Positions 1 through 64,000 of a DNA stretch of 64,000 nt are shown one piece after another. Every line of letters begins with the position of its first letter. Positions within the stretch are counted from its first letter, which is position 1. The position numbers and the translations under genes are program-made. The stretch comes from an uncultured Bacteroidales bacterium (GTDB taxonomy: Bacteria > Bacteroidota > Bacteroidia > Bacteroidales > UBA932). The notes beneath the pieces were generated by a model. The model ran no database searches. It was not told where the DNA came from and saw only the letters and a program-made list of their open reading frames with translations. The stretch spans positions 1 through 64,000 of the forward strand of contig CALVAC010000017.1 in assembly GCA_944325435.1 (NCBI GenBank). The letters are read 5' to 3'.

Positions 1-56
1 CGATATTTGACGCGGGTGCGTCACATATACAGTATCGCCTCGGCATAACAAATAAA

Positions 57-89
57 TTTGTTCTGCTCTCGGCTTCTGAGTATATTTGC
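57..89 (+). promoter_or_regulatory. Promoter of cdaA-mutS2-yraN (Bacteroidota -33/-7 type)
   Basis: TTTG at 57-60, a 20-bp spacer and TATATTTGC at 81-89 fit the Bacteroidota housekeeping promoter (TTTG, 19-21 bp, TAnnTTTG). The predicted start near 93-95 leaves a leader of about 20 nt before the ATG at 116. It also rules out the in-frame TTG at 86, which lies inside the -7 box. Confidence 0.75.
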
Positions 90-115
90 ATTCATTATTG
101 ACAAGGGTTATAGTT

Positions 116-958
116 ATGGTACTGGCTCTGTTCGGATTCCTGAGACTGTCCCTTCTGGACATCCTCGACATCCTGCTGGTGGCGCTGATAATTTTCCTGC
201 TGTTCCGCTGGCTGTGGGGGTCATCTGCGTGGAGTATCTTCGTGGCCATCCTGTCGCTTTATCTGATCAGGTTTGTGGTGACTGTGCTCAACATGAGGCT
301 CACCGCTACCATTATGGATATGGTGCTGGATGTCGGGGTGCTGGCTCTGATTGTCATTTTCCAGCCGGAGATAAGGAGGTTTCTTACCAGACTCGGCAAC
401 GGTACGAGGGTAAACGCCCGGACCAACAGCATCCTGGACCGTCTGTTCAGGACCGTCAAGCGTGGAGCGATGGACAGTGATGCCGTGAACGAGGTGGCGG
501 AAGCATGCAGAAGGATGTCGGAATCGAAGACCGGAGCCCTGATAGTGATTCCGCACGCTACGCCTCTTGATGACATAATCTCCACTGGAGACAGGATAGA
601 TGCGGCCATTCACCGCCGCCTGATAATGAACCTCTTCTTCAAGAATTCCCCTCTGCATGACGGTGCGGTGATTATAAGCAACAACCACATTGTCGCTGCA
701 CGCTGTACCCTGCCTATTACAGAAAAGACCGACATACCGCCGAACTTCGGGATGAGGCACAAGGCTGCCATAGGAATAACAGAGGAGACTGATGCCGATG
801 CCATAGTCGTATCGGAGGAGACGGGCAACATATCGTTCGTCCGGGGAGGCAATGTGACGCATATAAATAATATAAACGAACTGAAACTGCTGCTGAGCAA
901 TTCTTTGTCAGATACAAAGGAAGAAGGAAGGGAAAGGAATGGAAGAGATGCTGATTGA
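116..958 (+). CDS. cdaA: Diadenylate cyclase CdaA (c-di-AMP synthase)
   Basis: Makes cyclic di-AMP from two ATP at the inner membrane. About the first 80 residues hold three hydrophobic segments, as in CdaA/DacA. The DisA_N catalytic domain follows, with the DGA motif at D182-A184 (context LHDGAVII) and the second nucleotide motif at 214-216. That second motif reads R-H-K instead of the usual R-H-R. Length is 280 residues, close to the family norm of about 270. ATG 116 is chosen because the promoter overlaps the earlier TTG. The 3' end overlaps mutS2 by 20 bp, so the two are probably translationally coupled. The assignment is firm; the effect of the Lys is unknown. Confidence 0.93.
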   Translation: MVLALFGFLRLSLLDILDILLVALIIFLLFRWLWGSSAWSIFVAILSLYLIRFVVTVLNMRLTATIMDMVLDVGVLALIVIFQPEIRRFLTRLGNGTRVNARTNSILDRLFRTVKRGAMDSDAVNEVAEACRRMSESKTGALIVIPHATPLDDIISTGDRIDAAIHRRLIMNLFFKNSPLHDGAVIISNNHIVAARCTLPITEKTDIPPNFGMRHKAAIGITEETDADAIVVSEETGNISFVRGGNVTHINNINELKLLLSNSLSDTKEEGRERNGRDAD

Positions 959-3485
959 TGCCAGGCTGGAACAGAAGCTGGGCTTTGACAGGATAAGAAA
1001 AGCGGTGTCTGACCGCTGTTCCACGGAATATGCTGCCGGAAGGGTGGCTGCTGAGGCTTTTTCTGCCGACAGGAATGAGATAAGCCGCAGGCTTCTGCTT
1101 ACGGATGAGATGAGGCTTGTAGTGATGTTCGAGGAAAGTTTCCCATCCAGCGGATTCATAGACTGTATAGGGTTCCTCAAACCGCTTGGCCAGCCGGCCT
1201 CCAACATAGACCTGTTGTCCCTCCGCAAACTGAAGACAATGCTGGAGACCCTGTCGAGGGTGATACGGTTCTTTGAGGACATCAAGGATGGCATTTATCC
1301 TAACCTGAAGAAGATGGCGGAGCCGGTCATGAGATTCCCTGCCATCCAGGACAGGATAGATGATATTCTCGACCGTTTCGGAGAAGTGAAGGATACGGCT
1401 TCCCCCGAACTGCATGACATAAGGAAAAGTCTCAAGGAGAAGGAAGGGGCGATATCGAGGCGGATATCCTCCATTATGAGGCGTGCCCAGGAGGAAGGCA
1501 TTGTAGACAGCGATGCAAGCGTGTCGATGCGGGATGGCAAGATGCTGATTCCGGTGCCGGTAGGCAACAAGAAGAAGATACAGGGCTTCATATATGATGA
1601 GTCCGCATCCGGAAAGACTGCCTTTGTGGAGCCTGCGGAAGTGGTCGAACTTGACAACCAGATAAAGGAACTGCATTTTGCAGAGGGCAGGGAGATATTG
1701 AGGATACTAATGTCATTCAGTGACTTCGTGCGTCCGTATGTGCCTGATCTTGTCGAGTCTGCGGAATATTTAGGCGAACTGGATTTTCTGATGGCCAAGG
1801 CCAATGTGTCTCTGGACATAATAGCCGGGATGCCTGTGATATCGGAGAACGGTGAATTGAATCTTAGAAAGGCGAGACACCCTTTTCTCGAGAAGGCTCT
1901 GAAGAAAGAGAAGAAGGAGATCGTCCCTCTGACGGTCACGCTCACCCCGAAGAAGCATATCCTGCTCATATCCGGACCGAACGCCGGAGGCAAATCGGTT
2001 TGTCTCAAGACTGTGGGCCTGCTGCAGTATATGTTCCAGTGGGGGATGCTGGTCCCTACATCCGAGACATCCGAACTTCCTGTGTTCGACAGGATAATGG
2101 TCAGCATCGGGGACGACCAGTCTATAGACAATGACCTGAGTACATACAGTTCATTCCTGTCGGATATGAGGGAGATGGTCGGGAAGGCGGATGAGAAGAC
2201 CCTTGTCCTGATAGATGAGTTCGGTTCAGGCACGGAACCGGCTGCAGGAGGGGCTATTGCCGAGGCGATACTGCATGAGCTGGACACCAGGGGGACATAC
2301 GGTGTGATAACGACACATTATACCAACCTCAAACTCTATGCATCAGCATCCGAGACAGGAGTCGTCAACGGGGCCATGATGTTTGATGTCAAGAACATAG
2401 CCCCTCTGTTCAAACTTGAGATGGGACTGCCCGGCAATTCCTTTGCGTTCGAGCTTGCACGCAAGATGGGACTGCCGGAAAACATAATAAAAGATGCGGA
2501 AACCCGGGCTGGAGAGGAGTTTGTCGGCATAGAGCGCAATTTGCGCAGGATTGCCCGTAACCGCAAGGCATTGGATGAGAAACTGGAAAGGATACGGAAT
2601 GCGGACAGGACTCTTGAAAGTATCACTGACAGATATCAGAAGGAACTGCAGGACATACGCAGACTCAGGAAAGAGATCCTTGACCAGGCCCGCAAGGAGG
2701 CGGAAGAGATACTGAAAGGGGCCAACAGGCAGGTGGAGACCACCATCCGTACCATAAAGGAGTCCCAGGCGGAGAAAGAGACCACGGTCATGGCGCGCAG
2801 GGAACTTCAGAATTTCATGTCGGCTCTTGCACAGAAGAAGGAGCAGGAGAAGAAAGAGCGGGATGACTACATCGAAAAGAAGATACGCCAGATAGATGCC
2901 AGGAAAGCCAGGGAGAAAGAGAGGAAGTCAAGGAGGGCCAACGAGCAGGAAAGGAAAGAGATGGAGGAGAGACAGGCCGAGCAGGAACGCCTGGAGGCAT
3001 TCCGGAACGCTCCTCTGAAAGTCGGGGAGAAAGTAAGGATAAAGAGTAACGGGTTGGTGGGCGAAGTGGCACTGGTGTCCTCGAAGTCGGTGACAGTCAA
3101 CATCGGCAACATCAGCAGCAGGATGTCCCCTGACAAGGTGGAGAGAATCACTTCCAACGAGTTCAAGGCTGCCGTAAAGGAGACTGCAAGACCTGTATCT
3201 GCGGTCAATACCGACTCTTCCATCTCTGACAGGAAACTGAATTTCCATCCGGAAATCGATGTCCGGGGCGAGAGGGTGACGGATGCCTTGGAAAAGGTGA
3301 CGAGATTTGTGGATGATGCCATAATGCTGAATATGGGAAGCGTGCGCATCATCCACGGCAAGGGAACAGGTGTCTTGAGGGAGGAGATACAGAAATTTCT
3401 CCGGACTACACCAGGGGTCGCCTCAGTGACGGATGAACACATCCAGTTCGGCGGTTCAGGTGTCACGGTGGTCACTTTTGACTGA
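939..3485 (+). CDS. mutS2: Endonuclease MutS2 (MutS-family ATPase with Smr domain)
   Basis: MutS2 proteins act in suppression of recombination and/or rescue of collided ribosomes. The order seen is: MutS core and clamp-like helices (1-330), Walker A GPNAGGKS at 346-353, Walker B LVLIDEFGSGTEP near 425, a long charged coiled coil rich in K, E and R (about 520-690), and a C-terminal Smr domain from about 773 (IDVRGERV, then IIHGKGTGVLR). There is no MutS mismatch-recognition domain I. The length of 848 residues fits Bacteroidota MutS2. The start overlaps cdaA and is preceded by a purine-rich AAGGAAGGGAAAGG stretch that could serve as ribosome binding site. Confidence 0.95.
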   Translation: MEEMLIDARLEQKLGFDRIRKAVSDRCSTEYAAGRVAAEAFSADRNEISRRLLLTDEMRLVVMFEESFPSSGFIDCIGFLKPLGQPASNIDLLSLRKLKTMLETLSRVIRFFEDIKDGIYPNLKKMAEPVMRFPAIQDRIDDILDRFGEVKDTASPELHDIRKSLKEKEGAISRRISSIMRRAQEEGIVDSDASVSMRDGKMLIPVPVGNKKKIQGFIYDESASGKTAFVEPAEVVELDNQIKELHFAEGREILRILMSFSDFVRPYVPDLVESAEYLGELDFLMAKANVSLDIIAGMPVISENGELNLRKARHPFLEKALKKEKKEIVPLTVTLTPKKHILLISGPNAGGKSVCLKTVGLLQYMFQWGMLVPTSETSELPVFDRIMVSIGDDQSIDNDLSTYSSFLSDMREMVGKADEKTLVLIDEFGSGTEPAAGGAIAEAILHELDTRGTYGVITTHYTNLKLYASASETGVVNGAMMFDVKNIAPLFKLEMGLPGNSFAFELARKMGLPENIIKDAETRAGEEFVGIERNLRRIARNRKALDEKLERIRNADRTLESITDRYQKELQDIRRLRKEILDQARKEAEEILKGANRQVETTIRTIKESQAEKETTVMARRELQNFMSALAQKKEQEKKERDDYIEKKIRQIDARKAREKERKSRRANEQERKEMEERQAEQERLEAFRNAPLKVGEKVRIKSNGLVGEVALVSSKSVTVNIGNISSRMSPDKVERITSNEFKAAVKETARPVSAVNTDSSISDRKLNFHPEIDVRGERVTDALEKVTRFVDDAIMLNMGSVRIIHGKGTGVLREEIQKFLRTTPGVASVTDEHIQFGGSGVTVVTFD

Positions 3486-3500
3486 CAGGGAGGTGCGGAT

Positions 3501-3887
3501 ATGGTGACCGACAGGGAAAAGAAGCAGACGGGCAAGGCAGGAGAAGAGGCAGCATGCAGATTCCTGGCGGACAGAGGCCATGTCATTCTGGCAAGGAACT
3601 GGAGATCCGGGCATCTGGAGATTGACATCATCTCTATGGACAAGGCTGGAATACATTTTGTGGAAGTGAAGACCCGCCGTCCTCCGATGCAGGCCCTGCC
3701 GCAGGAAAGCGTGACTCCGGGCAAGCAGAGGAAGATAGCGGCGGCAGCGGCAAGGTATCTTGCTTCCGGAGCCGGAAGGCAGACAGGTGATATGGAATGC
3801 CAGTTCGACATAATCGCCGTGACTCTGTCGGAAGGCGGAGCCGGCATAGAATATTATCCGGCCGCCTTCTGGCCTGTTTGCGTGTGA
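3501..3887 (+). CDS. yraN: YraN family protein (UPF0102, nuclease-like fold)
   Basis: Small 128-residue protein of the YraN/UPF0102 family, which has a restriction-endonuclease-like fold but no settled function. The family pattern is visible: GKAGEEAACRFLADRGH near the N-terminus, then NWR..HLEIDII and FVEVKTRR (the E-I-D and E-V-K acidic/lysine residues of a PD-(D/E)xK-like core), and a K-containing C-terminal helix. It starts 15 bp after mutS2 and is probably co-transcribed with it. A GATGCC/GGCATC inverted repeat (3886-3906) sits at its stop but has no T-tract. Confidence 0.88.
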   Translation: MVTDREKKQTGKAGEEAACRFLADRGHVILARNWRSGHLEIDIISMDKAGIHFVEVKTRRPPMQALPQESVTPGKQRKIAAAAARYLASGAGRQTGDMECQFDIIAVTLSEGGAGIEYYPAAFWPVCV

Positions 3888-3953
3888 TGCCCGGGCCGAT
3901 GGCATCTGCCTGCAGATCGGATATTGTTGTACAAAAAAGATATGCCACATAAT

Positions 3954-5048
3954 ATGGACAAGAACAATTATTGTGTTATCATGGCCGGAGGGGCAGGCAC
4001 GAGGTTGTGGCCTGTAAGCCGCACCGGCTATCCGAAACAGTTCTTAGAGGTAGGGAATACCGGAAGAAGTTTCCTGAGGGTTACATACGACAGGTATGCG
4101 AGGCTCTTCCCGGCAGAAAATATCCTGATAGTCACTGTGTCCAGGTATCGGGACCTGGTGAAGCAGCAGATTCCGGAGATACCTGATGCCAACATCCTGT
4201 ACGAGCCTTACAGCAGGAATACTGCACCGTGCATCACATATGCGACATATACATTGCTGAAACGCAATCCGGATGCCTCTATGGTCGTCACACCGGCGGA
4301 CCACCTGATCTTTGATGAAGACACTTTCGGAAAGACGGTCACAAACGCACTTGAGTATGCATGCAGGGAAAAGGTGCTGATGACGATAGGTCTGATGCCG
4401 ACAAGGCCGGACACCAACTATGGATATATCCAGGTTACAGGAGGAAAGAGTGCTTGCCATGCCGATACGGCGGTCAAGGTAAAGACATTCACTGAAAAAC
4501 CGGATGCAGACCTTGCCAGAGTGTTTGTGGAAAGCGGGGAGTTCCTGTGGAATTCAGGTATTTTCGCCTGGACTGCACAGACCATAAGGGAGGAGATGGA
4601 GAAGTACATGCCGGAAGTCACCCGGCTTTTCAACGGATGGGAGAAGGCTCTCGGCACTGAATCCGAGCAGGACTTCATAACGGGGGCCTATACCGGCTGT
4701 CTCAATATTTCCATTGACTATGCTGTTATGGAAAAGACCGACAGGGCATGGCTGTATCCAGCATCATTCGGATGGGTGGATATCGGTTCGTGGGAATCGC
4801 TCCACGAATTCTATCCATACAAGGATGCCCTCGGCAACGCCGTTGTCACTGGCAGGACACTGATGACGGAAGATCACAACAACCTGCTAATTTCCAAGGA
4901 CAAGGACAAGCTGATTGCTGTCAAGGGCCTGAAAGACTTCGTTGTCATTGACACTGATGATGTCCTGGTTATATGCCCCAAGAATGACAGGCAATTCAAG
5001 GATTTTATGGCTGGCATAGCGATGCCGGAATATGAGAAATACCGTTAA
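3954..5048 (+). CDS. manC: Mannose-1-phosphate guanylyltransferase
   Basis: Forms GDP-mannose from mannose-1-phosphate and GTP for surface polysaccharide and glycoprotein sugars. The nucleotidyltransferase signature MAGGAGTRLWPVSR, followed by PKQF, lies at residues 10-28. A later FTEKPD motif is typical of ManC/RfbM. The protein has about 364 residues and stops before the cupin-type isomerase domain of the long bifunctional enzymes, so it is the short monofunctional form. Several starts are possible (TTG 3924, ATG 3942, ATG 3954). I chose 3954 because homologues begin just before the signature. It lies 66 bp after yraN and 12 bp before yqeY. Confidence 0.9.
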   Translation: MDKNNYCVIMAGGAGTRLWPVSRTGYPKQFLEVGNTGRSFLRVTYDRYARLFPAENILIVTVSRYRDLVKQQIPEIPDANILYEPYSRNTAPCITYATYTLLKRNPDASMVVTPADHLIFDEDTFGKTVTNALEYACREKVLMTIGLMPTRPDTNYGYIQVTGGKSACHADTAVKVKTFTEKPDADLARVFVESGEFLWNSGIFAWTAQTIREEMEKYMPEVTRLFNGWEKALGTESEQDFITGAYTGCLNISIDYAVMEKTDRAWLYPASFGWVDIGSWESLHEFYPYKDALGNAVVTGRTLMTEDHNNLLISKDKDKLIAVKGLKDFVVIDTDDVLVICPKNDRQFKDFMAGIAMPEYEKYR

Positions 5049-5060
5049 ATCATTTATAAT

Positions 5061-5513
5061 ATGGAACTTGAAAAAAAGATTCAGGCGGACATGGTGGCAG
5101 CGATGAAAGCCCGGGAAACAGTCCGCCTTGCAGCCCTGAGGGGCATCAAGGCAGCGATACTTCTTGCCAGGACATCAGAAGGCGGCAGCGGGGAGGTCAG
5201 CGATGCGGAGGTGGTCAAGATAATCCAGAAACTGGTGAAGCAGCGTAAGGAGAGCGCGGAGATCTATGCCCAGCAGAACAGGCCAGAACTTGCGGAGAAC
5301 GAACTTGCTGAAGCGGCGGCGATGGAGGTCTATCTTCCGAAACAGCTGAGCGAGGCGGAAGTGGAAGCGGAACTCGTGAAGATCATTGCAGAGACCGGGG
5401 CTTCGCAGCCATCCGATATGGGCAAGGTAATGGGTGTCGCGACAAAACGGCTTGCCGGTCAAGCTGATGGCAAGCTTATCTCGATGACTGTCAAACGACT
5501 GCTTGCAAAATGA
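5061..5513 (+). CDS. yqeY: GatB/YqeY domain-containing protein
   Basis: 150-residue stand-alone version of the YqeY domain, the tail domain of the GatB amidotransferase subunit that contacts tRNA. Its role alone is not settled. The sequence has the typical helical pattern: LEKKIQADMVAAMKARE at the start, RLAALRGIKAAI, an EVVKIIQKLVKQRKES helix, and a second half ending in GQADGKLIS. It is 12 bp after manC. A strong hairpin with a short T-tract lies about 84 bp downstream, inside the 3' end of the converging gene, and probably ends this transcript. Confidence 0.9.
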   Translation: MELEKKIQADMVAAMKARETVRLAALRGIKAAILLARTSEGGSGEVSDAEVVKIIQKLVKQRKESAEIYAQQNRPELAENELAEAAAMEVYLPKQLSEAEVEAELVKIIAETGASQPSDMGKVMGVATKRLAGQADGKLISMTVKRLLAK

Positions 5514-5545
5514 CACCGGGAGGCTAACCGGCCGCGTATATGGCT

Positions 5546-6811
5546 TCAGAAAGGAAGCCCCATCCTGTGCCTGGCAAAAGGTATGACCAGAGAAGGAGCC
5601 TGCTTCTGCAGAAGCAGGCTTTTCATATAGTCCATATAAGGTTCCGCGTGGTTGAAATAGCTGTACAGACCTTTGCACAGGGAATTTTTCCTGCAGCCAT
5701 CTTCACCTGTGGCGAACCTGTGTTTCGGGCATTCCCCCCTGCATGCAAAGTAGAAACGGCAGCTGAGACATTCTGCCGGCAGGGTGTTGCGCTTGTCCAG
5801 TCCGAACTGCAGGCGACGGCGGCTTGAATAGATGTCTTTCAGCGGAGTCCGCGTGATGTTTCCCAGAAGATATTCCGGATATACGAAATGGTCGCAGGAA
5901 TAGACATCCCCGTTCCTTTCCACAACAAGGGCATCCCCGCAGGTCTCGCACATGGAGCATACGCCGGGCTGCACGCCGCACCACTGCGCGAGCGTTGCAT
6001 CGAACATCTGCACGAATACCTGCCCCACATCCCTTATGACCCATTCGTCGAAGATGTCGCACAGGAATCTGCCGTAATCCTCCGCTGACACGGACCAGGG
6101 GGCAATGTATGCCCCCTCTGTCTCGGGAGACACTATCACGGGTCTGCGGCAGCCGGCTCTGTCCACGGTGTGCTCCACAGCCGGGAGGAACTGCATGTAC
6201 CGGCTCCTGACCTTGTCCCGGAGGAATCTGTATATCTCTCCCCCTCTTTTACCGCACAGGCTGCTGACAACGCTGAGTGTGTTGAACTCGACTCCGGAGC
6301 TTCTGAACAGCCCGATGGCGTGCATCACCTTTTCAAATGTAGGCCGGCCGTCTCTTGTACGGCGGAAAGTGTCATGGATATCCTCGGGTCCATCGAGGGA
6401 GATGCCAACAAGAAAATTGTTCTCCGCAAACAGCGAGCACCATTCCTCATCCACCAGGGTGCCGTTGGTCTGTATGTTGTTCTCTATCCTTTTCCCTGCG
6501 GCATATTTTTTCTGCAGGGCGATTGCCTTTCTGTAGAAATCTTTTCCAAGCAGCAGAGGTTCGCCCCCGTGCCAGCAGAACTGTACGGAATCCACCTCGT
6601 TCGCCTCGATGTACTGCCGGATATATCTTTCCAGAAGTTCATCATCCATGACTTCGTTCTTCCCGCCATACTGGATGGCCTTGTCCAGATAGTAACAGTA
6701 TGTGCAGTCCAGATTGCATCTCGACCCGGCCGGCTTCAGCATGGTCACGAAGGCCTGCGGTGCGGTGAGCCTCTCGGCATCACTGAGGGTGAATATCTCC
6801 TTTTCTTTCAT
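5546..6811 (-). CDS. Anaerobic sulfatase-maturating enzyme (radical SAM/SPASM)
   Basis: Radical SAM enzyme that turns an active-site Cys or Ser of sulfatases into formylglycine under anaerobic conditions. The SAM cluster motif CNLDCTYC is at C32, C36 and C39. The C-terminal SPASM region has several cysteines: C..CGDALVVERNGDVYSCDHFVYPE and, later, CLSCRFYFACRGECPKHRF. Length is about 421 residues, as in Bacteroides anSMEs. A TATCTTTG box at 6843-6850 would put transcription start about 4 nt before the ATG at 6835, so ATG 6811 is preferred. No sulfatase gene lies nearby. Another SPASM peptide-modifying role cannot be excluded by motif alone. Confidence 0.88.
   Translation of the reverse strand: MKEKEIFTLSDAERLTAPQAFVTMLKPAGSRCNLDCTYCYYLDKAIQYGGKNEVMDDELLERYIRQYIEANEVDSVQFCWHGGEPLLLGKDFYRKAIALQKKYAAGKRIENNIQTNGTLVDEEWCSLFAENNFLVGISLDGPEDIHDTFRRTRDGRPTFEKVMHAIGLFRSSGVEFNTLSVVSSLCGKRGGEIYRFLRDKVRSRYMQFLPAVEHTVDRAGCRRPVIVSPETEGAYIAPWSVSAEDYGRFLCDIFDEWVIRDVGQVFVQMFDATLAQWCGVQPGVCSMCETCGDALVVERNGDVYSCDHFVYPEYLLGNITRTPLKDIYSSRRRLQFGLDKRNTLPAECLSCRFYFACRGECPKHRFATGEDGCRKNSLCKGLYSYFNHAEPYMDYMKSLLLQKQAPSLVIPFARHRMGLPF
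5597..5623 (+). terminator. Palindromic terminator of yqeY inside the converging gene
   Basis: A perfect 24-bp palindrome (5597-5620, arms AGCCTGCTTCTG / CAGAAGCAGGCT) is followed by a short T-run at 5620-5623 on the plus strand. It has the form of an intrinsic terminator for plus-strand transcripts, yet it lies within the last codons of the minus-strand sulfatase-maturase gene (encoding its SLLLQKQAP region). The minus-strand side has no T-tract, so it should work in one direction only. Confidence 0.6.
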
Positions 6812-6842
6812 CAGATGTATAAGACACGATTCCAAATCCTGC

Positions 6843-6850
6843 CAAAGATA
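6843..6850 (-). promoter_or_regulatory. -7 box of the sulfatase-maturase gene
   Basis: On the minus strand the sequence reads TATCTTTG, an exact TAnnTTTG match, but no TTG lies at the expected -33 spacing. It fixes the start choice of the maturase gene as noted there. Confidence 0.4.
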
Positions 6851-6900
6851 ATGATAAATTCCGCAAGGTCCGGCCGGATACGAAAATTTCTGCTAAAGCA

Positions 6901-6931
6901 TTGATATTTCAAATATTAGTCGTATATTTGC
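6901..6931 (+). promoter_or_regulatory. Promoter of the rplC-rpsC ribosomal operon
   Basis: TTG at 6901-6903, a 19-bp spacer and TATATTTGC at 6923-6931. The 36 bases from 6901 differ at only three positions from the rpsL promoter at 17301-17336. The predicted start is near 6934, leaving a leader of about 59 nt. Confidence 0.85.
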
Positions 6932-6934
6932 AGC

Positions 6935-6956
6935 CCACCAAAATGCACTATGGTGG
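6935..6956 (+). promoter_or_regulatory. 5'-terminal hairpin of the rplC leader
   Basis: CCACCA (6935-6940) and TGGTGG (6951-6956) form a perfect 6-bp stem with a 10-nt loop, starting at the predicted transcript 5' end. The rpsL leader has a hairpin in the same place with a different sequence. It could protect the mRNA or bind a ribosomal protein; this is inference. Confidence 0.5.
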
Positions 6957-6992
6957 ATAATACATTTATAATCAATTAATTAAAACAAGCCA

Positions 6993-7616
6993 ATGCCTGG
7001 ATTAATTGGAAAGAAAATCGGAATGACTTCCGTTTTCGGTGCTGATGGGAAGAATATCCCATGCACCGTAGTTGAGGCTGGTCCGTGTGTTGTTACGCAG
7101 ATTCGTACAGTAGAGAAAGATGGTTATGCCGCTGTACAGCTTGCCTATGACGAAATGAAAGAAAAGCACACCAGCGCGCCTCTTAAGGGGCATTTTGAAA
7201 AGGCAGGAACCACACCTAAGCACAAGATCGTCGAGTTCAAGGCGGACTTTGCTCAGGAGCTTAAATTAGGCGACACCCTCACGGTGAGCGATGTGTTTGC
7301 AGACACCGCATACGTGGATGTCACCGGTACTTCTAAAGGTAAAGGTTTTCAGGGCGTTGTAAAACGTCATGGATTCGCGGGAGTGGGCGGACAGACACAC
7401 GGCCAGCACAACAGGCTGCGTCATCCGGGTTCACTCGGTGCATCATCATGGCCTTCAAGAGTTTTCAAAGGCATGAGGATGGCAGGCCGCATGGGTAATG
7501 CGAGGGTGAAGGTGTTCAACCTTCAGGTCGTGAAGATCATTCCTGAGAACAATCTTATCGTTCTTAAGGGCTCGATACCTGGAGCCAGGGGTTCATATGT
7601 AATTTTGGAGGATTAA
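6993..7616 (+). CDS. rplC: 50S ribosomal protein L3
   Basis: First gene of the ribosomal block; L3 is an early-assembling 23S rRNA binder near the peptidyl transferase centre. It starts [15 protein letters not shown] and contains the L3 signature [17 protein letters not shown] and the [15 protein letters not shown] segment. Length is 207 residues, as usual in Bacteroidota. In most bacteria rpsJ lies directly upstream; here rpsJ is 13 kb away and rplC has its own promoter. rplD follows after 4 bp. Confidence 0.98.
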
Positions 7617-7620
7617 GGTT

Positions 7621-8250
7621 ATGGAATTGTCAGTTTTGAAAATTGACGGAACAGAATCCGGAAAGAAGGTTGTTCTCAATGATGAGATCTTCGGCATAGA
7701 GCCGAACGACCATGCAATCTACCTCGATGTGAAGCAGTATCTTGCAAACAGGCGTCAGGGTACCGCAAAGACCAAGGACCGCAGCGAGGTGGCATACAGC
7801 ACAAAGAAGCTTATCCGTCAGAAGGGTTCCGGCGGTGCGCGTCACGGAAGCCGCAAGGCAGGTATCTATACTGGAGGCGGACGGGTGTTCGGCCCGGAGC
7901 CGCGCGACTATCATTTCAAGCTCAACAAGAAGCTGAAGCAGCTCGCGAGGTGCTCCGCCCTTTCATACAAGGTCAGGGAGAATGCTCTCATTTTTGTGGA
8001 GCCGTTCACTATGGATGCCCCTAAGACCAAGGAGTTCATCCAGATCCTCAAAAACATCAAGGCAGGGGACAGGAAGATCCTTTTCGTCCTTCCGGAGAAC
8101 TCCCGGAATATCTACCTTTCTGCACGTAATCTTCCTGAGGTGACAGTGAAGTCCGTAGACGAGATCAACACATATATCATCTTGAACTCATATTCAATGG
8201 TGATGGTTGATGGTGTCCAGGACATTCTCGCATCAAGGATCAAACGCTAA
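7621..8250 (+). CDS. rplD: 50S ribosomal protein L4
   Basis: Binds 23S rRNA domain I with a loop reaching the exit tunnel. In E. coli it also represses its own S10 operon. The 209-residue protein shows the conserved tunnel-loop region [16 protein letters not shown] followed by [13 protein letters not shown]. It lies 4 bp after rplC and 12 bp before rplW. If L4 autoregulates here, the target would have to be a leader other than the usual rpsJ one, because rpsJ belongs to another transcript. Confidence 0.98.
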
Positions 8251-8262
8251 ATTGATACGGAA

Positions 8263-8553
8263 ATGGGAATCATAATTAAGCCAATAGTAACAGAAAAGAT
8301 GACGGTTCTGGGCGATAAGTTGAACCGCTACGGCTTTATCGTAGACCGCAAGGCCAACAAGATCGAGATCAAGAATGCGGTAGAGCAGATGTACAACGTG
8401 TCTGTTGCGTCAGTGAACACTGCCAACTATCACGGTAAGAGAAAATCCCGTTATACCAAGGCCGGTATCCTCAGGGGTCGCACGAACCACTTCAAGAAGG
8501 CATATGTCACTCTTGCAGGTGAAGACAAGATTGATTTTTACGCTAACATCTAA
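8263..8553 (+). CDS. rplW: 50S ribosomal protein L23
   Basis: Exit-tunnel protein that docks trigger factor and SRP. It has 96 residues with the family pattern: IIKPIVTEKMT at the start, then YGFIVDRKANKIEIKNAVE and VNTANYHGKRK, and the C-terminal KKAYVTLAG strand. It lies in order between rplD and rplB, with gaps of 12 bp on both sides. Confidence 0.97.
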   Translation: MGIIIKPIVTEKMTVLGDKLNRYGFIVDRKANKIEIKNAVEQMYNVSVASVNTANYHGKRKSRYTKAGILRGRTNHFKKAYVTLAGEDKIDFYANI

Positions 8554-8565
8554 CAGGTAAACGCA

Positions 8566-9390
8566 ATGGCAGTAAGAAAATTCAAACCGGTAACCCCGGG
8601 TCAGAGGAACAAGGTAATCAGTGCTTTTGACGACATTACCTGCAAGACCCCTTATAAACCGTTGCTCGAGCCTATCAAGAAGACAGGCGGACGCAACAAC
8701 CAGGGTAAGATGACCATCCGTTATATCGGTGGTGGCCACAAGAGGATGTACCGTATCATTGACTTCCGTCGTGACAAGGACAACTGCAAGGCAGAAGTTC
8801 TGACAATCGAGTACGATCCGAACAGAAGTGCGCGTATAGCGCTCGTGAAATACGAAGATGGTGAAAAGAGATATATCATCGCTCCTAACGGACTGAAAGT
8901 AGGACAGATCATAGAGTCCGGCGCAGGCATCGCTCCTGAAGTCGGCAACACTCTTCCTCTCTCTGATATTCCGCTCGGTACACTGATCCACAACATCGAG
9001 CTCCGTCCTGGGCAGGGTGCGGCTATGGCACGCAGCGCAGGAGCATTCGCGCAGCTCGCAGCCCGCGAAGGGAAACATGCAATCCTCCGTCTGCCTTCAG
9101 GCGAGACAAGGATGGTGCTTGTGTCCTGCCGCGCTACAGTGGGCACTGTATCTAATCCAGATCACAATTTGGAGTCGCATGGAAAAGCCGGTCGCCGCAG
9201 ATGGCTCGGACGCAGGCCTCGTAACCGTGGTGTCGTAATGAACCCGGTAGATCACCCGATGGGAGGTGGTGAAGGCCGTGCATCCGGAGGACATCCGAGA
9301 TCCCGCAAGGGTCTTCCTGCAAAGGGCTACAAGACTCGTAATCCTAAGGCAACTTCAAACAAGTTCATCATTGAAAGAAGGAAAAAATAA
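8566..9390 (+). CDS. rplB: 50S ribosomal protein L2
   Basis: Core large-subunit protein needed for subunit joining and peptidyl transfer. Its 274 residues include the conserved C-terminal stretch [19 protein letters not shown], with the histidine of the L2 signature, and the N-terminal segment [19 protein letters not shown]. It lies 12 bp after rplW and 19 bp before rpsS, in standard S10-operon order. Confidence 0.98.
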
Positions 9391-9409
9391 CGGAATAAAT
9401 TAAGAGATT

Positions 9410-9679
9410 ATGAGTCGTTCATTAAGAAAAGGTCCTTATATCCAGGAGAGCCTGGAAAAGAAAATTCTTGCTATGAATGAAGGCAGCAAGAAGAAAGAGG
9501 TTGTCAAGACTTGGTCACGCGCAAGTATGATCTCTCCTGATTTCGTGGGTCACACCATCGCCGTTCATAATGGAAACAAGTTTATTCCTGTTTACGTTAC
9601 TGAAAACATGGTAGGACACAAGCTCGGAGAGTTTGCGCCGACGAGAACTTTCAGAGGCCATTCGGGCAACCGCAAATAA
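9410..9679 (+). CDS. rpsS: 30S ribosomal protein S19
   Basis: Head protein of the small subunit that contacts S13 and A-site tRNA. It has 89 residues, starts [12 protein letters not shown] and shows the S19 signature region [19 protein letters not shown] followed by PTRTFRGH. It sits between rplB and rplV in standard order. Confidence 0.98.
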
Positions 9680-9704
9680 TTGTAATTAAAATGAAATTGT
9701 AATT

Positions 9705-10124
9705 ATGGGAGCTCGTAAAAGACTGATGGCCGAGAGGCTGAAAGAGATAAAGAAGCAGACAGCTATAGCAAAGCTTAACAATGAGCCTTCTTCTCCGCGT
9801 AAGATGCGCCTTGTGGCAGACATCGTGAGAGGAGTTGAAGTGAACCGCGCAATGGATATCCTGAGGTTCTCCAAGAAGGCCGCATCAAGACCTCTTGAGA
9901 AACTTATCAAGAGTGCAGTGGCCAACTGGGAAGCCAAGAATCCAGACAAGAGCAGTGAACTGGACAACGGCAATGTCATCGTCAAGACCATTATGGTTGA
10001 CGAAGGCCGTACTCTCAAGAGAATCCGCCCTTGTCCACAGGGAAGGGCCGGCAGGATCCGCAAGCGTTCCAACCATGTCACTGTCATCCTTGATGTAAAG
10101 AAACCAGCAACAGTGGAGGAATAA
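9705..10124 (+). CDS. rplV: 50S ribosomal protein L22
   Basis: Lines the exit tunnel and touches all 23S rRNA domains. The 139-residue protein has an N-terminal extension ([19 protein letters not shown]) before the usual [14 protein letters not shown] start of the L22 fold, as often seen in Bacteroidota. The family signature near the C-terminus ([20 protein letters not shown]) is present. It is 3 bp before rpsC. Confidence 0.97.
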
Positions 10125-10127
10125 ATT

Positions 10128-10868
10128 ATGGGACAGAAAACTAATCCTATCAGCAACAGAATCGGTATCACCCGTGGTTGGGACTCTAACTGGTGTGGTG
10201 GTAAATATGCGGAGAAGATAGCGGAGGACTATAAGATCCGCAAGTATCTTGTGAACCGTCTTGCAAAGGCAAGCCTTTCCAAGATTGTCATCGAGAGGAC
10301 TCTCAAGCTCATCACTGTGACTATCCATGCTGCACGTCCGGGTGTCATTATCGGCAAGGGCGGCGCAGAAGTGGACAAACTCAAGGAAGAGCTCAAGAAA
10401 GTGACAAGCAAGGATGTGCAGATCAACATCTTCGAGGTCAAGAAGCCGGAGGTGGATGCGCACATCGTTGCAGACAGCATCGCTCGCCAGATCGAGGGTC
10501 GTGTATCCTACAGAAGGGCTATCAAGATGGCTGTCGCCACTACAATGAGAGTAGGTGCAGAGGGAATCAAGGTCCAGATCAGCGGCCGTCTCGGCGGTGC
10601 CGAAATGGCAAGGAGCGAGATGTTCAAGGAGGGTCGTACTCCTCTCCATACTTTCCGTGCGGATATCGACTATGCCCTTGCTGAGGCTCACACAAAGGTC
10701 GGTGTTCTCGGGATCAAGGTATGGATCTGCAACGGAGAGGTCTACGGAAAGAGGGATCTTTCCCCAAATGCAGGTATTGCAGCAAACTCCCAGTCACAGG
10801 GTCAGCGCGGAGGCCGTGACCGCCGTCGCGGGGGAGACCGTCGCAGAGACCGCAGGGACAGCAAATAG
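10128..10868 (+). CDS. rpsC: 30S ribosomal protein S3
   Basis: Small-subunit protein at the mRNA entry site. The order seen is: N-terminal domain ([13 protein letters not shown]), KH domain with the GxxG loop in [11 protein letters not shown], and a C-terminal S3 domain ([26 protein letters not shown]). The tail after residue 220 is Arg/Gly/Asp-rich and low complexity. The length of 246 residues is normal for the phylum. It is the last gene of this block: a strong terminator starts 22 bp after its stop, where rplP would normally follow. Confidence 0.98.
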
Positions 10869-10889
10869 TGCTTTAGCATATATAATAGA

Positions 10890-10927
10890 GGGGATGACTT
10901 TCACTTTTGAGTCATCCCCCTTTTTTT
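10890..10927 (+). terminator. Intrinsic terminator after rpsC
   Basis: Perfect 10-bp stem GGGGATGACT (10890-10899) / AGTCATCCCC (10910-10919), a 10-nt loop and a run of seven T (10921-10927). It closes the rplC-rpsC transcript and shows that the S10 cluster truly ends at rpsC here. Confidence 0.93.
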
Positions 10928-11101
10928 GTGTGTGCCCCGCAAGGTCTACACTCCTCATTCGGATATTCGGTTCAATGGTTATCCTGTTCCCTATAGGAAT
11001 CAGCATTCCTCCAGGACTGGATAAAGGGGTATTTTTGCGGATAGGCAATTCCTGTTTCCAGAAAGATCAGAAAGGAAAAGCCGGCAGGTGAAACAAGAAG
11101 A

Positions 11102-11142
11102 GGTGAATTCCAAGTTAAACCCAAATTAACTTGGAATTCACC
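11102..11142 (-). terminator. Hairpin after the Ca2+ ATPase gene
   Basis: 17-bp perfect arms (11102-11118 and 11126-11142, GGTGAATTCCAAGTTAA and its complement) with a 7-nt loop, 22 bp past the stop of the minus-strand ATPase gene. The following minus-strand sequence is pyrimidine-rich (TCTTCTTGTTTC) but has no clean T-run. Between it and the rpsC terminator (10928-11101) I see no gene. Confidence 0.6.
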
Positions 11143-11163
11143 CCCACTGTCTTCTGGAGACGG

Positions 11164-13788
11164 CTATCTGCCGTTCCAGCCGAAGGCCTTGAAGATTTCT
11201 ACCACCACAAGCGGTACGAGGGCAAGTCCGAGTATGACGAGCCACTGCTGTCCTGTGAGCTGTACGAAGCTGAATGCCTTGACGAACGGTGGTATGAACA
11301 GCACCGCTGCCGAGAACAGGATTGATATGAATATCGCAAATATCAGGGCCTTGTTGTTGAGCGGATTGAACTTGAACCTGGATTCAGTGTTGGAGTGCAG
11401 GTTTCCTGCATGTACCAGTTTGGCCGCAATCAGTGTGGCGAATGCCATTGTCTGGCCTGTTGTCTCTCCGCCTGCATTGTTTCCTATCAGGAATGCCGTG
11501 AGTGTGATCAGCGACATCATCACTCCCTGGTATCCTATTCTCCACACCATATCCTTGTCCATGAACTGTTTGCCTTTGCCGCGAGGACTCTTGTTCATTA
11601 TGTCCCTGGCGGCAGGGTCGAGGCTCAGTGCCAGGGCCGGGAATGTCTCGCTTACGAGGTTTATCCACAGTATATGGATAGGGAGGAGCGGAATGCCTAT
11701 TGCCGGCATCCACATTGCCATTACCGATGTGATGAAGAGCAGGAGTACCTCCCCGATGTTGGTCGAGAGCAGGAACAGTATGGTCTTCAGAATGTTGTCG
11801 TATATTCTCCTGCCCTCTGCCACAGCCGATACAATGGTCACGAAATTGTCATCGGACAGGATCATATCGGAAGCGTCCTTGGCGACTTCCGTTCCTGTGA
11901 TGCCCATTGATACTCCTATGTCCGCCTGTTTGAGTGCAGGGGCATCGTTCACTCCGTCTCCTGTCATGGCCACAATCTCTCCTTTCTTCTGCCAGGCAGT
12001 CACTATCTTCACTTTCTGCTCAGGGGCAATCCTGGCATATACGGAATATTTCTCCACATCCCTGTCGAACTCTTCTTCACTGAGCCTGTCAAGCTCGACT
12101 CCGGTGATGGCACGGTCTCCAGTGCGGAAGATACCTATCTTTGATGCGATGGCAAGGGCTGTAGCCTTGTGGTCTCCGGTTATCATCACTGTCCTGATGC
12201 CGGCATTGCGGCATTCCTGGATGGCTCCTATGACCTCTTCCCTTTCAGGGTCTATCATTCCGGTCATCCCTACGAAGATAAGGTCTTTCTCGACTTCCTC
12301 CATTTCGGATGACACTTCGTCTGTCTGCCTGTAGGCCATGGCAAGCACTCTCAATGCTGAGTCAGCCATTTTCTGGTTGCGTTTCTGGAGATCAGCTATG
12401 TCTTCGGCGGTGATTGCCCTTATCCCATTCTCCGTCTCTATCCTTGTGCAGACTGACAGTATCTCATCCAGTCCACCTTTGGTATTGATCTGCAGGGTCC
12501 CGTCAGGCATCCTGTTGATGGTGGACATCCTTTTCCTTGAAGAGTCGAACGCCACTTCACCGACTCTCGGACAGGCGGCATCCAGTTCGCTCTTGACAGT
12601 GCCTTTTTCTGCGCCCAGGTCGATGAGTGCTATTTCCGTAGGGTCACCTACCCTTGTCAGGCTGCCTTCACTGTTTTTTACCACCTTTGCATCGCAGCAC
12701 AGTACCGATATCGTGACAAGCCTGTCCGGATTCCCGCTGGCGGTGTATGTGTCCACTACGGTCATCTGGTTCTTTGTCAGGGTGCCGGTCTTGTCCGAGC
12801 ATATCACCGTGGTACAGCCCAGAGTCTCCACAGATGGCAGCTTGCGGATGATGGCGTTGTGCCTGACCATACGCTGTACGCCCATTGAAAGTATAATCGT
12901 CGAGATGGCAGGAAGTCCTTCCGGGATTGCTCCCACTGCCAGGGATATTGCAACCATCAGCATGCTTACAACAGGCCGTCCGTTCAGCAGTCCGATTGCA
13001 AATATCAGCACGCAGATGACTATAGCCGCTATGCCTATCACCTTGCCGAGTTTCTCCAGACGGACCTGCATTGGTGTCTGGGTATCAGAGTCGTTGTCGA
13101 GCATGTTGGCGATTTTCCCTATTTCCGTGTCCATTCCTGTCCCGACCACAATACCTCGCCCGTGTCCGAATGTCACGACGCCGCTTGAGTATGCCATATT
13201 CTTGCGGTCTCCCAGAGGAATGTCCTCCCCTTCGAGGGTGTCCGGAGTCTTTTCCACCGGGACGGATTCGCCTGTCATGGATGACTCCTGGATGCTCATG
13301 TTGTAGGATTCGGTAATTCTGATGTCAGCAGGGACTATGTCTCCGACCTCGAGTTCCACAAGGTCTCCGGGAACTACTTCCTCCACATTGACCACCATCG
13401 GCTCCCCGTTCCTTATGACCTTTGCTACTGGAGCGGCCATCTTCTTCAGCGATTCAAGCGACTTCTGGGCCTTGAATTCCTGATATGCCCCGATAAAGGC
13501 ATTCAGAAGCAGGATTCCAATTATAATATAGGTGTCCAGAAGACCTTCCCCTGTCCTGATGCCCATTATTCCAGAAATCACCGCAGCTATTATCAGGAGG
13601 ATGATCAGAAAACTCTTGAACTGGGCGATGAACATCGATATGAACGATCTCTGTTTCTTCTGTACCAGGGTGTTGCGCCCGTACTTCCCTAATCTGGACT
13701 GAATCTCGTCCCTGTCCAGCCCTTTGTTTGCGTCCGTGCCGAATGCTGAGGTCACATCCTCTATCGGCCTGTTGTGATAGTTTGCCAT
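11164..13788 (-). CDS. Calcium-translocating P-type ATPase (type IIB/PMCA-like)
   Basis: Inner-membrane pump that exports cations, probably Ca2+, using ATP. Seen in order: N-terminal cation-ATPase domain (NYHNRPIEDVTSAFG), TM1-2, actuator loop with SMTGES, the TM4 motif AIPEGLPA, phosphorylation site CSDKTGTLT with D332, the ATP-binding domain, the hinge MTGDGVNDAPALKQADIG, and C-terminal membrane helices. The length of 874 residues matches bacterial PMCA-type pumps. Ion choice is inferred from the PEGL motif and overall similarity. It is a single gene on the minus strand, divergent from the AraC gene, with a long hairpin at its end. Confidence 0.9.
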   Translation of the reverse strand: MANYHNRPIEDVTSAFGTDANKGLDRDEIQSRLGKYGRNTLVQKKQRSFISMFIAQFKSFLIILLIIAAVISGIMGIRTGEGLLDTYIIIGILLLNAFIGAYQEFKAQKSLESLKKMAAPVAKVIRNGEPMVVNVEEVVPGDLVELEVGDIVPADIRITESYNMSIQESSMTGESVPVEKTPDTLEGEDIPLGDRKNMAYSSGVVTFGHGRGIVVGTGMDTEIGKIANMLDNDSDTQTPMQVRLEKLGKVIGIAAIVICVLIFAIGLLNGRPVVSMLMVAISLAVGAIPEGLPAISTIILSMGVQRMVRHNAIIRKLPSVETLGCTTVICSDKTGTLTKNQMTVVDTYTASGNPDRLVTISVLCCDAKVVKNSEGSLTRVGDPTEIALIDLGAEKGTVKSELDAACPRVGEVAFDSSRKRMSTINRMPDGTLQINTKGGLDEILSVCTRIETENGIRAITAEDIADLQKRNQKMADSALRVLAMAYRQTDEVSSEMEEVEKDLIFVGMTGMIDPEREEVIGAIQECRNAGIRTVMITGDHKATALAIASKIGIFRTGDRAITGVELDRLSEEEFDRDVEKYSVYARIAPEQKVKIVTAWQKKGEIVAMTGDGVNDAPALKQADIGVSMGITGTEVAKDASDMILSDDNFVTIVSAVAEGRRIYDNILKTILFLLSTNIGEVLLLFITSVMAMWMPAIGIPLLPIHILWINLVSETFPALALSLDPAARDIMNKSPRGKGKQFMDKDMVWRIGYQGVMMSLITLTAFLIGNNAGGETTGQTMAFATLIAAKLVHAGNLHSNTESRFKFNPLNNKALIFAIFISILFSAAVLFIPPFVKAFSFVQLTGQQWLVILGLALVPLVVVEIFKAFGWNGR

Positions 13789-13904
13789 TGTCAGATAATG
13801 TTTGTCAATGTCTTGTGTGCAGATGTGAAAATGTCAATTTTTTATTTCAGAATGCAAAAATGCACTATATATTCGGATATTATATTATATTTACCGGACA
13901 AAAA

Positions 13905-14837
13905 ATGTCAAAAATGTCGCTTCAGTCGAATGATGCCATAATCCGGGCGTCGTCTGCCAATGTGGGTGATGCCGCTGAAGGTTGTTCCCCTGCAGGCAAT
14001 GTATCTGCTGCGTTGCCCCACGAAGAATTTTTCCTGGAACCGGTGGCTGGCGACGGGATGTCTGCTGACGGAATCATCCCGCTTTTCAGCCGTGGAGTCT
14101 CCGTGCTCTTGTTTTCGAGGGGCAGGGCTGAAGTCAGGATAAACGGCAAATCCTATCCGGCAGAGGCAGGTACGGTCGCCACTGTCATAGAGGATGAGAT
14201 TGTCGGGCTGGAGAATGTGTCGGCAGACTGCATCTGCTTCATGGTCTCAGCACCTTCCGAGACGGTGATAGACTTCCCGTCCCCCGCGGATTCGGACATC
14301 CTGACAATGACGATGGTTTCTCCCGTGTTTACAGTTCCTGACAGGAAAATGGAACTGGTGATGGAATATTACCGTCTGCTTCAGACAGTCAATGCGGACA
14401 GGGACAATGTATTCAGACGGGAAATAATGAAGTCCGTATTTTATTCCATGATGCTGGAGGTCTGCGATGCCTACCGTCAGTATGGCACTGTTGTGGGCAA
14501 GTCGGCAATCCTGCGCCATGAACAGCTCGGCGATGACCTTTTCCGTCTTATGTCGCGCCACTGCAGGACGCATCGTAGCGTGTCTTTCTATGCAGAGAAA
14601 CTCAACATTACCCCCAAATATCTGTCGAGGGAGATAAAGCGGATTACGGGCAGGACTGTCCAGGAGTGGATCAACAGGCTTACGATAATGGAGATGAAGA
14701 AGCAGCTCAATATCCCCGGCCGTACGGTCATGCAGATATCGGAGGATATGGACTTCTCCAGCCCATCCGCTTTCGTGCAGTTCTTCAAACACCACACCGG
14801 CACCACCCCTCTCAAGTACCGCAAGTCCGCCCGGTGA
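13905..14837 (+). CDS. AraC-family transcriptional regulator
   Basis: 310-residue regulator. The N-terminal half looks like a cupin-type sensing domain (PLFSRGVSVLLFSRGRAEVRINGKSY). The C-terminal ~95 residues form the AraC double helix-turn-helix: SVSFYAEKLNITPKYLSREIK and then ISEDMDFSSPSAFVQFFKHHTG..PLKYR. ATG 13905 is used because earlier in-frame codons overlap the divergent ATPase gene; ATG 13914 is also possible. A near-consensus -7 box (TATATTTA, 13886-13893) lies just upstream. Its target and effector are unknown; the divergent Ca2+ ATPase is the obvious candidate. Confidence 0.87.
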   Translation: MSKMSLQSNDAIIRASSANVGDAAEGCSPAGNVSAALPHEEFFLEPVAGDGMSADGIIPLFSRGVSVLLFSRGRAEVRINGKSYPAEAGTVATVIEDEIVGLENVSADCICFMVSAPSETVIDFPSPADSDILTMTMVSPVFTVPDRKMELVMEYYRLLQTVNADRDNVFRREIMKSVFYSMMLEVCDAYRQYGTVVGKSAILRHEQLGDDLFRLMSRHCRTHRSVSFYAEKLNITPKYLSREIKRITGRTVQEWINRLTIMEMKKQLNIPGRTVMQISEDMDFSSPSAFVQFFKHHTGTTPLKYRKSAR

Positions 14838-14922
14838 CGCCATTTATCAGAGACCGCGTTCAGAGCTCTGAACAAATTCCGGAAAATCTGCTCAATGCTC
14901 TGAACATTTTGTTTGGTACCGC

Positions 14923-16128
14923 TTAGTACAGGAATCCGAAAGCCCACAGCGGTATTTTCCTGAAGAGGCCTGAGTCGATGTCGTCTGCGGCTATATACCC
15001 GTTTTCTGCATCCTTTATCTGGCTGAAATCTTTGTCCCGGCCTCCGACTTCGATGATATATTTTCTGTCTATACGGAAGTCCCCCGTTTTCATGCCTCCG
15101 TATTCCACGACATGTCCTGCAGAAGCAAGCTGGTTGCAGAAGAAAGTTTCCCGGACAGTCCCTTTTTCAGGGGTTTCCAGTGAAAGAATATGCAGAAGAT
15201 TGGAATTGTCCAATAGGATTTTGTCCGGTTTCTGCAGATCTCCTGTAGAGTTTAAGTCTGTAAACAGTCTTCTTATTATCTTTGCCTCTTCCAGATTTTT
15301 GAGATATTTCAGGGTCGTCAGGCGCTGGATACCGATGTTTCTTGAGATTTTGGCTATGTCTACTTCAAAAGGGACAAGTCCGGAAATGATCTGGAGCAAT
15401 GCCTTGATTTTCCTGGTATTGCCGGGGTCGATATTCCTCTGGGCCGTCAATTCTGTGTCTATGGTGTAGTTTATGATATTTTCCACGCGGGAATTATATG
15501 TGGTCCTGTCTTCAAAATAGAAAGGGTAGTATCCTGTCTTGAGATATTGGTTGAAATGTTCCAGGGGATGGCATTTGCGTTTTATTTCATTGCAGAATGC
15601 AGATGCGTTCCGCAATAGATTGTCAAGTTTTGTCGGGACGAAGTCGAGTCCTGTCGTAAAGCACAGATATTCCCGGAAAGACATTCCCGGCATTTCATAT
15701 TCTACCATTCTTCTTGACAGATCTGCCTTCCCGTTGTTGATTTCCAGCAATGAACTGCCGCTGACAACTATATGCAAATTTTTGTAAAGGTCATATATTT
15801 CCTTCAATTCCTGACTCCACCCATCATACTTGTGGATTTCATCGATAAAAAGGTATTGTCCTCCCGTTTTTACAAACCGGTCGGCAGTATCGGCCAAAGT
15901 GTGTGTGGAAAAATAGCCGGTATCTGCTGAACAATATAGCACATGTCTGTCACCATCAGCAAAATCTCTTTTGATTTTTTGCAGGATCAAAGTGGATTTC
16001 CCGACACCCTTCGGCCCTTTTATGCAAATGAGTCGGCTGTCCCAGTTTATTGTATACATGAAATTCCTGATGAAATCCATAGGAACAGTATTCAGATATT
16101 CATCATGGCGCTCAAAAAGCTTCTCCAT
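14923..16128 (-). CDS. AAA ATPase with DUF4143 (ATP-binding protein)
   Basis: 401-residue member of the AAA_14/DUF4143 ATPases, which are common in Bacteroidota and have no settled function. Seen: Walker A GPKGVGKST near residue 39, Walker B YLFIDEIHKY near 95, a sensor-like VVSGSSLL, and a C-terminal DUF4143 part ending in a restriction-endonuclease-like region (GHVVEYGGMKTGDFRIDRKYIIEVGGRDKD). GTG 16131 directly precedes ATG 16128. The gene stands alone, and its promoter overlaps a striking pair of inverted repeats, so tight regulation is likely. Confidence 0.82.
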   Translation of the reverse strand: MEKLFERHDEYLNTVPMDFIRNFMYTINWDSRLICIKGPKGVGKSTLILQKIKRDFADGDRHVLYCSADTGYFSTHTLADTADRFVKTGGQYLFIDEIHKYDGWSQELKEIYDLYKNLHIVVSGSSLLEINNGKADLSRRMVEYEMPGMSFREYLCFTTGLDFVPTKLDNLLRNASAFCNEIKRKCHPLEHFNQYLKTGYYPFYFEDRTTYNSRVENIINYTIDTELTAQRNIDPGNTRKIKALLQIISGLVPFEVDIAKISRNIGIQRLTTLKYLKNLEEAKIIRRLFTDLNSTGDLQKPDKILLDNSNLLHILSLETPEKGTVRETFFCNQLASAGHVVEYGGMKTGDFRIDRKYIIEVGGRDKDFSQIKDAENGYIAADDIDSGLFRKIPLWAFGFLY

Positions 16129-16148
16129 CACCTTGATTTTTAATGTGT

Positions 16149-16211
16149 CAAAGATAAGTGTTTTTTATAAAAAACAAAAATGCGTAAAAAGTGTTTTCAG
16201 CAAAAAACACT
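16149..16211 (-). promoter_or_regulatory. Promoter with twin operator-like repeats upstream of the DUF4143 ATPase
   Basis: On the minus strand TTTTTG (16175-16180), an 18-bp spacer and TATCTTTG (16149-16156) form a promoter for the ATPase gene. The spacer lies inside a perfect 18-bp palindrome, TGTTTTTTATAAAAAACA (16159-16176). A second copy of the same pattern, AGTGTTTT-N6-AAAACACT, sits at 16190-16211. Centre-to-centre distance is 33 bp, about three helical turns. The two share AGTGTTTT-N6-AAAACA, as expected of operators for a dimeric repressor. Confidence 0.55.
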
Positions 16212-16354
16212 CTGATGTGGTCGAGTCTCTTCTAATTGACCTTTCCTCGCACTCATCAAAATCTGTTGAAACATGTCTGAATTGTTGCAAATAGGACTTG
16301 AAATATTTTATTTTGGTCTGAAAGCTGGCTCTTCCTCTATTTCCTGTATAAACA

Positions 16355-16393
16355 CAAAGTGTTCCTCAAGGTATAGCCTCGGGGAACACTTTG
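16355..16393 (-). terminator. Hairpin after the DUF3298 lipoprotein gene
   Basis: CAAAGTGTTCC (16355-16365) pairs with GGAACACTTTG (16383-16393), an 11-bp perfect stem 17 bp past the stop of the minus-strand lipoprotein gene, with weak T-richness after it (TGTTTATAC). The half-sites AGTGTT/AACACT also resemble the operator-like repeats 170 bp away. The stretch 16212-16354 has no gene. Confidence 0.5.
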
Positions 16394-16409
16394 ATAATGT
16401 GTCTTCTGA

Positions 16410-17192
16410 TTATCTGAGAATGTCCTGCAGCTCATCCCACGGGATGGTGATGCGGATGGTGCCGGCTGCATAGGCTGCAATTTCGTATGGATTATAGATG
16501 AATGTGATACCGTCTTCAGTGACCTTGAAGTTGTCGGAAGGCAGGATCTCTGACACCAGCAGGTATTCAGCCCCGGACGGGTCATCGAAAGCGGATGCCA
16601 CATGCTTCATCAGGAGTCCTGGGAGAATGTCTGCGCTCTCTTCCGTGAAAATGTCTTCGGATAGGACCTGGTCCCCTGTTTTCATGTCGAACACGAGATT
16701 GGTCTCGGTATTCATCCCGTGTGCTCCTCCGGTATATGAATAGTCAGTGATGGTGTAGTTCATCAGCCTGTCTCCGTCCGCCATGTTCATTTCCCCGGTG
16801 AATGCTCCGGTGATATATTTCCCCCATGAGAGAGCCATTGAGTTTTCTCCTGCCAGGCTTTCCGCAAGTTCAAGATTCTCATCCCTGTAAGTGGAAATAT
16901 AGTCGGAGGCATAGGCGTCTATCGCTTCCTGAGGGGCTTTCCCACAATAGCCGTTTCCGAATGCTTCTGCGGTGATTATGTCCCGGAGGCTCTCCATGGC
17001 TTGCGCGGACATGCCTTTTGCCGGGTATTCCATCCTTATGTCGACAGTCAGTGTGTCCGTCCTCCCTTCTTCCAGCGCGATGCTGCCGGAAAATCCGTAT
17101 TCTTCTGATTCGAATCCCCCTGTGCAGGAAATGGCAGCCATTGCCGACATCAGCGCGACAGCGGACAAAATCATTTGTTTCTTCATTTTCAT
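16410..17192 (-). CDS. DUF3298/DUF4163-type lipoprotein
   Basis: 260-residue predicted lipoprotein. The signal peptide ends in the lipobox AISC (Cys near residue 23). The rest resembles the DUF4163-DUF3298 pair found in RsiV-like and other envelope proteins: a strand-rich N-terminal half, the YSYTGGAHGMNTETNLVFD segment (with G-G-A-H-G typical of DUF3298), and a C-terminal EDGITFIYNPYEIAAYAAG strand. A molecular role is not known; RsiV homologues bind lysozyme, but this one lacks an anti-sigma domain. It is a single gene with its own divergent promoter next to that of rpsL. Confidence 0.8.
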   Translation of the reverse strand: MKMKKQMILSAVALMSAMAAISCTGGFESEEYGFSGSIALEEGRTDTLTVDIRMEYPAKGMSAQAMESLRDIITAEAFGNGYCGKAPQEAIDAYASDYISTYRDENLELAESLAGENSMALSWGKYITGAFTGEMNMADGDRLMNYTITDYSYTGGAHGMNTETNLVFDMKTGDQVLSEDIFTEESADILPGLLMKHVASAFDDPSGAEYLLVSEILPSDNFKVTEDGITFIYNPYEIAAYAAGTIRITIPWDELQDILR

Positions 17193-17235
17193 AAGCGTAA
17201 TTTTTATAAATATTATTCTCTTTTCCCGATCTCCA

Positions 17236-17266
17236 CAAAAATAACAAGTTTATTCCATATCCGCAA
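17236..17266 (-). promoter_or_regulatory. Promoter of the DUF3298 lipoprotein gene
   Basis: On the minus strand TTG (17264-17266), a 20-bp spacer and TATTTTTG (17236-17243). It sits back-to-back with the rpsL promoter, with 34 bp between them. Confidence 0.65.
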
Positions 17267-17300
17267 TTTTGCCGGCGGCACCATTAAATCGCTCATTTTA

Positions 17301-17331
17301 TTGTCATTTCAAATATTATTCGTATATTTGC
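17301..17331 (+). promoter_or_regulatory. Promoter of the rpsL-rpsG-fusA-rpsJ operon
   Basis: TTG at 17301-17303, a 19-bp spacer and TATATTTGC at 17323-17331. It is nearly identical to the rplC promoter over 36 bases (three differences). The predicted start is near 17334. Confidence 0.87.
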
Positions 17332-17333
17332 AG

Positions 17334-17348
17334 CCCCTAAAATAGGGG
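17334..17348 (+). promoter_or_regulatory. 5'-terminal hairpin of the rpsL leader
   Basis: CCCCTA (17334-17339), loop AAA, TAGGGG (17343-17348): a perfect 6-bp stem right at the predicted +1. It occupies the same position as the different-sequence hairpin in the rplC leader. Confidence 0.55.
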
Positions 17349-17382
17349 AAAAGAAACATAAATTTAAGATTTACAATCATTT

Positions 17383-17772
17383 ATGCCTACAATTCAACAG
17401 TTAGTTCGCAAAGGGCGCGAGGTTATCGAGATCAAGAGTAAGTCTCGTGCTCTGGATGCTTGTCCTCAGAGAAGGGGCGTATGCGTGCGTGTGTACACTA
17501 CCACACCTAAGAAACCTAACTCAGCAATGCGTAAGGTTGCGCGTGTCCGTCTGACCAACTCCAAAGAGGTCAATGCGTACATTCCGGGCGAGGGGCACAA
17601 CCTCCAGGAGCACTCTATCGTGCTTGTGAGAGGAGGCCGTGTAAAGGACCTTCCTGGTGTGCGTTACCACATCCTTAGGGGCGCTTTGGATACCGCAGGC
17701 GTAGAGGGCAGGACCCAGTCCCGTTCACTCTACGGAGCGAAGAGGCCAAAGGCAAAAGCCGCTAAGAAGTAA
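17383..17772 (+). CDS. rpsL: 30S ribosomal protein S12
   Basis: Decoding-centre protein and classical streptomycin target. Its 129 residues include [13 protein letters not shown], the [19 protein letters not shown] stretch with the wild-type lysine known from resistance mutations, and [12 protein letters not shown]. It is the first gene of the str block, with a promoter 50 bp upstream. rpsG follows after 30 bp. Confidence 0.98.
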
Positions 17773-17802
17773 TTTTAATTTCACCTTTAATTTTCTACAA
17801 CA

Positions 17803-18279
17803 ATGAGAAAAACGAAGCCTAAGAAGAGGATTCTACTTCCTGATCCTAAGTTTCACGATGTGATGGTTACACGTTTCGTGAACAATCTTATGTTGCAGGG
17901 GAAGAAGAGTATCGCGTATTCTATTTTTTACGATGCCATTGACATGGTAGGCGAGAAGATGAAAGATTCTGACAAGGCTCCTCTCGATATTTGGAGGAAG
18001 GCTCTCGAGAATGTGACGCCTCAGGTAGAGGTTAAAAGCCGCAGGATCGGTGGAGCTAACTTCCAGGTGCCGACAGAAGTGCGTCCGGAAAGGAAGATTT
18101 CACTCTCGATGAAGAATATGATCATCTTCGCCCGCAAGCGTTCCGGCCACTCCATGGCAGAAAAACTCTGTGCCGAGATAATCGCAGCATACAATTGCGA
18201 AGGTGCGGCATTCAAGAGAAAAGAAGACATGCACAGGATGGCAGAGGCCAACAAGGCATTTGCACATTTCCGTTTCTAA
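17803..18279 (+). CDS. rpsG: 30S ribosomal protein S7
   Basis: Head-assembly protein that binds 16S rRNA. Its 158 residues show the S7 signature ([22 protein letters not shown], then [18 protein letters not shown]) and the C-terminal AHFRF. In E. coli S7 represses the str operon. It lies between rpsL and fusA in standard order. Confidence 0.98.
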
Positions 18280-18301
18280 TCCCCAATCAAGATAACAACA
18301 A

Positions 18302-20416
18302 ATGGCAAGAGATCTTAAATATACCAGAAACATCGGCATCATGGCCCACATCGATGCCGGCAAGACAACAACCTCGGAGCGTATCCTGTTCTACACCGGC
18401 AAGACCCATAAGATAGGAGAGGTTCACGAGGGTGCTGCCACAATGGACTGGATGGTGCAGGAGCAGGAGCGCGGTATCACGATCACTTCCGCTGCTACCA
18501 CTGCCTTCTGGCACTATAAAGGGGATACTTATCAGATCAACCTTATCGACACTCCGGGCCACGTGGATTTCACCGTAGAGGTGGAGCGTTCCCTGCGTGT
18601 GCTTGACGGTACGATAGCCACTTTCTGTGCGGTGGGCCGTGTCCAGCCTCAGTCCGAGACGGTATGGAGGCAGGCAGACAAGTACGGAGTGCCTAAGATT
18701 GCATACGTCAACAAGATGGACCGCGTGGGCGCTGACTTCCTCGCAGTGGTCGAGGAGATCAAGACCAAGCTCGGGGCGACTGCAGTCCCTATCTGTCTCC
18801 CTATCGGAGCGGAGGACAAGTTCCAGGGTATCGTGGACCTCATCGCGAAGAAGGCAATCTATTATGACAATACGGAGGAACTCGTCAACTATCAGGTGAA
18901 GGACATCCCTGCAGAGATGGAGGCGGATGTGGCTACCTGGCGCGAGAAGCTTGTCGAGGCAGCAGCCGAGTATGACGAGACTCTGATGGAGAAGTTCTTC
19001 GATGATCCGGACTCCATTACCGAGGACGAGCTCATCGCAGCCTTGAGAAAGGCTACCATCGATATGGCGATTGTTCCTGCATGCTGCGGTTCTTCGTTCA
19101 AGAACAAGGGCGTGCAGTTCCTGCTTGATGCAGTTATGCGTTATCTCCCTTCTCCTCTTGACAAGGGTTCCGTTACGGGTACCAACCCTAAGACCGGAGA
19201 GGAAGAGGAGCGCAAGCCTGCTGCAAGCGAGCCTTTTGCTGCCCTCGTGTTCAAGATTGCGACAGATCCTTTCGTAGGCCGTCTTGCATTCCTCAGGGCA
19301 TATTCAGGCCGTCTCGATGCCGGTTCGTATGTGCTCAACACCCGTTCAGGCAAGAAAGAGCGTGTCGCAAGGCTTTACCAGATGCATTCCAACAAGCAGA
19401 ATCCTATAGATTTCGTAGAGGCGGGAGATATCTGTGCAGCTGTCGGATTCAAGGATCTCCGTACAGGAGATACCATCTGCGCGGAGGATCATCCTATCAC
19501 TCTTGAGTCTATGGAGTTCCCTGATCCGGTGATTGGACTTGCGGTTGAGCCGAAGACCCAGAAGGATCTCGACAAGCTCGGTATCGCATTGGCTAAACTC
19601 GCCGAGGAGGACCCTACCTTCACTGTCAAGACCGACCATGAGACCGGCCAGACCGTCATCAGCGGTATGGGTGAGCTTCACCTCGACATCATCGTGGACC
19701 GTCTCCGCAGGGAGTTCGGTGTGGATATCAACCAGGGTGCGCCTCAGGTCAACTACAAAGAGGCTATCACAGCTACAGTGCAGCATCGTGAGGTCTTCAA
19801 GAAGCAGACCGGTGGCCGTGGTAAGTTCGCGGACATCATCGTGGAGATCGGACCGGCAGACGAAGGCGTTACAGGTCTCCAGTTCGTGGATGAAGTCAAG
19901 GGTGGTAACATCCCTAAGGAATTCATCCCGTCAGTGGAGAAAGGATTCAAGTCTGCAATGGCGAACGGTGTGCTTGCAGGATACGAAGTTCCATCCCTCA
20001 AGGTTGTCCTGAAGGACGGTTCCTTCCACCCTGTCGATTCCGACCAGCTCTCATTCGAGATATGCGCGAGGATGGCGTTCCGTCATGCCTGCCCTAAGGC
20101 AAAGCCGGTTCTCCTCGAACCTATCATGAATCTCGAAGTCGTTACTCCTGAGGATTATATGGGAGATATTGTCGGAGACCTCAACCGCCGCAGGGGACAG
20201 ATCAATGCGATGGATTCCACTACTGGTGGTGCACGCATCGTCAAGGCATTCGTTCCGCTCGCAGAGCAGTTCGGATATGTGACAGTGTTGAGGACCATAT
20301 CATCAGGACGTGCGACCAGCACAATGTCATTCGACCATTACGCTGAAGTTCCGGCTAACCTTGCAAAAGAGGTTATCGAGAAGAGTGGGTACAAGCCGGT
20401 CGATGATGAGGAATAA
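18302..20416 (+). CDS. fusA: Elongation factor G
   Basis: Translocation GTPase. The G-domain motifs are [13 protein letters not shown] (G1), the switch I region [19 protein letters not shown] (G3) and NKMDRVG (G4). Domains II-V follow, with [13 protein letters not shown] in domain IV and the [19 protein letters not shown] end. The length of 704 residues is typical. It lies between rpsG and rpsJ; no tuf gene follows, which is usual in Bacteroidota, where tuf is elsewhere. Confidence 0.98.
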
Positions 20417-20435
20417 TAATAAAAACGGAAATAAA

Positions 20436-20741
20436 ATGAGCCAGAAAATAAGAATAAAACTCAAATCATTCGATCATGCGCTGGTTGACAAGTCAGCCAA
20501 GAAGATCGTTGATACAGTGTCTTCTACAGGCGCTCGCGTGAATGGACCGATTCCGCTTCCGACCGACAAGAAGATATTCACTGTAAACCGCTCAACTTTC
20601 GTGAACAAAAAGTCCCGCGAGCAGTTCGAGCTCAATTCCTACTGCCGTCTTCTTGACATCTACGAGTCTACCCAGAAGACTGTCGATGCCCTGATGAAGC
20701 TGGAACTTCCTTCAGGAGTTGAAGTCGAGATCAAAGTCTGA
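20436..20741 (+). CDS. rpsJ: 30S ribosomal protein S10
   Basis: S10, also the NusG/NusB partner in antitermination. It has 101 residues: [20 protein letters not shown], then [17 protein letters not shown] and the S10 signature [14 protein letters not shown] 20436 is chosen because upstream in-frame codons lie inside fusA. It starts 19 bp after fusA and ends this transcript; rplC, its usual downstream neighbour, is in the block at 6993, upstream of rpsL. Confidence 0.97.
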
Positions 20742-20746
20742 CGGTT

Positions 20747-20805
20747 TTTCTGATTTCGGATAAAATTCTGTCGGAAAAACAAGATAGATTTTACGGAATC
20801 AGAAA
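20747..20805 (+). other. Long hairpin between rpsJ and the tRNA gene
   Basis: Positions 20747-20758 pair with 20794-20805 (12 bp, one G-T wobble), and after a 2-nt bulge TAAAAT (20761-20766) pairs with ATTTTA (20788-20793), giving an 18-bp interrupted stem. An alternative stem, GTTTTTC (20744-20750) with GAAAAAC (20774-20780), uses overlapping bases, so the two exclude each other. It probably ends or processes the rpsJ mRNA. Confidence 0.45.
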
Positions 20806-20812
20806 TTATTGC

Positions 20813-20850
20813 TATATTTGCATTCCTGTCCGGTTCGCCGGGCAGGAATG
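20813..20850 (+). promoter_or_regulatory. tRNA promoter (-7 box) and 5' hairpin with TTCG loop
   Basis: TATATTTG at 20813-20820 is a perfect -7 box; the -33 element is weak (TTTTA). It is followed at once by a 30-nt hairpin, CATTCCTG-T-CCGG / CCGG-G-CAGGAATG with a TTCG tetraloop (20821-20850). Much of it would form the 5' end of the tRNA precursor. Confidence 0.6.
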
Positions 20851-20894
20851 ACAAATGAAGTTCTTACTAAGTTTAGATACCTTACAAGGTATAA

Positions 20895-20969
20895 GGTCCC
20901 ATAGCTCAGTTGGTTAGTAGCACCTGACTCATAATCAGGGGGTCACAGGTTCAAGCCCTGTTGGGACCA
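20895..20969 (+). tRNA. tRNA with CAT anticodon (probably elongator tRNA-Met)
   Basis: 75 nt with acceptor arms GGTCCCA/TGGGACC and discriminator A, anticodon arm CCTGA-CTCATAA-TCAGG, and T arm ACAGG-TTCAAGC-CCTGT. The 3' CCA is not encoded. The anticodon CAT could be elongator Met or lysidine-modified Ile2; the variable loop GGGTC and the acceptor favour Met, but this is not certain. The D arm is odd: where GGTTAGAGC is usual it reads GGTTAGTAGC, an extra T that breaks the fourth D-stem pair and displaces A21. Confidence 0.9.
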
Positions 20970-21001
20970 CGGAAACGGTCTGGAAAGACCTTTATGAATC
21001 A

Positions 21002-21031
21002 AGCACTTGCGACAATTGCAGGTGCTTTTTT
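21002..21031 (+). terminator. Intrinsic terminator of the tRNA
   Basis: AGCACTTGC (21002-21010) pairs with GCAGGTGCT (21018-21026) with one G-T pair, 7-nt loop, then six T (21026-21031). A small GGTCT-GGAA-AGACC hairpin (20977-20990) lies between the tRNA end and the terminator. Confidence 0.88.
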
Positions 21032-21082
21032 CGTGTCTGGAGACCTCACAGTATCTGGAACCCAACCTGTGATCAGGCAGCG

Positions 21083-21979
21083 TCACCGGATTTCTGTCCA
21101 GTGGATATCCTTGTCCCGTCTCCAATAGGAGAGCTGTTTGCGGGCATAATGGCGTGTGTTGCGCCGGATCAGTTCGGCAGCCCGTTCCAGGGATGTGACC
21201 GGCCCATCCTTCGTCTCTTCAGTACGGCCATCGAGCCAGTCGAACCAAGCGAAAATCTCCTTGTATCCGACTGTCTGAAGCGCAGGCAGATGTCTGTATG
21301 GCAGCAGGGAACGCACCTCTTCCGCAAGTCCTGCATCCATCATACTGGTCACCCTTCTGTCTATCCTTGCATACAGTTCTTCCCGGGGTCTTATAAGCCC
21401 TGTCTTCTCTATCTTGAAATCACGCTTTTTTTTCGGTGCTGTCTTGAACGATGAGAACGGCCTGCCTGTCAGCAGACATACCTCCAGTGCCCTCACCACC
21501 CTCTGTCCGTTGGCGATGTCGATTGATGCATAGCTTTCGGGGTCAAGCCGTTTGAGGTCGAGCCTGAGTGATTCCACTCCTTCTCGGTGAAGCCTGCCGG
21601 TCAGTTCCGACCTGAGTTCAGGGTCTGTCTCCGGGAATTCATCCAGCCCGTTGCATACGGCATCTATGTAGAATCCGGAACCTCCCGCCATGACAAGAGT
21701 GTCGTGACCCTGCTTGAACAGTCCGTGTATAAGGTCGAGAGCTTCGATTTCGTATTTGCCGGCCGTGTATATGTCTTCCACTGACCGGGAACGGATGAAA
21801 TAATGCTTCACTCTGGCGAGCTGTGCTTCGTCCGGCACTGCAGTACCGATGCTCATTTCCCTGTATATCTGCCGGGAGTCGCATGAAATGACGGGAGAGC
21901 CGCAGGCCAGTGCAGTCTCGATGCTGTAGTCTGTTTTCCCTACGGCTGTCGGTCCGAGGATGATCAGCAGTCGCTTCAC
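21083..21979 (-). CDS. miaA: tRNA dimethylallyltransferase
   Basis: Adds a dimethylallyl group to A37 of tRNAs reading UNN codons, the first step to ms2i6A. The P-loop LGPTAVGKTDYS is at residues 8-19, with the SCDSRQIYREMSIGTA motif next, then the substrate-binding GGSGFYIDAV region and NGQRVVRALEV. Its 298 residues are normal. The start lies 4 bp after the stop of the upstream pRiA4b-like gene, so the two form an operon. The reading direction is convergent with the tRNA upstream. Confidence 0.95.
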   Translation of the reverse strand: MKRLLIILGPTAVGKTDYSIETALACGSPVISCDSRQIYREMSIGTAVPDEAQLARVKHYFIRSRSVEDIYTAGKYEIEALDLIHGLFKQGHDTLVMAGGSGFYIDAVCNGLDEFPETDPELRSELTGRLHREGVESLRLDLKRLDPESYASIDIANGQRVVRALEVCLLTGRPFSSFKTAPKKKRDFKIEKTGLIRPREELYARIDRRVTSMMDAGLAEEVRSLLPYRHLPALQTVGYKEIFAWFDWLDGRTEETKDGPVTSLERAAELIRRNTRHYARKQLSYWRRDKDIHWTEIR

Positions 21980-21982
21980 AGG

Positions 21983-22528
21983 CTATTCGTCCTCTTCGGA
22001 CTCATCATACACTTCTTTTCCGTCTTCATCATCATCCTCTTCCTGGACTTCGTCCTCGTCGTCCCAGTCGTCAGGGTCGTCTGTCATCGGGGCCTTCTTC
22101 TTGTCGTCAGGCAGATCCTCGAAAGCCACATATCCGTTCTCGAACTCGACCGGATCCGGACCTTTGGCCTCAACAAGCACGGGATATGTCACACCGGCCC
22201 TCGGCTCCGCCTCGCCTTCGTATGTGACGATGACACTCTTGGCGTTGGTGGTGTCGTAGAAATAGGTGAAGGAGACCTCGCCTTTCTTGAGGGTTTGCTC
22301 AAGGGTCACGGTGTCGATGGTGCCTGCCCCGAGATCGAAGATACCGTACCTCGAAGAGACATTGCCGTCGCTGTCGAACGCCTTGAAAAGCACCATCTGG
22401 TCCTGAGGAAAACTCATATCCGCCCTCATCTGCTTGGAGAAAGTGTACAGGGACGATCCTGCCTTTATCTCGTAGACCCTTGCAAATCCCTTGATGCCGG
22501 GAAGGGAGACCCGATATCTTAAAACCAT
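21983..22528 (-). CDS. pRiA4b ORF-3-like protein with acidic tail
   Basis: 181 residues of unknown function. The first ~140 (MVLRYRVSLPGIKGFARVYEI, then YFYD near 89 and GEAEPRAGVTYPVLVEAKG) fit the plasmid pRiA4b ORF-3-like fold, often called IS1096 element passenger TnpR family. From about 150 the chain is almost only D and E (DDPDDWDDEDEVQEEDDDED). It stands directly before miaA (4 bp). There is no sign of a mobile element around it, so the family name should not be read as transposition. A TACCTTTG box (22558-22565, minus) lies upstream. Confidence 0.75.
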   Translation of the reverse strand: MVLRYRVSLPGIKGFARVYEIKAGSSLYTFSKQMRADMSFPQDQMVLFKAFDSDGNVSSRYGIFDLGAGTIDTVTLEQTLKKGEVSFTYFYDTTNAKSVIVTYEGEAEPRAGVTYPVLVEAKGPDPVEFENGYVAFEDLPDDKKKAPMTDDPDDWDDEDEVQEEDDDEDGKEVYDESEEDE

Positions 22529-22557
22529 ATAAGAATAGAATTACCGATTAAGCCCGC

Positions 22558-22614
22558 CAAAGGTACAAAATATTTTGGCGTGGTTGCAGAATAATATAAA
22601 AAATACTAAATTTG
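22558..22614. promoter_or_regulatory. Divergent promoters: pRiA4b-like/miaA (-) and yigZ (+)
   Basis: Plus strand: TTG 22584-22586, a 20-bp spacer, TAAATTTG 22607-22614. Minus strand: TACCTTTG at 22558-22565 with no clear -33. The plus-strand start predicted near 22618 leaves only about 5 nt before the first possible ATG of yigZ at 22623. Confidence 0.55.
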
Positions 22615-22622
22615 GAGTCGGT

Positions 22623-23252
22623 ATGGTTGGGGTTCACGGTCAGATCAAGGATTCTTTCAGGAGCATTTCCTCTCCTGCCCGTGGGCTTTTCAAGGATAAC
22701 GGCAGCAGGTTCATAGCCTGTGCATATCCGGTGGAGACGGAGACGGAGGTCAAGGAGATCGTTGATTCACTGAAAAAGGAGTACCACGATGCCAGGCATC
22801 ATTGCTATGCCTACCGTCTCGGCTACCTTGGAGACCGTTTCCGGGCGAACGATGATGGGGAGCCATCCGGCTCTGCCGGCCGTCCGATTCTCGGGCAGAT
22901 CGATTCCAGAGGTTTGAGTGACATACTGATAGTCGTGGTCAGGTATTTCGGCGGGATAAAGCTAGGAATACCGGGGCTTATCCGTGCCTACAGGACAGCA
23001 TCTGCCGATGCGCTGGACAATTCTCAGGTTGTGGAGAAGGTCGCAGCCATGCACTTCAGGCTCCATTTCGGCTATATGGATATGAATGATGTAATGAAGA
23101 CTGTCAAGGATCTGGATCTCTCTGTCTCCGGGCAGGATTTCGGTATGGACTGCAGAATGGATGTGTCCGTGAGGCTTTCTCTCGCGGATACTTTTCTGGA
23201 GCGTATGGAGAAGACAGGTGGATGCAGGGTGGAGGAGACAGGGATGCCGTGA
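22623..23252 (+). CDS. yigZ: YigZ/IMPACT family protein
   Basis: 209 residues of the YigZ (UPF0029/IMPACT) family, named for the eukaryotic GCN2 regulator; the bacterial role is unclear. The family core is plain: SRFIACAYPVETETEVKE, ARHHCYAYRLG, NDDGEPSGSAGRPIL and VVVRYFGGIKLGIPGLIRAY, followed by a ferredoxin-like C-terminal half. An upstream TTG (22575) lies before the predicted promoter, so ATG 22623 is used; this gives an almost leaderless mRNA. pyrB begins 34 bp after its stop. Confidence 0.87.
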   Translation: MVGVHGQIKDSFRSISSPARGLFKDNGSRFIACAYPVETETEVKEIVDSLKKEYHDARHHCYAYRLGYLGDRFRANDDGEPSGSAGRPILGQIDSRGLSDILIVVVRYFGGIKLGIPGLIRAYRTASADALDNSQVVEKVAAMHFRLHFGYMDMNDVMKTVKDLDLSVSGQDFGMDCRMDVSVRLSLADTFLERMEKTGGCRVEETGMP

Positions 23253-23286
23253 CCTGGCCTGGCAAAATGAGAAGAATCATATATAG

Positions 23287-24201
23287 ATGGACAATATGGG
23301 TAAAAGCCTGATTTCAATCCAGGATTTCTCAAAAGAAGAAATCCTGCATGTGCTCGAAGTGGCGAAAGAATTCGAGAAGAACCGCTCGCAGAAGATTCTG
23401 GAAGGCAAGGTGGTCGGCAGCCTTTTTTTCGAGCCATCCACAAGGACCAGACTCAGTTTCGAGACCGCGGTCAACCGGCTCGGGGCGAGGGTGATCGGAT
23501 TTTCGGATGCCACGAATACGAGCGTCAGCAAGGGAGAGACACTCAAAGACACCATAAAGATGGTCTCCAACTATGTGGATCTCATCGTGATGCGCCATCC
23601 GCTGGAAGGAAGTTCGAGGTATGCATCGGAAGTGGCATCCGTGCCTGTGGTGAATGCCGGGGATGGAGCCAACCAGCATCCATCGCAGACGCTTCTGGAC
23701 CTGTACACTATTATGCAGACCCAGGGCAGACTTGATGGTCTTGTCATAAATATGGTAGGGGATCTGAAATATGGCAGGACCACGCATTCCCTGCTCCAGG
23801 CGATGTCACATTTCAACCCGACATTCATTTTCACGGCACCTGATGAGCTGAAAATGCCGGCCGAATACAAGGATTATCTGGATGCGAGAGGCATTCCTTA
23901 CAAAGAGACATCCTCTCTCGAGGAACATCTCAATGACTGTGATATCCTGTATATGACACGGGTCCAGCAGGAGCGTTTCAACGACCCGATGGAATACGAG
24001 AAGGTGAAGGATGTCTATCGCCTGACCGCCTCCATGCTCGATGGGGTGAAGCCTGGCATGAAGATCCTGCATCCGCTCCCGAGAGTGGGGGAGATTGACC
24101 AGGATGTGGATGACACTCCGTATGCATATTATTTCAAACAGGCTGAGAACGGCCTGTATGTCAGGATGGCCATCATATCATATCTCCTCGGCTACAGATA
24201 G
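23287..24201 (+). CDS. pyrB: Aspartate carbamoyltransferase catalytic chain
   Basis: Second step of pyrimidine synthesis: aspartate plus carbamoyl phosphate to carbamoyl aspartate. The carbamoyl-phosphate motif [13 protein letters not shown] lies near 46-58, followed by the mobile SKGET loop, [21 protein letters not shown] and [10 protein letters not shown] near the C-terminus. It has 304 residues. ATG 23296 (MGKSL) is an alternative start. The regulatory chain gene pyrI follows after 89 bp, so the enzyme is expected to be the E. coli-like c6r6 form. Confidence 0.96.
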
Positions 24202-24290
24202 TACTCTACCGTTATGGAAGGGACAGGATCGGCAGATACTGTCTTCTGAACAAAAATCCGATATACAAAAACACCGAAAACACATCCGAA

Positions 24291-24749
24291 ATGGAAACAA
24301 ACGATAAACAGCTGATTGTAAGCGCATTGGAAAATGGTACCGTCCTGGATCACATCCCGGCCGACCAGGTGTACAAGGCATTGGATATACTTGACCTCAA
24401 AGGGGCGGACCATCAGATTACAATCGGAATAAATTTGAAGAGCAAGCAGCTGGGTAGGAAAGGCATAATCAAGATAGCCGACCGGTTCTTTGCCGATGAT
24501 GACCTTAACAGGCTCGCCCTGATAGCTCCGAAAGCGACCGTGAACATAATCCGCAACTTCAAGGTGGTGGAGAAGAAGAAACTGGAGATGCCTGCAGTGG
24601 TAGAGGGCATAGCCAGATGTATGAATCCAAAGTGCATAACAAACCACCAGCCGGTGCGTACGAGGTTTACAACGATTGACAATGGAAGCAGCATCTCCCT
24701 CCTGTGCCACTATTGCGAGAAGATAACCGATACCAAAGGCATTTTCTGA
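24291..24749 (+). CDS. pyrI: Aspartate carbamoyltransferase regulatory chain
   Basis: Binds CTP/ATP and passes the allosteric signal to PyrB. It has 152 residues: N-terminal nucleotide-binding half (VSALENGTVLDHIPADQ, LGRKGIIKI) and a C-terminal zinc domain with four cysteines (CMNPKC near 106-111, then CHYC near 139-142). It is the pair partner of pyrB directly upstream. No leader with a U-rich attenuator was seen in the 89-bp gap. Confidence 0.95.
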   Translation: METNDKQLIVSALENGTVLDHIPADQVYKALDILDLKGADHQITIGINLKSKQLGRKGIIKIADRFFADDDLNRLALIAPKATVNIIRNFKVVEKKKLEMPAVVEGIARCMNPKCITNHQPVRTRFTTIDNGSSISLLCHYCEKITDTKGIF

Positions 24750-24763
24750 GAAGGTCCTCCGGC

Positions 24764-24788
24764 TGTCATTCCGGGCGAAGCGAAGAAT
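24764..24788 (+). repeat. Short interspersed repeat, copy 1
   Basis: 25-bp intergenic sequence TGTCATTCCGGGCGAAGCGA + AGAAT right after pyrI. It matches 27014-27038 with one mismatch (G or A at position 11). Similar GTCATTCCGAGCGAAGCGA elements are known as scattered intergenic repeats in many genomes. Its function is unknown. Confidence 0.7.
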
Positions 24789-24866
24789 CTGCCGTGTGGA
24801 ATTAAAATAATTAATCGGAAATTGTATGTAATATAAAAAAATATCGCTAATTTTACTGAATAAATT

Positions 24867-24885
24867 ACAAATCGTTTTGATTTGT
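24867..24885 (+). promoter_or_regulatory. Inverted repeat upstream of serC
   Basis: ACAAATC-GTTTT-GATTTGT, 7-bp perfect arms in an AT-rich stretch 47 bp before the serC start. No good -33/-7 pair was found there (nearest is TATAAATT). It may be an operator or the -33 region of the serine operon; low certainty. Confidence 0.35.
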
Positions 24886-24931
24886 CCTTATTTTACGAAA
24901 ATTTATAAATTTTAATATAATTATTGTTGTG

Positions 24932-26005
24932 ATGAAAAAGGTGCATAACTTCAACGCCGGGCCTTGCGTGCTCCCGGATCAGGCTATCGAGAAATCAATC
25001 GAGGCTCTGAAAGATTTCGCAGGAACAGGAATGGCAGTAATCGAAGTGTCCCACAGGTCGAAGGAATGGGGGGAGGTGATGGATGAATGCCGTGCCCTCT
25101 GGAGAGAACTCCTCAATATTCCGGATACCCACGAGGTGCTTTTCCTTGGCGGCGGAGCAAGTATGCAGTTCCTCTATGTGGCTATGAACTTTCTTGAGAA
25201 GAAGGCTGCATACCTCGAGACAGGAGTGTGGGCGAAGAAGGCGCTGAAAGAGGCCAGGGGCCTTGGCGATGCGTATGCGCTTGCATCATCTGCCGACAAG
25301 ACATTCAGCTATATTCCTAAAGGGTATGTCATCCCTGAGGATATAGACTATTTCCATATCACGACCAACAATACCATTTACGGTACAGAGATCCGTTATG
25401 ACATCGACTGTCCTGTCCCTCTCATAGCCGATATGTCGTCCGATATCATGTCCCGTCCGGTGGATGTCAGCAAATATGCCCTCATCTATGGCGGAGCGCA
25501 GAAGAATGTAGGCCCTGCGGGGGTCGCTTTCGCGATTGTGCGGAAGGATGCCCTCGGCAAGGTAAGCCGTTATATACCTACGATGCTGGACTACCGCACG
25601 CATATTGATGGAGGGTCGATGTTCAATACCCCTCCCGTATTCCCGATATTCGTGATGAACGAGACCCTCAAATGGCTGAAAGGTCTCGGAGGAGTAGAGG
25701 CTATCAACAAGATCAATGTACACAAGGCCGGGCTTCTCTATGATGAGATTGACCGCAACCCTCTGTTTGTCGGGACTGCGGCAAAGGAAGACAGGTCCAT
25801 TATGAATGTATGCTTCGTGATGGCTCCGGGATACGAGGCTCTTCAGGATGAGTTTATGTCATACGCCAAAGAAAGGGGAATGGTCGGTATCAAGGGACAC
25901 CGTTCAGTGGGAGGATTCAGGGCTTCCATATACAACGCCTGCCCTGTCGAAAGCGTTGAGGCCCTTGTCGCATGTATGCGGGAATTCGCTGCGGCAAAGG
26001 CGTGA
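24932..26005 (+). CDS. serC: Phosphoserine aminotransferase
   Basis: PLP enzyme converting 3-phosphohydroxypyruvate and glutamate to phosphoserine. It starts [15 protein letters not shown], with the phosphate-binding GGGASMQF near 74, and the PLP lysine in [12 protein letters not shown]. Length is 357 residues. ATG 24932 is preferred over the GTG 3 bp earlier. It is first in the serC-serA-DUF1015 run, and a 7-bp inverted repeat lies in the AT-rich upstream region. Confidence 0.96.
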
Positions 26006-26087
26006 CGGTCATCCGGATGGCAGAAAACCCGGATGACAGTGTCCGGAACGATGAAACTACAACCACAATATAAAACCAGAAGTCAAA

Positions 26088-27008
26088 ATGAAAATTCTTG
26101 TTGCGACAGAGAAGCCGTTTGCTGCGGTGGCGGTAAACGGGATAAAGGAGATAGCGAAGGAAGCGGGACATGATGTCGTCCTGCTTGAAAAATATTCTGA
26201 CAAGGCCCGGCTTGTTGCGGCCGTGGCGGATGCCGATGCTCTGATAGTCCGTTCGGACAAGGTGACGGCAGAGGTCATAGAGGCGGCAGAGAAACTCAAG
26301 ATTGTCGTGCGTGCAGGTGCGGGATATGACAATATTGACCTGCAGTCCTGTACGCAGCGCGGCATCGTTGCAATGAATACCCCAGGCCAGAATTCCAATG
26401 CCGTGGCGGAACTTGCAATAGCTATGATGATCTTCATGTCCCGTAACCAGTTCACTCCAGGGACAGGCAGTGAACTGAGCGGCAAGAAGATAGGCATCCA
26501 GGCGTACGGGAATGTCGGGAAACTCGTGGCCCGCAAGGCGGCGGCTCTCGGGATGCAGGTGATGGCATACGACCCGTTCGTGGACAGTTCTGTGATGACA
26601 GACGATGGTGTGACGCCGGCGGCGACACTGGAGGAAATGTATTCGGAATGCAATTTCATATCTCTGCATATCCCTGCTACACCGGAGACCGTCGGCTCGA
26701 TAGGGTATGACCTTATCTCGAAAATGCCGTCCGGAGGATGCCTGCTCAACACTGCCCGCAAGGAGATAATAAACGAGGCGGAGCTGGTCAAGGTCCTCAC
26801 GGACAGGCCGGACCTGAAATACATAACGGATATTGCCGCTGTGTGCCAGTCTGAACTTAATGAGAAATTCGGCAAGAGGGTCTTCGCGACTCCAAAGAAG
26901 ATGGGTGCGGAGACAATGGAGGCCAATGTCAACGCAGGCCTTGCCGCTGCCCGTCAGATATGCAGATTCTTTGCGACAGGCTGCCGGGATTTCCAGGTGA
27001 ACAAGTGA
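26088..27008 (+). CDS. serA: 3-phosphoglycerate dehydrogenase (short, divergent SerA)
   Basis: Short D-2-hydroxyacid dehydrogenase (306 residues, no ACT or ASB domain) expected to oxidise 3-phosphoglycerate to 3-phosphohydroxypyruvate. It has RAGAGYDNIDLQSC, a Rossmann loop reading G-I-Q-A-Y-G-N-V-G instead of G-x-G-x-x-G, and the catalytic Arg region LLNTARKEIIN. The usual catalytic His segment (H-x-G-x-x-T) reads K-M-G-A-E-T, so the His is missing; from memory this form recurs in Bacteroidales SerA. It lies 82 bp after serC and 49 bp before the DUF1015 gene. Confidence 0.88.
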   Translation: MKILVATEKPFAAVAVNGIKEIAKEAGHDVVLLEKYSDKARLVAAVADADALIVRSDKVTAEVIEAAEKLKIVVRAGAGYDNIDLQSCTQRGIVAMNTPGQNSNAVAELAIAMMIFMSRNQFTPGTGSELSGKKIGIQAYGNVGKLVARKAAALGMQVMAYDPFVDSSVMTDDGVTPAATLEEMYSECNFISLHIPATPETVGSIGYDLISKMPSGGCLLNTARKEIINEAELVKVLTDRPDLKYITDIAAVCQSELNEKFGKRVFATPKKMGAETMEANVNAGLAAARQICRFFATGCRDFQVNK

Positions 27009-27013
27009 TCGGT

Positions 27014-27038
27014 TGTCATTCCGAGCGAAGCGAAGAAT
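27014..27038 (+). repeat. Short interspersed repeat, copy 2
   Basis: 25 bp TGTCATTCCGAGCGAAGCGA + AGAAT, one mismatch to the copy at 24764-24788. It fills the gap between serA and the DUF1015 gene; read from the TTG just before it, it would add 15 residues, but the ATG at 27058 is the better start. Confidence 0.7.
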
Positions 27039-27057
27039 ATGCAAAAGAATTAATGTT

Positions 27058-28296
27058 ATGGTAAGAATCAAGCCATTTGCAGCCATCAGACCCCCGAAAG
27101 AACTCGTGGAGGAAGTGGCTGCCCGTCCTTACGATGTGCTCAATTCTGCTGAAGCCAAGGCGGAAGCAGGCGAGAAGTCTCTCCTGCACATCACGAAGCC
27201 GGAGATAGATTTCGACCCGATCATTGACGAGCATAGCAGCCAGGCATACGACAAGGCGGTGGAGAATTTCAAGGAATGGCAGAAGAGAGGCTGGTTGCGT
27301 CAGGATGCCGAACCTTGCTATTATGTCTATGCTCAGACAATGGACGGCAGGACACAGTACGGTCTCGTGGTCTGCGCCCATACGGATGACTATGCCGAGG
27401 GGAAGATAAAGAAGCATGAACTGACCCGCAAGGAGAAGGAGGATGACAGGATGGTCCATGTGATGATACAGAGGGCCAATATTGAGCCTGTCTTCTTCTC
27501 ATATCCTGACAATGACGAGGTCAATGCGATTGTCGCACGGTACACGGCCAGGGAGCCTGAATACGACTTTGTCGCGGAAGATGGCTTCGGGCATCATTTC
27601 TGGGTCATAGATGACAGGAAGGACATAGACCGGATTACCGAACTTTTCAAGGATATCCCTGCATTCTATGTCGCTGATGGTCATCACCGTACTGCGGCTG
27701 CGGCCAGGGTCGGAGCGGAGCTGAAAGGAAAGAACCCGTCACATACGGGAGAAGAGGAGTACAATTATTTCATGGCAGTGGCCTTCCCGGAAAGCCAGTT
27801 GAAAATCATCGATTACAACCGTGTTGTGAAAGACCTCAACGGCCTGTCTGAAGAGGAGTTCCTGAAGGCTCTGGAAGAGGATTTCTCAGTCAGGGAAGCC
27901 GGTGTCGAGCCGTACAGGCCTGACCATCTCCACAATTTTTCCATGTATCTCGGAGGGAAATGGTATTCTCTTGAGGCCAAGGACGGCAGATATGACGATT
28001 CTGACCCGATAGGGGTGCTGGATGTCACCTTGCTCTCAAGCCTTGTGCTTGACAGGATACTCGGGATCAAGGATCTGCGGACTGACAGGAGGATAGATTT
28101 CGTCGGCGGTATACGGGGGCTTGAAGAACTGAGCCGCCGGGTCGATTCCGGGGAGATGGCTGTGGCATTTGCCCTTTATCCTGTCTCGATGAAGCAGCTT
28201 GTCGACATCGCCGATTCAGGAAAGATTATGCCGCCCAAGACCACGTGGTTCGAACCTAAGCTCCGGAGTGGCCTGACCATACATCTTCTCGATTGA
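27058..28296 (+). CDS. DUF1015 family protein in the serine operon
   Basis: 412 residues of DUF1015, a family without proven function that recurs beside serC and serA. It begins MVRIKPFAAIRPPKELVEEVAARPYDV (first 20 residues include the PFAAIRP start usual in the family). A D-G-H-H-R motif is at 207-211 (context VADGHHRTAAAAR). The same motif occurs in ParB/sulfiredoxin-fold serine kinases (SerK, SbnI), which suggests a role in phosphoserine metabolism; this is inference. No serB phosphatase is seen in the window. Start ATG 27058 is chosen over an upstream TTG next to the repeat. Confidence 0.85.
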   Translation: MVRIKPFAAIRPPKELVEEVAARPYDVLNSAEAKAEAGEKSLLHITKPEIDFDPIIDEHSSQAYDKAVENFKEWQKRGWLRQDAEPCYYVYAQTMDGRTQYGLVVCAHTDDYAEGKIKKHELTRKEKEDDRMVHVMIQRANIEPVFFSYPDNDEVNAIVARYTAREPEYDFVAEDGFGHHFWVIDDRKDIDRITELFKDIPAFYVADGHHRTAAAARVGAELKGKNPSHTGEEEYNYFMAVAFPESQLKIIDYNRVVKDLNGLSEEEFLKALEEDFSVREAGVEPYRPDHLHNFSMYLGGKWYSLEAKDGRYDDSDPIGVLDVTLLSSLVLDRILGIKDLRTDRRIDFVGGIRGLEELSRRVDSGEMAVAFALYPVSMKQLVDIADSGKIMPPKTTWFEPKLRSGLTIHLLD

Positions 28297-28301
28297 CAGG
28301 G

Positions 28302-29564
28302 TTACAGCCCGAGTTCTACCTGAAACCGGACGCTCCATCTGTCGGACGGGGCGACCGGTGCATTTTTCATATGGTTGTAGGATACATCCAGCTGCACTTT
28401 CAGACTGTGCCCGATGATGTACCGGGTCAGTCCGATTGTGCTCTGGTTCCACAGGCTGTAGCCGACAAAAGGCTGTATCTCTCCGTCCGGAAACATCGTC
28501 GAGTTTCTGGCTGCAAGTTCCCATTTGCCGTCAAAAAGATAGCTGCCCTGCACATTCAGTCCTGAACCTGTATAGATGTACTGTCCGCCGGAGATGACCG
28601 CGCTCTGACCGAACAGATGCCTTCCGAGGTAGTCGGCCGCCAGGGCGAAACCTCTGTATTTGAATACGAGATCGGCGTAGTAGGACCCGATATCCCTTGC
28701 CTGGTCACCATCGAGGATGGCACCTTTCCAGCCCTGTATCCTCTGCGCCCTGTTGTTGAATGTGTACCCGAGTCCCGCCATTAGTTTCGGTGTTTCCTCG
28801 AACTCCACATCTCCTTCTATATATTCCCCTTTTCCGTGCATCCTGCCCATAGGATAAAGCTCCAGCCTTCCGGTATAGGCAAAACCTCCTGCGGCAAGAC
28901 CGGTTGTATTCCAGTTCCTGCCTTCACCGAGGGTGACCGATGCCTTGGCTGCCAGGGCGAATGAATCATGGTCTCCATAGTAGTATTCACCGAAGAACCC
29001 GACATCCCTGTCCCCGCCGAATTCGCTGTTGACAATGCTCCTGTCCACGAACTGCAGTGCGCTGGATGAATTCACCCTCGCCCTGTTGGCCTTGACCTTG
29101 GTCTGCCCGAATCCTATGTTCCAGGATGAGTTCGGTACGAAATAGACTATCGCATCCCTGATGAGGTTCATGTTCCCGTTCGGGATAGGCTCTGTGTCAT
29201 AGCTTGAGAACCCGAGCTGTATCGAATATACGAATTTAGGGGAGAAGATGTATCCGTCGAATCTCAGCCTGAGGCGTTTGATCTGTGCCTCCGCCTCGGT
29301 CAGGCTGAACCTGTCATTGAAATGCAGACCGAGCATGTTCTGCATCCTGAAGCGGATAGTCATCTCGTAGGAATCGTTCTTGGGACGGAATGTTATGCCT
29401 TTACCTACCTCGATATTGGGCATATTGGCAAGCTGTTCCAGAATTTCCTGTCTCCCGTTGTCTATGGAGTCTGTAATAAAAGCCTCGATCTCCCTGGCCG
29501 TCTGGGCAGATGCCGGAAGAATCGCAATGAAAGCGGTAACTAATGCGGTTGCCAGTCTTTTCAT
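28302..29564 (-). CDS. OprP-like outer-membrane porin
   Basis: 420-residue predicted outer-membrane beta barrel of the phosphate-selective porin O/P family. It has a signal peptide (MKRLATALVTAFIAILPASAQ, cleavage after A-S-A), then a short helical segment and alternating strands: TIRFRMQNMLG, KRLRLRFDGYIFSPKFVYSIQLGF, NIGFGQTKV, and a C-terminal strand ending VRFQVELGL with a terminal hydrophobic residue. ATG 29564 is chosen because it starts the signal peptide; 39 in-frame upstream codons overlap the -7 box TATCTTTG (29648-29655, minus). Substrate is unproven. It is convergent with DUF1015, 5 bp away. Confidence 0.87.
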   Translation of the reverse strand: MKRLATALVTAFIAILPASAQTAREIEAFITDSIDNGRQEILEQLANMPNIEVGKGITFRPKNDSYEMTIRFRMQNMLGLHFNDRFSLTEAEAQIKRLRLRFDGYIFSPKFVYSIQLGFSSYDTEPIPNGNMNLIRDAIVYFVPNSSWNIGFGQTKVKANRARVNSSSALQFVDRSIVNSEFGGDRDVGFFGEYYYGDHDSFALAAKASVTLGEGRNWNTTGLAAGGFAYTGRLELYPMGRMHGKGEYIEGDVEFEETPKLMAGLGYTFNNRAQRIQGWKGAILDGDQARDIGSYYADLVFKYRGFALAADYLGRHLFGQSAVISGGQYIYTGSGLNVQGSYLFDGKWELAARNSTMFPDGEIQPFVGYSLWNQSTIGLTRYIIGHSLKVQLDVSYNHMKNAPVAPSDRWSVRFQVELGL

Positions 29565-29826
29565 CTCGTATGTGTTTATGTTCCTTTTCAAAATCAGTCC
29601 GCACGGACCACTTGCCCGGCGGTCATACTCCATTTCTATGGACTGAGCAAAGATAATCCAATTTTCGGGCAGTGGGGACAAAAATACACGCAGATTCTGA
29701 AATGAAACCGAAATTCACGGGAAGATCGGGAATTTTTGCTATTTTTACGAAGCTATTTTGAAAATCAAAACAGTCTCTAAATTCTGGTTACACGGATGCT
29801 TTGACCTGTGGCCGATAATTTCTGTG

Positions 29827-29868
29827 GAATTGACAATTCCGGTCATTGATTCGAATGGCATTGACCGG
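29827..29868. promoter_or_regulatory. Cluster of nested inverted repeats upstream of the AlkD-like gene
   Basis: GAATTG-a-CAATTC (29827-29839) abuts CCGGTCA (29839-29845) ... TGACCGG (29862-29868), with ATTCGAAT at its centre. It lies 28 bp before the AlkD-like start in the 331-bp gap 29565-29895. The rest of that gap holds only the porin -7 box (29648-29655) and no gene. Operator or structured leader; function unknown. Confidence 0.4.
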
Positions 29869-29895
29869 CAATAGACTGACTGATTCGCTGGACTG

Positions 29896-30819
29896 ATGTT
29901 TATGATGGAAGAATTGCTGGAACCGCTTGTGTCTGAACGGTTCAGAAACGATGGACGATACAGGGCAGGACATATAGGGATAGTGAATGCGCTTCCGGGC
30001 CGCCGTATAATTGGCGTACACATCCCGGATATGGTATCCCTGTCGAAAAGTCTTGTCGGGAGGGATGATGCCCTTGAGATTATAGGACAGTTCGAGGCGG
30101 CAGCTGCCGAAGAGGCCGTAAGAGGCCGCCGTGACATCCTTTCACACGAGGAGATGATGGTCTGGGGCATGATGATAAATAACCTCGGACCCTCATGCCT
30201 TTCCGGGCAGGATGAGGACAGCCTTGCCGGAAAGGGGCAGCAGCTGCTGGGATTGAAGCTGGAGCTGCTGGACAGGTATGTCCCGTACATCGACAACTGG
30301 GCAGTGTGCGACCATGTGGCCGGGGCTGCGAAATGGTTCGGCCGGGCAGTGAAGCGGCCGTCGAGGTCATCGTCGTCTTCTGGGGCGGGTCCCGTTGCCG
30401 GAAAAGAGGAAGACCGGCGTGAGAGGCAGTGGAAGTTTCTCTGCGGGTATTTCGCTTCTGACCGGGAGTTCGAGGTACGTTTCGCGACAGTCATGGCGAT
30501 GAGCCATTTTCTTGACGGGAGGTATCTGCCGCGCATCTTCTTCCAGTTCGACAGCCTGGATTTCGGCAGAATCCGTTCGGAATACATTTCTCCGGCACAG
30601 GCAAAATCGGATGGGTGTGAGGATAGGGCGGTCGCACCTGGTGAACCGCCGTATTATGTCAGGATGGGTGTGGCATGGTGTCTCGCCACGGCTCTGGCGA
30701 AGTTCCCTGACGAGACCCGCGCCTATATGAGGCATTCCCGCCTGCCGGAAAATGTGGTCCGTCTCTATGTGCGCAAGGCCCGCGAATCTTTCCGTACACG
30801 CACGGTCTCTCCTTTTTGA
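29896..30819 (+). CDS. DNA alkylation repair protein (AlkD-like)
   Basis: 307 residues resembling the HEAT-repeat DNA glycosylases of the AlkC/AlkD type, which remove alkylated bases. Family features: GVHIPDMVSLSKSL, SHEEMMVWGMMI, the YVPYIDNWAVCDHV motif (family form I-x-N-W-x-x-x-D), VRFATVMAMSHFL and YYVRMGVAWCLATAL. A Ser/Gly/Pro-rich insert (RPSRSSSSSGAGP, about 155-170) is unusual and probably a flexible loop. ATG 29905 is an alternative start. It stands alone behind an inverted-repeat cluster. Confidence 0.8.
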   Translation: MFMMEELLEPLVSERFRNDGRYRAGHIGIVNALPGRRIIGVHIPDMVSLSKSLVGRDDALEIIGQFEAAAAEEAVRGRRDILSHEEMMVWGMMINNLGPSCLSGQDEDSLAGKGQQLLGLKLELLDRYVPYIDNWAVCDHVAGAAKWFGRAVKRPSRSSSSSGAGPVAGKEEDRRERQWKFLCGYFASDREFEVRFATVMAMSHFLDGRYLPRIFFQFDSLDFGRIRSEYISPAQAKSDGCEDRAVAPGEPPYYVRMGVAWCLATALAKFPDETRAYMRHSRLPENVVRLYVRKARESFRTRTVSPF

Positions 30820-30965
30820 CACCTCGCTGCAACATTTCCCGCCTCCGGACAGTCTAACATGCGAACTGACCCGGAGGCTGTCTCCGTATAAGGTTATGCG
30901 AGATTCGTAGCAGTTGCATGGGCGGTTCAAAGTATATTGAAGTCAAACATTAATTTTATTGGATT

Positions 30966-31475
30966 ATGGTAATGCAGTCTACAATTTACGCATTGACGGA
31001 TTTCTTGCTTCCTGTTTTCATCTGCTGCGTCCTTCCGGTATGCATAGTGCTGATAGTCTTTGTATACAGGAACAAGGCCCTGACGAAGAAGACGGACATT
31101 TTGAAACTTGCCATTGAAAAAGGGGCGCATGTGGATCCCGGAAGCCTGATGGAAGCGTTGGCAGCTACGGGACACAGGCGTAAAAGTGTCAGACTGCAGC
31201 TTCTGAACCGTCTGACTGCAGGTTGCGTCCTGTTTATGGTCGGTGTAATTGCCATAATATCCGTATTGTGTATCCCGGCCGAGGATATTATTCCGGTGGC
31301 AAAAGCGTTTTTCGTCTCGATTGCCTCTGTTATCTGTGCTATTGGGGTCGGGTTCCTTGTCTCGTTCTTCATCGGTAAAAAAATGTTGAAAAAGGATGTG
31401 GAAATCGAAGAAATGAGTCTGAAATATCCGGATGTCGATGGTCCTGCCCCGGGGACAGGCATGGAAGAGGAATGA
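30966..31475 (+). CDS. DUF6249-type membrane protein
   Basis: 169-residue membrane protein of unknown function. It has an N-terminal helix (LLPVFICCVLPVCIVLIVFV), a cytoplasmic segment (LAIEKGAHVDPGSLMEAL), two further helices (CVLFMVGVIAIISVLCI and FVSIASVICAIGVGFLVSFF), and a charged tail. The arrangement matches small proteins found next to ECF sigma genes in Bacteroidota (DUF6249), and the sigma gene follows 48 bp downstream. A role in the sigma switch is possible but unproven. Confidence 0.65.
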   Translation: MVMQSTIYALTDFLLPVFICCVLPVCIVLIVFVYRNKALTKKTDILKLAIEKGAHVDPGSLMEALAATGHRRKSVRLQLLNRLTAGCVLFMVGVIAIISVLCIPAEDIIPVAKAFFVSIASVICAIGVGFLVSFFIGKKMLKKDVEIEEMSLKYPDVDGPAPGTGMEEE

Positions 31476-31523
31476 CTGTGCCGTTATAGGTAGGATATGG
31501 CAGTCAGTTGAGGACGCGGAACG

Positions 31524-32063
31524 ATGACAAGGGAACAGTTCATAGGACTTGTAGAGGAGGAGCAGGGACCGTTGCGACGGTTCCTGTGCGTCCTGTGCGG
31601 AGGAGACAGTTCCCGTGCGGATGACCTTGCTCAGGAGGCTCTGCTGAAGGCATATCTTTCGTTTGAAAGATTCGAGGGCAGGGCGAGGTTCTCGACATGG
31701 CTTTTCCGTATTGCATACAATTGCTTCTATGACTGGAAGAAGACCGTGACCCGCAGTGATGCTTCTCTTCCGGAAGATGGGGCAGGGAGCCGTTCCGGAC
31801 CGGATGAAGTGTCCGTGGTTGCCCCCGTGGCTGGCATCTGCTCGGATGAGGAGGCCGATGCCGGATTCAGACATCAGCAGCTGTATATGGCGATAGACAG
31901 GCTGCCGGTCAAGGAGAAGGCGGTGGTGCTGCTGTTCTATATGGAAGAGAAATCCATAAAGGAGATTGTGGACATAACAGGAATGACATCGGTGACAGTC
32001 CGTTCGCATCTTTTCCGTGCGAGGACTCACCTCAGGTCTTTCCTTCATAATATGGACAAATAA
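31524..32063 (+). CDS. ECF-type RNA polymerase sigma factor
   Basis: 179-residue sigma-70 family regulator. Region 2 has DDLAQEALLKAYLSFERFEGRARFSTWLFRIAYN, with the first half being the -10 recognition helix; region 4 has KAVVLLFYMEEKSIKEIV and GMTSVTVRSHLFRARTHLR. There is no region 1 or 3. It lies between the DUF6249 gene and a small two-helix membrane protein that may act as its anti-sigma. The signal and target promoters are unknown. Confidence 0.93.
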   Translation: MTREQFIGLVEEEQGPLRRFLCVLCGGDSSRADDLAQEALLKAYLSFERFEGRARFSTWLFRIAYNCFYDWKKTVTRSDASLPEDGAGSRSGPDEVSVVAPVAGICSDEEADAGFRHQQLYMAIDRLPVKEKAVVLLFYMEEKSIKEIVDITGMTSVTVRSHLFRARTHLRSFLHNMDK

Positions 32064-32073
32064 GAAAATAGAC

Positions 32074-32538
32074 ATGAAGCCAGACAGGGAAATAAAGAAT
32101 TTTTTCAGGGCGACTCGTCCTGAGGTGCCGGATGGCGAGGCGTTTATGGCGGAGTTTTCCCGCCAGTCCGCCCTTCTGCCGCAATCCGCTGCGTTTGACG
32201 GGAAAGAGGACCTTGACAAGTCAGATGCTATCCAGTATCTTGCGCATCTGTCAGTACGGCTGAAGAGGCATAACCTTTCTCTGGCAGTTGTTGTCATTTT
32301 AGCGGTTGTCGCTTTCAGCCTGTTGACGGCAGCGGCAGTCTTCAGTATTCCGGATCTTGATTTGCCGTCATTGCTGGCAGACAGCCGGTTGCACCTTGAT
32401 CCCGGAGTTCTCGGAAAGGTGGAAGCCATGTTGCCGGACTGGCGTCTCTGTCTTGTGTCCCTGCTCACTGTCGGAGTCCTGTGCGCGGTGATTCATCTCC
32501 TGAACGGGACAGTCACCGGCACTGGGAGCGATTTATAA
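32074..32538 (+). CDS. Small membrane protein, possible anti-sigma factor
   Basis: 154 residues, not recognised as a known family. A soluble N-terminal ~70 residues (FFRATRPEVPDGEAFMAEFSRQ) precedes two membrane helices (LAVVVILAVVAFSLLTAAAVF and LCLVSLLTVGVLCAVIHLL). It begins 10 bp after the ECF sigma gene. Position and topology fit a Bacteroidota anti-sigma-like partner, but no zinc HxxxCxxC motif is present. ATG 32074 is chosen because earlier in-frame codons lie in the sigma gene. Confidence 0.6.
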   Translation: MKPDREIKNFFRATRPEVPDGEAFMAEFSRQSALLPQSAAFDGKEDLDKSDAIQYLAHLSVRLKRHNLSLAVVVILAVVAFSLLTAAAVFSIPDLDLPSLLADSRLHLDPGVLGKVEAMLPDWRLCLVSLLTVGVLCAVIHLLNGTVTGTGSDL

Positions 32539-32623
32539 ATGATCATCCGAAAAAATACCCCTTATATAACCAAGCCGAAAAAGTTCGGTCCGGTAAATCC
32601 CTCCCACGCCTGCGGCGCCTTGC

Positions 32624-33436
32624 CTATTGGAGCATACGGGTTAGGGAGATGAAGTCCTCTACGCTGAGACGTTCCGGACGCAGGTCGAATACCGGGGCAG
32701 CAAGGAAAGATGCGGTCTGACCATCGCTCCAGCCTTCTCGGGAAGCCTTGGCGGATACAAGGGGGCGGAGAGAGTTGCGCATTGTCTTGCGCCTCTGGTT
32801 GAAAGCGGTCTTGACAACTGTCTTGAAAAGGCTTTCATCGCATCCGAGGTCTGTCCGGGAATTGCGCACAAGACGGATGACGGCGGACTTGACCTTGGGA
32901 GGAGGGTTGAATGCGCCTTCACCTACGGTAAAAAGATATTCAATGTCGTACCACGCCTGCAGCAGGACTGACAGTATTCCGTATGTCTTGCTGCCAGGCT
33001 GTTCCGCAATCCTCTCTGCCACCTCTTTCTGTATCATGCACACAACCTGGGGTACGGAATCCTTGTGGTCCAGTATCTTGAAGAATATCTGGGAGGAGAT
33101 GTTGTACGGGAAGTTGCCGATGATGCAGAACTTGTCGTGGAAGAATGTCCCGAGGTTGATCCTGAGGAAATCTCCTTCGATGAGAGCCCCGTTCGTCTGG
33201 GGAAAATGTACAAGGAGATAGTCCACCGACTCCCTGTCGATTTCCACCATTTTGAGTCTGATGTCCTGCCTGTGCAGCAGGTATTGTGTCAGTACACCCA
33301 TTCCAGGCCCGATTTCCAGTACATCGGCCTGTGTGCCTGAAGCGACAGTCAGTGAATCTGCGATTCTCTGAGCAATCTGCAGGTCTGTCAGAAAATGCTG
33401 ACCAAGAGATTTCTTTGCCCGGACTTCCATTGCCAT
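32624..33436 (-). CDS. rsmA: 16S rRNA (adenine1518-N6/adenine1519-N6)-dimethyltransferase
   Basis: Methylates the two adenines of the helix-45 loop late in 30S assembly. The KKSLGQHFLTD start motif, SAM loop LEIGPGMGVLTQYLL, NFPYN catalytic motif (N-x-P-Y) in IGNFPYNISSQIFFKI and the C-terminal NQRRKTMRNSL segment are all present. It has about 270 residues. In-frame ATGs at 33469, 33436 and 33430 are possible; homologues favour the two later ones. It is convergent with the sigma cluster. Confidence 0.95.
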   Translation of the reverse strand: MAMEVRAKKSLGQHFLTDLQIAQRIADSLTVASGTQADVLEIGPGMGVLTQYLLHRQDIRLKMVEIDRESVDYLLVHFPQTNGALIEGDFLRINLGTFFHDKFCIIGNFPYNISSQIFFKILDHKDSVPQVVCMIQKEVAERIAEQPGSKTYGILSVLLQAWYDIEYLFTVGEGAFNPPPKVKSAVIRLVRNSRTDLGCDESLFKTVVKTAFNQRRKTMRNSLRPLVSAKASREGWSDGQTASFLAAPVFDLRPERLSVEDFISLTRMLQ

Positions 33437-33502
33437 ATTCTTTTCGGTAATGTGGCTGTCAGTATGCATTGAGCCGGTGACAGCGGTTGCAAAAATAACG
33501 AT

Positions 33503-34558
33503 TCATACGAAAATCCGGGTATGTTCCGGAATGTTTTCGGGAAGTTCGAATGATATTTCGCACAGTCCCGTGACTTTACCGTCTTCTTTCCATACGCTCT
33601 GGTATATGAGCTTGCGTGTTTCGCCTTGCCGGATTGTATAGATGTTCTGTCCTCCTGTTTCAAGCAGACGGCGGATAATCTCTTTCGACCGTTCGCTGTG
33701 GCAATCCATAAGATTTTTCCCGATGAGATTGCCGTACCGGCTATGGTTTTCACGCGATTTTGCGTTCATATAGAGGATCACGCCTTCTGCATCGCAGACT
33801 GTTATTGCGCAGCCCGTCACTTCAGCCCAGGAAGGAACCTGCTGCCGTACGGCGTTTATCCTGCTGCGGATTCTGCTCCACCCCGCGGTCCCGCCCAGAC
33901 AGCATTTGTCAATGGTGTCCGACATGTCAAGGAAACGGCATGCGGGTATTACAAAGCTGAGGTCATTTTCGTTGAACCATTGTCTGGCTGAAGGGTCTGT
34001 AAGTCCTATGAATGTCCGGAACCCGTTTATCCGGTTTTCCCTTGCCGCATTGGCCACGACTGAAGAGCAGCCGGAACCGAAGACGAGAGATACTGTTTCG
34101 GGATCATTCCTGTCAAAGAATGCCCACGCGCAAAGTCCTGATATCACATCCGGAGATGCGATGAAAAGGAGTCCCTCCATTCCATCGAAACTTTTTGCCT
34201 TGTCTACTCTGATGAAGTTCAGGAACCGTTTGTGCGCAGTGACAGGGCCGCGGGTTTCCAGACAGTTCCTGACAAGTCCGGGTGTCGCCTTGTATTTTTC
34301 TTTTTCCGAGACGAATACCGGGACATGGTCCGGCATCGGGGTGAATCCGGCATAGAATTTACCGCCTCCGCAAGTGATGTTGTCTTCGCACAGGCTCACC
34401 GGACTGCCTTCCATAGCCTTACGGACATATTTGAGGAAGCATCCCGGTATCCTGGCCGTGTCTGCAGCCGGCTCATCGCTGTAACCGAATATCAGAGGCA
34501 GAGGGGCAGCCTCTCCGAACGCCTTGCGGTATCTGTCTGTGAATGTCTGTGTGTCCAT
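33503..34558 (-). CDS. DUF169 domain fused to a PAS domain
   Basis: 351 residues. Residues 1-230 match the DUF169 pattern: PLPLIFGYSDEP, GCFLKYVRKAMEG with N-I-T-C-G-G-G-K (one Cys), and a repeated-fold second half (GLCAWAFF...LVFGSGCSSVVANAARE). From about 245 to the end lies a PAS fold: GCAITVCDAEGVILYMNAKSR, YGNLIGKNLMDCH, and VWKEDGKVTGLCEISFELP. The function is unknown; the PAS part suggests a sensed ligand or redox cofactor. ATG 34558 (MDTQTF) is used; the upstream extension overlaps likely leader. It stands alone, divergent from aroB. Confidence 0.68.
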   Translation of the reverse strand: MDTQTFTDRYRKAFGEAAPLPLIFGYSDEPAADTARIPGCFLKYVRKAMEGSPVSLCEDNITCGGGKFYAGFTPMPDHVPVFVSEKEKYKATPGLVRNCLETRGPVTAHKRFLNFIRVDKAKSFDGMEGLLFIASPDVISGLCAWAFFDRNDPETVSLVFGSGCSSVVANAARENRINGFRTFIGLTDPSARQWFNENDLSFVIPACRFLDMSDTIDKCCLGGTAGWSRIRSRINAVRQQVPSWAEVTGCAITVCDAEGVILYMNAKSRENHSRYGNLIGKNLMDCHSERSKEIIRRLLETGGQNIYTIRQGETRKLIYQSVWKEDGKVTGLCEISFELPENIPEHTRIFV

Positions 34559-34778
34559 GATGCGGATATGGATGATATTGTATCTGCAAATATACTGCAT
34601 CTCGGCGACTCAAGACATACAGGTGAAAAATTTCCGCTCGTGTTTTGCCTTGGAAATCCAGATATTGAACACGCAAGGCCCGCCAGTATGTGTCCCGTCG
34701 GATAAAGGCAGATGGCCTTTCATTTCCTGCGCTTTGTATTATTGCTTCTAATTTTATCCGTATGTAGACGAGTTTTCG

Positions 34779-34787
34779 TATATTTGT
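34779..34787 (+). promoter_or_regulatory. -7 box of the aroB-aroDA-aroC operon
   Basis: TATATTTGT at 34779-34787; the -33 is a weak TTTTA near 34752-34756. A short CATCC/GGATG hairpin (34788-34804) follows at the predicted transcript start. Confidence 0.6.
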
Positions 34788-34837
34788 CATCCTGAACCGG
34801 GATGGAATATTCCTGTGTACGGAAGATGGATTTAAGG

Positions 34838-35917
34838 ATGGATCAGATAGAGATAAAGAGAAACGGTGATACGGTCAGCCGGGTGGTGTTCGCTCCGGCT
34901 GTTTCGGGTTTTGCCGGAATCATCAGGACGCTCGGCAGGGTCTTTATGGTGTATGACGAAGCTGTGGAACGCTATGCAGTGGAGGTGAAAGGGCATTGCC
35001 CGAACGTGGCGGGGAACTTTGTCCTGCACAATGTGTCGGAAGAGTCCAAGACAGTGCGGACAGCGGATAATATATGCCGCTGGCTGCTTGAGGCGGGGGC
35101 GGACAGGAATTCGTCGGTGCTTGCTGTCGGGGGAGGGATAGTTTCGGACATGGCCGGTTTCGCTGCATCCATATACAAGCGCGGAATCAGGGCTTCCTAT
35201 CTCCCTACTACCCTTCTGGCTCAGGTGGATGCTGCGATAGGCGGCAAGACAGGGGTCAATCTGGATTCATACAAGAACATAATCGGGACATTCCACCAGC
35301 CGGAATACACATTTGTCTGTCCGGAGGTGCTTGAATCCTTGCCGGATAGGGTGTTTGCTGATGGACTGACGGAAATGCTCAAGACTTTCATCATAGACAA
35401 CGGGATCCACGGAGACAGGGTGGAGAGGATGATGACTGCAGTAAGTATGCAGGCAAGGTGCCGGATGGAGACGGAGTTCAGCGCTCTTGTGGCGGAGGCG
35501 GCATCTGTCAAGGCGGGAGTCGTGACAAGGGATGAACTTGAGGGAGGGGAGAGGAGGAAACTCAATCTTGGACATACGTTTGCACATGCCATAGAGCATT
35601 GTGCGAACGGCACCATCTCTCACGGTGAGGCCGTGGCTATCGGCCTGTCAATGGCTGCCCATCTTTCTGAAAGCCTCGGAATTGCCCGTAGCGGTACGGC
35701 GGAAAGGATTGACGGATGTCTGGACACGTGCGGTCTGCCGAAGAAGTGCCCTTTCCCGGTGGCAATGCTTGAAGACGCGATGCGCAAGGACAAGAAGTCG
35801 GAAGATGACAAGGTGCATTTTATCCTTGTCAGGGACATCGGGGATGTCGTGGAGAGACTTATGGATGTGTCCGAGGCAATGGATATCCTTGCAGGACATT
35901 GCGGGACCGAACGTTGA
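34838..35917 (+). CDS. aroB: 3-dehydroquinate synthase
   Basis: Converts DAHP to 3-dehydroquinate, the second shikimate step, using NAD and a metal. It has GGGIVSDMAGFAASIYKRGI (NAD-binding), YLPTTLLAQVDAAIGGKTGVN, the metal-site residues E in DGLTEMLKT and His in LGHTFAHAIEH and HGEAVAIG. It has 359 residues. ATGs at 34802, 34826 and 34838 are in frame; the last is chosen because the enzyme begins with the strand IEIKRN. It starts the aro operon behind a TATATTTG box. Confidence 0.93.
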   Translation: MDQIEIKRNGDTVSRVVFAPAVSGFAGIIRTLGRVFMVYDEAVERYAVEVKGHCPNVAGNFVLHNVSEESKTVRTADNICRWLLEAGADRNSSVLAVGGGIVSDMAGFAASIYKRGIRASYLPTTLLAQVDAAIGGKTGVNLDSYKNIIGTFHQPEYTFVCPEVLESLPDRVFADGLTEMLKTFIIDNGIHGDRVERMMTAVSMQARCRMETEFSALVAEAASVKAGVVTRDELEGGERRKLNLGHTFAHAIEHCANGTISHGEAVAIGLSMAAHLSESLGIARSGTAERIDGCLDTCGLPKKCPFPVAMLEDAMRKDKKSEDDKVHFILVRDIGDVVERLMDVSEAMDILAGHCGTER

Positions 35918-36007
35918 ATGGACCCGGTCCGGGAGAAAATTGAAGATGGTGCCGGCGGATGAGGATGCCGGATGGTGGAGGGACAATGTCTGTAAATTGG
36001 AGTGAAT

Positions 36008-38080
36008 ATGATATGTACTGTGATACAGGGCAGAAACAGGCAGGAAGTGCTGCAGGCTCTGCAATGTTGCGAAATGGCTGAAATAAGGCTGGACAGCTGC
36101 TCCCTGTCTGCGGATGACATCGAAGAGTGCTTCTCGTCCGATGTCCCGACAGTGGCCACTTGCAGGGTGGCGGGTCTGATGGCATCGGACGGGACACTGA
36201 CGGAGCGTGAGGCGTTGAGAATATGCGAGGACAGGCTGCTGAATGCGATTGATGCAGGAGCGGCATATGTCGATGTGGAGATGGAAATCCCAAAGGAAAT
36301 GTCGAAGCGGATACGCTCAAGAGCGCATTCCTGCGGCACAGTATTCATCCGGTCTGTCCATGATTTCGGCTCGACCGGGACATACGCAGAACTCAGGTCG
36401 CAGGTGGAAAGATGCCGGTATTACGGGGCTGATATCGTGAAACTTGTCACCATGGCCCGTTCGGAGGAGGATGCGGCGCGGGTGCTGCGGCTTTATGATG
36501 AATATGATCCCGCATCTCTGATAGCGTTCTGTATGGGAGACCCGGGGCGGGAATCCAGGGTCGCTTGTCTTGCCAAAGGTGCTCCTTATTCCTATGCGGC
36601 CTTGTCCGTGGCGGAGGCTGCGGCTCCCGGCCAGTGGGAGGCTTCAGATATGGCGGCAAGGGTCTATGGGGACAGATATTTTATCGGGTATCCAGATGGG
36701 ATGGCCGTCGTTCCTGAAGACAGGAAGAATGGCGGGGAACCATACCGGACCGGACAGACGGTGAGGATGCCTGCATCCAAGAGCTTTGCCCAGAGAGCGG
36801 TGGTCGCGGCGGCCCTTGCGGATGGGGTATCCCGTCTTGAAGGCTATTCAGCATGTTCAGACAGCGAGTCTGCGGTCAGGGTGGCGAGAACCCTCGGCGC
36901 AGAAGTCCGGAGTCTGGATGATGGAGGGACGCTGGAGATACGGGGTATAGGGGCTGTGCCTGGAGCTGTGGATATCGCTTGTCTCAATGTAGGGGAATCG
37001 GGACTTCTGACCCGTCTCATGATACCTCTCTCCGCTGTGCTGTCGTGTTCGGATGTGACCCTGGAGGGCGAGAAGACGCTGCTGGGCCGTCCTATGAAAG
37101 GGGCAGACCGTATGCTGGCTGCTTTCGGTGTACAGCTGACATCGGACCATCTGCCTTTGAAGGTATGCGGGAGTCTCGAGAGCGGGAATGCATCCATTTC
37201 CGGCAGGGATGGTTCCCAGCTGATATCAGGACTTCTGATGTCCCTGCCGCTTACTGAGGGTAAAAGTACTGTGACTGTGACCGACCCTAAGAGCATTCCG
37301 TATATGTTCATCACCCTCGATGTGATGAAGCGTTTCGGAGTGAGCATCGCGAACGAAATGAGCGGAGACAGGGAGTTCTTCGAGTCGGATGGAGACTGGT
37401 CGTTGTGCAGGGAGATGACATTCAACATCAAGGGGAAACAGCGTTACAAGGCGGCCTCTTTCTCTCTGGAAGGAGACTGGAGTGCGGCGGCAAACTTCCT
37501 TGTAGCCGGAGCCATATTCGGGAAAGCCGAAATATCGGGTCTGGACACGACATCGCTGCAGGCAGACCTGTCAATAATGGATATCCTCCTGGATGCCGGG
37601 GCAAGTATCTCACAGTCGGATGGCGACACCGGTCCGGTGACAGTGCAGAGGGCTCCTCTTACGGCATTCTCCATTGATGCGTCGAATTGCCCTGACCTGT
37701 TCCCGATTGTCGCAGTGCTGGCTTCCTTCTGCCAGGGTACGAGCAGGATTTCCGGGGTTGACCGTCTGGTCCATAAGGAGAGCGACAGGGGCGCGGCTAT
37801 CCTTGATATGCTCGGACAGATGGGCGTACAGGCAGGGCTGGAAGGAAACGATATGCTCATAGAAGGGCATTCTCTGGTCCAGAGATGTCTTACGGGGACC
37901 CTGCTGAAAGGAGGGAAATATACTTCACATCACGACCACCGTATGGTCATGGCTCTTATGGTGGCAGGACTCGGGGCGGATGGGAAGATAGAGATAGATG
38001 ATGAGGAGTGCGTAGGCAAATCGTTCCCTGGCTTCATTGATGCTTTTGCCCTCCTGACAGGTGGAGAGGACAGATTATGA
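36008..38080 (+). CDS. aroD-aroA: Fused 3-dehydroquinate dehydratase (type I) and EPSP synthase
   Basis: Single 690-residue protein carrying two shikimate enzymes. N-terminal type I dehydratase (about 1-220): AEIRLD, catalytic His at 118 (VHDF) and Schiff-base Lys at 145 (DIVKLVTMA). C-terminal EPSP synthase (from about 245): PASKSFAQRA, LNVGESGLLTRLM, GSQLISGLLMS and DHRMVMALMVAG. Both active-site sets look intact. There is no internal stop or frameshift. GTG 36002 precedes ATG 36008, and ATG is preferred. It lies 90 bp after aroB and 59 bp before aroC; shikimate dehydrogenase and kinase are not in the window. Confidence 0.93.
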   Translation: MICTVIQGRNRQEVLQALQCCEMAEIRLDSCSLSADDIEECFSSDVPTVATCRVAGLMASDGTLTEREALRICEDRLLNAIDAGAAYVDVEMEIPKEMSKRIRSRAHSCGTVFIRSVHDFGSTGTYAELRSQVERCRYYGADIVKLVTMARSEEDAARVLRLYDEYDPASLIAFCMGDPGRESRVACLAKGAPYSYAALSVAEAAAPGQWEASDMAARVYGDRYFIGYPDGMAVVPEDRKNGGEPYRTGQTVRMPASKSFAQRAVVAAALADGVSRLEGYSACSDSESAVRVARTLGAEVRSLDDGGTLEIRGIGAVPGAVDIACLNVGESGLLTRLMIPLSAVLSCSDVTLEGEKTLLGRPMKGADRMLAAFGVQLTSDHLPLKVCGSLESGNASISGRDGSQLISGLLMSLPLTEGKSTVTVTDPKSIPYMFITLDVMKRFGVSIANEMSGDREFFESDGDWSLCREMTFNIKGKQRYKAASFSLEGDWSAAANFLVAGAIFGKAEISGLDTTSLQADLSIMDILLDAGASISQSDGDTGPVTVQRAPLTAFSIDASNCPDLFPIVAVLASFCQGTSRISGVDRLVHKESDRGAAILDMLGQMGVQAGLEGNDMLIEGHSLVQRCLTGTLLKGGKYTSHHDHRMVMALMVAGLGADGKIEIDDEECVGKSFPGFIDAFALLTGGEDRL

Positions 38081-38139
38081 TAAATTGGTCGGATTGACAT
38101 TATCGTAATGCAATGGATATAGGCTAAACAACTGGCATA

Positions 38140-39177
38140 ATGGATACATTTGGAAGAAATTACCGCGTGTCTGTATTCGGAGAGTCTCATGGAGGGGCCA
38201 TAGGGGTTGTGGTTGATGGTGTCCCTGCAGGAATCGTACTTTCGGAGCAGGATTTCATGACCGATATAGACAGGCGCAGAAGCGGTGCGAAAGGCACTAC
38301 TCCACGCAGGGAGCCGGATGTGCCTGAGGTATTGAGCGGCATATATGAGGGGCATACTACAGGTGCACCGTTGGCAGTCATTTTCCGTAACAGAAATACA
38401 AGGTCACGGGATTATTCCCTTTTCAGGGAGGTGCCTCGTCCTGGCCATGCGGATTTTGTCGCAGGAGTGAAATGGCACGGATTCAATGATCCCAGAGGCG
38501 GCGGCCATTTTTCCGGACGGCTGACGCTCCCTCTTGTAGCGGCAGGGACAGTTGCGAAAAAGATACTGTCCCTGCTTGCCGGCAGTTTTGAGGTAAAGGC
38601 AGAATTGCTTGAAATAGGTGGTATATCCTCCGATGTCCCCGATGTCCGGGAAAAATGGGACAGGCTGCTGGATGAAACCGCAGAGGATGGGGACTCTCTC
38701 GGAGGGATAGTAGGCTGCACGGTCGATGGGCTGCCTGTGGGACTTGGGGAGCCGTTCTTCTGTTCTGTGGAATCCTTGATATCCCAGGCGGTATTTTCCA
38801 TTCCAGGAGTCCGTGGCATAGAGTTCGGGGATGGCTTCAATGCCGCCCGGATGAAAGGCTCGCAGCATAACGATGTCTTTGTCTCCCGGGACGGGAAATG
38901 TGCCACCAACGGGGCGGGAGGAATAAACGGGGGCATCACAAACGGCAATCCCATCGCCTTCAGGGTGGCGTTCAAACCGACTTCCAGCATCAGCCGTGTG
39001 CAGAATACACTGGATTTCCGGAAAGGGGAGTTGGCCGGGCTTGAAGTCCCGGGAAGACACGATGTGTGTTTCGCGTTGAGGACCCCTGTTGTGGTCGAGG
39101 CTGCAGCATCGATAGCTCTTGCCGACCTTGCCCTGTCATCAATGTCGTCAGGATACATTCAGACAGCAGTCATTTAA
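38140..39177 (+). CDS. aroC: Chorismate synthase
   Basis: Last step of the shikimate pathway: EPSP to chorismate, needing reduced FMN. Its 345 residues include MDTFGRNYRVSVFGESHG (signature 1), the RPGHADF segment with a nearby R-G-G-G-H-F-S-G-R (signature 2), and VPGRHDVCFALRT, the signature 3 region. It lies in the aro operon 59 bp after the fusion gene, and 10 bp before the antiporter start. Confidence 0.97.
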   Translation: MDTFGRNYRVSVFGESHGGAIGVVVDGVPAGIVLSEQDFMTDIDRRRSGAKGTTPRREPDVPEVLSGIYEGHTTGAPLAVIFRNRNTRSRDYSLFREVPRPGHADFVAGVKWHGFNDPRGGGHFSGRLTLPLVAAGTVAKKILSLLAGSFEVKAELLEIGGISSDVPDVREKWDRLLDETAEDGDSLGGIVGCTVDGLPVGLGEPFFCSVESLISQAVFSIPGVRGIEFGDGFNAARMKGSQHNDVFVSRDGKCATNGAGGINGGITNGNPIAFRVAFKPTSSISRVQNTLDFRKGELAGLEVPGRHDVCFALRTPVVVEAAASIALADLALSSMSSGYIQTAVI

Positions 39178-39187
39178 CGGATTGGAT

Positions 39188-41254
39188 ATGAACATAGCCG
39201 GATTTGATATCGATTTCCCCATAACGGACCCGACCTGGATCTTCCTTATTGTCCTGGTCATCATCCTGTTTGCCCCGCTTCTCCTCAACAAGTTGAAGAT
39301 TCCCCACATCATAGGGATGATTCTGGCAGGAGTGCTGGTCGGTGAATACGGTCTTAACATCCTGGAGAGGGACAGCAGCTTTGAACTGTTCGGGCAGGTA
39401 GGCCTCTATTATATTATGTTCCTTGCCGGACTTGAGATGGATATGGAGGATTTCCGCAAGAACAGGGTAAAGGGACTTGTCTTCGGCCTGCTCACATTCT
39501 GCATCCCGATGCTTCTTGGAATATGGACAAGTATGGAGATGCTTGGGTACAGTTTCGTGACGGCAGTGCTCCTGTCCAGCATGTATGCATCCCATACGCT
39601 GATTGCGTATCCGATAGTCAGCCGTTACGGGCTTTCGAGGCAGAGGAGCGTCACCATTTCCATCGGCGGTACGGCTGTCACCGTTACTCTTGCCCTGCTG
39701 GTGCTTGCCCTGATAAGCGGAATGTACAACGGAATGACCACTCCGATATACTGGGTTATGCTCGTCCTCAAGGTCACATTGATCTGTCTTGTCATAATAT
39801 TCGTCTTCCCCCGCCTTGCCAGGGTGTTCTTCAGAAAATACAACGATGCTGTGATGCAGTTCGTGTTTGTCCTTGCCCTCGTGTTTCTCGGCGGCGGACT
39901 GATTTCCCTTGCGGGGATGGAGGGTATCCTCGGGGCGTTTCTGGTTGGAATGTCACTCAATACATTGATTCCCAAAGTGTCTCCTCTGATGAACAGGCTT
40001 GAGTTTGTCGGGAATGCCCTGTTCATCCCTTATTTCCTGATAGGGGTGGGGATGATAATAGATGTCAGGACACTTGCTGCCGGAGGAGAGGCGCTGAAAG
40101 TGGCGGCGGTGATGACGGCAGTGGCTACCTTGAGCAAATGGCTTGCGGCATTCGTGACACAGAAGATATACAGGATGTCTGCAAACGAGAGGAAGATGAT
40201 ATTCGGGTTGAGTAACGCCCAGGCGGCTGCCACACTGGCGGCGGTGCTTGTCGGCCATGAGATAATTATGGAGAACGGGGAACGGTTGCTGAATGATGAT
40301 GTGCTTAACGGCACGGTCGTCATGATATTGATAACCTGTATAATAAGTACGATTGAGACCGAGAGGTCGGCAAGGAGGTTCGCAATGGATGACCTATCGT
40401 CCGGGGCGGAAGACAGGACTAAGGAGAAAGAGAAGATACTCATACCGATAGCCAATCCGGACAACATAGAGGATCTGGTGAATCTCGCCCTTGTAGTCCG
40501 TGACAACAGGTACAGGGATGGACTTGTTGCACTTAACGTAGTCAATGACAGCAGTCCTGGGACATCGGAAGAGATGGGGCGACGCTACCTTGAAAAAGCG
40601 GCAATGATTGCGTCTGCAGCGGATGTGCAGGTGGACAGGATATGCCGTTACGATATGAACATCACCTCGGGCATTGTCCATACGATAAAGGAGAATGGCA
40701 TCACCGGAGTGGTGATCGGCCTGCATGAGAAGTCGGGAATGCTGGATTCCTTTTTCGGAAGCCTGACATCCAACCTGTTGAAAGGCACATACAGGGAGGT
40801 TATGGTTGCCCGCCTGATGATGCCGGTCAATACTCTCAAGAGCATCCTTGTAGTGGTACCTCCCAAGGCAGAGTATGAGGTAGGGTTCTCCAGGTGGCTC
40901 ATGCATCTGTGCCGGATGTCGAGCCAGTCGGGTTCTCCGCTGAAATTCAGGGCAGATGCCCATACCGCGGAATGTCTGCGTCAGGCAATAGACAATATCG
41001 CTCCGGGAGTGATGGCTTCGGTTGATGTAGTGGATGATATGCCGTTCAATGAGATGATGTCCGTGACTGTCGATGCGGAGCAGCTGCTGGTTGCCATAGT
41101 GGCAAGACCGGCTTCGGTATCATACGACCCGGTATTTGACAGGCTGCCGTCTGTCCTGAAGAATTTCTCTTCCTCCAGCCTTATGGTCATCTATCCGGAG
41201 CAGGCAGAGAGACAGGATGTGATGTCTTTCTCCGACCCGATAGGAAATCAATAG
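39188..41254 (+). CDS. CPA2-type cation/H+ antiporter with Usp-like C-terminal domain
   Basis: 688-residue inner-membrane protein. About 12 hydrophobic segments fill residues 1-390 (Na_H_Exchanger fold: IPHIIGMILAGVLVGEYGL, LYYIMFLAGLEMD with the core acidic residues, and FIPYFLIGVGMIIDVRTL). A cytoplasmic part follows that resembles universal stress protein domains (ILIPIANPDNIEDLVNLAL and ITGVVIGLHEKSG), possibly two copies. Whether it moves Na+ or K+ cannot be told. ATG 39188 is used because earlier in-frame codons overlap aroC. It is tightly spaced after aroC, yet functionally unrelated to it. Confidence 0.88.
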   Translation: MNIAGFDIDFPITDPTWIFLIVLVIILFAPLLLNKLKIPHIIGMILAGVLVGEYGLNILERDSSFELFGQVGLYYIMFLAGLEMDMEDFRKNRVKGLVFGLLTFCIPMLLGIWTSMEMLGYSFVTAVLLSSMYASHTLIAYPIVSRYGLSRQRSVTISIGGTAVTVTLALLVLALISGMYNGMTTPIYWVMLVLKVTLICLVIIFVFPRLARVFFRKYNDAVMQFVFVLALVFLGGGLISLAGMEGILGAFLVGMSLNTLIPKVSPLMNRLEFVGNALFIPYFLIGVGMIIDVRTLAAGGEALKVAAVMTAVATLSKWLAAFVTQKIYRMSANERKMIFGLSNAQAAATLAAVLVGHEIIMENGERLLNDDVLNGTVVMILITCIISTIETERSARRFAMDDLSSGAEDRTKEKEKILIPIANPDNIEDLVNLALVVRDNRYRDGLVALNVVNDSSPGTSEEMGRRYLEKAAMIASAADVQVDRICRYDMNITSGIVHTIKENGITGVVIGLHEKSGMLDSFFGSLTSNLLKGTYREVMVARLMMPVNTLKSILVVVPPKAEYEVGFSRWLMHLCRMSSQSGSPLKFRADAHTAECLRQAIDNIAPGVMASVDVVDDMPFNEMMSVTVDAEQLLVAIVARPASVSYDPVFDRLPSVLKNFSSSSLMVIYPEQAERQDVMSFSDPIGNQ

Positions 41255-41261
41255 TCTGTCT

Positions 41262-42035
41262 TCAGCTTTCATCCACGGCTGCGAGTGTAGCGACACTGAT
41301 GCGGACAGCGGGAGGGAATACCTTGCGTAACGCCTTGTGACAGGCTGCTGTAGTGGCTCCGGATGTGAATACATCATCCGTTATCAGGATATGCCGGACA
41401 GCCATATCCGGCTGTCTGTTATGCAATTCTGTCAGATACCTGTGCACCGCCCCATCGGATGCGGCGAACGCATCCTGTACATTCTCTCGTTTCTGCCTGT
41501 CATCCAGAGTGGTCTGTGACACGGTGTTCTTCTTCCTGACAAGCATCCTGGGGCAGAATCTCGCCCCGAGGACTGCAGCGATTTCCCTGCCGATGACCGC
41601 AGCCTGGTTGTATCCCCTGCTCCATCTCCTCTGCCAGTGAAGGGGAACCGGCACGACGGTATCGGCTGTCCTGAAAAGCGGGGATCCGGCCAGCCGTATC
41701 CCGAGTTCTTTCCCGAAGTGCCGTCCGATGCCTGTGTCTCCCATATATTTGAGCCTGTGGCATATATGTCTGTATCCATTGCTTTCATCGTAGAAGAAAA
41801 GGCTTGCGACACGGCTATAGGGCTCGTATGAAACGGTATCTTTCTGTATCGCCTCATTGAACCTGTCTGCTGCCGGATGATATTCCCTGTCCCAGCTGTA
41901 GGTGAACGGAATGTCATCGCGGCAGTTCTGGCAGAGGAATATCTCGGATGGAGACAGCCTCCTGCCGCATACCGCGCAGATTCTCGGGAGCAGCACATCC
42001 GCCACCGATGCCGCCAGATACATCAGGTCTTTCAT
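41262..42035 (-). CDS. comF: ComF family protein
   Basis: 257-residue phosphoribosyltransferase-like protein, homologous to the competence helicase partner ComFC. An N-terminal zinc ribbon (CAVCGRR..FLCQNC, four Cys) is followed by a PRTase fold with VVPVPLHWQRRWSRGYNQA and the PRPP loop ILITDDVFTSGATTAA. It is convergent with the antiporter, 7 bp between stops. Whether this bacterium is naturally transformable cannot be judged. Confidence 0.92.
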   Translation of the reverse strand: MKDLMYLAASVADVLLPRICAVCGRRLSPSEIFLCQNCRDDIPFTYSWDREYHPAADRFNEAIQKDTVSYEPYSRVASLFFYDESNGYRHICHRLKYMGDTGIGRHFGKELGIRLAGSPLFRTADTVVPVPLHWQRRWSRGYNQAAVIGREIAAVLGARFCPRMLVRKKNTVSQTTLDDRQKRENVQDAFAASDGAVHRYLTELHNRQPDMAVRHILITDDVFTSGATTAACHKALRKVFPPAVRISVATLAAVDES

Positions 42036-42163
42036 TCGACAGAATCAATGGTCCGGTGTGAAAATAACGGGAAGCTATGATATCTGCAATAGCCCGTTTC
42101 AGAATTTTCTGTTTTGTGTGATGTTTTTTCTGTTTTTTGGTTTTTTGTCCTTGTTAAAATCCC

Positions 42164-42172
42164 TATATTTGC
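42164..42172 (+). promoter_or_regulatory. -7 box of ahcY
   Basis: TATATTTGC at 42164-42172, behind a T-rich stretch (42100-42160) with several T-runs broken by G. TTG motifs there have spacers of 16 or 24 bp, not the usual 19-21, so the -33 is unclear. Confidence 0.55.
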
Positions 42173-42205
42173 CGTCTGCCAGAATATGATGCAATATTAT
42201 ATCGT

Positions 42206-43459
42206 ATGGAAAGTCAGATAAGAAACAAGGAACTGTGGCCGGATGGCCAGTTGAAGATAGAATGGGTGGAGCAGAACATGCCGCTTCTTCGCGGGCTGAA
42301 AAGACGCTTTGCCGAAGAGCAGCCTTTTAAGGGTCTGAAAATAGCCCTTTCGGTGCATCTGGAGGCCAAGACCGCGTACCTGTGCAAGGTGCTGGCGGCT
42401 GGGGGTGCCAGGATGTTCGTAACCGGAAGCAACCCGCTTTCAACCCAGGATGATGTGGCTGCAGCCCTTGTCCATGACGGGCTGAATGTATATGCATGGT
42501 ACGGGGCTACGGATGAGGAATACCGTTCACATACGAGGTGTGTGCTGGAACCCGGTCCGAACATCATAATAGATGATGGAGGAGACCTGGTGCATCTGAT
42601 GCACACTGAGTTCAGCCATCTTATTCCAGGTGTCATAGGCGGCTGCGAGGAGACCACCACGGGAATCCTCCGCCTCAGGGCTTTGGACAGGGCAGGGGAG
42701 CTCCGCTTTCCTATGATGCTTGTGAACAATGCGGACTGCAAGCATCTCTTTGACAACAGGTACGGTACAGGACAGTCGGTATGGGATGGCATAAACAGGA
42801 CGACGAATCTGATTGTGGCCGGAAAGAATGTCGTGGTCGCCGGGTATGGCTGGTGCGGCAAGGGCGTGGCTATGAGAGCGAAAGGTCTCGGCGCTGATGT
42901 CATTGTCACGGAAGTGGATCCGGTCAAGGCTATGGAGGCTGTCATGGATGGTTTCAAGGTGATGAAAATGCGCCAGGCAGCACGGATAGGTGACATATTC
43001 GTCACGGTAACAGGTTGCGCAGGGGTAATCACGGAGCCGGATTTCATGGAGATGAAGGATGGGGCGATATGCTGCAATGCCGGTCATTTCGATGTCGAGG
43101 TGGATATGGCAGGACTCAGGTCTCTTGCTGTCGGGTCGAGTCCTGCGAGAAAGAACATAACAGGCTACACCCTGCCTGACGGCCGCAGGATATATGTCAT
43201 CGCCGAAGGCCGTCTTGTAAATCTGGCAGCAGGAGATGGACATCCGGCCGAGATTATGGATATGTCATTTGCAATCCAGGCCCTGAGTGCAGCCTATCTT
43301 GTCAGGAACAGAGGGAAGCTGCAGAAAATGCTGAATGATGTCCCTGAGGAAATAGATGATGAGGTAGCCCGTGCCGAACTGGCGCACTGGGGTTGCGAGA
43401 TAGATACCCTCACTCCGGAGCAGCACAGTTATCTTTACGGGGATCAGTCAGACAGGTAG
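42206..43459 (+). CDS. ahcY: Adenosylhomocysteinase
   Basis: Splits S-adenosylhomocysteine into adenosine and homocysteine, clearing the methylation product. Its 417 residues show GLKIALSVHLEAKTAYL, the catalytic region with NADCKHLFDNRYGTGQS, the NAD-binding loop VAGYGWCGKGVAMRAKGLGA and the C-terminal LTPEQHSYLYG region. Length matches the short bacterial form (about 420-430). It has its own -7 box and is convergent with ispE. Confidence 0.96.
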   Translation: MESQIRNKELWPDGQLKIEWVEQNMPLLRGLKRRFAEEQPFKGLKIALSVHLEAKTAYLCKVLAAGGARMFVTGSNPLSTQDDVAAALVHDGLNVYAWYGATDEEYRSHTRCVLEPGPNIIIDDGGDLVHLMHTEFSHLIPGVIGGCEETTTGILRLRALDRAGELRFPMMLVNNADCKHLFDNRYGTGQSVWDGINRTTNLIVAGKNVVVAGYGWCGKGVAMRAKGLGADVIVTEVDPVKAMEAVMDGFKVMKMRQAARIGDIFVTVTGCAGVITEPDFMEMKDGAICCNAGHFDVEVDMAGLRSLAVGSSPARKNITGYTLPDGRRIYVIAEGRLVNLAAGDGHPAEIMDMSFAIQALSAAYLVRNRGKLQKMLNDVPEEIDDEVARAELAHWGCEIDTLTPEQHSYLYGDQSDR

Positions 43460-43481
43460 ATGCCGCGTCCTGCAGGGCAGG

Positions 43482-44336
43482 TTATATGTCTGAAGAAGGG
43501 TATATGGCGAAGAGAGCAGAGCCGCTGCCGGACATTGATGCATATACGGCCCCTGAATCGTAAAGGGACTGTTTGATGGCCGCGAGTGCAGGATGCTGTG
43601 CGAATACGGTTTTCTCGAAATCGTTGTGCAGATGGCCCGCCCAGTCGCATACCGGCCGGGCAAGAACCTCTTTCAGCGGGATTTCCGGCACTTCAGGGAC
43701 AATCCCCCTGTAGGCTTCAGAAGTGGAGACGGAGATACCTTCTGGGGCGACAATCCTGATATCGTAGCCTGACAGGTCGGAGAAACTGCATTCAGACAGA
43801 AGGTCTCCCCGTCCCTCACCGAACATTGGTCTGTTGTAGACAAAGAATGCGCAGTCGCTGCCGAGTCGGGCCGCATATCCTGCAAGAGCCTTCTCATCAA
43901 GCCCGAGGGAGAACATTTCAGACAGCATCCGCAGGGTGAAGGCAGCATCGGATGACCCTCCGCCCAGACCTGCACCAACAGGGGAAAGTTTTTCGAGGAA
44001 TATCTTGACTGGAGGCAGGCTGAAATCGTTGTCGAGAAGCCTGTATGCTCTGGCACACAGATCTTCGAGCGGATTCCAGTCCACTCCCTGCTGTCTGGCG
44101 ATTGTGACCATCAGCCTGCCATCTTCCGATATCGCCTGGCTGACAGAGCCCTCCGTGCCGTATTTCGAGAAAAGCATGGCCGAGGTTCTGCTGTAGTCAT
44201 CTCCACCGATGATTTCCAGCACATCATGGAATTCGTGGCTCGGATAGAACAGCGTCTCTATGTCGTGGTATCCATCAGGGCGTTTTCTCAGGACATTCAG
44301 TCCGATGTTTATCTTTATGTTCGGATAAGTTACCAT
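43482..44336 (-). CDS. ispE: 4-diphosphocytidyl-2-C-methyl-D-erythritol kinase
   Basis: GHMP kinase of the MEP isoprenoid pathway. It has YPNIKINIGLNVLRKRPDGYHDIET, the ATP loop SPVGAGLGGGSSDAAFTL, and the C-terminal MSGSGSALFAIY motif. About 284 residues from ATG 44336; the longer reading from 44390 would overlap tsaE and adds residues not found in the family. A CCTGC/GCAGG hairpin inside a TCAGACA/TGTCTGA repeat (43448-43493) spans its 3' end and the ahcY stop. Confidence 0.94.
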   Translation of the reverse strand: MVTYPNIKINIGLNVLRKRPDGYHDIETLFYPSHEFHDVLEIIGGDDYSRTSAMLFSKYGTEGSVSQAISEDGRLMVTIARQQGVDWNPLEDLCARAYRLLDNDFSLPPVKIFLEKLSPVGAGLGGGSSDAAFTLRMLSEMFSLGLDEKALAGYAARLGSDCAFFVYNRPMFGEGRGDLLSECSFSDLSGYDIRIVAPEGISVSTSEAYRGIVPEVPEIPLKEVLARPVCDWAGHLHNDFEKTVFAQHPALAAIKQSLYDSGAVYASMSGSGSALFAIYPSSDI

Positions 44337-44377
44337 TCTTGCTGCGGATTTCAGGTGTCCGGATACGGAAATATCCT

Positions 44378-44800
44378 TCAGTCTTCCCATTCAACTGTCC
44401 GGGACATGTCAGGATTGACTGAAATCCTGACGGACAGTGTCTCTGGCGGGAGCAGGGGCTCCACATTTTCCGGCCATTCTATTATGCACAGACAGCCGCT
44501 GTACAGATAGTCATCCAGCCCGATGTCCACTGCCTCCCTCAGTTCGCGTATCCTGTAGAAGTCGAAATGGTACACGGGTTCCCCCTCGCCTGTCACATAT
44601 TCGTTAAGGATAGTGAATGTCGGGGAGCAGACCGTGTCCTCCACCCCGAGAGCCTTGCACAGTGCCGTAGTGAAAGTTGTCTTCCCTGCTCCCATCGGAG
44701 CATGGAACGCAATTATTCTGCTGTCTCCAATCTCCTTGAGGAATTCCGATGCAGCCCTGTCGAGGTCATTTGTGTCCCGTATTGTAATCTTGTGTCTCAT
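44378..44800 (-). CDS. tsaE: tRNA threonylcarbamoyladenosine biosynthesis ATPase TsaE
   Basis: ATPase that drives t6A37 formation with TsaB, TsaC and TsaD. Its 140 residues include the P-loop APMGAGKTTFTTALCKALG, the SPTFTILNEY switch and the HFDFYRIRE motif, then IIEWPENVEPLLP. Start ATG 44800 (MRHKITI) lies 4 bp after the stop of the histidine kinase gene; the earlier ATG 44821 overlaps it. Likely co-transcribed with the kinase and ispE. Confidence 0.94.
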   Translation of the reverse strand: MRHKITIRDTNDLDRAASEFLKEIGDSRIIAFHAPMGAGKTTFTTALCKALGVEDTVCSPTFTILNEYVTGEGEPVYHFDFYRIRELREAVDIGLDDYLYSGCLCIIEWPENVEPLLPPETLSVRISVNPDMSRTVEWED

Positions 44801-44804
44801 TTTG

Positions 44805-47800
44805 TTATGTTGTCTGTACATCAGGCTTCTTCTTCGGCAGGCTTACAATGAAACATGCGCCTCCGAGAGAGAACGACTTCTGATATGATATCTCTCCATC
44901 GCATTTGTCCACGATGTTTCGGCAAATCGCGAGCCCGAGTCCGGTCCCTCCGCTCTTGGTGGTGAAGTTCGGTGTGAACAGCCTGCTCTGGTTCTCTTCC
45001 TTTACCCCCGGACCGTTGTCTTCGAAAACGATGTCATAGTATCCGTCCTTCACACCGTTGCGCAGGCTGATGAATATCTTTCCCTTGCCATTGGTCTTGC
45101 CGTCTGCGGCTGCTTCTTCCACGGCCTGGATTGCATTGGTTATCAGATTGACGAATACCCGTATGAGCTGGGGGCGAGGGGCGAGTACGGTCGCTCCTTC
45201 CAGCCCGATGTATGACATCTCTATGTTGTCCTTGTTGTCGAATATAACGAGCTGGTCTTTCAGAGTCCGGTTGAGGTCTATCTCCACCGGCTCTTCCGTG
45301 TATAGCTTTGCGAATGTGGAGAATTCGTTCGCTGTGTCTGTCAGTATGTCGATGTGCTCCAGGATCACAGTCACCGCATGGTCGAATTTCTCTCCCCAGG
45401 TCGGGTCGTTCCTTTCCTTCATTCTCACAAGCCTCTGGATTTCGAGCTTGATCGGGGTGAGAGGGTTCTTGATTTCGTGGGCTACCTGCCTGGCCATCTC
45501 GCTCCACGCCTTGTCCCTCTCAGCCTGTGCCAGCCTGCGGCTGCTGACGGAAAGGTCGTGCACCATTCTGTTGTAGGCATCGACAAGTGTGGAGACCTCA
45601 TCGTGCCTCTTGTACATAATGTACTCGAGTTCGTGCAGGTCTGTCCCGCTCATTTTCTTCCCTATTTCGATGAGAGGCCTGAACATCCTGTTGACGAATG
45701 TCGTGCTGATCAGGACCGTCAGCAGGATAAGGATGATGAATATGTTGATGATTGTGGCCGCATGGAAGAGCGCGTCCTGCTTGAAATCGAGGTCCTGTCC
45801 GGTGTACGGGACGCTGATGATGGCTATGGTTTTCCCGGTCTCGTTGATTACGGGTGCGTACAGCGAGTAGAAGGTGTCTTTCCCGATGCGTTCGGAATGG
45901 ATGTAGAACATCTTGTTCCTGTACTTTATATAGTAGTAGGCATCTTCGTTTATGCGGGAACCGATGACCATCCTGTCGAATATTTCAGGTGTTGTAGACC
46001 TGATGACCTGTCCGGCCGGGGAATAGACCGTGATGTCGGATTTGGTGTCGTTGCTAATGCTTTCGAGGATGTAGCCGAACCTGTTGGTGCTGAGTTCTGA
46101 AGTGGAGCTGAAATCCTTGCACTGGCTGTCCATCATGGTCTGGACTATGCTGATGCGTTCGGACATAAGGTTGTCCATATTGGTCCGGTTTCTCCTGTAG
46201 ACGAATGTGACGCTGATTATGGACATTACAATCAGTGACACGAGGATGGAGGACATCAGGACTGCATTTATACGCGACCTGAAATAATTGCTTCTGAAAG
46301 TCTCCTCTCTGGCCGCCTGCTTCCTCTTGTGGACCAGTATGTAGATGGTGAAGAAGAAGATAAGCGTGAGATACGAGAATGTGACAATATAGGTCATCAC
46401 TCCGTAGACTTTCCTCGAGATGACAATGGTTTCGTTGTCTGTGACCCTGTTGATGAAATGGATATACCCGTTGACCCTTATGTACGGTGCCCCGCCGTCT
46501 ATCCTGGTCTTGAGTCTTTCGTACATTACCGAAGGATAGGCATACACCCCCTTGTTGCTGACGAGCCTGCCTGACATGAATTTAGCGTACGAGTAAAACG
46601 CGGGTATGCTGATGCCTCCGGGTTTGGAGTACCGCCCGAGAAGGCTGTAGTAGCCTCTGTCCTCACGGTTTGCCTTGGGCTCGATTTCGATGACCACCCT
46701 CGAAAGTCCGTGCTCCTGTGAATAGTACGGGAACACTCCGATATAGCCCGACTGCCCCTGGGAACTGTATGTGTAGAAGAACCTGGACCTTTCCCCGACA
46801 GGTATTCCGTTGAATATCTGCTGCTCGTATTTCCTCAGTCCTTCAGGGCTGTCGTTGGGGCATACATCTACAAATATGTCATAGTCCTGCGCTATACTGG
46901 ATATGTAATATTCGGTCAACCGGTTGAGTATCATCAGATTGCTCCGTTCCAGATGTGACAGTGCGGATATGAACGGATCTGTGGCTATCTCATCTTCCAC
47001 TCCGCGAAGGTTCATCTCCAGACCGAGATCCCTGTCCACGGCGAGCCTGTTGGAGAGGACCATCATCCTGTTCTGCTCTTTCCTGAATCCGAGGATGCTT
47101 ATCGTTGATGTGAAATATATGGCGCAGATTATGGAGAAAATGAATATGTACCTTGTCTCGAAGACATTGTAGCTCCATCCCCGGAGTATCTGCATTGCAG
47201 GGGACAGCATCTGTATCAGCAGGAGGATGCAGCACAGCAGGGCCATATATGTGACATATACCATAACCGTGTATATGGATATGTGGCTCCATATATGCAG
47301 CTCCATCTGTATGTTGGAGTTCCGGACAAGGTTGGTGAGGGTAAGTCCGGTGTACAGCAAGAGAGCTACGGTGAGTGCAGATATGCAGATACAGTAGATT
47401 CTTGCCCGCTTCTGCCGGTCTCCTCCGTGTATCCATTTTATGAATTTTCCGCGTATGAGATATGTGCTGGATATGAGCAGTATGACGGATATGTCCAGTA
47501 TCATCAGGGCGCCGAAAGAGTACAGGAATGTCCCTCCTGCATATACGGTCGGCGAGAAGAACAGGGAATCTGTCCGGAATCCCCACCAGTATGCGGACAT
47601 GGCCGCTATGGCAAGTATCAGGGAGTTCGCCAGATATGCCTTCGGTGTCCTGTGGTACCACAGGTATAGCATGGAGGCCATTACCATTATCATCAGAGAG
47701 ATCCACCGCATTATCGAGTTGGACATAGGGGTCTCCCATCCCGTCTCTGACATTATCTTGAATACAGGCTCTCCATCTATGTGCACCGGAGTCCCGCCAC

Positions 47801-48371
47801 TTTCACTGAGAGGCACAATGGAATATTTGCCCGGCAGCCTCAGGTACCGGTTCACTCCGTTGTATGACTGATGGATGTTTTCTATCAGATAATTCTTTAT
47901 CTCAAGCCCTGCAATAACTTTGCAGCTGATGCCATCCGTGCCGGACTTTACCAGATACCATTTCGGGCCGAGGTTGAGGTACTGTATTTTGGAGGTGACG
48001 CTCTTCAGAGGCGACACGAGGTTGGCCCGGTGTCCGGTAAGCCGCTGGATGACAAGCCGTGACCCGATGTTGTCGTTCGTGATGGGGAACTGGTTGCACC
48101 AGGACTGGAGGGTGTCATAGACATACCGGTAGATGACCATATCCTCCGGCAGGTCCGTGTCCAGCCATTGGGAGTGGTCCGATGCCAGGGCCTCCTCGAT
48201 ATGGCTGTCGAGCAGTTCTATCCGTTTCTCTATCCGTTTCTCTATCCTTCTGGTGACCTTTGCCGAGTCGTTGGCTGTCGTGTTGAGTATCAGTGACAGC
48301 CCGAACAGCAGCAGGGAAGCCAGTACGCAGACCGTGCTTCCGTATTTCCTTATATAAAGGTTTGTGTTCAT
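44805..48371 (-). CDS. Large multi-spanning sensor histidine kinase
   Basis: 1188-residue inner-membrane sensor. An N-terminal helix and periplasmic stretch are followed by about six to seven membrane helices (around 215-400), a second large extracytoplasmic domain (about 430-690), another helix pair, and a periplasmic segment. Then come a HAMP region, HisKA with the phospho-acceptor His at 965 (ARQVAHEIKNPLTPIKLEI) and HATPase_c (LITNAIQAVEEA, FEDNGPGVKEE, GGTGLGLAICRNIV). No receiver domain and no adjacent response regulator gene were seen. Near residue 42 the codons repeat (RIEKRIEKRIE). Signal unknown. It lies 9 bp after rlmH and 4 bp before tsaE. Confidence 0.9.
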   Translation of the reverse strand: MNTNLYIRKYGSTVCVLASLLLFGLSLILNTTANDSAKVTRRIEKRIEKRIELLDSHIEEALASDHSQWLDTDLPEDMVIYRYVYDTLQSWCNQFPITNDNIGSRLVIQRLTGHRANLVSPLKSVTSKIQYLNLGPKWYLVKSGTDGISCKVIAGLEIKNYLIENIHQSYNGVNRYLRLPGKYSIVPLSESGGTPVHIDGEPVFKIMSETGWETPMSNSIMRWISLMIMVMASMLYLWYHRTPKAYLANSLILAIAAMSAYWWGFRTDSLFFSPTVYAGGTFLYSFGALMILDISVILLISSTYLIRGKFIKWIHGGDRQKRARIYCICISALTVALLLYTGLTLTNLVRNSNIQMELHIWSHISIYTVMVYVTYMALLCCILLLIQMLSPAMQILRGWSYNVFETRYIFIFSIICAIYFTSTISILGFRKEQNRMMVLSNRLAVDRDLGLEMNLRGVEDEIATDPFISALSHLERSNLMILNRLTEYYISSIAQDYDIFVDVCPNDSPEGLRKYEQQIFNGIPVGERSRFFYTYSSQGQSGYIGVFPYYSQEHGLSRVVIEIEPKANREDRGYYSLLGRYSKPGGISIPAFYSYAKFMSGRLVSNKGVYAYPSVMYERLKTRIDGGAPYIRVNGYIHFINRVTDNETIVISRKVYGVMTYIVTFSYLTLIFFFTIYILVHKRKQAAREETFRSNYFRSRINAVLMSSILVSLIVMSIISVTFVYRRNRTNMDNLMSERISIVQTMMDSQCKDFSSTSELSTNRFGYILESISNDTKSDITVYSPAGQVIRSTTPEIFDRMVIGSRINEDAYYYIKYRNKMFYIHSERIGKDTFYSLYAPVINETGKTIAIISVPYTGQDLDFKQDALFHAATIINIFIILILLTVLISTTFVNRMFRPLIEIGKKMSGTDLHELEYIMYKRHDEVSTLVDAYNRMVHDLSVSSRRLAQAERDKAWSEMARQVAHEIKNPLTPIKLEIQRLVRMKERNDPTWGEKFDHAVTVILEHIDILTDTANEFSTFAKLYTEEPVEIDLNRTLKDQLVIFDNKDNIEMSYIGLEGATVLAPRPQLIRVFVNLITNAIQAVEEAAADGKTNGKGKIFISLRNGVKDGYYDIVFEDNGPGVKEENQSRLFTPNFTTKSGGTGLGLAICRNIVDKCDGEISYQKSFSLGGACFIVSLPKKKPDVQTT

Positions 48372-48380
48372 TCTCTCGAA

Positions 48381-48854
48381 TCATTCATGATGGTACGGCT
48401 CTCCTTTCATTATGGTGAACGCCCTGTACAGCTGCTCGATGAATATGACCCTCACCATCTGGTGCGAAAATGTCATTTTCGAAAGCGATACCAGTCCGTT
48501 GCTCCGGTCGTAGACCTGTCCGGAGAAGCCGTATGCCCCTCCGATGACGAACACCATATCCCGGCCGGAGTTTGAGATGCGTCTTTCCAGTGCCCGTGCC
48601 CATTCCACTGATGAATATTCCTTTCCGTGTTCATCAAGGAGGATAACATCATCGGAAGGCTTGATGGCCTTGAGTATCAGTTCGCCCTCTTTTGTCTTGA
48701 CCTGCTCCTTGCCAAGCGATGAGGCATTCTTCAGTTCCGGGATTTCCGTGACTGAAAAATTGATGTAATGGCCGAGCCGGGAGATGTAGATCTTCATCCC
48801 TTCCCGGACCCATTGTATGTCCGTCTTTCCTGTTGTAAGCAGAGTGATTTTCAT
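48381..48854 (-). CDS. rlmH: 23S rRNA (pseudouridine1915-N3)-methyltransferase
   Basis: SPOUT methyltransferase that acts on the assembled 70S ribosome. It has 157 residues: MKITLLTTGKTDIQWVREGM, LLDEHGKEYSSVEWA, the SAM knot VFVIGGAYGFSGQVYDR and the C-terminal HQMVRVIFIEQLYRAFTIMKGEPYHH. ATG 48854 is chosen; a TATATTTG box lies 19 bp upstream. First gene of the minus-strand run rlmH-kinase-tsaE-ispE. Confidence 0.96.
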   Translation of the reverse strand: MKITLLTTGKTDIQWVREGMKIYISRLGHYINFSVTEIPELKNASSLGKEQVKTKEGELILKAIKPSDDVILLDEHGKEYSSVEWARALERRISNSGRDMVFVIGGAYGFSGQVYDRSNGLVSLSKMTFSHQMVRVIFIEQLYRAFTIMKGEPYHHE

Positions 48855-48871
48855 ATGTCTGGCCGCAATCT

Positions 48872-48880
48872 GCAAATATA
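48872..48880 (-). promoter_or_regulatory. -7 box of the rlmH operon
   Basis: On the minus strand TATATTTGC at 48872-48880. The -33 is weak (TTTT about 16 bp upstream). A short leader of about 15 nt is predicted before ATG 48854. Confidence 0.6.
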
Positions 48881-49103
48881 TCAAAAATTCCTGATGAAAA
48901 TTCTATGGCGGGACAGTCAATCGGCGTGCACTGTTTTCTGAACGCAGTTACAAACGCAGTCTAACATAAAAAGAATTTTCGGTCAATATTGATTTTCAGT
49001 ATTTTTTGCCCCAAATTTGTATTCGCAACAGCCCTGAAAAAGAGAGTCAATGCACTGGATTTTCAAATTATTTGCTACATTTACGGCAAATTTGAATCAG
49101 TAA

Positions 49104-49202
49104 GCGTTTGCTTTATTCCCGGACGACGAATCTGGTAAATTCTATGATGAAGGGAATGTGCAGGCCTCTCTTACGCCTATCTATGACCATATCGTAGCAT
49201 AG
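49104..49202 (+). pseudogene. Possible gene relic (C-terminal fragment)
   Basis: Inside the 658-bp stretch 48885-49542, which lacks a normal gene, a 32-codon open stretch between stops reads AFALFPDDESGKFYDEGNVQ and on to PIYDHIVA. The composition looks protein-like (acidic, aromatic) but there is no start codon and I do not recognise it. It could be the end of a decayed gene, or chance. Confidence 0.25.
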
Positions 49203-49327
49203 CGTGGGGCTGTTGCTTGTTTTGTCATCAGGCTTTACCAGAGCCAGTCGTCCAGAATAAGTCAATGGTTCCGCGCTTCTTTATGTATTATGCCGTCCCG
49301 GGACCAGACGAAAGAAAAACAGGTATC

Positions 49328-49417
49328 GTGAAAACAATATGCATCCTGCTTTATGCAATAGTGATGTCAACTTTAAACTCATGTGATTCTCCGCTCCCGA
49401 ATGACGGCAGAATATAA
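49328..49417 (+). pseudogene. Truncated lipoprotein or lipopeptide
   Basis: From GTG 49328, 29 codons give VKTICILLYAIVMSTLNSC followed by ten residues and a stop: a good lipoprotein signal peptide with lipobox L-N-S-C and almost nothing after it. It resembles the signal peptides of the lipoprotein genes just downstream. It may be a relic left by deletion within that family or a real tiny lipopeptide. Confidence 0.35.
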
Positions 49418-49542
49418 TGTGTGTTACGGGACGGTAGCCGGCACTGCACGGTGACTTTGACCTGTCAGAAATCTCAGGCAGCGCCAGATGCGGATCAATC
49501 GGTTGAAACAATATTATGAATTAACTATAAGAACGATCGGTT

Positions 49543-51228
49543 ATGAAAAAGACAGTCATACCGGTACTGTTTGCAGCGGCTGTCCTTTCTGGATGCGACC
49601 TGCTCGGTATCGGGAACAAAGGAAACGAGGGTGACATCTATCTCGGCTCACAGACGCTGGAAGTTTCGGCCGAAGGCGGTTCCTACAACATTAGCGTCTA
49701 CTGCAATGATGACTGGACAGCGGAGTCCGGAGCCTCATGGGTCTATGTAACCCAAGACAGCTACGGCACCGACAATGCTACAGTCAACATATCGCCCAAC
49801 AGGCCTGACAGCGAAGGAATCATCTCTGACCGGGAGACGCAGATTACTTTCTATAGCGGAGAGTCAAATGTCGTACTGACGGTGAGGCAATCAGCTTCTT
49901 CAGACAACACCATATCCCTCAGCCAGAACGAAGCATCATTTGGTCCGGCAGGTGGCAGATTGGACATTCTGGTCAGCTGTACCGGTAACTGGGAGCTCGG
50001 GTATAACGGTGAATATTGGGTGAATCCGTCTTCTGAAGATGGCTATAACGGCTATACAGTCACTTTTGAAATCGGCTACAATTCCGATACGGAGACGAGA
50101 AGCACAACATATACTTTCTACTGCGGAGTTGCGGAAGCTACGCTTACGATTACCCAGACAGGGGACAACAGTGAATCTATCAGTTTCAAGGACCCGTATT
50201 TCGAGGAAGCCCTTCTCTATGCAGGGGCGGACAGGAATATGGACGGGAAGATTACTGTTGAAGAGGCTGCATCGGTGACAGAGTTGAACATATCGGACAG
50301 GCAGATCCGGAATATGGATGAGATACGGTATTTTACATCTCTTGTCCGGCTAGACTGCAGCAGGAGCAATCTCGAAGGATTTCCTGATTTCAGCAGCTGC
50401 ACTAAACTGGAAGAACTCGTATGCGACAGATGCGGACTCAACAGCATTGACCTCGGCACATGCCCGCAACTGAAACGCCTCAGCTGTGAAATCAACTCTC
50501 CTGGGACCATTGACCTGTCGCCTGTTCCGGAACTGGAATACCTGCAATGCAATAACTGCAAGCTCACTTCGCTTGACCTTTCTGGCAATCCGCTGATAAA
50601 GGATGTATATGCCACATCAAACGGTGACTTGACCGAAGTCAACCTTACCGGATGCAGGCAACTTGAAACAGTGTCGCTCGGCAACAGCGCCCTTACAAGT
50701 CTGGAACTTTCAGGATATCCTGTCCTCGAAAATGTCTATGTCGGCAACTGTATTCTTCAGTCCCTAATATTGCGGGACTGCCCGTCACTGACCTATATAT
50801 CATGCGAAAGCAACAGTCTCAATACTCTCGTGACAGACAACTGCCCGTCACTTGAAAGGATATTTTGCTACGATAATGACTTGACCTCACTCGACATAGT
50901 ATCGGATAAAATGTGGCAGATAGAATGCGGCAGCAACGCTATGACCGGACTAGACCTTTCAGGCTGTCCGAACCTTGAGGATCTTTCCTGCGAGAACAAT
51001 AAAATGACATCACTGGATGTAACAGGCCTGTCACTCCTGCAGACTCTGGACTGCAGTTCCAACTCTATCAGTGAACTTGACCTGACTAATAACAGAGACC
51101 TCGAAAGTCTCGACTGTGGGGAAAACGGCAAGATGACAGTTAGGGTCTACCGGTACCACACCATCAGAAATTTCGGAAGCACAGAAAACGATGATGACAT
51201 AACTGTCGTCTATGTAGATGAAATCTAA
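49543..51228 (+). CDS. BACON / EF-hand-like / LRR surface lipoprotein
   Basis: 561-residue lipoprotein (lipobox LSGC, Cys 18). Two BACON-type beta domains lie at about 35-115 (LEVSAEGGSYNISVYCNDDW) and 120-212 (SFGPAGGRLDILVSC). Next is an EF-hand-like D-R-N-M-D-G-K-I-T-V-E-E near 235. About 13 leucine-rich repeats follow (260-530, unit LxxLxCxxNxLTSLDLSG). BACON is thought to bind carbohydrate or glycoprotein; LRRs bind proteins. It is probably surface exposed, though export signals beyond the lipobox are not clear. Substrate unknown. It heads the lipoprotein array, 6 bp before the next gene. No clear -33/-7 promoter was found in the upstream gap. Confidence 0.8.
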   Translation: MKKTVIPVLFAAAVLSGCDLLGIGNKGNEGDIYLGSQTLEVSAEGGSYNISVYCNDDWTAESGASWVYVTQDSYGTDNATVNISPNRPDSEGIISDRETQITFYSGESNVVLTVRQSASSDNTISLSQNEASFGPAGGRLDILVSCTGNWELGYNGEYWVNPSSEDGYNGYTVTFEIGYNSDTETRSTTYTFYCGVAEATLTITQTGDNSESISFKDPYFEEALLYAGADRNMDGKITVEEAASVTELNISDRQIRNMDEIRYFTSLVRLDCSRSNLEGFPDFSSCTKLEELVCDRCGLNSIDLGTCPQLKRLSCEINSPGTIDLSPVPELEYLQCNNCKLTSLDLSGNPLIKDVYATSNGDLTEVNLTGCRQLETVSLGNSALTSLELSGYPVLENVYVGNCILQSLILRDCPSLTYISCESNSLNTLVTDNCPSLERIFCYDNDLTSLDIVSDKMWQIECGSNAMTGLDLSGCPNLEDLSCENNKMTSLDVTGLSLLQTLDCSSNSISELDLTNNRDLESLDCGENGKMTVRVYRYHTIRNFGSTENDDDITVVYVDEI

Positions 51229-51234
51229 AACTGT

Positions 51235-52305
51235 ATGAAAATATTCAATTGTATCATAAAATTATGCGCCATTGCAGTATTGTTGGCAGGCACCCTGATG
51301 TCATGCTCGTACGGAGATGACAACATGCACTACTTCGATGAAGACGGCAACTTGATTGCGGATCTCCATCTCGATGAAAGGTTTGTCGGGCTGTGGGTGA
51401 ATGTGTACAACGGCACATATTCCGAATATTCCGAAGATGCCGAGACGAATGAAGCGGGGACCATATTCGAATTCAAGGAAGATGGCTCTTTCAATGTCTA
51501 TTGCCGCGAGATTCCCGGCACTCTGACTGACGGTATAGTCAAAGGCTGTTCATTGGAGGAGTTCGATCTTGCAGACTCAAACTATGCTACCTGCGAAGAC
51601 GGAATGATGTACGATCTCGCGGCGGCCTATTTCTATGGCAGGTACAGTTTCCCCGATGACGGGGCATTCATCCTCGACCAGGACGGCTATTCCAGAGTGT
51701 TCCGGAAAGTAAGCGGATTCGAAGACAATATACTTGTCAGGTCCATAAATGACAAAATATACCTGGAATATGACAAAGCCGACAGGTTGTCGACAATATC
51801 CGTCATTCGGGACGGTGTCTCTACGGAATACAGGATTGCGTACGGTGGAGACATTCTGATAACTTCTGCCTCCGGTGATGCCTCACCGCAATGGCTATGT
51901 ACTTTAACCATATATGATGGCAGACCGGATACCATAGAATGGCAAGACCGGATGACTGAATACAAATATTCCGAAGATACAGGGCTTCTCGAGAGTGTGG
52001 ATGGGAACAGGTTCAGATGGGAGGATGGCAATCTCATTTCAGGTGGAGACATCATAGAATCCGAATATCTTGACAGGGAAAACAGAATGAACATCGATAT
52101 CTACGGAGACAGTCCGTTCGGACTGAAGTTCAACGGGCTTGTAAGCCGCGACTATGTCAAGTCAAGGATATATGCGGAAGGGGGACAGACCGTCACAAGA
52201 ACCTATGAATACGAATTCACCGAAGACGGTATGGTGGATGTCATGACCGTCACTACCGTTTCCGGAGAAACTACGGAAACGGAAACCTGCAGATTCTCAT
52301 ATTGA
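51235..52305 (+). CDS. Array lipoprotein A
   Basis: 356-residue predicted lipoprotein (lipobox LMSC, Cys 24), not recognised as a named family. Residues 25-150 are acidic and look like a lipocalin-type strand region (RFVGLWVNVYNGTY, IFEFKEDGSFNVYC). From about 165 comes the module shared with the next genes: KIYLEYDKADRLSTIS, W-E-D-G-N-L near 261, REN-RMNIDIYG, GLVSRDYVKSRIY, and TYEYEFTEDGMVDVM. The YD-plus-GR/DR start recalls YD or DUF4595 proteins. It follows the LRR gene by 6 bp and the next lipoprotein gene by 21 bp. Confidence 0.68.
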   Translation: MKIFNCIIKLCAIAVLLAGTLMSCSYGDDNMHYFDEDGNLIADLHLDERFVGLWVNVYNGTYSEYSEDAETNEAGTIFEFKEDGSFNVYCREIPGTLTDGIVKGCSLEEFDLADSNYATCEDGMMYDLAAAYFYGRYSFPDDGAFILDQDGYSRVFRKVSGFEDNILVRSINDKIYLEYDKADRLSTISVIRDGVSTEYRIAYGGDILITSASGDASPQWLCTLTIYDGRPDTIEWQDRMTEYKYSEDTGLLESVDGNRFRWEDGNLISGGDIIESEYLDRENRMNIDIYGDSPFGLKFNGLVSRDYVKSRIYAEGGQTVTRTYEYEFTEDGMVDVMTVTTVSGETTETETCRFSY

Positions 52306-52326
52306 TGATAAATTAATTTCATAATT

Positions 52327-53121
52327 ATGAAAAAGACAATGATTTTTATGCTGCTATGCGCAGCGATGGCAACCGCCTTTACGGCATGTGAAAAGGATCC
52401 GGCCGCTGATGATCCGGCCGGACAGGAAGGCAATAACGGCAATGTCAATGAAAATCCCGGAGGCTCTGATGGATACTTGGTGCCTTGGGAAACTTCCGAA
52501 AGACTTCTGAAAACAGTAGAATGCAGTTCTGGAGAAAAGGCGGAGATAGAATACGATGGTATGGGGCGTCCTGTCCGTATAGACATCACGACTTCATACG
52601 GATCCACCCAAGAATCCAACCTGACATATGAGGTAAATGCAATGACCATAACATCAGTCGAAGACTATGGGGATGGTGAACCTTATGAAGCAATGCTGAC
52701 ATATACATGGAACAATGAAGGATATATGATTGACTGCCCGATAGGAGAACCGTATGTTTCACGGTTTGAATACAAGGACAATTATCTCGTAAGATGCTAT
52801 GAGGATACGAGCATACAGGATGCTGACAATATATGGCAGGATGGCAACCTCATGGCTGGATACACTTTGTTAATGGATGGAAATTTCACATATTTAGGCC
52901 AGAAGAACAAGGTAAACATGTATTTTTATGATATGGTAATGTCTCCGAAGTTAAATGGACATGTGAGCGAGAACTATATCAAGTCCAGAAGCGACAACTG
53001 GAGCTCCAGTGAATATGAATATGTGTTCGATGATGAGGGGTATGTGACTTCAATGACCGAACACGAGACCTCCAAGGCTGGAAGCCGTGACCTCGAATAC
53101 AGTTTCACTTATTATGAATGA
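52327..53121 (+). CDS. Array lipoprotein B
   Basis: 264-residue predicted lipoprotein (lipobox FTAC, Cys 21; then an Asp/Gly/Asn-rich linker to about 50). From about 60 it is made up almost wholly of the array module: LLKTVECSSGEKAEIEYDGMG, a strand region, W-Q-D-G-N-L near 170, QKNKVNMYFYDM, GHVSENYIKSR, and the end SSEYEYVFDDEGYVTSM... with final LEYSFTYYE. The last residues match those of lipoprotein D (LEYRLTYYE). It is the simplest member and defines the module best. Confidence 0.72.
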   Translation: MKKTMIFMLLCAAMATAFTACEKDPAADDPAGQEGNNGNVNENPGGSDGYLVPWETSERLLKTVECSSGEKAEIEYDGMGRPVRIDITTSYGSTQESNLTYEVNAMTITSVEDYGDGEPYEAMLTYTWNNEGYMIDCPIGEPYVSRFEYKDNYLVRCYEDTSIQDADNIWQDGNLMAGYTLLMDGNFTYLGQKNKVNMYFYDMVMSPKLNGHVSENYIKSRSDNWSSSEYEYVFDDEGYVTSMTEHETSKAGSRDLEYSFTYYE

Positions 53122-53223
53122 CAGATATCACATTGAACATTATATATGAACCGATGGATTCCGACAGCCTGAATGTGAAAACAACGGAGTATTAACCGTA
53201 AAGTACAATTGAAGGTAAATGTT

Positions 53224-54029
53224 ATGAAAAACGCAGCAGATATGATATTGATGTTGTCGTTCAGTGCAGGACTTGTATTTACATCGTGTACGGAAGACAA
53301 TGCGGGTGGGACTTATGGAAACGGAGATGAAACCCATACAATAGTCTCCAAACAAAAAAGGTCAAGTCCCTGTCAGATGAGGATGGGAACATAATCTACT
53401 CATTCGAATATGACGATAAGGACAGGCTGGTCAGATATTCGTTCAGAGGGGAGAACAGGATGTCTTATAAATATAAGGACAACAGAATCACAGCAACGCC
53501 ATTGGATGGGCACCCTTACTCTTATGATTTTCACTTTGACGATGAGGGGTATCTTGTTTCATGGGATATGCTATGTAATGGTGAGATAAGTGAAACATTC
53601 ACAATGCAATACATAGACGGTTTCCTTGTTGCTGATCCAGGAGGAGATTACGGATACATTTATATGGACGGAAATCTTGTATACACATACGATGAAAAAG
53701 GCAGTTACGGTGAGCTTGCTTACTATGACATACCTTACGATCTCAGCATTGATATCCAGTTCCTTGGCAATATGTATTATATCGGTTATTGCGGATATGA
53801 CGGATACTTGCCTGTCTTGAAACCGTTACCGGGAATAACCAGCCGGAACTGTCTGAAAAGGGCAACCAGAACAGATGCTGGCAGTATGCTTGATGTCGAA
53901 TATGAATATACGCTGGATTCCGACGGCAATATCAGTGAAATCAGGATGAAGGGTGTGATGACTTATATAATCGATGGTACAGAACATGAAGCTCCGTTAA
54001 GTGAAATGGTCTTATGTGTTGAATATTAA
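53224..54029 (+). pseudogene. Array lipoprotein C, frameshifted in an A6 run
   Basis: A fourth copy of the module is broken in two frames. The first frame gives a lipoprotein signal peptide (MKNAADMILMLSFSAGLVF, lipobox FTSC) and stops at 53394. The second frame, open from about 53343 to 54029, gives VKSLSDEDGNIIYSFEYDDK, then Y-M-D-G-N-L near 53664 and a C-terminal YEYTLDSDGNISEI. The frames meet at AAAAAA (53354-53359). A -1 shift there would restore one lipoprotein of about 268 residues. It may be a pseudogene, a phase-variable gene, or recoded; the sequence alone does not decide. Confidence 0.65.
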
Positions 54030-54070
54030 TTTCAACTGCTGATTCATATCGTTAATAAAGAAGCAAATCT

Positions 54071-56290
54071 ATGAAAGACAATATGCTGAAATTCTTTTTC
54101 ATAATACTGTCAGCAGCCTTCATTGCAGGAGGGTGCTCGAAAGACAATACTGGAGAAGAGAGCCATCAGGAAAATCCGGGTATGGAACTTCCGGAAAATG
54201 TCTTCGATGAAAATGTCACCAGGTATTTCACCGAGGTCACCGGTTCATATATAAGAGTGTCATCCGGTATTCCCGCCAGCTGCATACCGGAAGAAGGGGA
54301 TGTGATTGTCTGCCTTGCTACCGAAAATACGCCTTACGGATACCTCGGACGGATAATGTCCATTGAGGAAACTCCCGATGGTTATGTCTGGCATACCGGG
54401 CAGGCAGCTTTGACAGATGCGTTCGAGTCCCTCCATATGGATGAAAGCGTGGATGTCATGGCGCAAGTCGAGGGAATGGTGGATGAAGACGGCAATAGCT
54501 ATGACTTTGAAGTGGTGGACAATTCTGTCTGGGACGAAATCAATCCGGTCAATGACGGGAATGATGACACACCTGATGACGATGCAGGCACTAAAGCCGG
54601 AGCCGGCGGATACGCGGATGCGACAATCCGTCTGCCGCTTGACGATATCGAAATAGGAGGCGCTGCCTTGAGCGGTTCCCTGTATATCTCCACCAGAATC
54701 GACCTGGCTATAGATATCAGCGACTGGAAACTGCAGTATGCCAATCTCGAAGTCACCCCACGCATAGGAACAGACATAGAGCTCAATGCCGACATCAGTG
54801 TCGGAGAAGAAATCACATTGTTTGAACACCAGTTCCCTCTCGGGGCGATTACCGTAGGATATGTAGTCCTCTGTCCTGTCCTGAACATTGAACTTACTGC
54901 AGGTTTTGACGGGGAAATTACAGTCAAGGCTTCCATGAAGAACGAATTCATGAATATGAAATACTTCGTGAAGTATGAGAACGGGGAATGGAAGAAATGG
55001 TATGATGACCAGACGGTCTCAGAAGGGAACAGATGCAGGGCCGCATCGTTGGAAATGAGCGGGGAACTGTACACTGAAGCCACGGCCGGCCTGACAGTAG
55101 GGCTGTACAGCGCGGATATGATAGGGATTAGCCTCGATGCAGTAGGAAGACATTCTGTGCAAGGAGAATATTCTCTCAGCGACAAGGATCTGTTCAAGGC
55201 CGACAAGCAAGTGGGAATAGAACGTACTCTGCACGGGGAACTTACATTCTTCGTCGATTTTCTCGGAGAAGCCGCCGATTTCGAAAAAACTGTAAAGACC
55301 GGCAATCTGCTTCTGGGCGTGACGCCTGTCAGCCTTTTCCCGGGAGTGTCCGATCTTGCAGCCGAGCTCCAGGACCAGGTGATAGGAGTGTCATCGCGCT
55401 GGGACACCGATGACAATCTTCTTTCAGTGGAATATGGGATTGCGCTGCTTGATGATGACCATCAGCCAATAGAATTCAGGAAATTAGGTTCGGTACCGGA
55501 ACCGGCCGCTGTCAGAAGTACGGCGGATGCGGAAAACATATCGTTCGAAGTGGACAGGACCGGTGACTACATAATCGTCTCTTATGTAGAACACGAAAAT
55601 TCAAGGTATCTGGGAGAGGAAATCGAAGTAAAGGGAAATGTCCTCAACCCGTGGAGGGTCTATGACAAACTTGTGAAGACTGTAGAAACAGTCGACGGTA
55701 AATGTGAATATGTCTATGACGAATACGGAAGGCTGACACAGGTAACGGTAGACGATTTTGATTATAATGACCATATTGTTATAAATATGCTTTATGAGGG
55801 AAACACTCTTACAATAAACATCCCTTTTGAAGATTCTCCTGTAGATTTGGTATTTACAATGGACGAGAACGGCTATATAATGAATGATGCCCTTGGAAAC
55901 AGTGATGATCCTTACTTTGAATATGATGCCGATTATAATTTGAAGAACAATTACTATTACCCGGGAGACAATGTATGGGAAAACGGCAATCTCACAAGAG
56001 GCAGCACACTCTCGATGGAGATGGATGAATACACCTATACCAGTATGGAAAACAAAGTCAATATGTTTTTCTACGACTCGGAAATCAATATTATCGGTGG
56101 AGGCTTCAAGGGGCATGTAAGCAGAAATCTCATTGCTACAGCAAAATGGGAATTCGGTATCTCTACCTATGAATACACCCTGGATGAAGATGGATATGTC
56201 ACTGCAATGATGGAACATTATAGGGGACGATATCCCGATGGAGAGCCGCTCAATTACGACCTTGAATACAGGTTGACCTATTATGAATAG
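54071..56290 (+). CDS. Array lipoprotein D (large)
   Basis: 739-residue predicted lipoprotein (lipobox AGGC, Cys 22). The first ~530 residues are unrecognised and strand-rich (VIVCLATENTPYGYLGRIMS, RLPLDDIEIGGAALSGSLYI, SIEY-like stretches), with a D/N/G linker at 160-178. From about 533 the array module begins: KLVKTVETVDGKCEYVYDEYG, W-E-N-G-N-L near 636, MENKVNMFFYDSEINI, GHVSRNLIATAKW, and STYEYTLDEDGYVTAMM with end LEYRLTYYE. It is 41 bp after the frameshifted copy. The N-terminal part may be the variable, binding part and the module a common stalk or cap; inference only. Confidence 0.72.
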   Translation: MKDNMLKFFFIILSAAFIAGGCSKDNTGEESHQENPGMELPENVFDENVTRYFTEVTGSYIRVSSGIPASCIPEEGDVIVCLATENTPYGYLGRIMSIEETPDGYVWHTGQAALTDAFESLHMDESVDVMAQVEGMVDEDGNSYDFEVVDNSVWDEINPVNDGNDDTPDDDAGTKAGAGGYADATIRLPLDDIEIGGAALSGSLYISTRIDLAIDISDWKLQYANLEVTPRIGTDIELNADISVGEEITLFEHQFPLGAITVGYVVLCPVLNIELTAGFDGEITVKASMKNEFMNMKYFVKYENGEWKKWYDDQTVSEGNRCRAASLEMSGELYTEATAGLTVGLYSADMIGISLDAVGRHSVQGEYSLSDKDLFKADKQVGIERTLHGELTFFVDFLGEAADFEKTVKTGNLLLGVTPVSLFPGVSDLAAELQDQVIGVSSRWDTDDNLLSVEYGIALLDDDHQPIEFRKLGSVPEPAAVRSTADAENISFEVDRTGDYIIVSYVEHENSRYLGEEIEVKGNVLNPWRVYDKLVKTVETVDGKCEYVYDEYGRLTQVTVDDFDYNDHIVINMLYEGNTLTINIPFEDSPVDLVFTMDENGYIMNDALGNSDDPYFEYDADYNLKNNYYYPGDNVWENGNLTRGSTLSMEMDEYTYTSMENKVNMFFYDSEINIIGGGFKGHVSRNLIATAKWEFGISTYEYTLDEDGYVTAMMEHYRGRYPDGEPLNYDLEYRLTYYE

Positions 56291-56422
56291 CCCGGTCATA
56301 CTGCCGGTTTACCCTTGTTCTTGAAAGACTTCGGATGTCCTGACGATACGGAAAAGACAGGATGAATGCCGAGGCCTGTGGCTTGGATTTTGCAATTGAC
56401 TGCGCTGCTATTTTTTACAGAA

Positions 56423-56827
56423 ATGAATGCGGCATTGAAAATAACTTCCGTACTGCTTGCTTTCGGCATCGGTTTCTCCGCTGCCGCACAGAACCGGTCG
56501 TATGATGTCTTTATACCGATAGCCAAATATATGAAGAAAGGGGATGCGGACAGGCTCTCGGCATGGTTTGCAGACAATCTGGAGATTACTATCCTGTCCA
56601 GCACCAATGATTCCAGCAGGAACCAGGCCAGGCAGATAATGAAGGCATTCTTCAATTCTTATACTCCGAGGACATTCACTATCGACCACAAGGCAGGACG
56701 CTCCAATATGAAATATGCTCTCGGCTCCCTGTCTGCCGGCGGGGAGAAATTCATTGTGACAATCTTTGTATCCTGCAAGGAGGACACTTACAAGATACAG
56801 CAGCTGAAAATAGAGAGAATAGAATGA
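56423..56827 (+). CDS. DUF4783 domain-containing protein
   Basis: 134-residue secreted or periplasmic protein. It begins with a signal peptide (MNAALKITSVLLAFGIGFSAAAQ, first 20 residues hydrophobic; A-A-A cleavage) and continues with PIAKYMKKGDADRLSAWFADNLEIT, typical of the NTF2-like DUF4783 family of Bacteroidota; function unknown. ATG 56423 is chosen because it starts the signal peptide. After its stop comes the sigma-54 promoter. Confidence 0.82.
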   Translation: MNAALKITSVLLAFGIGFSAAAQNRSYDVFIPIAKYMKKGDADRLSAWFADNLEITILSSTNDSSRNQARQIMKAFFNSYTPRTFTIDHKAGRSNMKYALGSLSAGGEKFIVTIFVSCKEDTYKIQQLKIERIE

Positions 56828-56861
56828 TTTTTATCCGGAATCTATACAATTTTTTAGAATT

Positions 56862-56877
56862 TGGCACGCAGTTTGCA
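56862..56877 (+). promoter_or_regulatory. Sigma-54 promoter
   Basis: TGGCACG-CAGT-TTGCA at 56862-56877 matches the -24/-12 consensus (TGGCACG-N4-TTGCW) at every fixed base, with exactly 10 bp between GG (56863-56864) and GC (56875-56876). The predicted start is about 12 bp past GC, near 56888. No sigma-54 activator gene is in the window. Confidence 0.72.
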
Positions 56878-56888
56878 AATTCTCTAAA

Positions 56889-56958
56889 TCGGTTAGTTTA
56901 GTTGTTAATAATATGGTTATAGTGAGCAGGAGCCCTCGTGAGAGTGCTCCTGTTTTTT
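56889..56958 (+). ncRNA. Small RNA candidate behind the sigma-54 promoter
   Basis: The predicted transcript runs from about 56888 to the terminator T-run at 56953-56958, about 70 nt, with no ORF of its own: a 34-codon ATG frame from 56913 runs through the terminator and ends at 57017. The 5' half is A/T-rich and unpaired. It lies between DUF4783 and guaB, which has its own -7 box at 57022. A premature leader for guaB is the other possibility. Inference from promoter and terminator only. Confidence 0.5.
56926..56958 (+). terminator. Intrinsic terminator upstream of guaB
   Basis: CAGGAGC (56927-56933) pairs with GCTCCTG (56946-56952), a 12-nt loop, G-T closing pair and six T (56953-56958). It would end either the sigma-54 transcript or read-through from DUF4783. 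Confidence 0.85.
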
Positions 56959-57021
56959 GTGTGTCTATGAAATCCGCAAAAAAGCATCGTGATTCCGGCA
57001 GTATATATAAGGAATAATCAC

Positions 57022-57029
57022 TATATTTG
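57022..57029 (+). promoter_or_regulatory. -7 box of the guaB operon
   Basis: TATATTTG at 57022-57029; the -33 is not clear. A start near 57033 leaves about 15 nt to the guaB ATG. Confidence 0.6.
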
Positions 57030-57047
57030 CAGTTAAAATTTTTACGG

Positions 57048-58517
57048 ATGCAGACTATAGTTAATTCTCAGATTCCCGAAGGGCTCACCTTCGATGATGT
57101 ATTGCTTGTTCCTGCACGCTCTGAGGTCCTGCCTCGAGATGTAGATGTCACTACAGAGTTTTCAAGAAATATCAGACTCCACACACCGATAGTGTCTGCC
57201 GCAATGGATACTGTGACGGAGTCGGAGCTGGCCATCGCTATTGCAAGGGCCGGCGGTATCGGTGTGATCCATAAGAACATGACCATAGAGCAGCAGGTTG
57301 CCCAGGTGCGCAGGGTGAAAAGAGCGGAGAACGGCATGATATATGACCCGATCACCATCCGTCCGGATGCGACTGTGGGGGCTGCCCTCGGGATGATGGC
57401 ACAGCATCACATAGGCGGTATCCCTGTGGTGGATGCCAACAACTATCTCATAGGCATCGTGACCAACAGGGACCTCAGGTTCCAGGACAATATGGGCCTG
57501 CCTGTGTCGGAAGTCATGACATCGGAGAACCTTGTGACCGCTCCTCAGGGGATAGGGCTCGAGGAGGCCACCAATATAATAAGGAACCATAAGTTCGAGA
57601 AACTTCCTGTCGTAGACAAGGACGGGAAACTGGTGGGTCTGATCACATACAAGGACCTTATGAAGATCAAGGACAATCCTATAGCGTCCAAGGATTCCAA
57701 AGGCCGTCTTCTCGTGGCGGCTGCCGTGGGAGTGAAATCCGACACCATAGAGAGGATAGAGATGCTCACAAGTGCAGGTGCGGATGCCGTGGTGGTAGAT
57801 ACGGCCCACGGTCATTCCGTATATGTGATTGATGTCATCCGGAAAGCCTGCAAGGCTCTTCCTGGCATAGAGATAGTTGCCGGAAACGTGGCTACGGGCG
57901 AGGCTGCAAAGGCTCTTGCCGATGCAGGAGTGAGCGGAGTCAAGGTCGGTATCGGACCGGGCTCAATCTGCACGACCCGCGTGATCGCCGGTGTCGGTAT
58001 GCCTCAGCTCACTGCGGTGATGCTTGCGGCAGAGGCCCTCAAGGGAACAGGCGTCCCTATCATAGCAGATGGCGGAATCAGGTATTCCGGAGATGTTGTC
58101 AAGGCTCTGGCTGCCGGAGCGAGCACCATTATGGCCGGATCCCTCTTCGCCGGGGTCGAGGAATCACCTGGGGACACCATCATTCTTAACGGAAGAAAGT
58201 TCAAGTCATACAGGGGTATGGGATCTCTGGAGGCTATGCAGCAGGGTTCCAAGGACAGGTATTTCCAGGATATGGAGGAAGACGTGAAGAAGCTTGTGCC
58301 GGAAGGTATCGTGGCCCAGGTGCCATACAAGGGAACTCTTGCCGAGGTGGTCTACCAGCTTGTCGGCGGACTCCGTGCGGGAATGGGCTATGTCGGAGCC
58401 AAGGACATAAAGTCGCTCCGTTCTGCAAAGTTCGTCCGTATCACCAATGCCGGATATATCGAGAGCCATCCGCACGATGTGACCATCACGCGTGAGTCTC
58501 CAAATTATTCCAGGTAA
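57048..58517 (+). CDS. guaB: Inosine-5'-monophosphate dehydrogenase
   Basis: First committed step to GMP: IMP to XMP with NAD. Its 489 residues carry the catalytic barrel split by two CBS domains (about 95-210: [19 protein letters not shown], and [11 protein letters not shown]), the active loop GPGSICTTR with Cys 308, and the flap end region [16 protein letters not shown] 57048 is chosen over TTG 57027, which overlaps the -7 box. The stop TAA shares an A with the ATG of the next gene. Confidence 0.97.
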
Positions 58518-59374
58518 TGCTCCGGCCGGCTATTGCAGTATTTCTGTCCCTGCTTTCTGCCTTCTGCTTCAGTTCCTGCAAACTGGTCAATTCCATTCTG
58601 CATGATGAGGAAGTGGTAGCGAAAGTGGGGAACAGTATGTTATATAAGAGTGAAGTCACCAGGCTGATTCCTCAGGGGATATCCGGGGATGACAGCCTGC
58701 GTCTGGCAATGCAGTATATCAACTCCTGGGCATCGGATATGGTATATCTCGATGTGGCCGAAAAGCAGCTCTCCAAGGAGCAGAAGGATGTGTCCAAGGA
58801 GCTTGAGGCTTATCGCCGGTCCCTCCTGAAGTACCGCTACGAGCAGCTGTATGTCAATGAAAGGCTTGACACTGCAGTCACCACGGATGAGATAGAGGAG
58901 TATTTCAATGCGCATCAGGAGGATTTCCGTCTGGCCAGGCCGATTGTAAAGGCCAGAAGCATGAAGATACTGGCGGAATCTCCGGATTACGGGCAGCTGA
59001 AGAAGCTGATGGCATCTACAGAGGAAGGCGAGTGGGAGGAGGATATGGAGGGGAACACCTCTGCGGACAGGCTGAGGGACTATTCAGGGCGTTGGATAGA
59101 TGCCGGTACTCTTGCGGAGGAGCTGGAGACGGATGTGCAGTCCATTCTTCCGCTTGAAGCCGGAAGCTTTGTCGAGACAGCCGGTTCTGACGGCAAGAGG
59201 AATGTGGCATATCTCCTCGATGTGGTCCCGGAAGGCAGCATACCGCCGGTGGAGTTCTGCAGCCAGAGGATAGAGGATATTATCCTCAGTGCACGGAAAC
59301 ATTACCTCACCTCATCTCTGGAACAGGAATTGCTAATGGATGCGCGCGATAAAGGTAAATTTGTAATATACTGA
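58517..59374 (+). CDS. SurA-like periplasmic lipoprotein (PPIase-related)
   Basis: 285-residue lipoprotein (lipobox FSSC, Cys 21) with a SurA/PrsA-type chaperone layout: KVGNSMLYKSEVTRLIPQGIS near the N-terminus (the VGN...Y/I..EV pattern), helical core (LSKEQKDVSKELEAYRRSL), then ITTDEIEEYF-like TTDEIEEYFNAHQEDFRLARPI. A clear parvulin active site (with the G-G-x-L-G/H motifs) is not visible, so it is probably a chaperone without isomerase activity. Start overlaps guaB stop (TAATG); surA-like gene follows 4 bp later. Confidence 0.78.
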   Translation: MLRPAIAVFLSLLSAFCFSSCKLVNSILHDEEVVAKVGNSMLYKSEVTRLIPQGISGDDSLRLAMQYINSWASDMVYLDVAEKQLSKEQKDVSKELEAYRRSLLKYRYEQLYVNERLDTAVTTDEIEEYFNAHQEDFRLARPIVKARSMKILAESPDYGQLKKLMASTEEGEWEEDMEGNTSADRLRDYSGRWIDAGTLAEELETDVQSILPLEAGSFVETAGSDGKRNVAYLLDVVPEGSIPPVEFCSQRIEDIILSARKHYLTSSLEQELLMDARDKGKFVIY

Positions 59375-59378
59375 TAAG

Positions 59379-60776
59379 ATGAAATATATTAGGACAGTCC
59401 TTGTTGCTCTTCTGGCGGGATGCTCTCTTGCCGCATCGGCCCAGAAATATTCCAACGGGCTTATCGACAAGTCGGTAGCAGTGGTCGGGAATGAAATGAT
59501 CATGCTTTCCCAGATAGAGCAGGAGGTTCAGATGCTCAGGGCGCAGGGCATGGCATCGGACCGCAATGTCAGATGCGAGATACTTGAGCAGATGCTTGAG
59601 TCCAAGCTCTTCCTTATGCAGGCGAGGGTCGATTCCCTTGTCGTAAACCAGGATATGGTGGAGGGCGACCTGACCAGCAGGGTGGATCAGATACGTACCC
59701 AGCTCGGTGGAGACGAGGAGGTGGAGAAATATTTCGGGAAACCTCTCTACAGACTGCGTGACGAATGGCGCAGGACACTCGAGGACCAGAACCTCACCAT
59801 GATGATGCAGCAGGAGATAGTGAAGAAGATTCCTGACCTGACTCCGTATGATGTCGAGAAGTATGTAGAGAAGACGGATCCGCAGGATCTGCCGCTGGTG
59901 CCGATTAAGTACAGGCTCAGCCAGATATGTATCTATCCGGACCGCGAGGCGGCCAACAATGCTGTCAAGGAGAGACTGCTCGCATTGAGGGAGAGGATAA
60001 TAAACGGGGAGAAATTCTCCACCCTTGCGAGGATATATTCCCAGGATGAGGGAAGCGCAAGGAGGGGAGGAGAGCTCGGTATGGCATCCAAGTCGGTATT
60101 CTGGCCGGCATTCTCTGATGCGGCCATGGCTCTGAAACCGGGAGTGGTCTCCCAGATTGTGGAGACGCCGGATGGATTCCATATCATCGAAGTCCTTGAG
60201 AAAAAAGGGGATATGTTCAATGCGAGACATATTCTGATGAAACCTGAATATACGTCGGATGACATGGAGAAGGCATTCAAGGTGCTTGACAGTCTCAAGA
60301 CCGAGATAGAGGGTAACAATATCCCTTTCGAGCTTGCGGCCCGATTCTATTCCGAAGATCCCGCTTCCAGAACAAATGGAGGGCAGATGGCAGATCCCAA
60401 CACAGGTTCCGCATACTTCGAGATAGACCAGCTGAAACCGCAGGACTACAATGCCATCAAGGATCTCAAGGAAGGCGAGATATCGGCACCTTTCGAGTCC
60501 AAGGACAACGAGGGAAGGGGGGCTACGGACCCGAATTCCGGAAGTACGGTCTACAAGATAATCAAGGTGGACAGGATACTCCCGTCCCATCCTGCATCAT
60601 TTGACAATGACTATGACCTCCTGTTGTCTCAGGCGCAGCAGGAGAAGCAGATGGAGGCGATCGATGACTTCATCGACTCCAAGATTTCCACGACATATAT
60701 CGTCCTTGACCCGATGTTCAGTGACTGTCCGTTCGAGAGGGAGGGCTGGTATGCAAAATTCAAGGAAGCAGAATAG
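59379..60776 (+). CDS. surA: SurA-like peptidyl-prolyl cis-trans isomerase
   Basis: 465-residue periplasmic chaperone for outer-membrane proteins. Signal peptide (MKYIRTVLVALLAGCSLAAS, then A-Q), SurA N-domain (SVAVVGNEMIMLSQIEQEVQML) and two parvulin domains: the first around 170-275 (KYRLSQICIYP, GGELGMASKSVFWPAF, VETPDGFHIIEV), the second about 280-400 (ARHILMKPEYTSDDM, FYSEDPASRTNGGQM). A C-terminal part closes the chain. It lies 4 bp after the lipoprotein chaperone and 6 bp before the OstA-like gene: a tight envelope-biogenesis unit following guaB. Confidence 0.92.
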   Translation: MKYIRTVLVALLAGCSLAASAQKYSNGLIDKSVAVVGNEMIMLSQIEQEVQMLRAQGMASDRNVRCEILEQMLESKLFLMQARVDSLVVNQDMVEGDLTSRVDQIRTQLGGDEEVEKYFGKPLYRLRDEWRRTLEDQNLTMMMQQEIVKKIPDLTPYDVEKYVEKTDPQDLPLVPIKYRLSQICIYPDREAANNAVKERLLALRERIINGEKFSTLARIYSQDEGSARRGGELGMASKSVFWPAFSDAAMALKPGVVSQIVETPDGFHIIEVLEKKGDMFNARHILMKPEYTSDDMEKAFKVLDSLKTEIEGNNIPFELAARFYSEDPASRTNGGQMADPNTGSAYFEIDQLKPQDYNAIKDLKEGEISAPFESKDNEGRGATDPNSGSTVYKIIKVDRILPSHPASFDNDYDLLLSQAQQEKQMEAIDDFIDSKISTTYIVLDPMFSDCPFEREGWYAKFKEAE

Positions 60777-60782
60777 TTCCAG

Positions 60783-63419
60783 ATGCCCATCCGCAGTATT
60801 CTCATAACCGCAGCCGCAATTCTGTCCGTTTTCCTGACCTCTGCGGGCCTGTATGCCCAGGAGCAGCAGGAGGACAGTCTTGTGCGTCTTGACTATGGCG
60901 AGTCGGCCGAATTGCTCGAAATCAACGGGCAGAATATCAGGAAGGTCATCGGCAAGGCACAGTTCTTCCACAACAATACATATCTTCTGTGTGACACGGC
61001 AATGTGGAACATAGACACCAAGGTCATCGACGCGATAGGGAACGTGAGCATCATCCAGGATGGAACGGTCCTCACGAGCGACAAGATGGTCTACAGGATA
61101 GACTTCAACCTTGCGGAATTCAGAGGCGACATCGTCCAGCTTGAGGACAGTGACCACAATACCCTCAGGACAAGGCATCTTGACTATAATACAAAAGACA
61201 GTGTGGCGGTATTTGCGGACGGCGGATCGATGCGGGACAAGGATGGGCAGATAATCGAGAGCGAGAGGGGGACATACGATGCGAAGATAAAGACATTCAC
61301 ATTCCGTAACGATGTGAACATGTTCACGGATTCCATATTTGTCAAGACTACGACCCTGAAATACGAGTCCGACCTGAATCTTGCGACATTCGGCCGTGGA
61401 ACGGATGCATGGCAGGAGGACAATATGCTGTCTGCGGATGCCGGCTGGTATGACAGGGGAAGGGAGATATTCTTCTTCAGGGACAATGTCCACGTGATGA
61501 CCGACACGCAGGAGGGCTGGAGCGATTCCCTGTATTTCTACAGGAACACGTTGGATGTCGTGATGCTCGGCAATGCGCAGGTCACTGACACCACAAGGAA
61601 TGTCTCGGGACTTGCCGGAAGGATAGAGTATGTGGATTCCGTTTCCAAGGTCACCATGACAAGGAAACCTGCGGTAATATCTGAAGTCGAGGACGGCGGA
61701 CAGAGGGACACTGTCTATTTCGGGGCGGATTCCCTCATATATTATACTGTGCGCAAATGTGACATAGATTCCGTGACAGTGGATGCTTCCGCCCAGCGGC
61801 TCGCATATTTTGAAACTGATCCTGTTGGCAATTACCGCAAGAAAGCGGCGGAAGAGGCAGCAAAGGCAGCGGCGGAAGCTGCAAAGAACGACCCTAACCG
61901 TCCTCCGGTCCGCAAGCCGGATCAAAAGTCCGGAGCATCAGGGAACGGTACTGCAGGACAGCAGTCAATGTCAGGCAGTGAGACGGATACGGCCCGTACG
62001 CCGGAGGATTCGGAGATTCCTGTGGCGGGCGATGGAGCGGATGCTACGGCAGATTCTCTGGATACAGGAGCCGGGCCACTTGCGACAGGGCTGGATTCGC
62101 TTGCTGTAGGGGCGGATTCTCTTGCCCTTGCGGATTCTGTCTCCCTTGCGGATTCAATTGCGGTCGCTCCGGCACCGCCTGACACTACAGAGATCGGATT
62201 CGTGACAGCATTGCGTAATGTCAAGGTCTACAGGAAAAACATGCAGATTGTCTGCGATTCGCTGGAATATACGGACCTGGATTCCCTTGCCCGTCTTTAC
62301 AAAAGTCCTGTCATCTGGAATGAGGTCACCCAGCAGTATTCTGCTGACAGCATTACTGCAGTCATCCGCAACAATGCGATGGAAAAGGCCGCCCTCATGT
62401 CCAATGCCTTTATCCATATGCAGTCTGAGGATACCTTGTATTACAACCAGATCAAGTCCACCGAGATGCTGGCGTTCTTCAGCAAGGAAGGGGAACTGAC
62501 CAGGTTTGATGCGCTCGGAGGCGCGCTCGGGATGTTTTTCCTTGAAGAGAACGACGCGATAGCCACTGTAAACAAGAAGGATTCGAAGATGCTTTCGGCC
62601 ACTTTCAAGGATGGGGAGATAGAAAGGGTCTATTATTATGATGAGGCCAAAAGTGATGCATATCCGGTCGTGCAGTTGCCGAAAGAGGAACAGCGTCTCA
62701 AGGGATTCAACTGGCTGCCTAAGCTCCGTCCGGCGGACAGGACTGCGGTCACCCCGTTGTCTCCGCGTCCATCGGAACGCTCCGGATATCTTTCGCATCC
62801 GCGAGCGGCATACATACAGACGGACATCTATTTCCCTGGTTATATTTCAGACATATACCGTCAGATAGCAGTAAGGGACTCTCTTGAACGGCTGAGGGCG
62901 ATAGAACAGAGACAGGCTGAAGCCCGGGAGAAGGCATTCGAGGAGCAGCGGCATCTGGATTCTCTTGCAAGATTGGATTCCATTGCTGCAGTGGACTCTA
63001 TTGCGAAGGCGGACAGCATTGCGGTGGCGGATTCCCTTGCGGAGATGCAGAAAAAATTCGAGGCTGACAGTATAGCACGTGCCGACAGCATAGCAGCCGC
63101 ACAGAAAGCCCTTGCGATGACTGACAGACAGCTCAGGAAAGAGAAGGCTCGCGAAGAACGCAAGGCAGCGAGAGAGCAGCGCAGAAAGGAGAAGGAGGAA
63201 AGGTGGGCTGAGCTTGACAGACGGGATACCGAAAAAGCCGAGAATAAGGAGGCCAGAAAAGCGGAACGGTTGAGGGAGAAGAAACGGAAACTGCTGATGA
63301 AAGAGATAGAGCAGCAGAAGAAGGATGCAGCCGTTCTCGAAAGATATATCCGCCGTCTTGAGGAACGGCAGGCGAAAAAAGAGGTGCGTCAGTCCAAAAA
63401 ACAGGGCGGCAATCCATAA
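60783..63419 (+). CDS. OstA-like protein with long repetitive C-terminus
   Basis: 878-residue exported protein of the OstA-like (LptA/LptD N-terminal fold) group in Bacteroidota, thought to act in lipopolysaccharide transport. After a signal peptide (SILITAAAILSVFLTSAGLYAQ, last residues AYAQ-like) the first ~330 residues hold repeated strands (NTYLLCDTAMWNIDTKVIDA, TLKYESDLNLATFGR). A Pro/Ala/Asp insert with D-S-L-A-x-A-D-S units lies at about 380-465, further OstA-like strands to 690, then more D-S-(I/L)-A repeats and a K/E/R-rich coiled coil to the end. It follows surA by 6 bp. Confidence 0.82.
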   Translation: MPIRSILITAAAILSVFLTSAGLYAQEQQEDSLVRLDYGESAELLEINGQNIRKVIGKAQFFHNNTYLLCDTAMWNIDTKVIDAIGNVSIIQDGTVLTSDKMVYRIDFNLAEFRGDIVQLEDSDHNTLRTRHLDYNTKDSVAVFADGGSMRDKDGQIIESERGTYDAKIKTFTFRNDVNMFTDSIFVKTTTLKYESDLNLATFGRGTDAWQEDNMLSADAGWYDRGREIFFFRDNVHVMTDTQEGWSDSLYFYRNTLDVVMLGNAQVTDTTRNVSGLAGRIEYVDSVSKVTMTRKPAVISEVEDGGQRDTVYFGADSLIYYTVRKCDIDSVTVDASAQRLAYFETDPVGNYRKKAAEEAAKAAAEAAKNDPNRPPVRKPDQKSGASGNGTAGQQSMSGSETDTARTPEDSEIPVAGDGADATADSLDTGAGPLATGLDSLAVGADSLALADSVSLADSIAVAPAPPDTTEIGFVTALRNVKVYRKNMQIVCDSLEYTDLDSLARLYKSPVIWNEVTQQYSADSITAVIRNNAMEKAALMSNAFIHMQSEDTLYYNQIKSTEMLAFFSKEGELTRFDALGGALGMFFLEENDAIATVNKKDSKMLSATFKDGEIERVYYYDEAKSDAYPVVQLPKEEQRLKGFNWLPKLRPADRTAVTPLSPRPSERSGYLSHPRAAYIQTDIYFPGYISDIYRQIAVRDSLERLRAIEQRQAEAREKAFEEQRHLDSLARLDSIAAVDSIAKADSIAVADSLAEMQKKFEADSIARADSIAAAQKALAMTDRQLRKEKAREERKAAREQRRKEKEERWAELDRRDTEKAENKEARKAERLREKKRKLLMKEIEQQKKDAAVLERYIRRLEERQAKKEVRQSKKQGGNP
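62087..62157 (+). repeat. In-gene repeats coding for DSLA/ADS units
   Basis: Short degenerate repeats (GATTC followed by CTTGC-type codons) inside the OstA-like gene encode L-D-S-L-A-V-G-A-D-S-L-A-L-A-D-S and on. A second tract with D-S-I-A-x-A-D-S units lies near 62950-63080. They may vary in copy number between strains. Confidence 0.6.
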
Positions 63420-63452
63420 GCCGCCCGTGATATACTGTGTCCTGTCAGGACC

Positions 63453-64000
63453 CTATTCCTCGGCAAACAGTGATATGATGTTCAGTATCACCTTGCTGGC
63501 CTTTTCCATACTTTCCAGCGGGACGAATTCCATCTTGCCGTGGAAATTGTGCCCTCCGGCAAATATGTTCGGGCACGGCATCCCCATGAAAGAGAGGTTC
63601 GCTCCATCCGTGCCGCCCCTTATCGGCTGGATATGAGGTGTGATTCCTTCCATTTCCATCGCTTTCACGGCCTTTTCTATTATATGGTAATGAGGTTCTA
63701 CCTCTTTCCTCATATTATAGTACTGCTGGCGGATCTCCACTGAAGCGACTCCTTCACCGTATTTGGCATTTATGAAGTCGGCACATTTGCGCAGCATATC
63801 CTGCTTCTGGCCGAACAGCTCCAGGTCGTGGTCCCTGATTATGTATGAGAATGTAGACTCCTCTACTGTGCCGTTGAACCCGACGATATGCAGGAACCCT
63901 TCGTAACCATCGGTAAATTCAGGCCTCTGTTCCACGGGCAGCATTGCATTAAGTTCCATCCCGATCAGAATGGAATTGAGCATTTTCCCTTTGGCATAGC
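63453..64000 (-). CDS. pepT: Peptidase T (tripeptidase), C-terminal part, cut by the window end
   Basis: Zinc aminopeptidase that splits tripeptides from the N-terminus. The visible ~182 residues include GFLHIVGFNGTVEESTFSYIIRDHD (family form with E and D), the dimerisation/catalytic RGGTDGANLSFMGMPCPNIFAGGHNFHGKMEFV stretch (G-G-T-D-G and the zinc-ligand H in GGHNFHG), and the C-terminal S-M-E-K-A. The frame remains open to the last base; the start lies beyond 64000. It is convergent with the OstA-like gene. Confidence 0.92.
   Translation of the reverse strand, partial: YAKGKMLNSILIGMELNAMLPVEQRPEFTDGYEGFLHIVGFNGTVEESTFSYIIRDHDLELFGQKQDMLRKCADFINAKYGEGVASVEIRQQYYNMRKEVEPHYHIIEKAVKAMEMEGITPHIQPIRGGTDGANLSFMGMPCPNIFAGGHNFHGKMEFVPLESMEKASKVILNIISLFAEE

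Follow-up and report, generated by a model that had tools for sequence, protein, structure and literature searches.

FopS of Bacteroides thetaiotaomicron (Rfam RF04319, BTncRNA_FopS) is an RNA of 65–70 nt in which an exposed 5′ seed precedes a terminator; its 14 paralogs (12–15 copies) have sigma-ABfr promoters and bind RbpB, and FopS base-pairs near the start codon, SusC translation being repressed in B. thetaiotaomicron (PMC11697453). GibS, also of Bacteroides, is an RNA of 145 nt with middle hairpins, a second seed (R2) and the promoter motif PM2 (PMC7366714). Among sRNAs with sigma-54 promoters, the Qrr sRNAs of Vibrio are paralogs that use sigma-54 and LuxO, CrcZ/CrcY use CbrB and GlmY/GlmZ use GlrR. 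The role of sigma-54 in gut Bacteroidales is little known, and we found no description of a sigma-54-dependent sRNA in Bacteroidota in the open-access literature searched.

In this work we analysed a stretch of 64,000 nucleotides from an uncultured Bacteroidales bacterium (hereafter the window), and we describe a small RNA gene within it. Like FopS, the predicted RNA consists of an unstructured 5′ seed and, 3′ of it, a terminator hairpin, about 65–70 nt in all (as judged from fold, covariation and anatomy), and its predicted targets are SusC messages at the translation start. Unlike FopS, the family to which it belongs has a sigma-54 and not a sigma-ABfr promoter, and its copies are mostly one or few per genome, compared with 12–15 for FopS. 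It shares with GibS the exposed 5′ seed for translation starts and the 3′ terminator, but has neither the 145-nt length, the middle hairpins, R2 nor PM2. As for Qrr, CrcZ/CrcY and GlmY/GlmZ, these are likewise small trans-acting RNAs with sigma-54 promoters that need an activator, but they belong to another phylum, have different targets and show no sequence similarity to the window RNA, for which no Hfq dependence is known; by analogy only, we take this likeness for a shared logic and not for kinship.

Anatomy and conservation of the predicted RNA gene

The sigma-54 promoter lies at 56862–56877 on the forward strand, with its −24 element, TGGCACG, at 56862–56868 and its −12 element, TTGCA, at 56873–56877. 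The GG (56863–56864) and the GC (56875–56876) are in exact −24/−12 register, 10 bp apart, and match TGGCAC-N5-TTGCA. Counted from C(−12), transcription is expected to start at about 56888, and the predicted sRNA gene (56888–56958, + strand, about 70 nt) has its 5′ end inferred from the −12 spacing and its 3′ end from the T tract, without RNA-seq. It comprises an unstructured and conserved 5′ segment, the putative seed (CGGTTAGTTTAGTTGTTAATAATATGGTTATAG, 56890–56922, +), which has no C beyond its first base, an intrinsic terminator hairpin supported by fold and covariation (CAGGAGC-C-CTC-GTGA-GAG-T-GCTCCTG, 56927–56952, +) and a U tract (TTTTTT, 56953–56958, +). The terminator stem is of 7 bp (CAGGAGC at 56927–56933 with GCTCCTG at 56946–56952) and encloses an inner stem, CTC-GTGA-GAG; a simple terminator scan missed this hairpin because of the loop rule of the scan. 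The region 56888–56960 folds at −21.5 kcal/mol (z = −3.9), and none of 200 shuffles was as stable. A sequence-only reading had proposed TGGCACG-N4-TTGCA with exact GG/GC spacing and a 7-bp stem terminator with six T, and both held: the promoter letters were confirmed and the terminator ends at 56958. An Rfam search with the window RNA at gathering and permissive thresholds returned no family. The sole Rfam match at gathering score in the window is a tRNA gene at 20895–20969. The possibility of a small peptide encoded by the window RNA was also considered and rejected: its sole ATG (ATATGG) reads ATAGGG in nearly all relatives, and no peptide is conserved.

No other perfect sigma-54 consensus is found in the window. 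Looser matches (up to three mismatches) number 36 versus 50 expected and are no commoner than in shuffles, so that the weaker sites are uninformative. Genome-wide, there are five exact TGGCACN5TTGC sites, three inside open reading frames and two intergenic (one on contig C17, that of the window, the other on C26), and both intergenic sites precede sRNA genes of the window kind.

Conservation was sought with blastn of 56835–57050 against 60 same-genus genomes and the window genome itself. Eighteen genomes matched, the window genome included, nearly all matches reaching no further than the promoter and ~35 nt at the 5′ end of the RNA. Copies of this kind (type A) share TTTGGCA[CT]-N5-TTG[CA], a spacer of about 13 nt, CGGTTAGTTTAGTTGTTAATAATAGGGTTATAG(T), and then a hairpin with a T-rich tail, the sequence of which differs in each copy while the terminator pairs are kept. 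The 5′ segment is nearly invariant among same-genus copies and starts at or near the predicted transcription start; TTGC and the conserved block are separated by 13–15 nt in 42 of 42 type A copies, and the block therefore begins 2–3 bases past the expected start. Type A was recovered by pattern search in 33 of 151 genomes of the genus. A covariance model built on the RNA alone, with the promoter left out (model R1), matched 62 of these 151 genomes, and a sigma-54 box (TGGCA[CT]-N5-TTG) lies within 60 nt upstream of 27 of 33 diverged matches, compared with 2 of 6600 random windows from the same loci. The window copy scores 72.5 bits, although it was itself included in the alignment of the model. 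In 67 distinct aligned copies, stem positions pair in 91.8% of cells, with 401 double changes versus 122 in shuffled data; the alignment had, it must be said, been fitted to the structure model. Plasmids, phages and viral contigs that we searched contained no copy of the sRNA, and hence there is no sign of a mobile element. The promoter, the start spacing, the 5′ segment and the hairpin thus stay together in many genomes, including at loci that are unrelated. The anatomy of the gene and its conservation are shown; that 56862–56958 is a genuine and complete sigma-54 sRNA gene is nearly certain, transcription itself being inferred in the absence of transcript data. With the same reservation, we hold it very likely that the family is a widespread and previously uncatalogued set of ~70-nt sRNAs behind sigma-54 promoters.

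The genomic context suggests two other explanations. The gene upstream encodes a DUF4783 protein (PF16022, 56366–56827, +), and the promoter begins about 35 nt past its stop; as judged by eye, a DUF4783 neighbour precedes many type A copies, other copies being at unrelated loci. The sigma-54 resemblance might then be due to chance and the hairpin be a mere terminator of DUF4783. The hairpin, 100 nt past the DUF4783 stop, could indeed terminate this gene, and near-consensus sigma-54 sites show no excess genome-wide (98, versus 119 for a reversed-pattern control). However, the promoter is kept at fixed spacing in relatives, including at loci without DUF4783, and this explanation gives no role to the conserved 5′ segment that separates the two elements; the recurrence of the whole unit at unrelated loci refutes it, and we consider it all but excluded.

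The second explanation concerns the downstream gene, guaB (IMP dehydrogenase, PF00478, 57048–58517, +). The sequence-only reading had put forward, as an alternative to a short RNA, a regulated guaB leader. In such a leader, transcription would begin at 56888 under sigma-54 control, stop at the hairpin and read through into guaB under some condition. In its favour, the two lie on the same strand and the terminator is 89 nt 5′ of the guaB start. Against it, many copies have no guaB downstream, the second copy in the window genome has a peptidyl-prolyl isomerase-like gene on one side and a BACON-type gene on the other, the fold shows no evident alternative antiterminator, and a TAnnTTTG box of its own, TATATTTG (57022–57029, 3′ of the terminator), precedes guaB. 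This part of the reading is not supported; we reject a leader or attenuator as very unlikely, and we do not count guaB among the components of the sRNA system.

The window genome encodes a full RpoN (PF00309, PF04963 and PF04552) and two sigma-54 activators (Sigma54_activat), a presence that is shown. One, at C1:145065, combines a response regulator and an AAA+ domain with no detectable helix–turn–helix (HTH); the other, at C1:189463, is an AAA+ protein with a Fis-type HTH and adjoins a gene that we take to be LptE-like from its usual neighbourhood. The first proposal of the sequence-only reading, a short RNA whose sigma factor depends on an activator, is thus supported by the comparative evidence together with rpoN and the two activators, without transcript data. 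Upstream of the window-type (Cryptobacteroides-type) copies, we detected no site to which an activator might bind. The NtrC-type response regulator at L124:976-2241 (G000:C1), with a Sigma54_activat domain and no detectable C-terminal HTH, may possibly activate without a DNA site.

Seed types and their spread across Bacteroidales

According to their seeds, we distinguish type A (that of the window), type B (GGTTAGTTTTAGTTGG), type C (TTTTTTCATAGGTTAAG) and type D (AGGTTTTTTTCATAGGTTAGGTTAG). The type C seed is present in 119 of 151 genomes of the genus, and of the 33 genomes with type A, 30 have it as well; the second copy of the window genome, at C26:6423, is of this type and has an exact sigma-54 box, TGGCACAGGCTTTGC. 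Order-level searches gave weak matches; where these have a sigma-54 box, most carry words of the AGTTTTTTCATAGGTTAAGTTTTAGGTTA form. Order-wide matches of a second covariance model (R2) at E ~1e-3 were mostly generic terminators and were set aside, matches being kept only if accompanied by a sigma-54 box or containing the CATAGGTTA motif. A scan of named genomes for the promoter plus GGTTA..GTTTTAG gave at least 117 matches, and a stable hairpin lies 3′ of 78 of the 82 that were extracted. They come from Cryptobacteroides, Coprenecus and Rikenellaceae/Alistipes MAGs, and from Bacteroidales of rumen, peat, digesters and open water. Types C and D are found behind sigma-54 promoters across Bacteroidales, and both carry UUUUUUCAU, directed against start codons.

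The types differ in what accompanies the sigma-54 box. No TAnnTTTG lies within 25 nt upstream of it in types A (0 of 42), B (0 of 11) and C (0 of 63). In type D copies, which are environmental (e.g. L200, L201, L208, L259 and L278), TAnnTTTG stands just before TGGCAC in 22 of 24, and a TTTAAC-N5-ATTAAA-N5-GTTAAT element, helically phased with an 11-bp period, occupies −92 to −65; it is lacking in types A, B and C. The type D promoter may possibly be a dual sigma-ABfr/sigma-54 promoter with a plausible activator site.

Several further loci deserve mention. Related RNAs with GTTTTTCTCATAAATTAGGTAGTTAGTTAGTAGTTGTAAATGTTAGTAATGTG and a hairpin, but with no sigma-54 box and no Rfam match, occur in other Bacteroidales families (L157, L161, L166, L167, L156 and L159), and at L168 and L175 the GTTTTTTCATAGGTTAGTTTTAAGTTAATAATTAGGTTAG motif begins immediately past a stop codon, in the manner of a 3′UTR-derived sRNA (cf. 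FopS-14). Type C copies form pairs in opposite orientation, ~2–5 kb apart, at L192, L209, G064:C43 and G003:C79. A typical type D sRNA was also found on a contig labelled Methanoregulaceae archaeon (L210, JACTVG010000079.1), which likely belongs to Bacteroidales and has been misbinned.

Types C and D resemble FopS more closely in sequence, as they have UUUUUCAU and the GGUUA words of the FopS consensus. Unlike in FopS, the R1 seed UUUUUCAU is absent from the type A RNA of the window; the type C copy of that genome has it. The best relative under the FopS model is the type D RNA L179, which is matched from end to end (38.1 bits, E = 1.3e-4, 171 bases searched), and none of 18 type B, C or D loci reached the Rfam gathering cut-off of 56 bits; the window RNA, at 15.0 bits (E = 1.8), also falls short of it. 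An RbpB-type RRM_1 protein is missing from the window genome (0 found) and from 150 of 151 genomes of the genus, the control Bacteroides ihuae being positive; the sole RRM_1 (RbpA/RbpB-like) gene among the 151 is at G013:C7:34795-35004. We consider it likely that the window RNA works like FopS, a function that is inferred, without being filed as a FopS member.

Complementarity to SusC leaders and proposed action

Exact complements to the window seed were sought at SusC starts and at other starts taken from stretches of the window genome. The longest complement averages 7.18 nt in 38 SusC leaders versus 5.23 nt in 503 others, and complements of at least 8 nt occur in 13 of 38 SusC leaders versus 15 of 503 others. 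Among dinucleotide-shuffled seeds, 0 of 400 reached the SusC mean and 1 of 400 the SusC count. Of the eight longest matches (10–12 nt) among ~540 starts, seven belong to SusC genes and lie between −34 and −8 relative to the start codon; the longest SusC matches include TATTATTAACAA, TAACAACTAAA and ACCATATTATT, and the leaders at C20:43130 and C7:26139 carry the seed complements TAACAACUAAA at −24 and UAUUAUUAACAA at −28, respectively. An energy-based duplex scan of all starts showed no overall excess over shuffled seeds, which is why we adopted the exact-match statistics comparing SusC with other genes. Nine SusC leaders added once the first test was complete yielded, when taken alone, a single match of at least 8 nt (12 nt; p = 0.23), and two other genomes, with only six and two SusC genes, offered too few to replicate or refute the result. 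The type C seed showed no significant signal against SusC leaders, its complement being the general start ATGAAAAAA. Complementarity of the window seed to SusC leaders is shown; that SusC messages are targets is likely, inferred from complementarity without experiment, and, given the shared composition of leaders, the signal may possibly come in part from a common leader motif.

This observation leaves room for a rival reading, in which the RNA is a real sigma-54 sRNA whose 5′ segment binds a protein or sponges an RNA, the SusC complementarity being a by-product of composition. In its support, the 5′ segment is nearly free of C and contains GGUUA/GUUUAG repeats, clearest in types B and D, its near-invariance over 33 nt exceeds the length of a typical seed, and the held-out SusC set alone is non-significant. 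Against it, dinucleotide-shuffled seeds do not reproduce the SusC mean, the matches lie just before start codons and the longest are nearly all SusC, UUUUUUCAU of types C and D is antisense to AUGAAAAAA, and the known relative FopS base-pairs (PMC11697453). We regard this reading as unlikely.

The reading that we prefer, a FopS-like trans-acting sRNA that is activated through sigma-54 and represses SusC translation, is likely; transcription, the activator and its signal, and repression as opposed to activation are inferred. Against it stand the lack of transcript data, the weak held-out SusC set, the lack of an activator site upstream of the window-type copies, the score of the window RNA below the FopS cut-off and the absence of RbpB, the FopS partner. 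According to this model, sigma-54 RNA polymerase would rely on one of the two activator ATPases for opening and transcribe the ~70-nt RNA from about 56888, and the transcript would end at its own hairpin, the sequence of which is free to drift while the 5′ seed remains exposed and conserved. The RNA would act in trans, GGUUAGUUUAGUUGUUAAUAAUAUGGUUAUAG pairing with leaders just 5′ of the start codon in several mRNAs for SusC-type glycan transporters, and pairing would block ribosome loading, so that a sigma-54 signal would lower glycan uptake. That glycan uptake is probably turned down on signal rests on the match of the exposed 5′ end to SusC leaders.

Implications for Bacteroidales

A bolder reading, which we hold to be possible but somewhat less likely than not, is that of a Bacteroidales-wide sigma-54 regulon of seed RNAs that controls SusC translation without RbpB, with seeds switched between lineages (from the start codon in type C to the leader in types A and B) and an unknown signal linked to glycan uptake. 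It is also possible that the sigma-54 seed-RNA state is the older one and that the sigma-ABfr-driven FopS of Bacteroides is derived from it, an idea for which the type D copies, in which a TAnnTTTG box accompanies the sigma-54 box, can be cited. If the preferred reading is true, an activator-gated, signal-dependent switch would sit above the translation of glycan transporters in these bacteria, and RbpB would not be needed for FopS-like control. The system would be compact (one or two RNAs, one RpoN and two activators), and its signal could be found by genetics.
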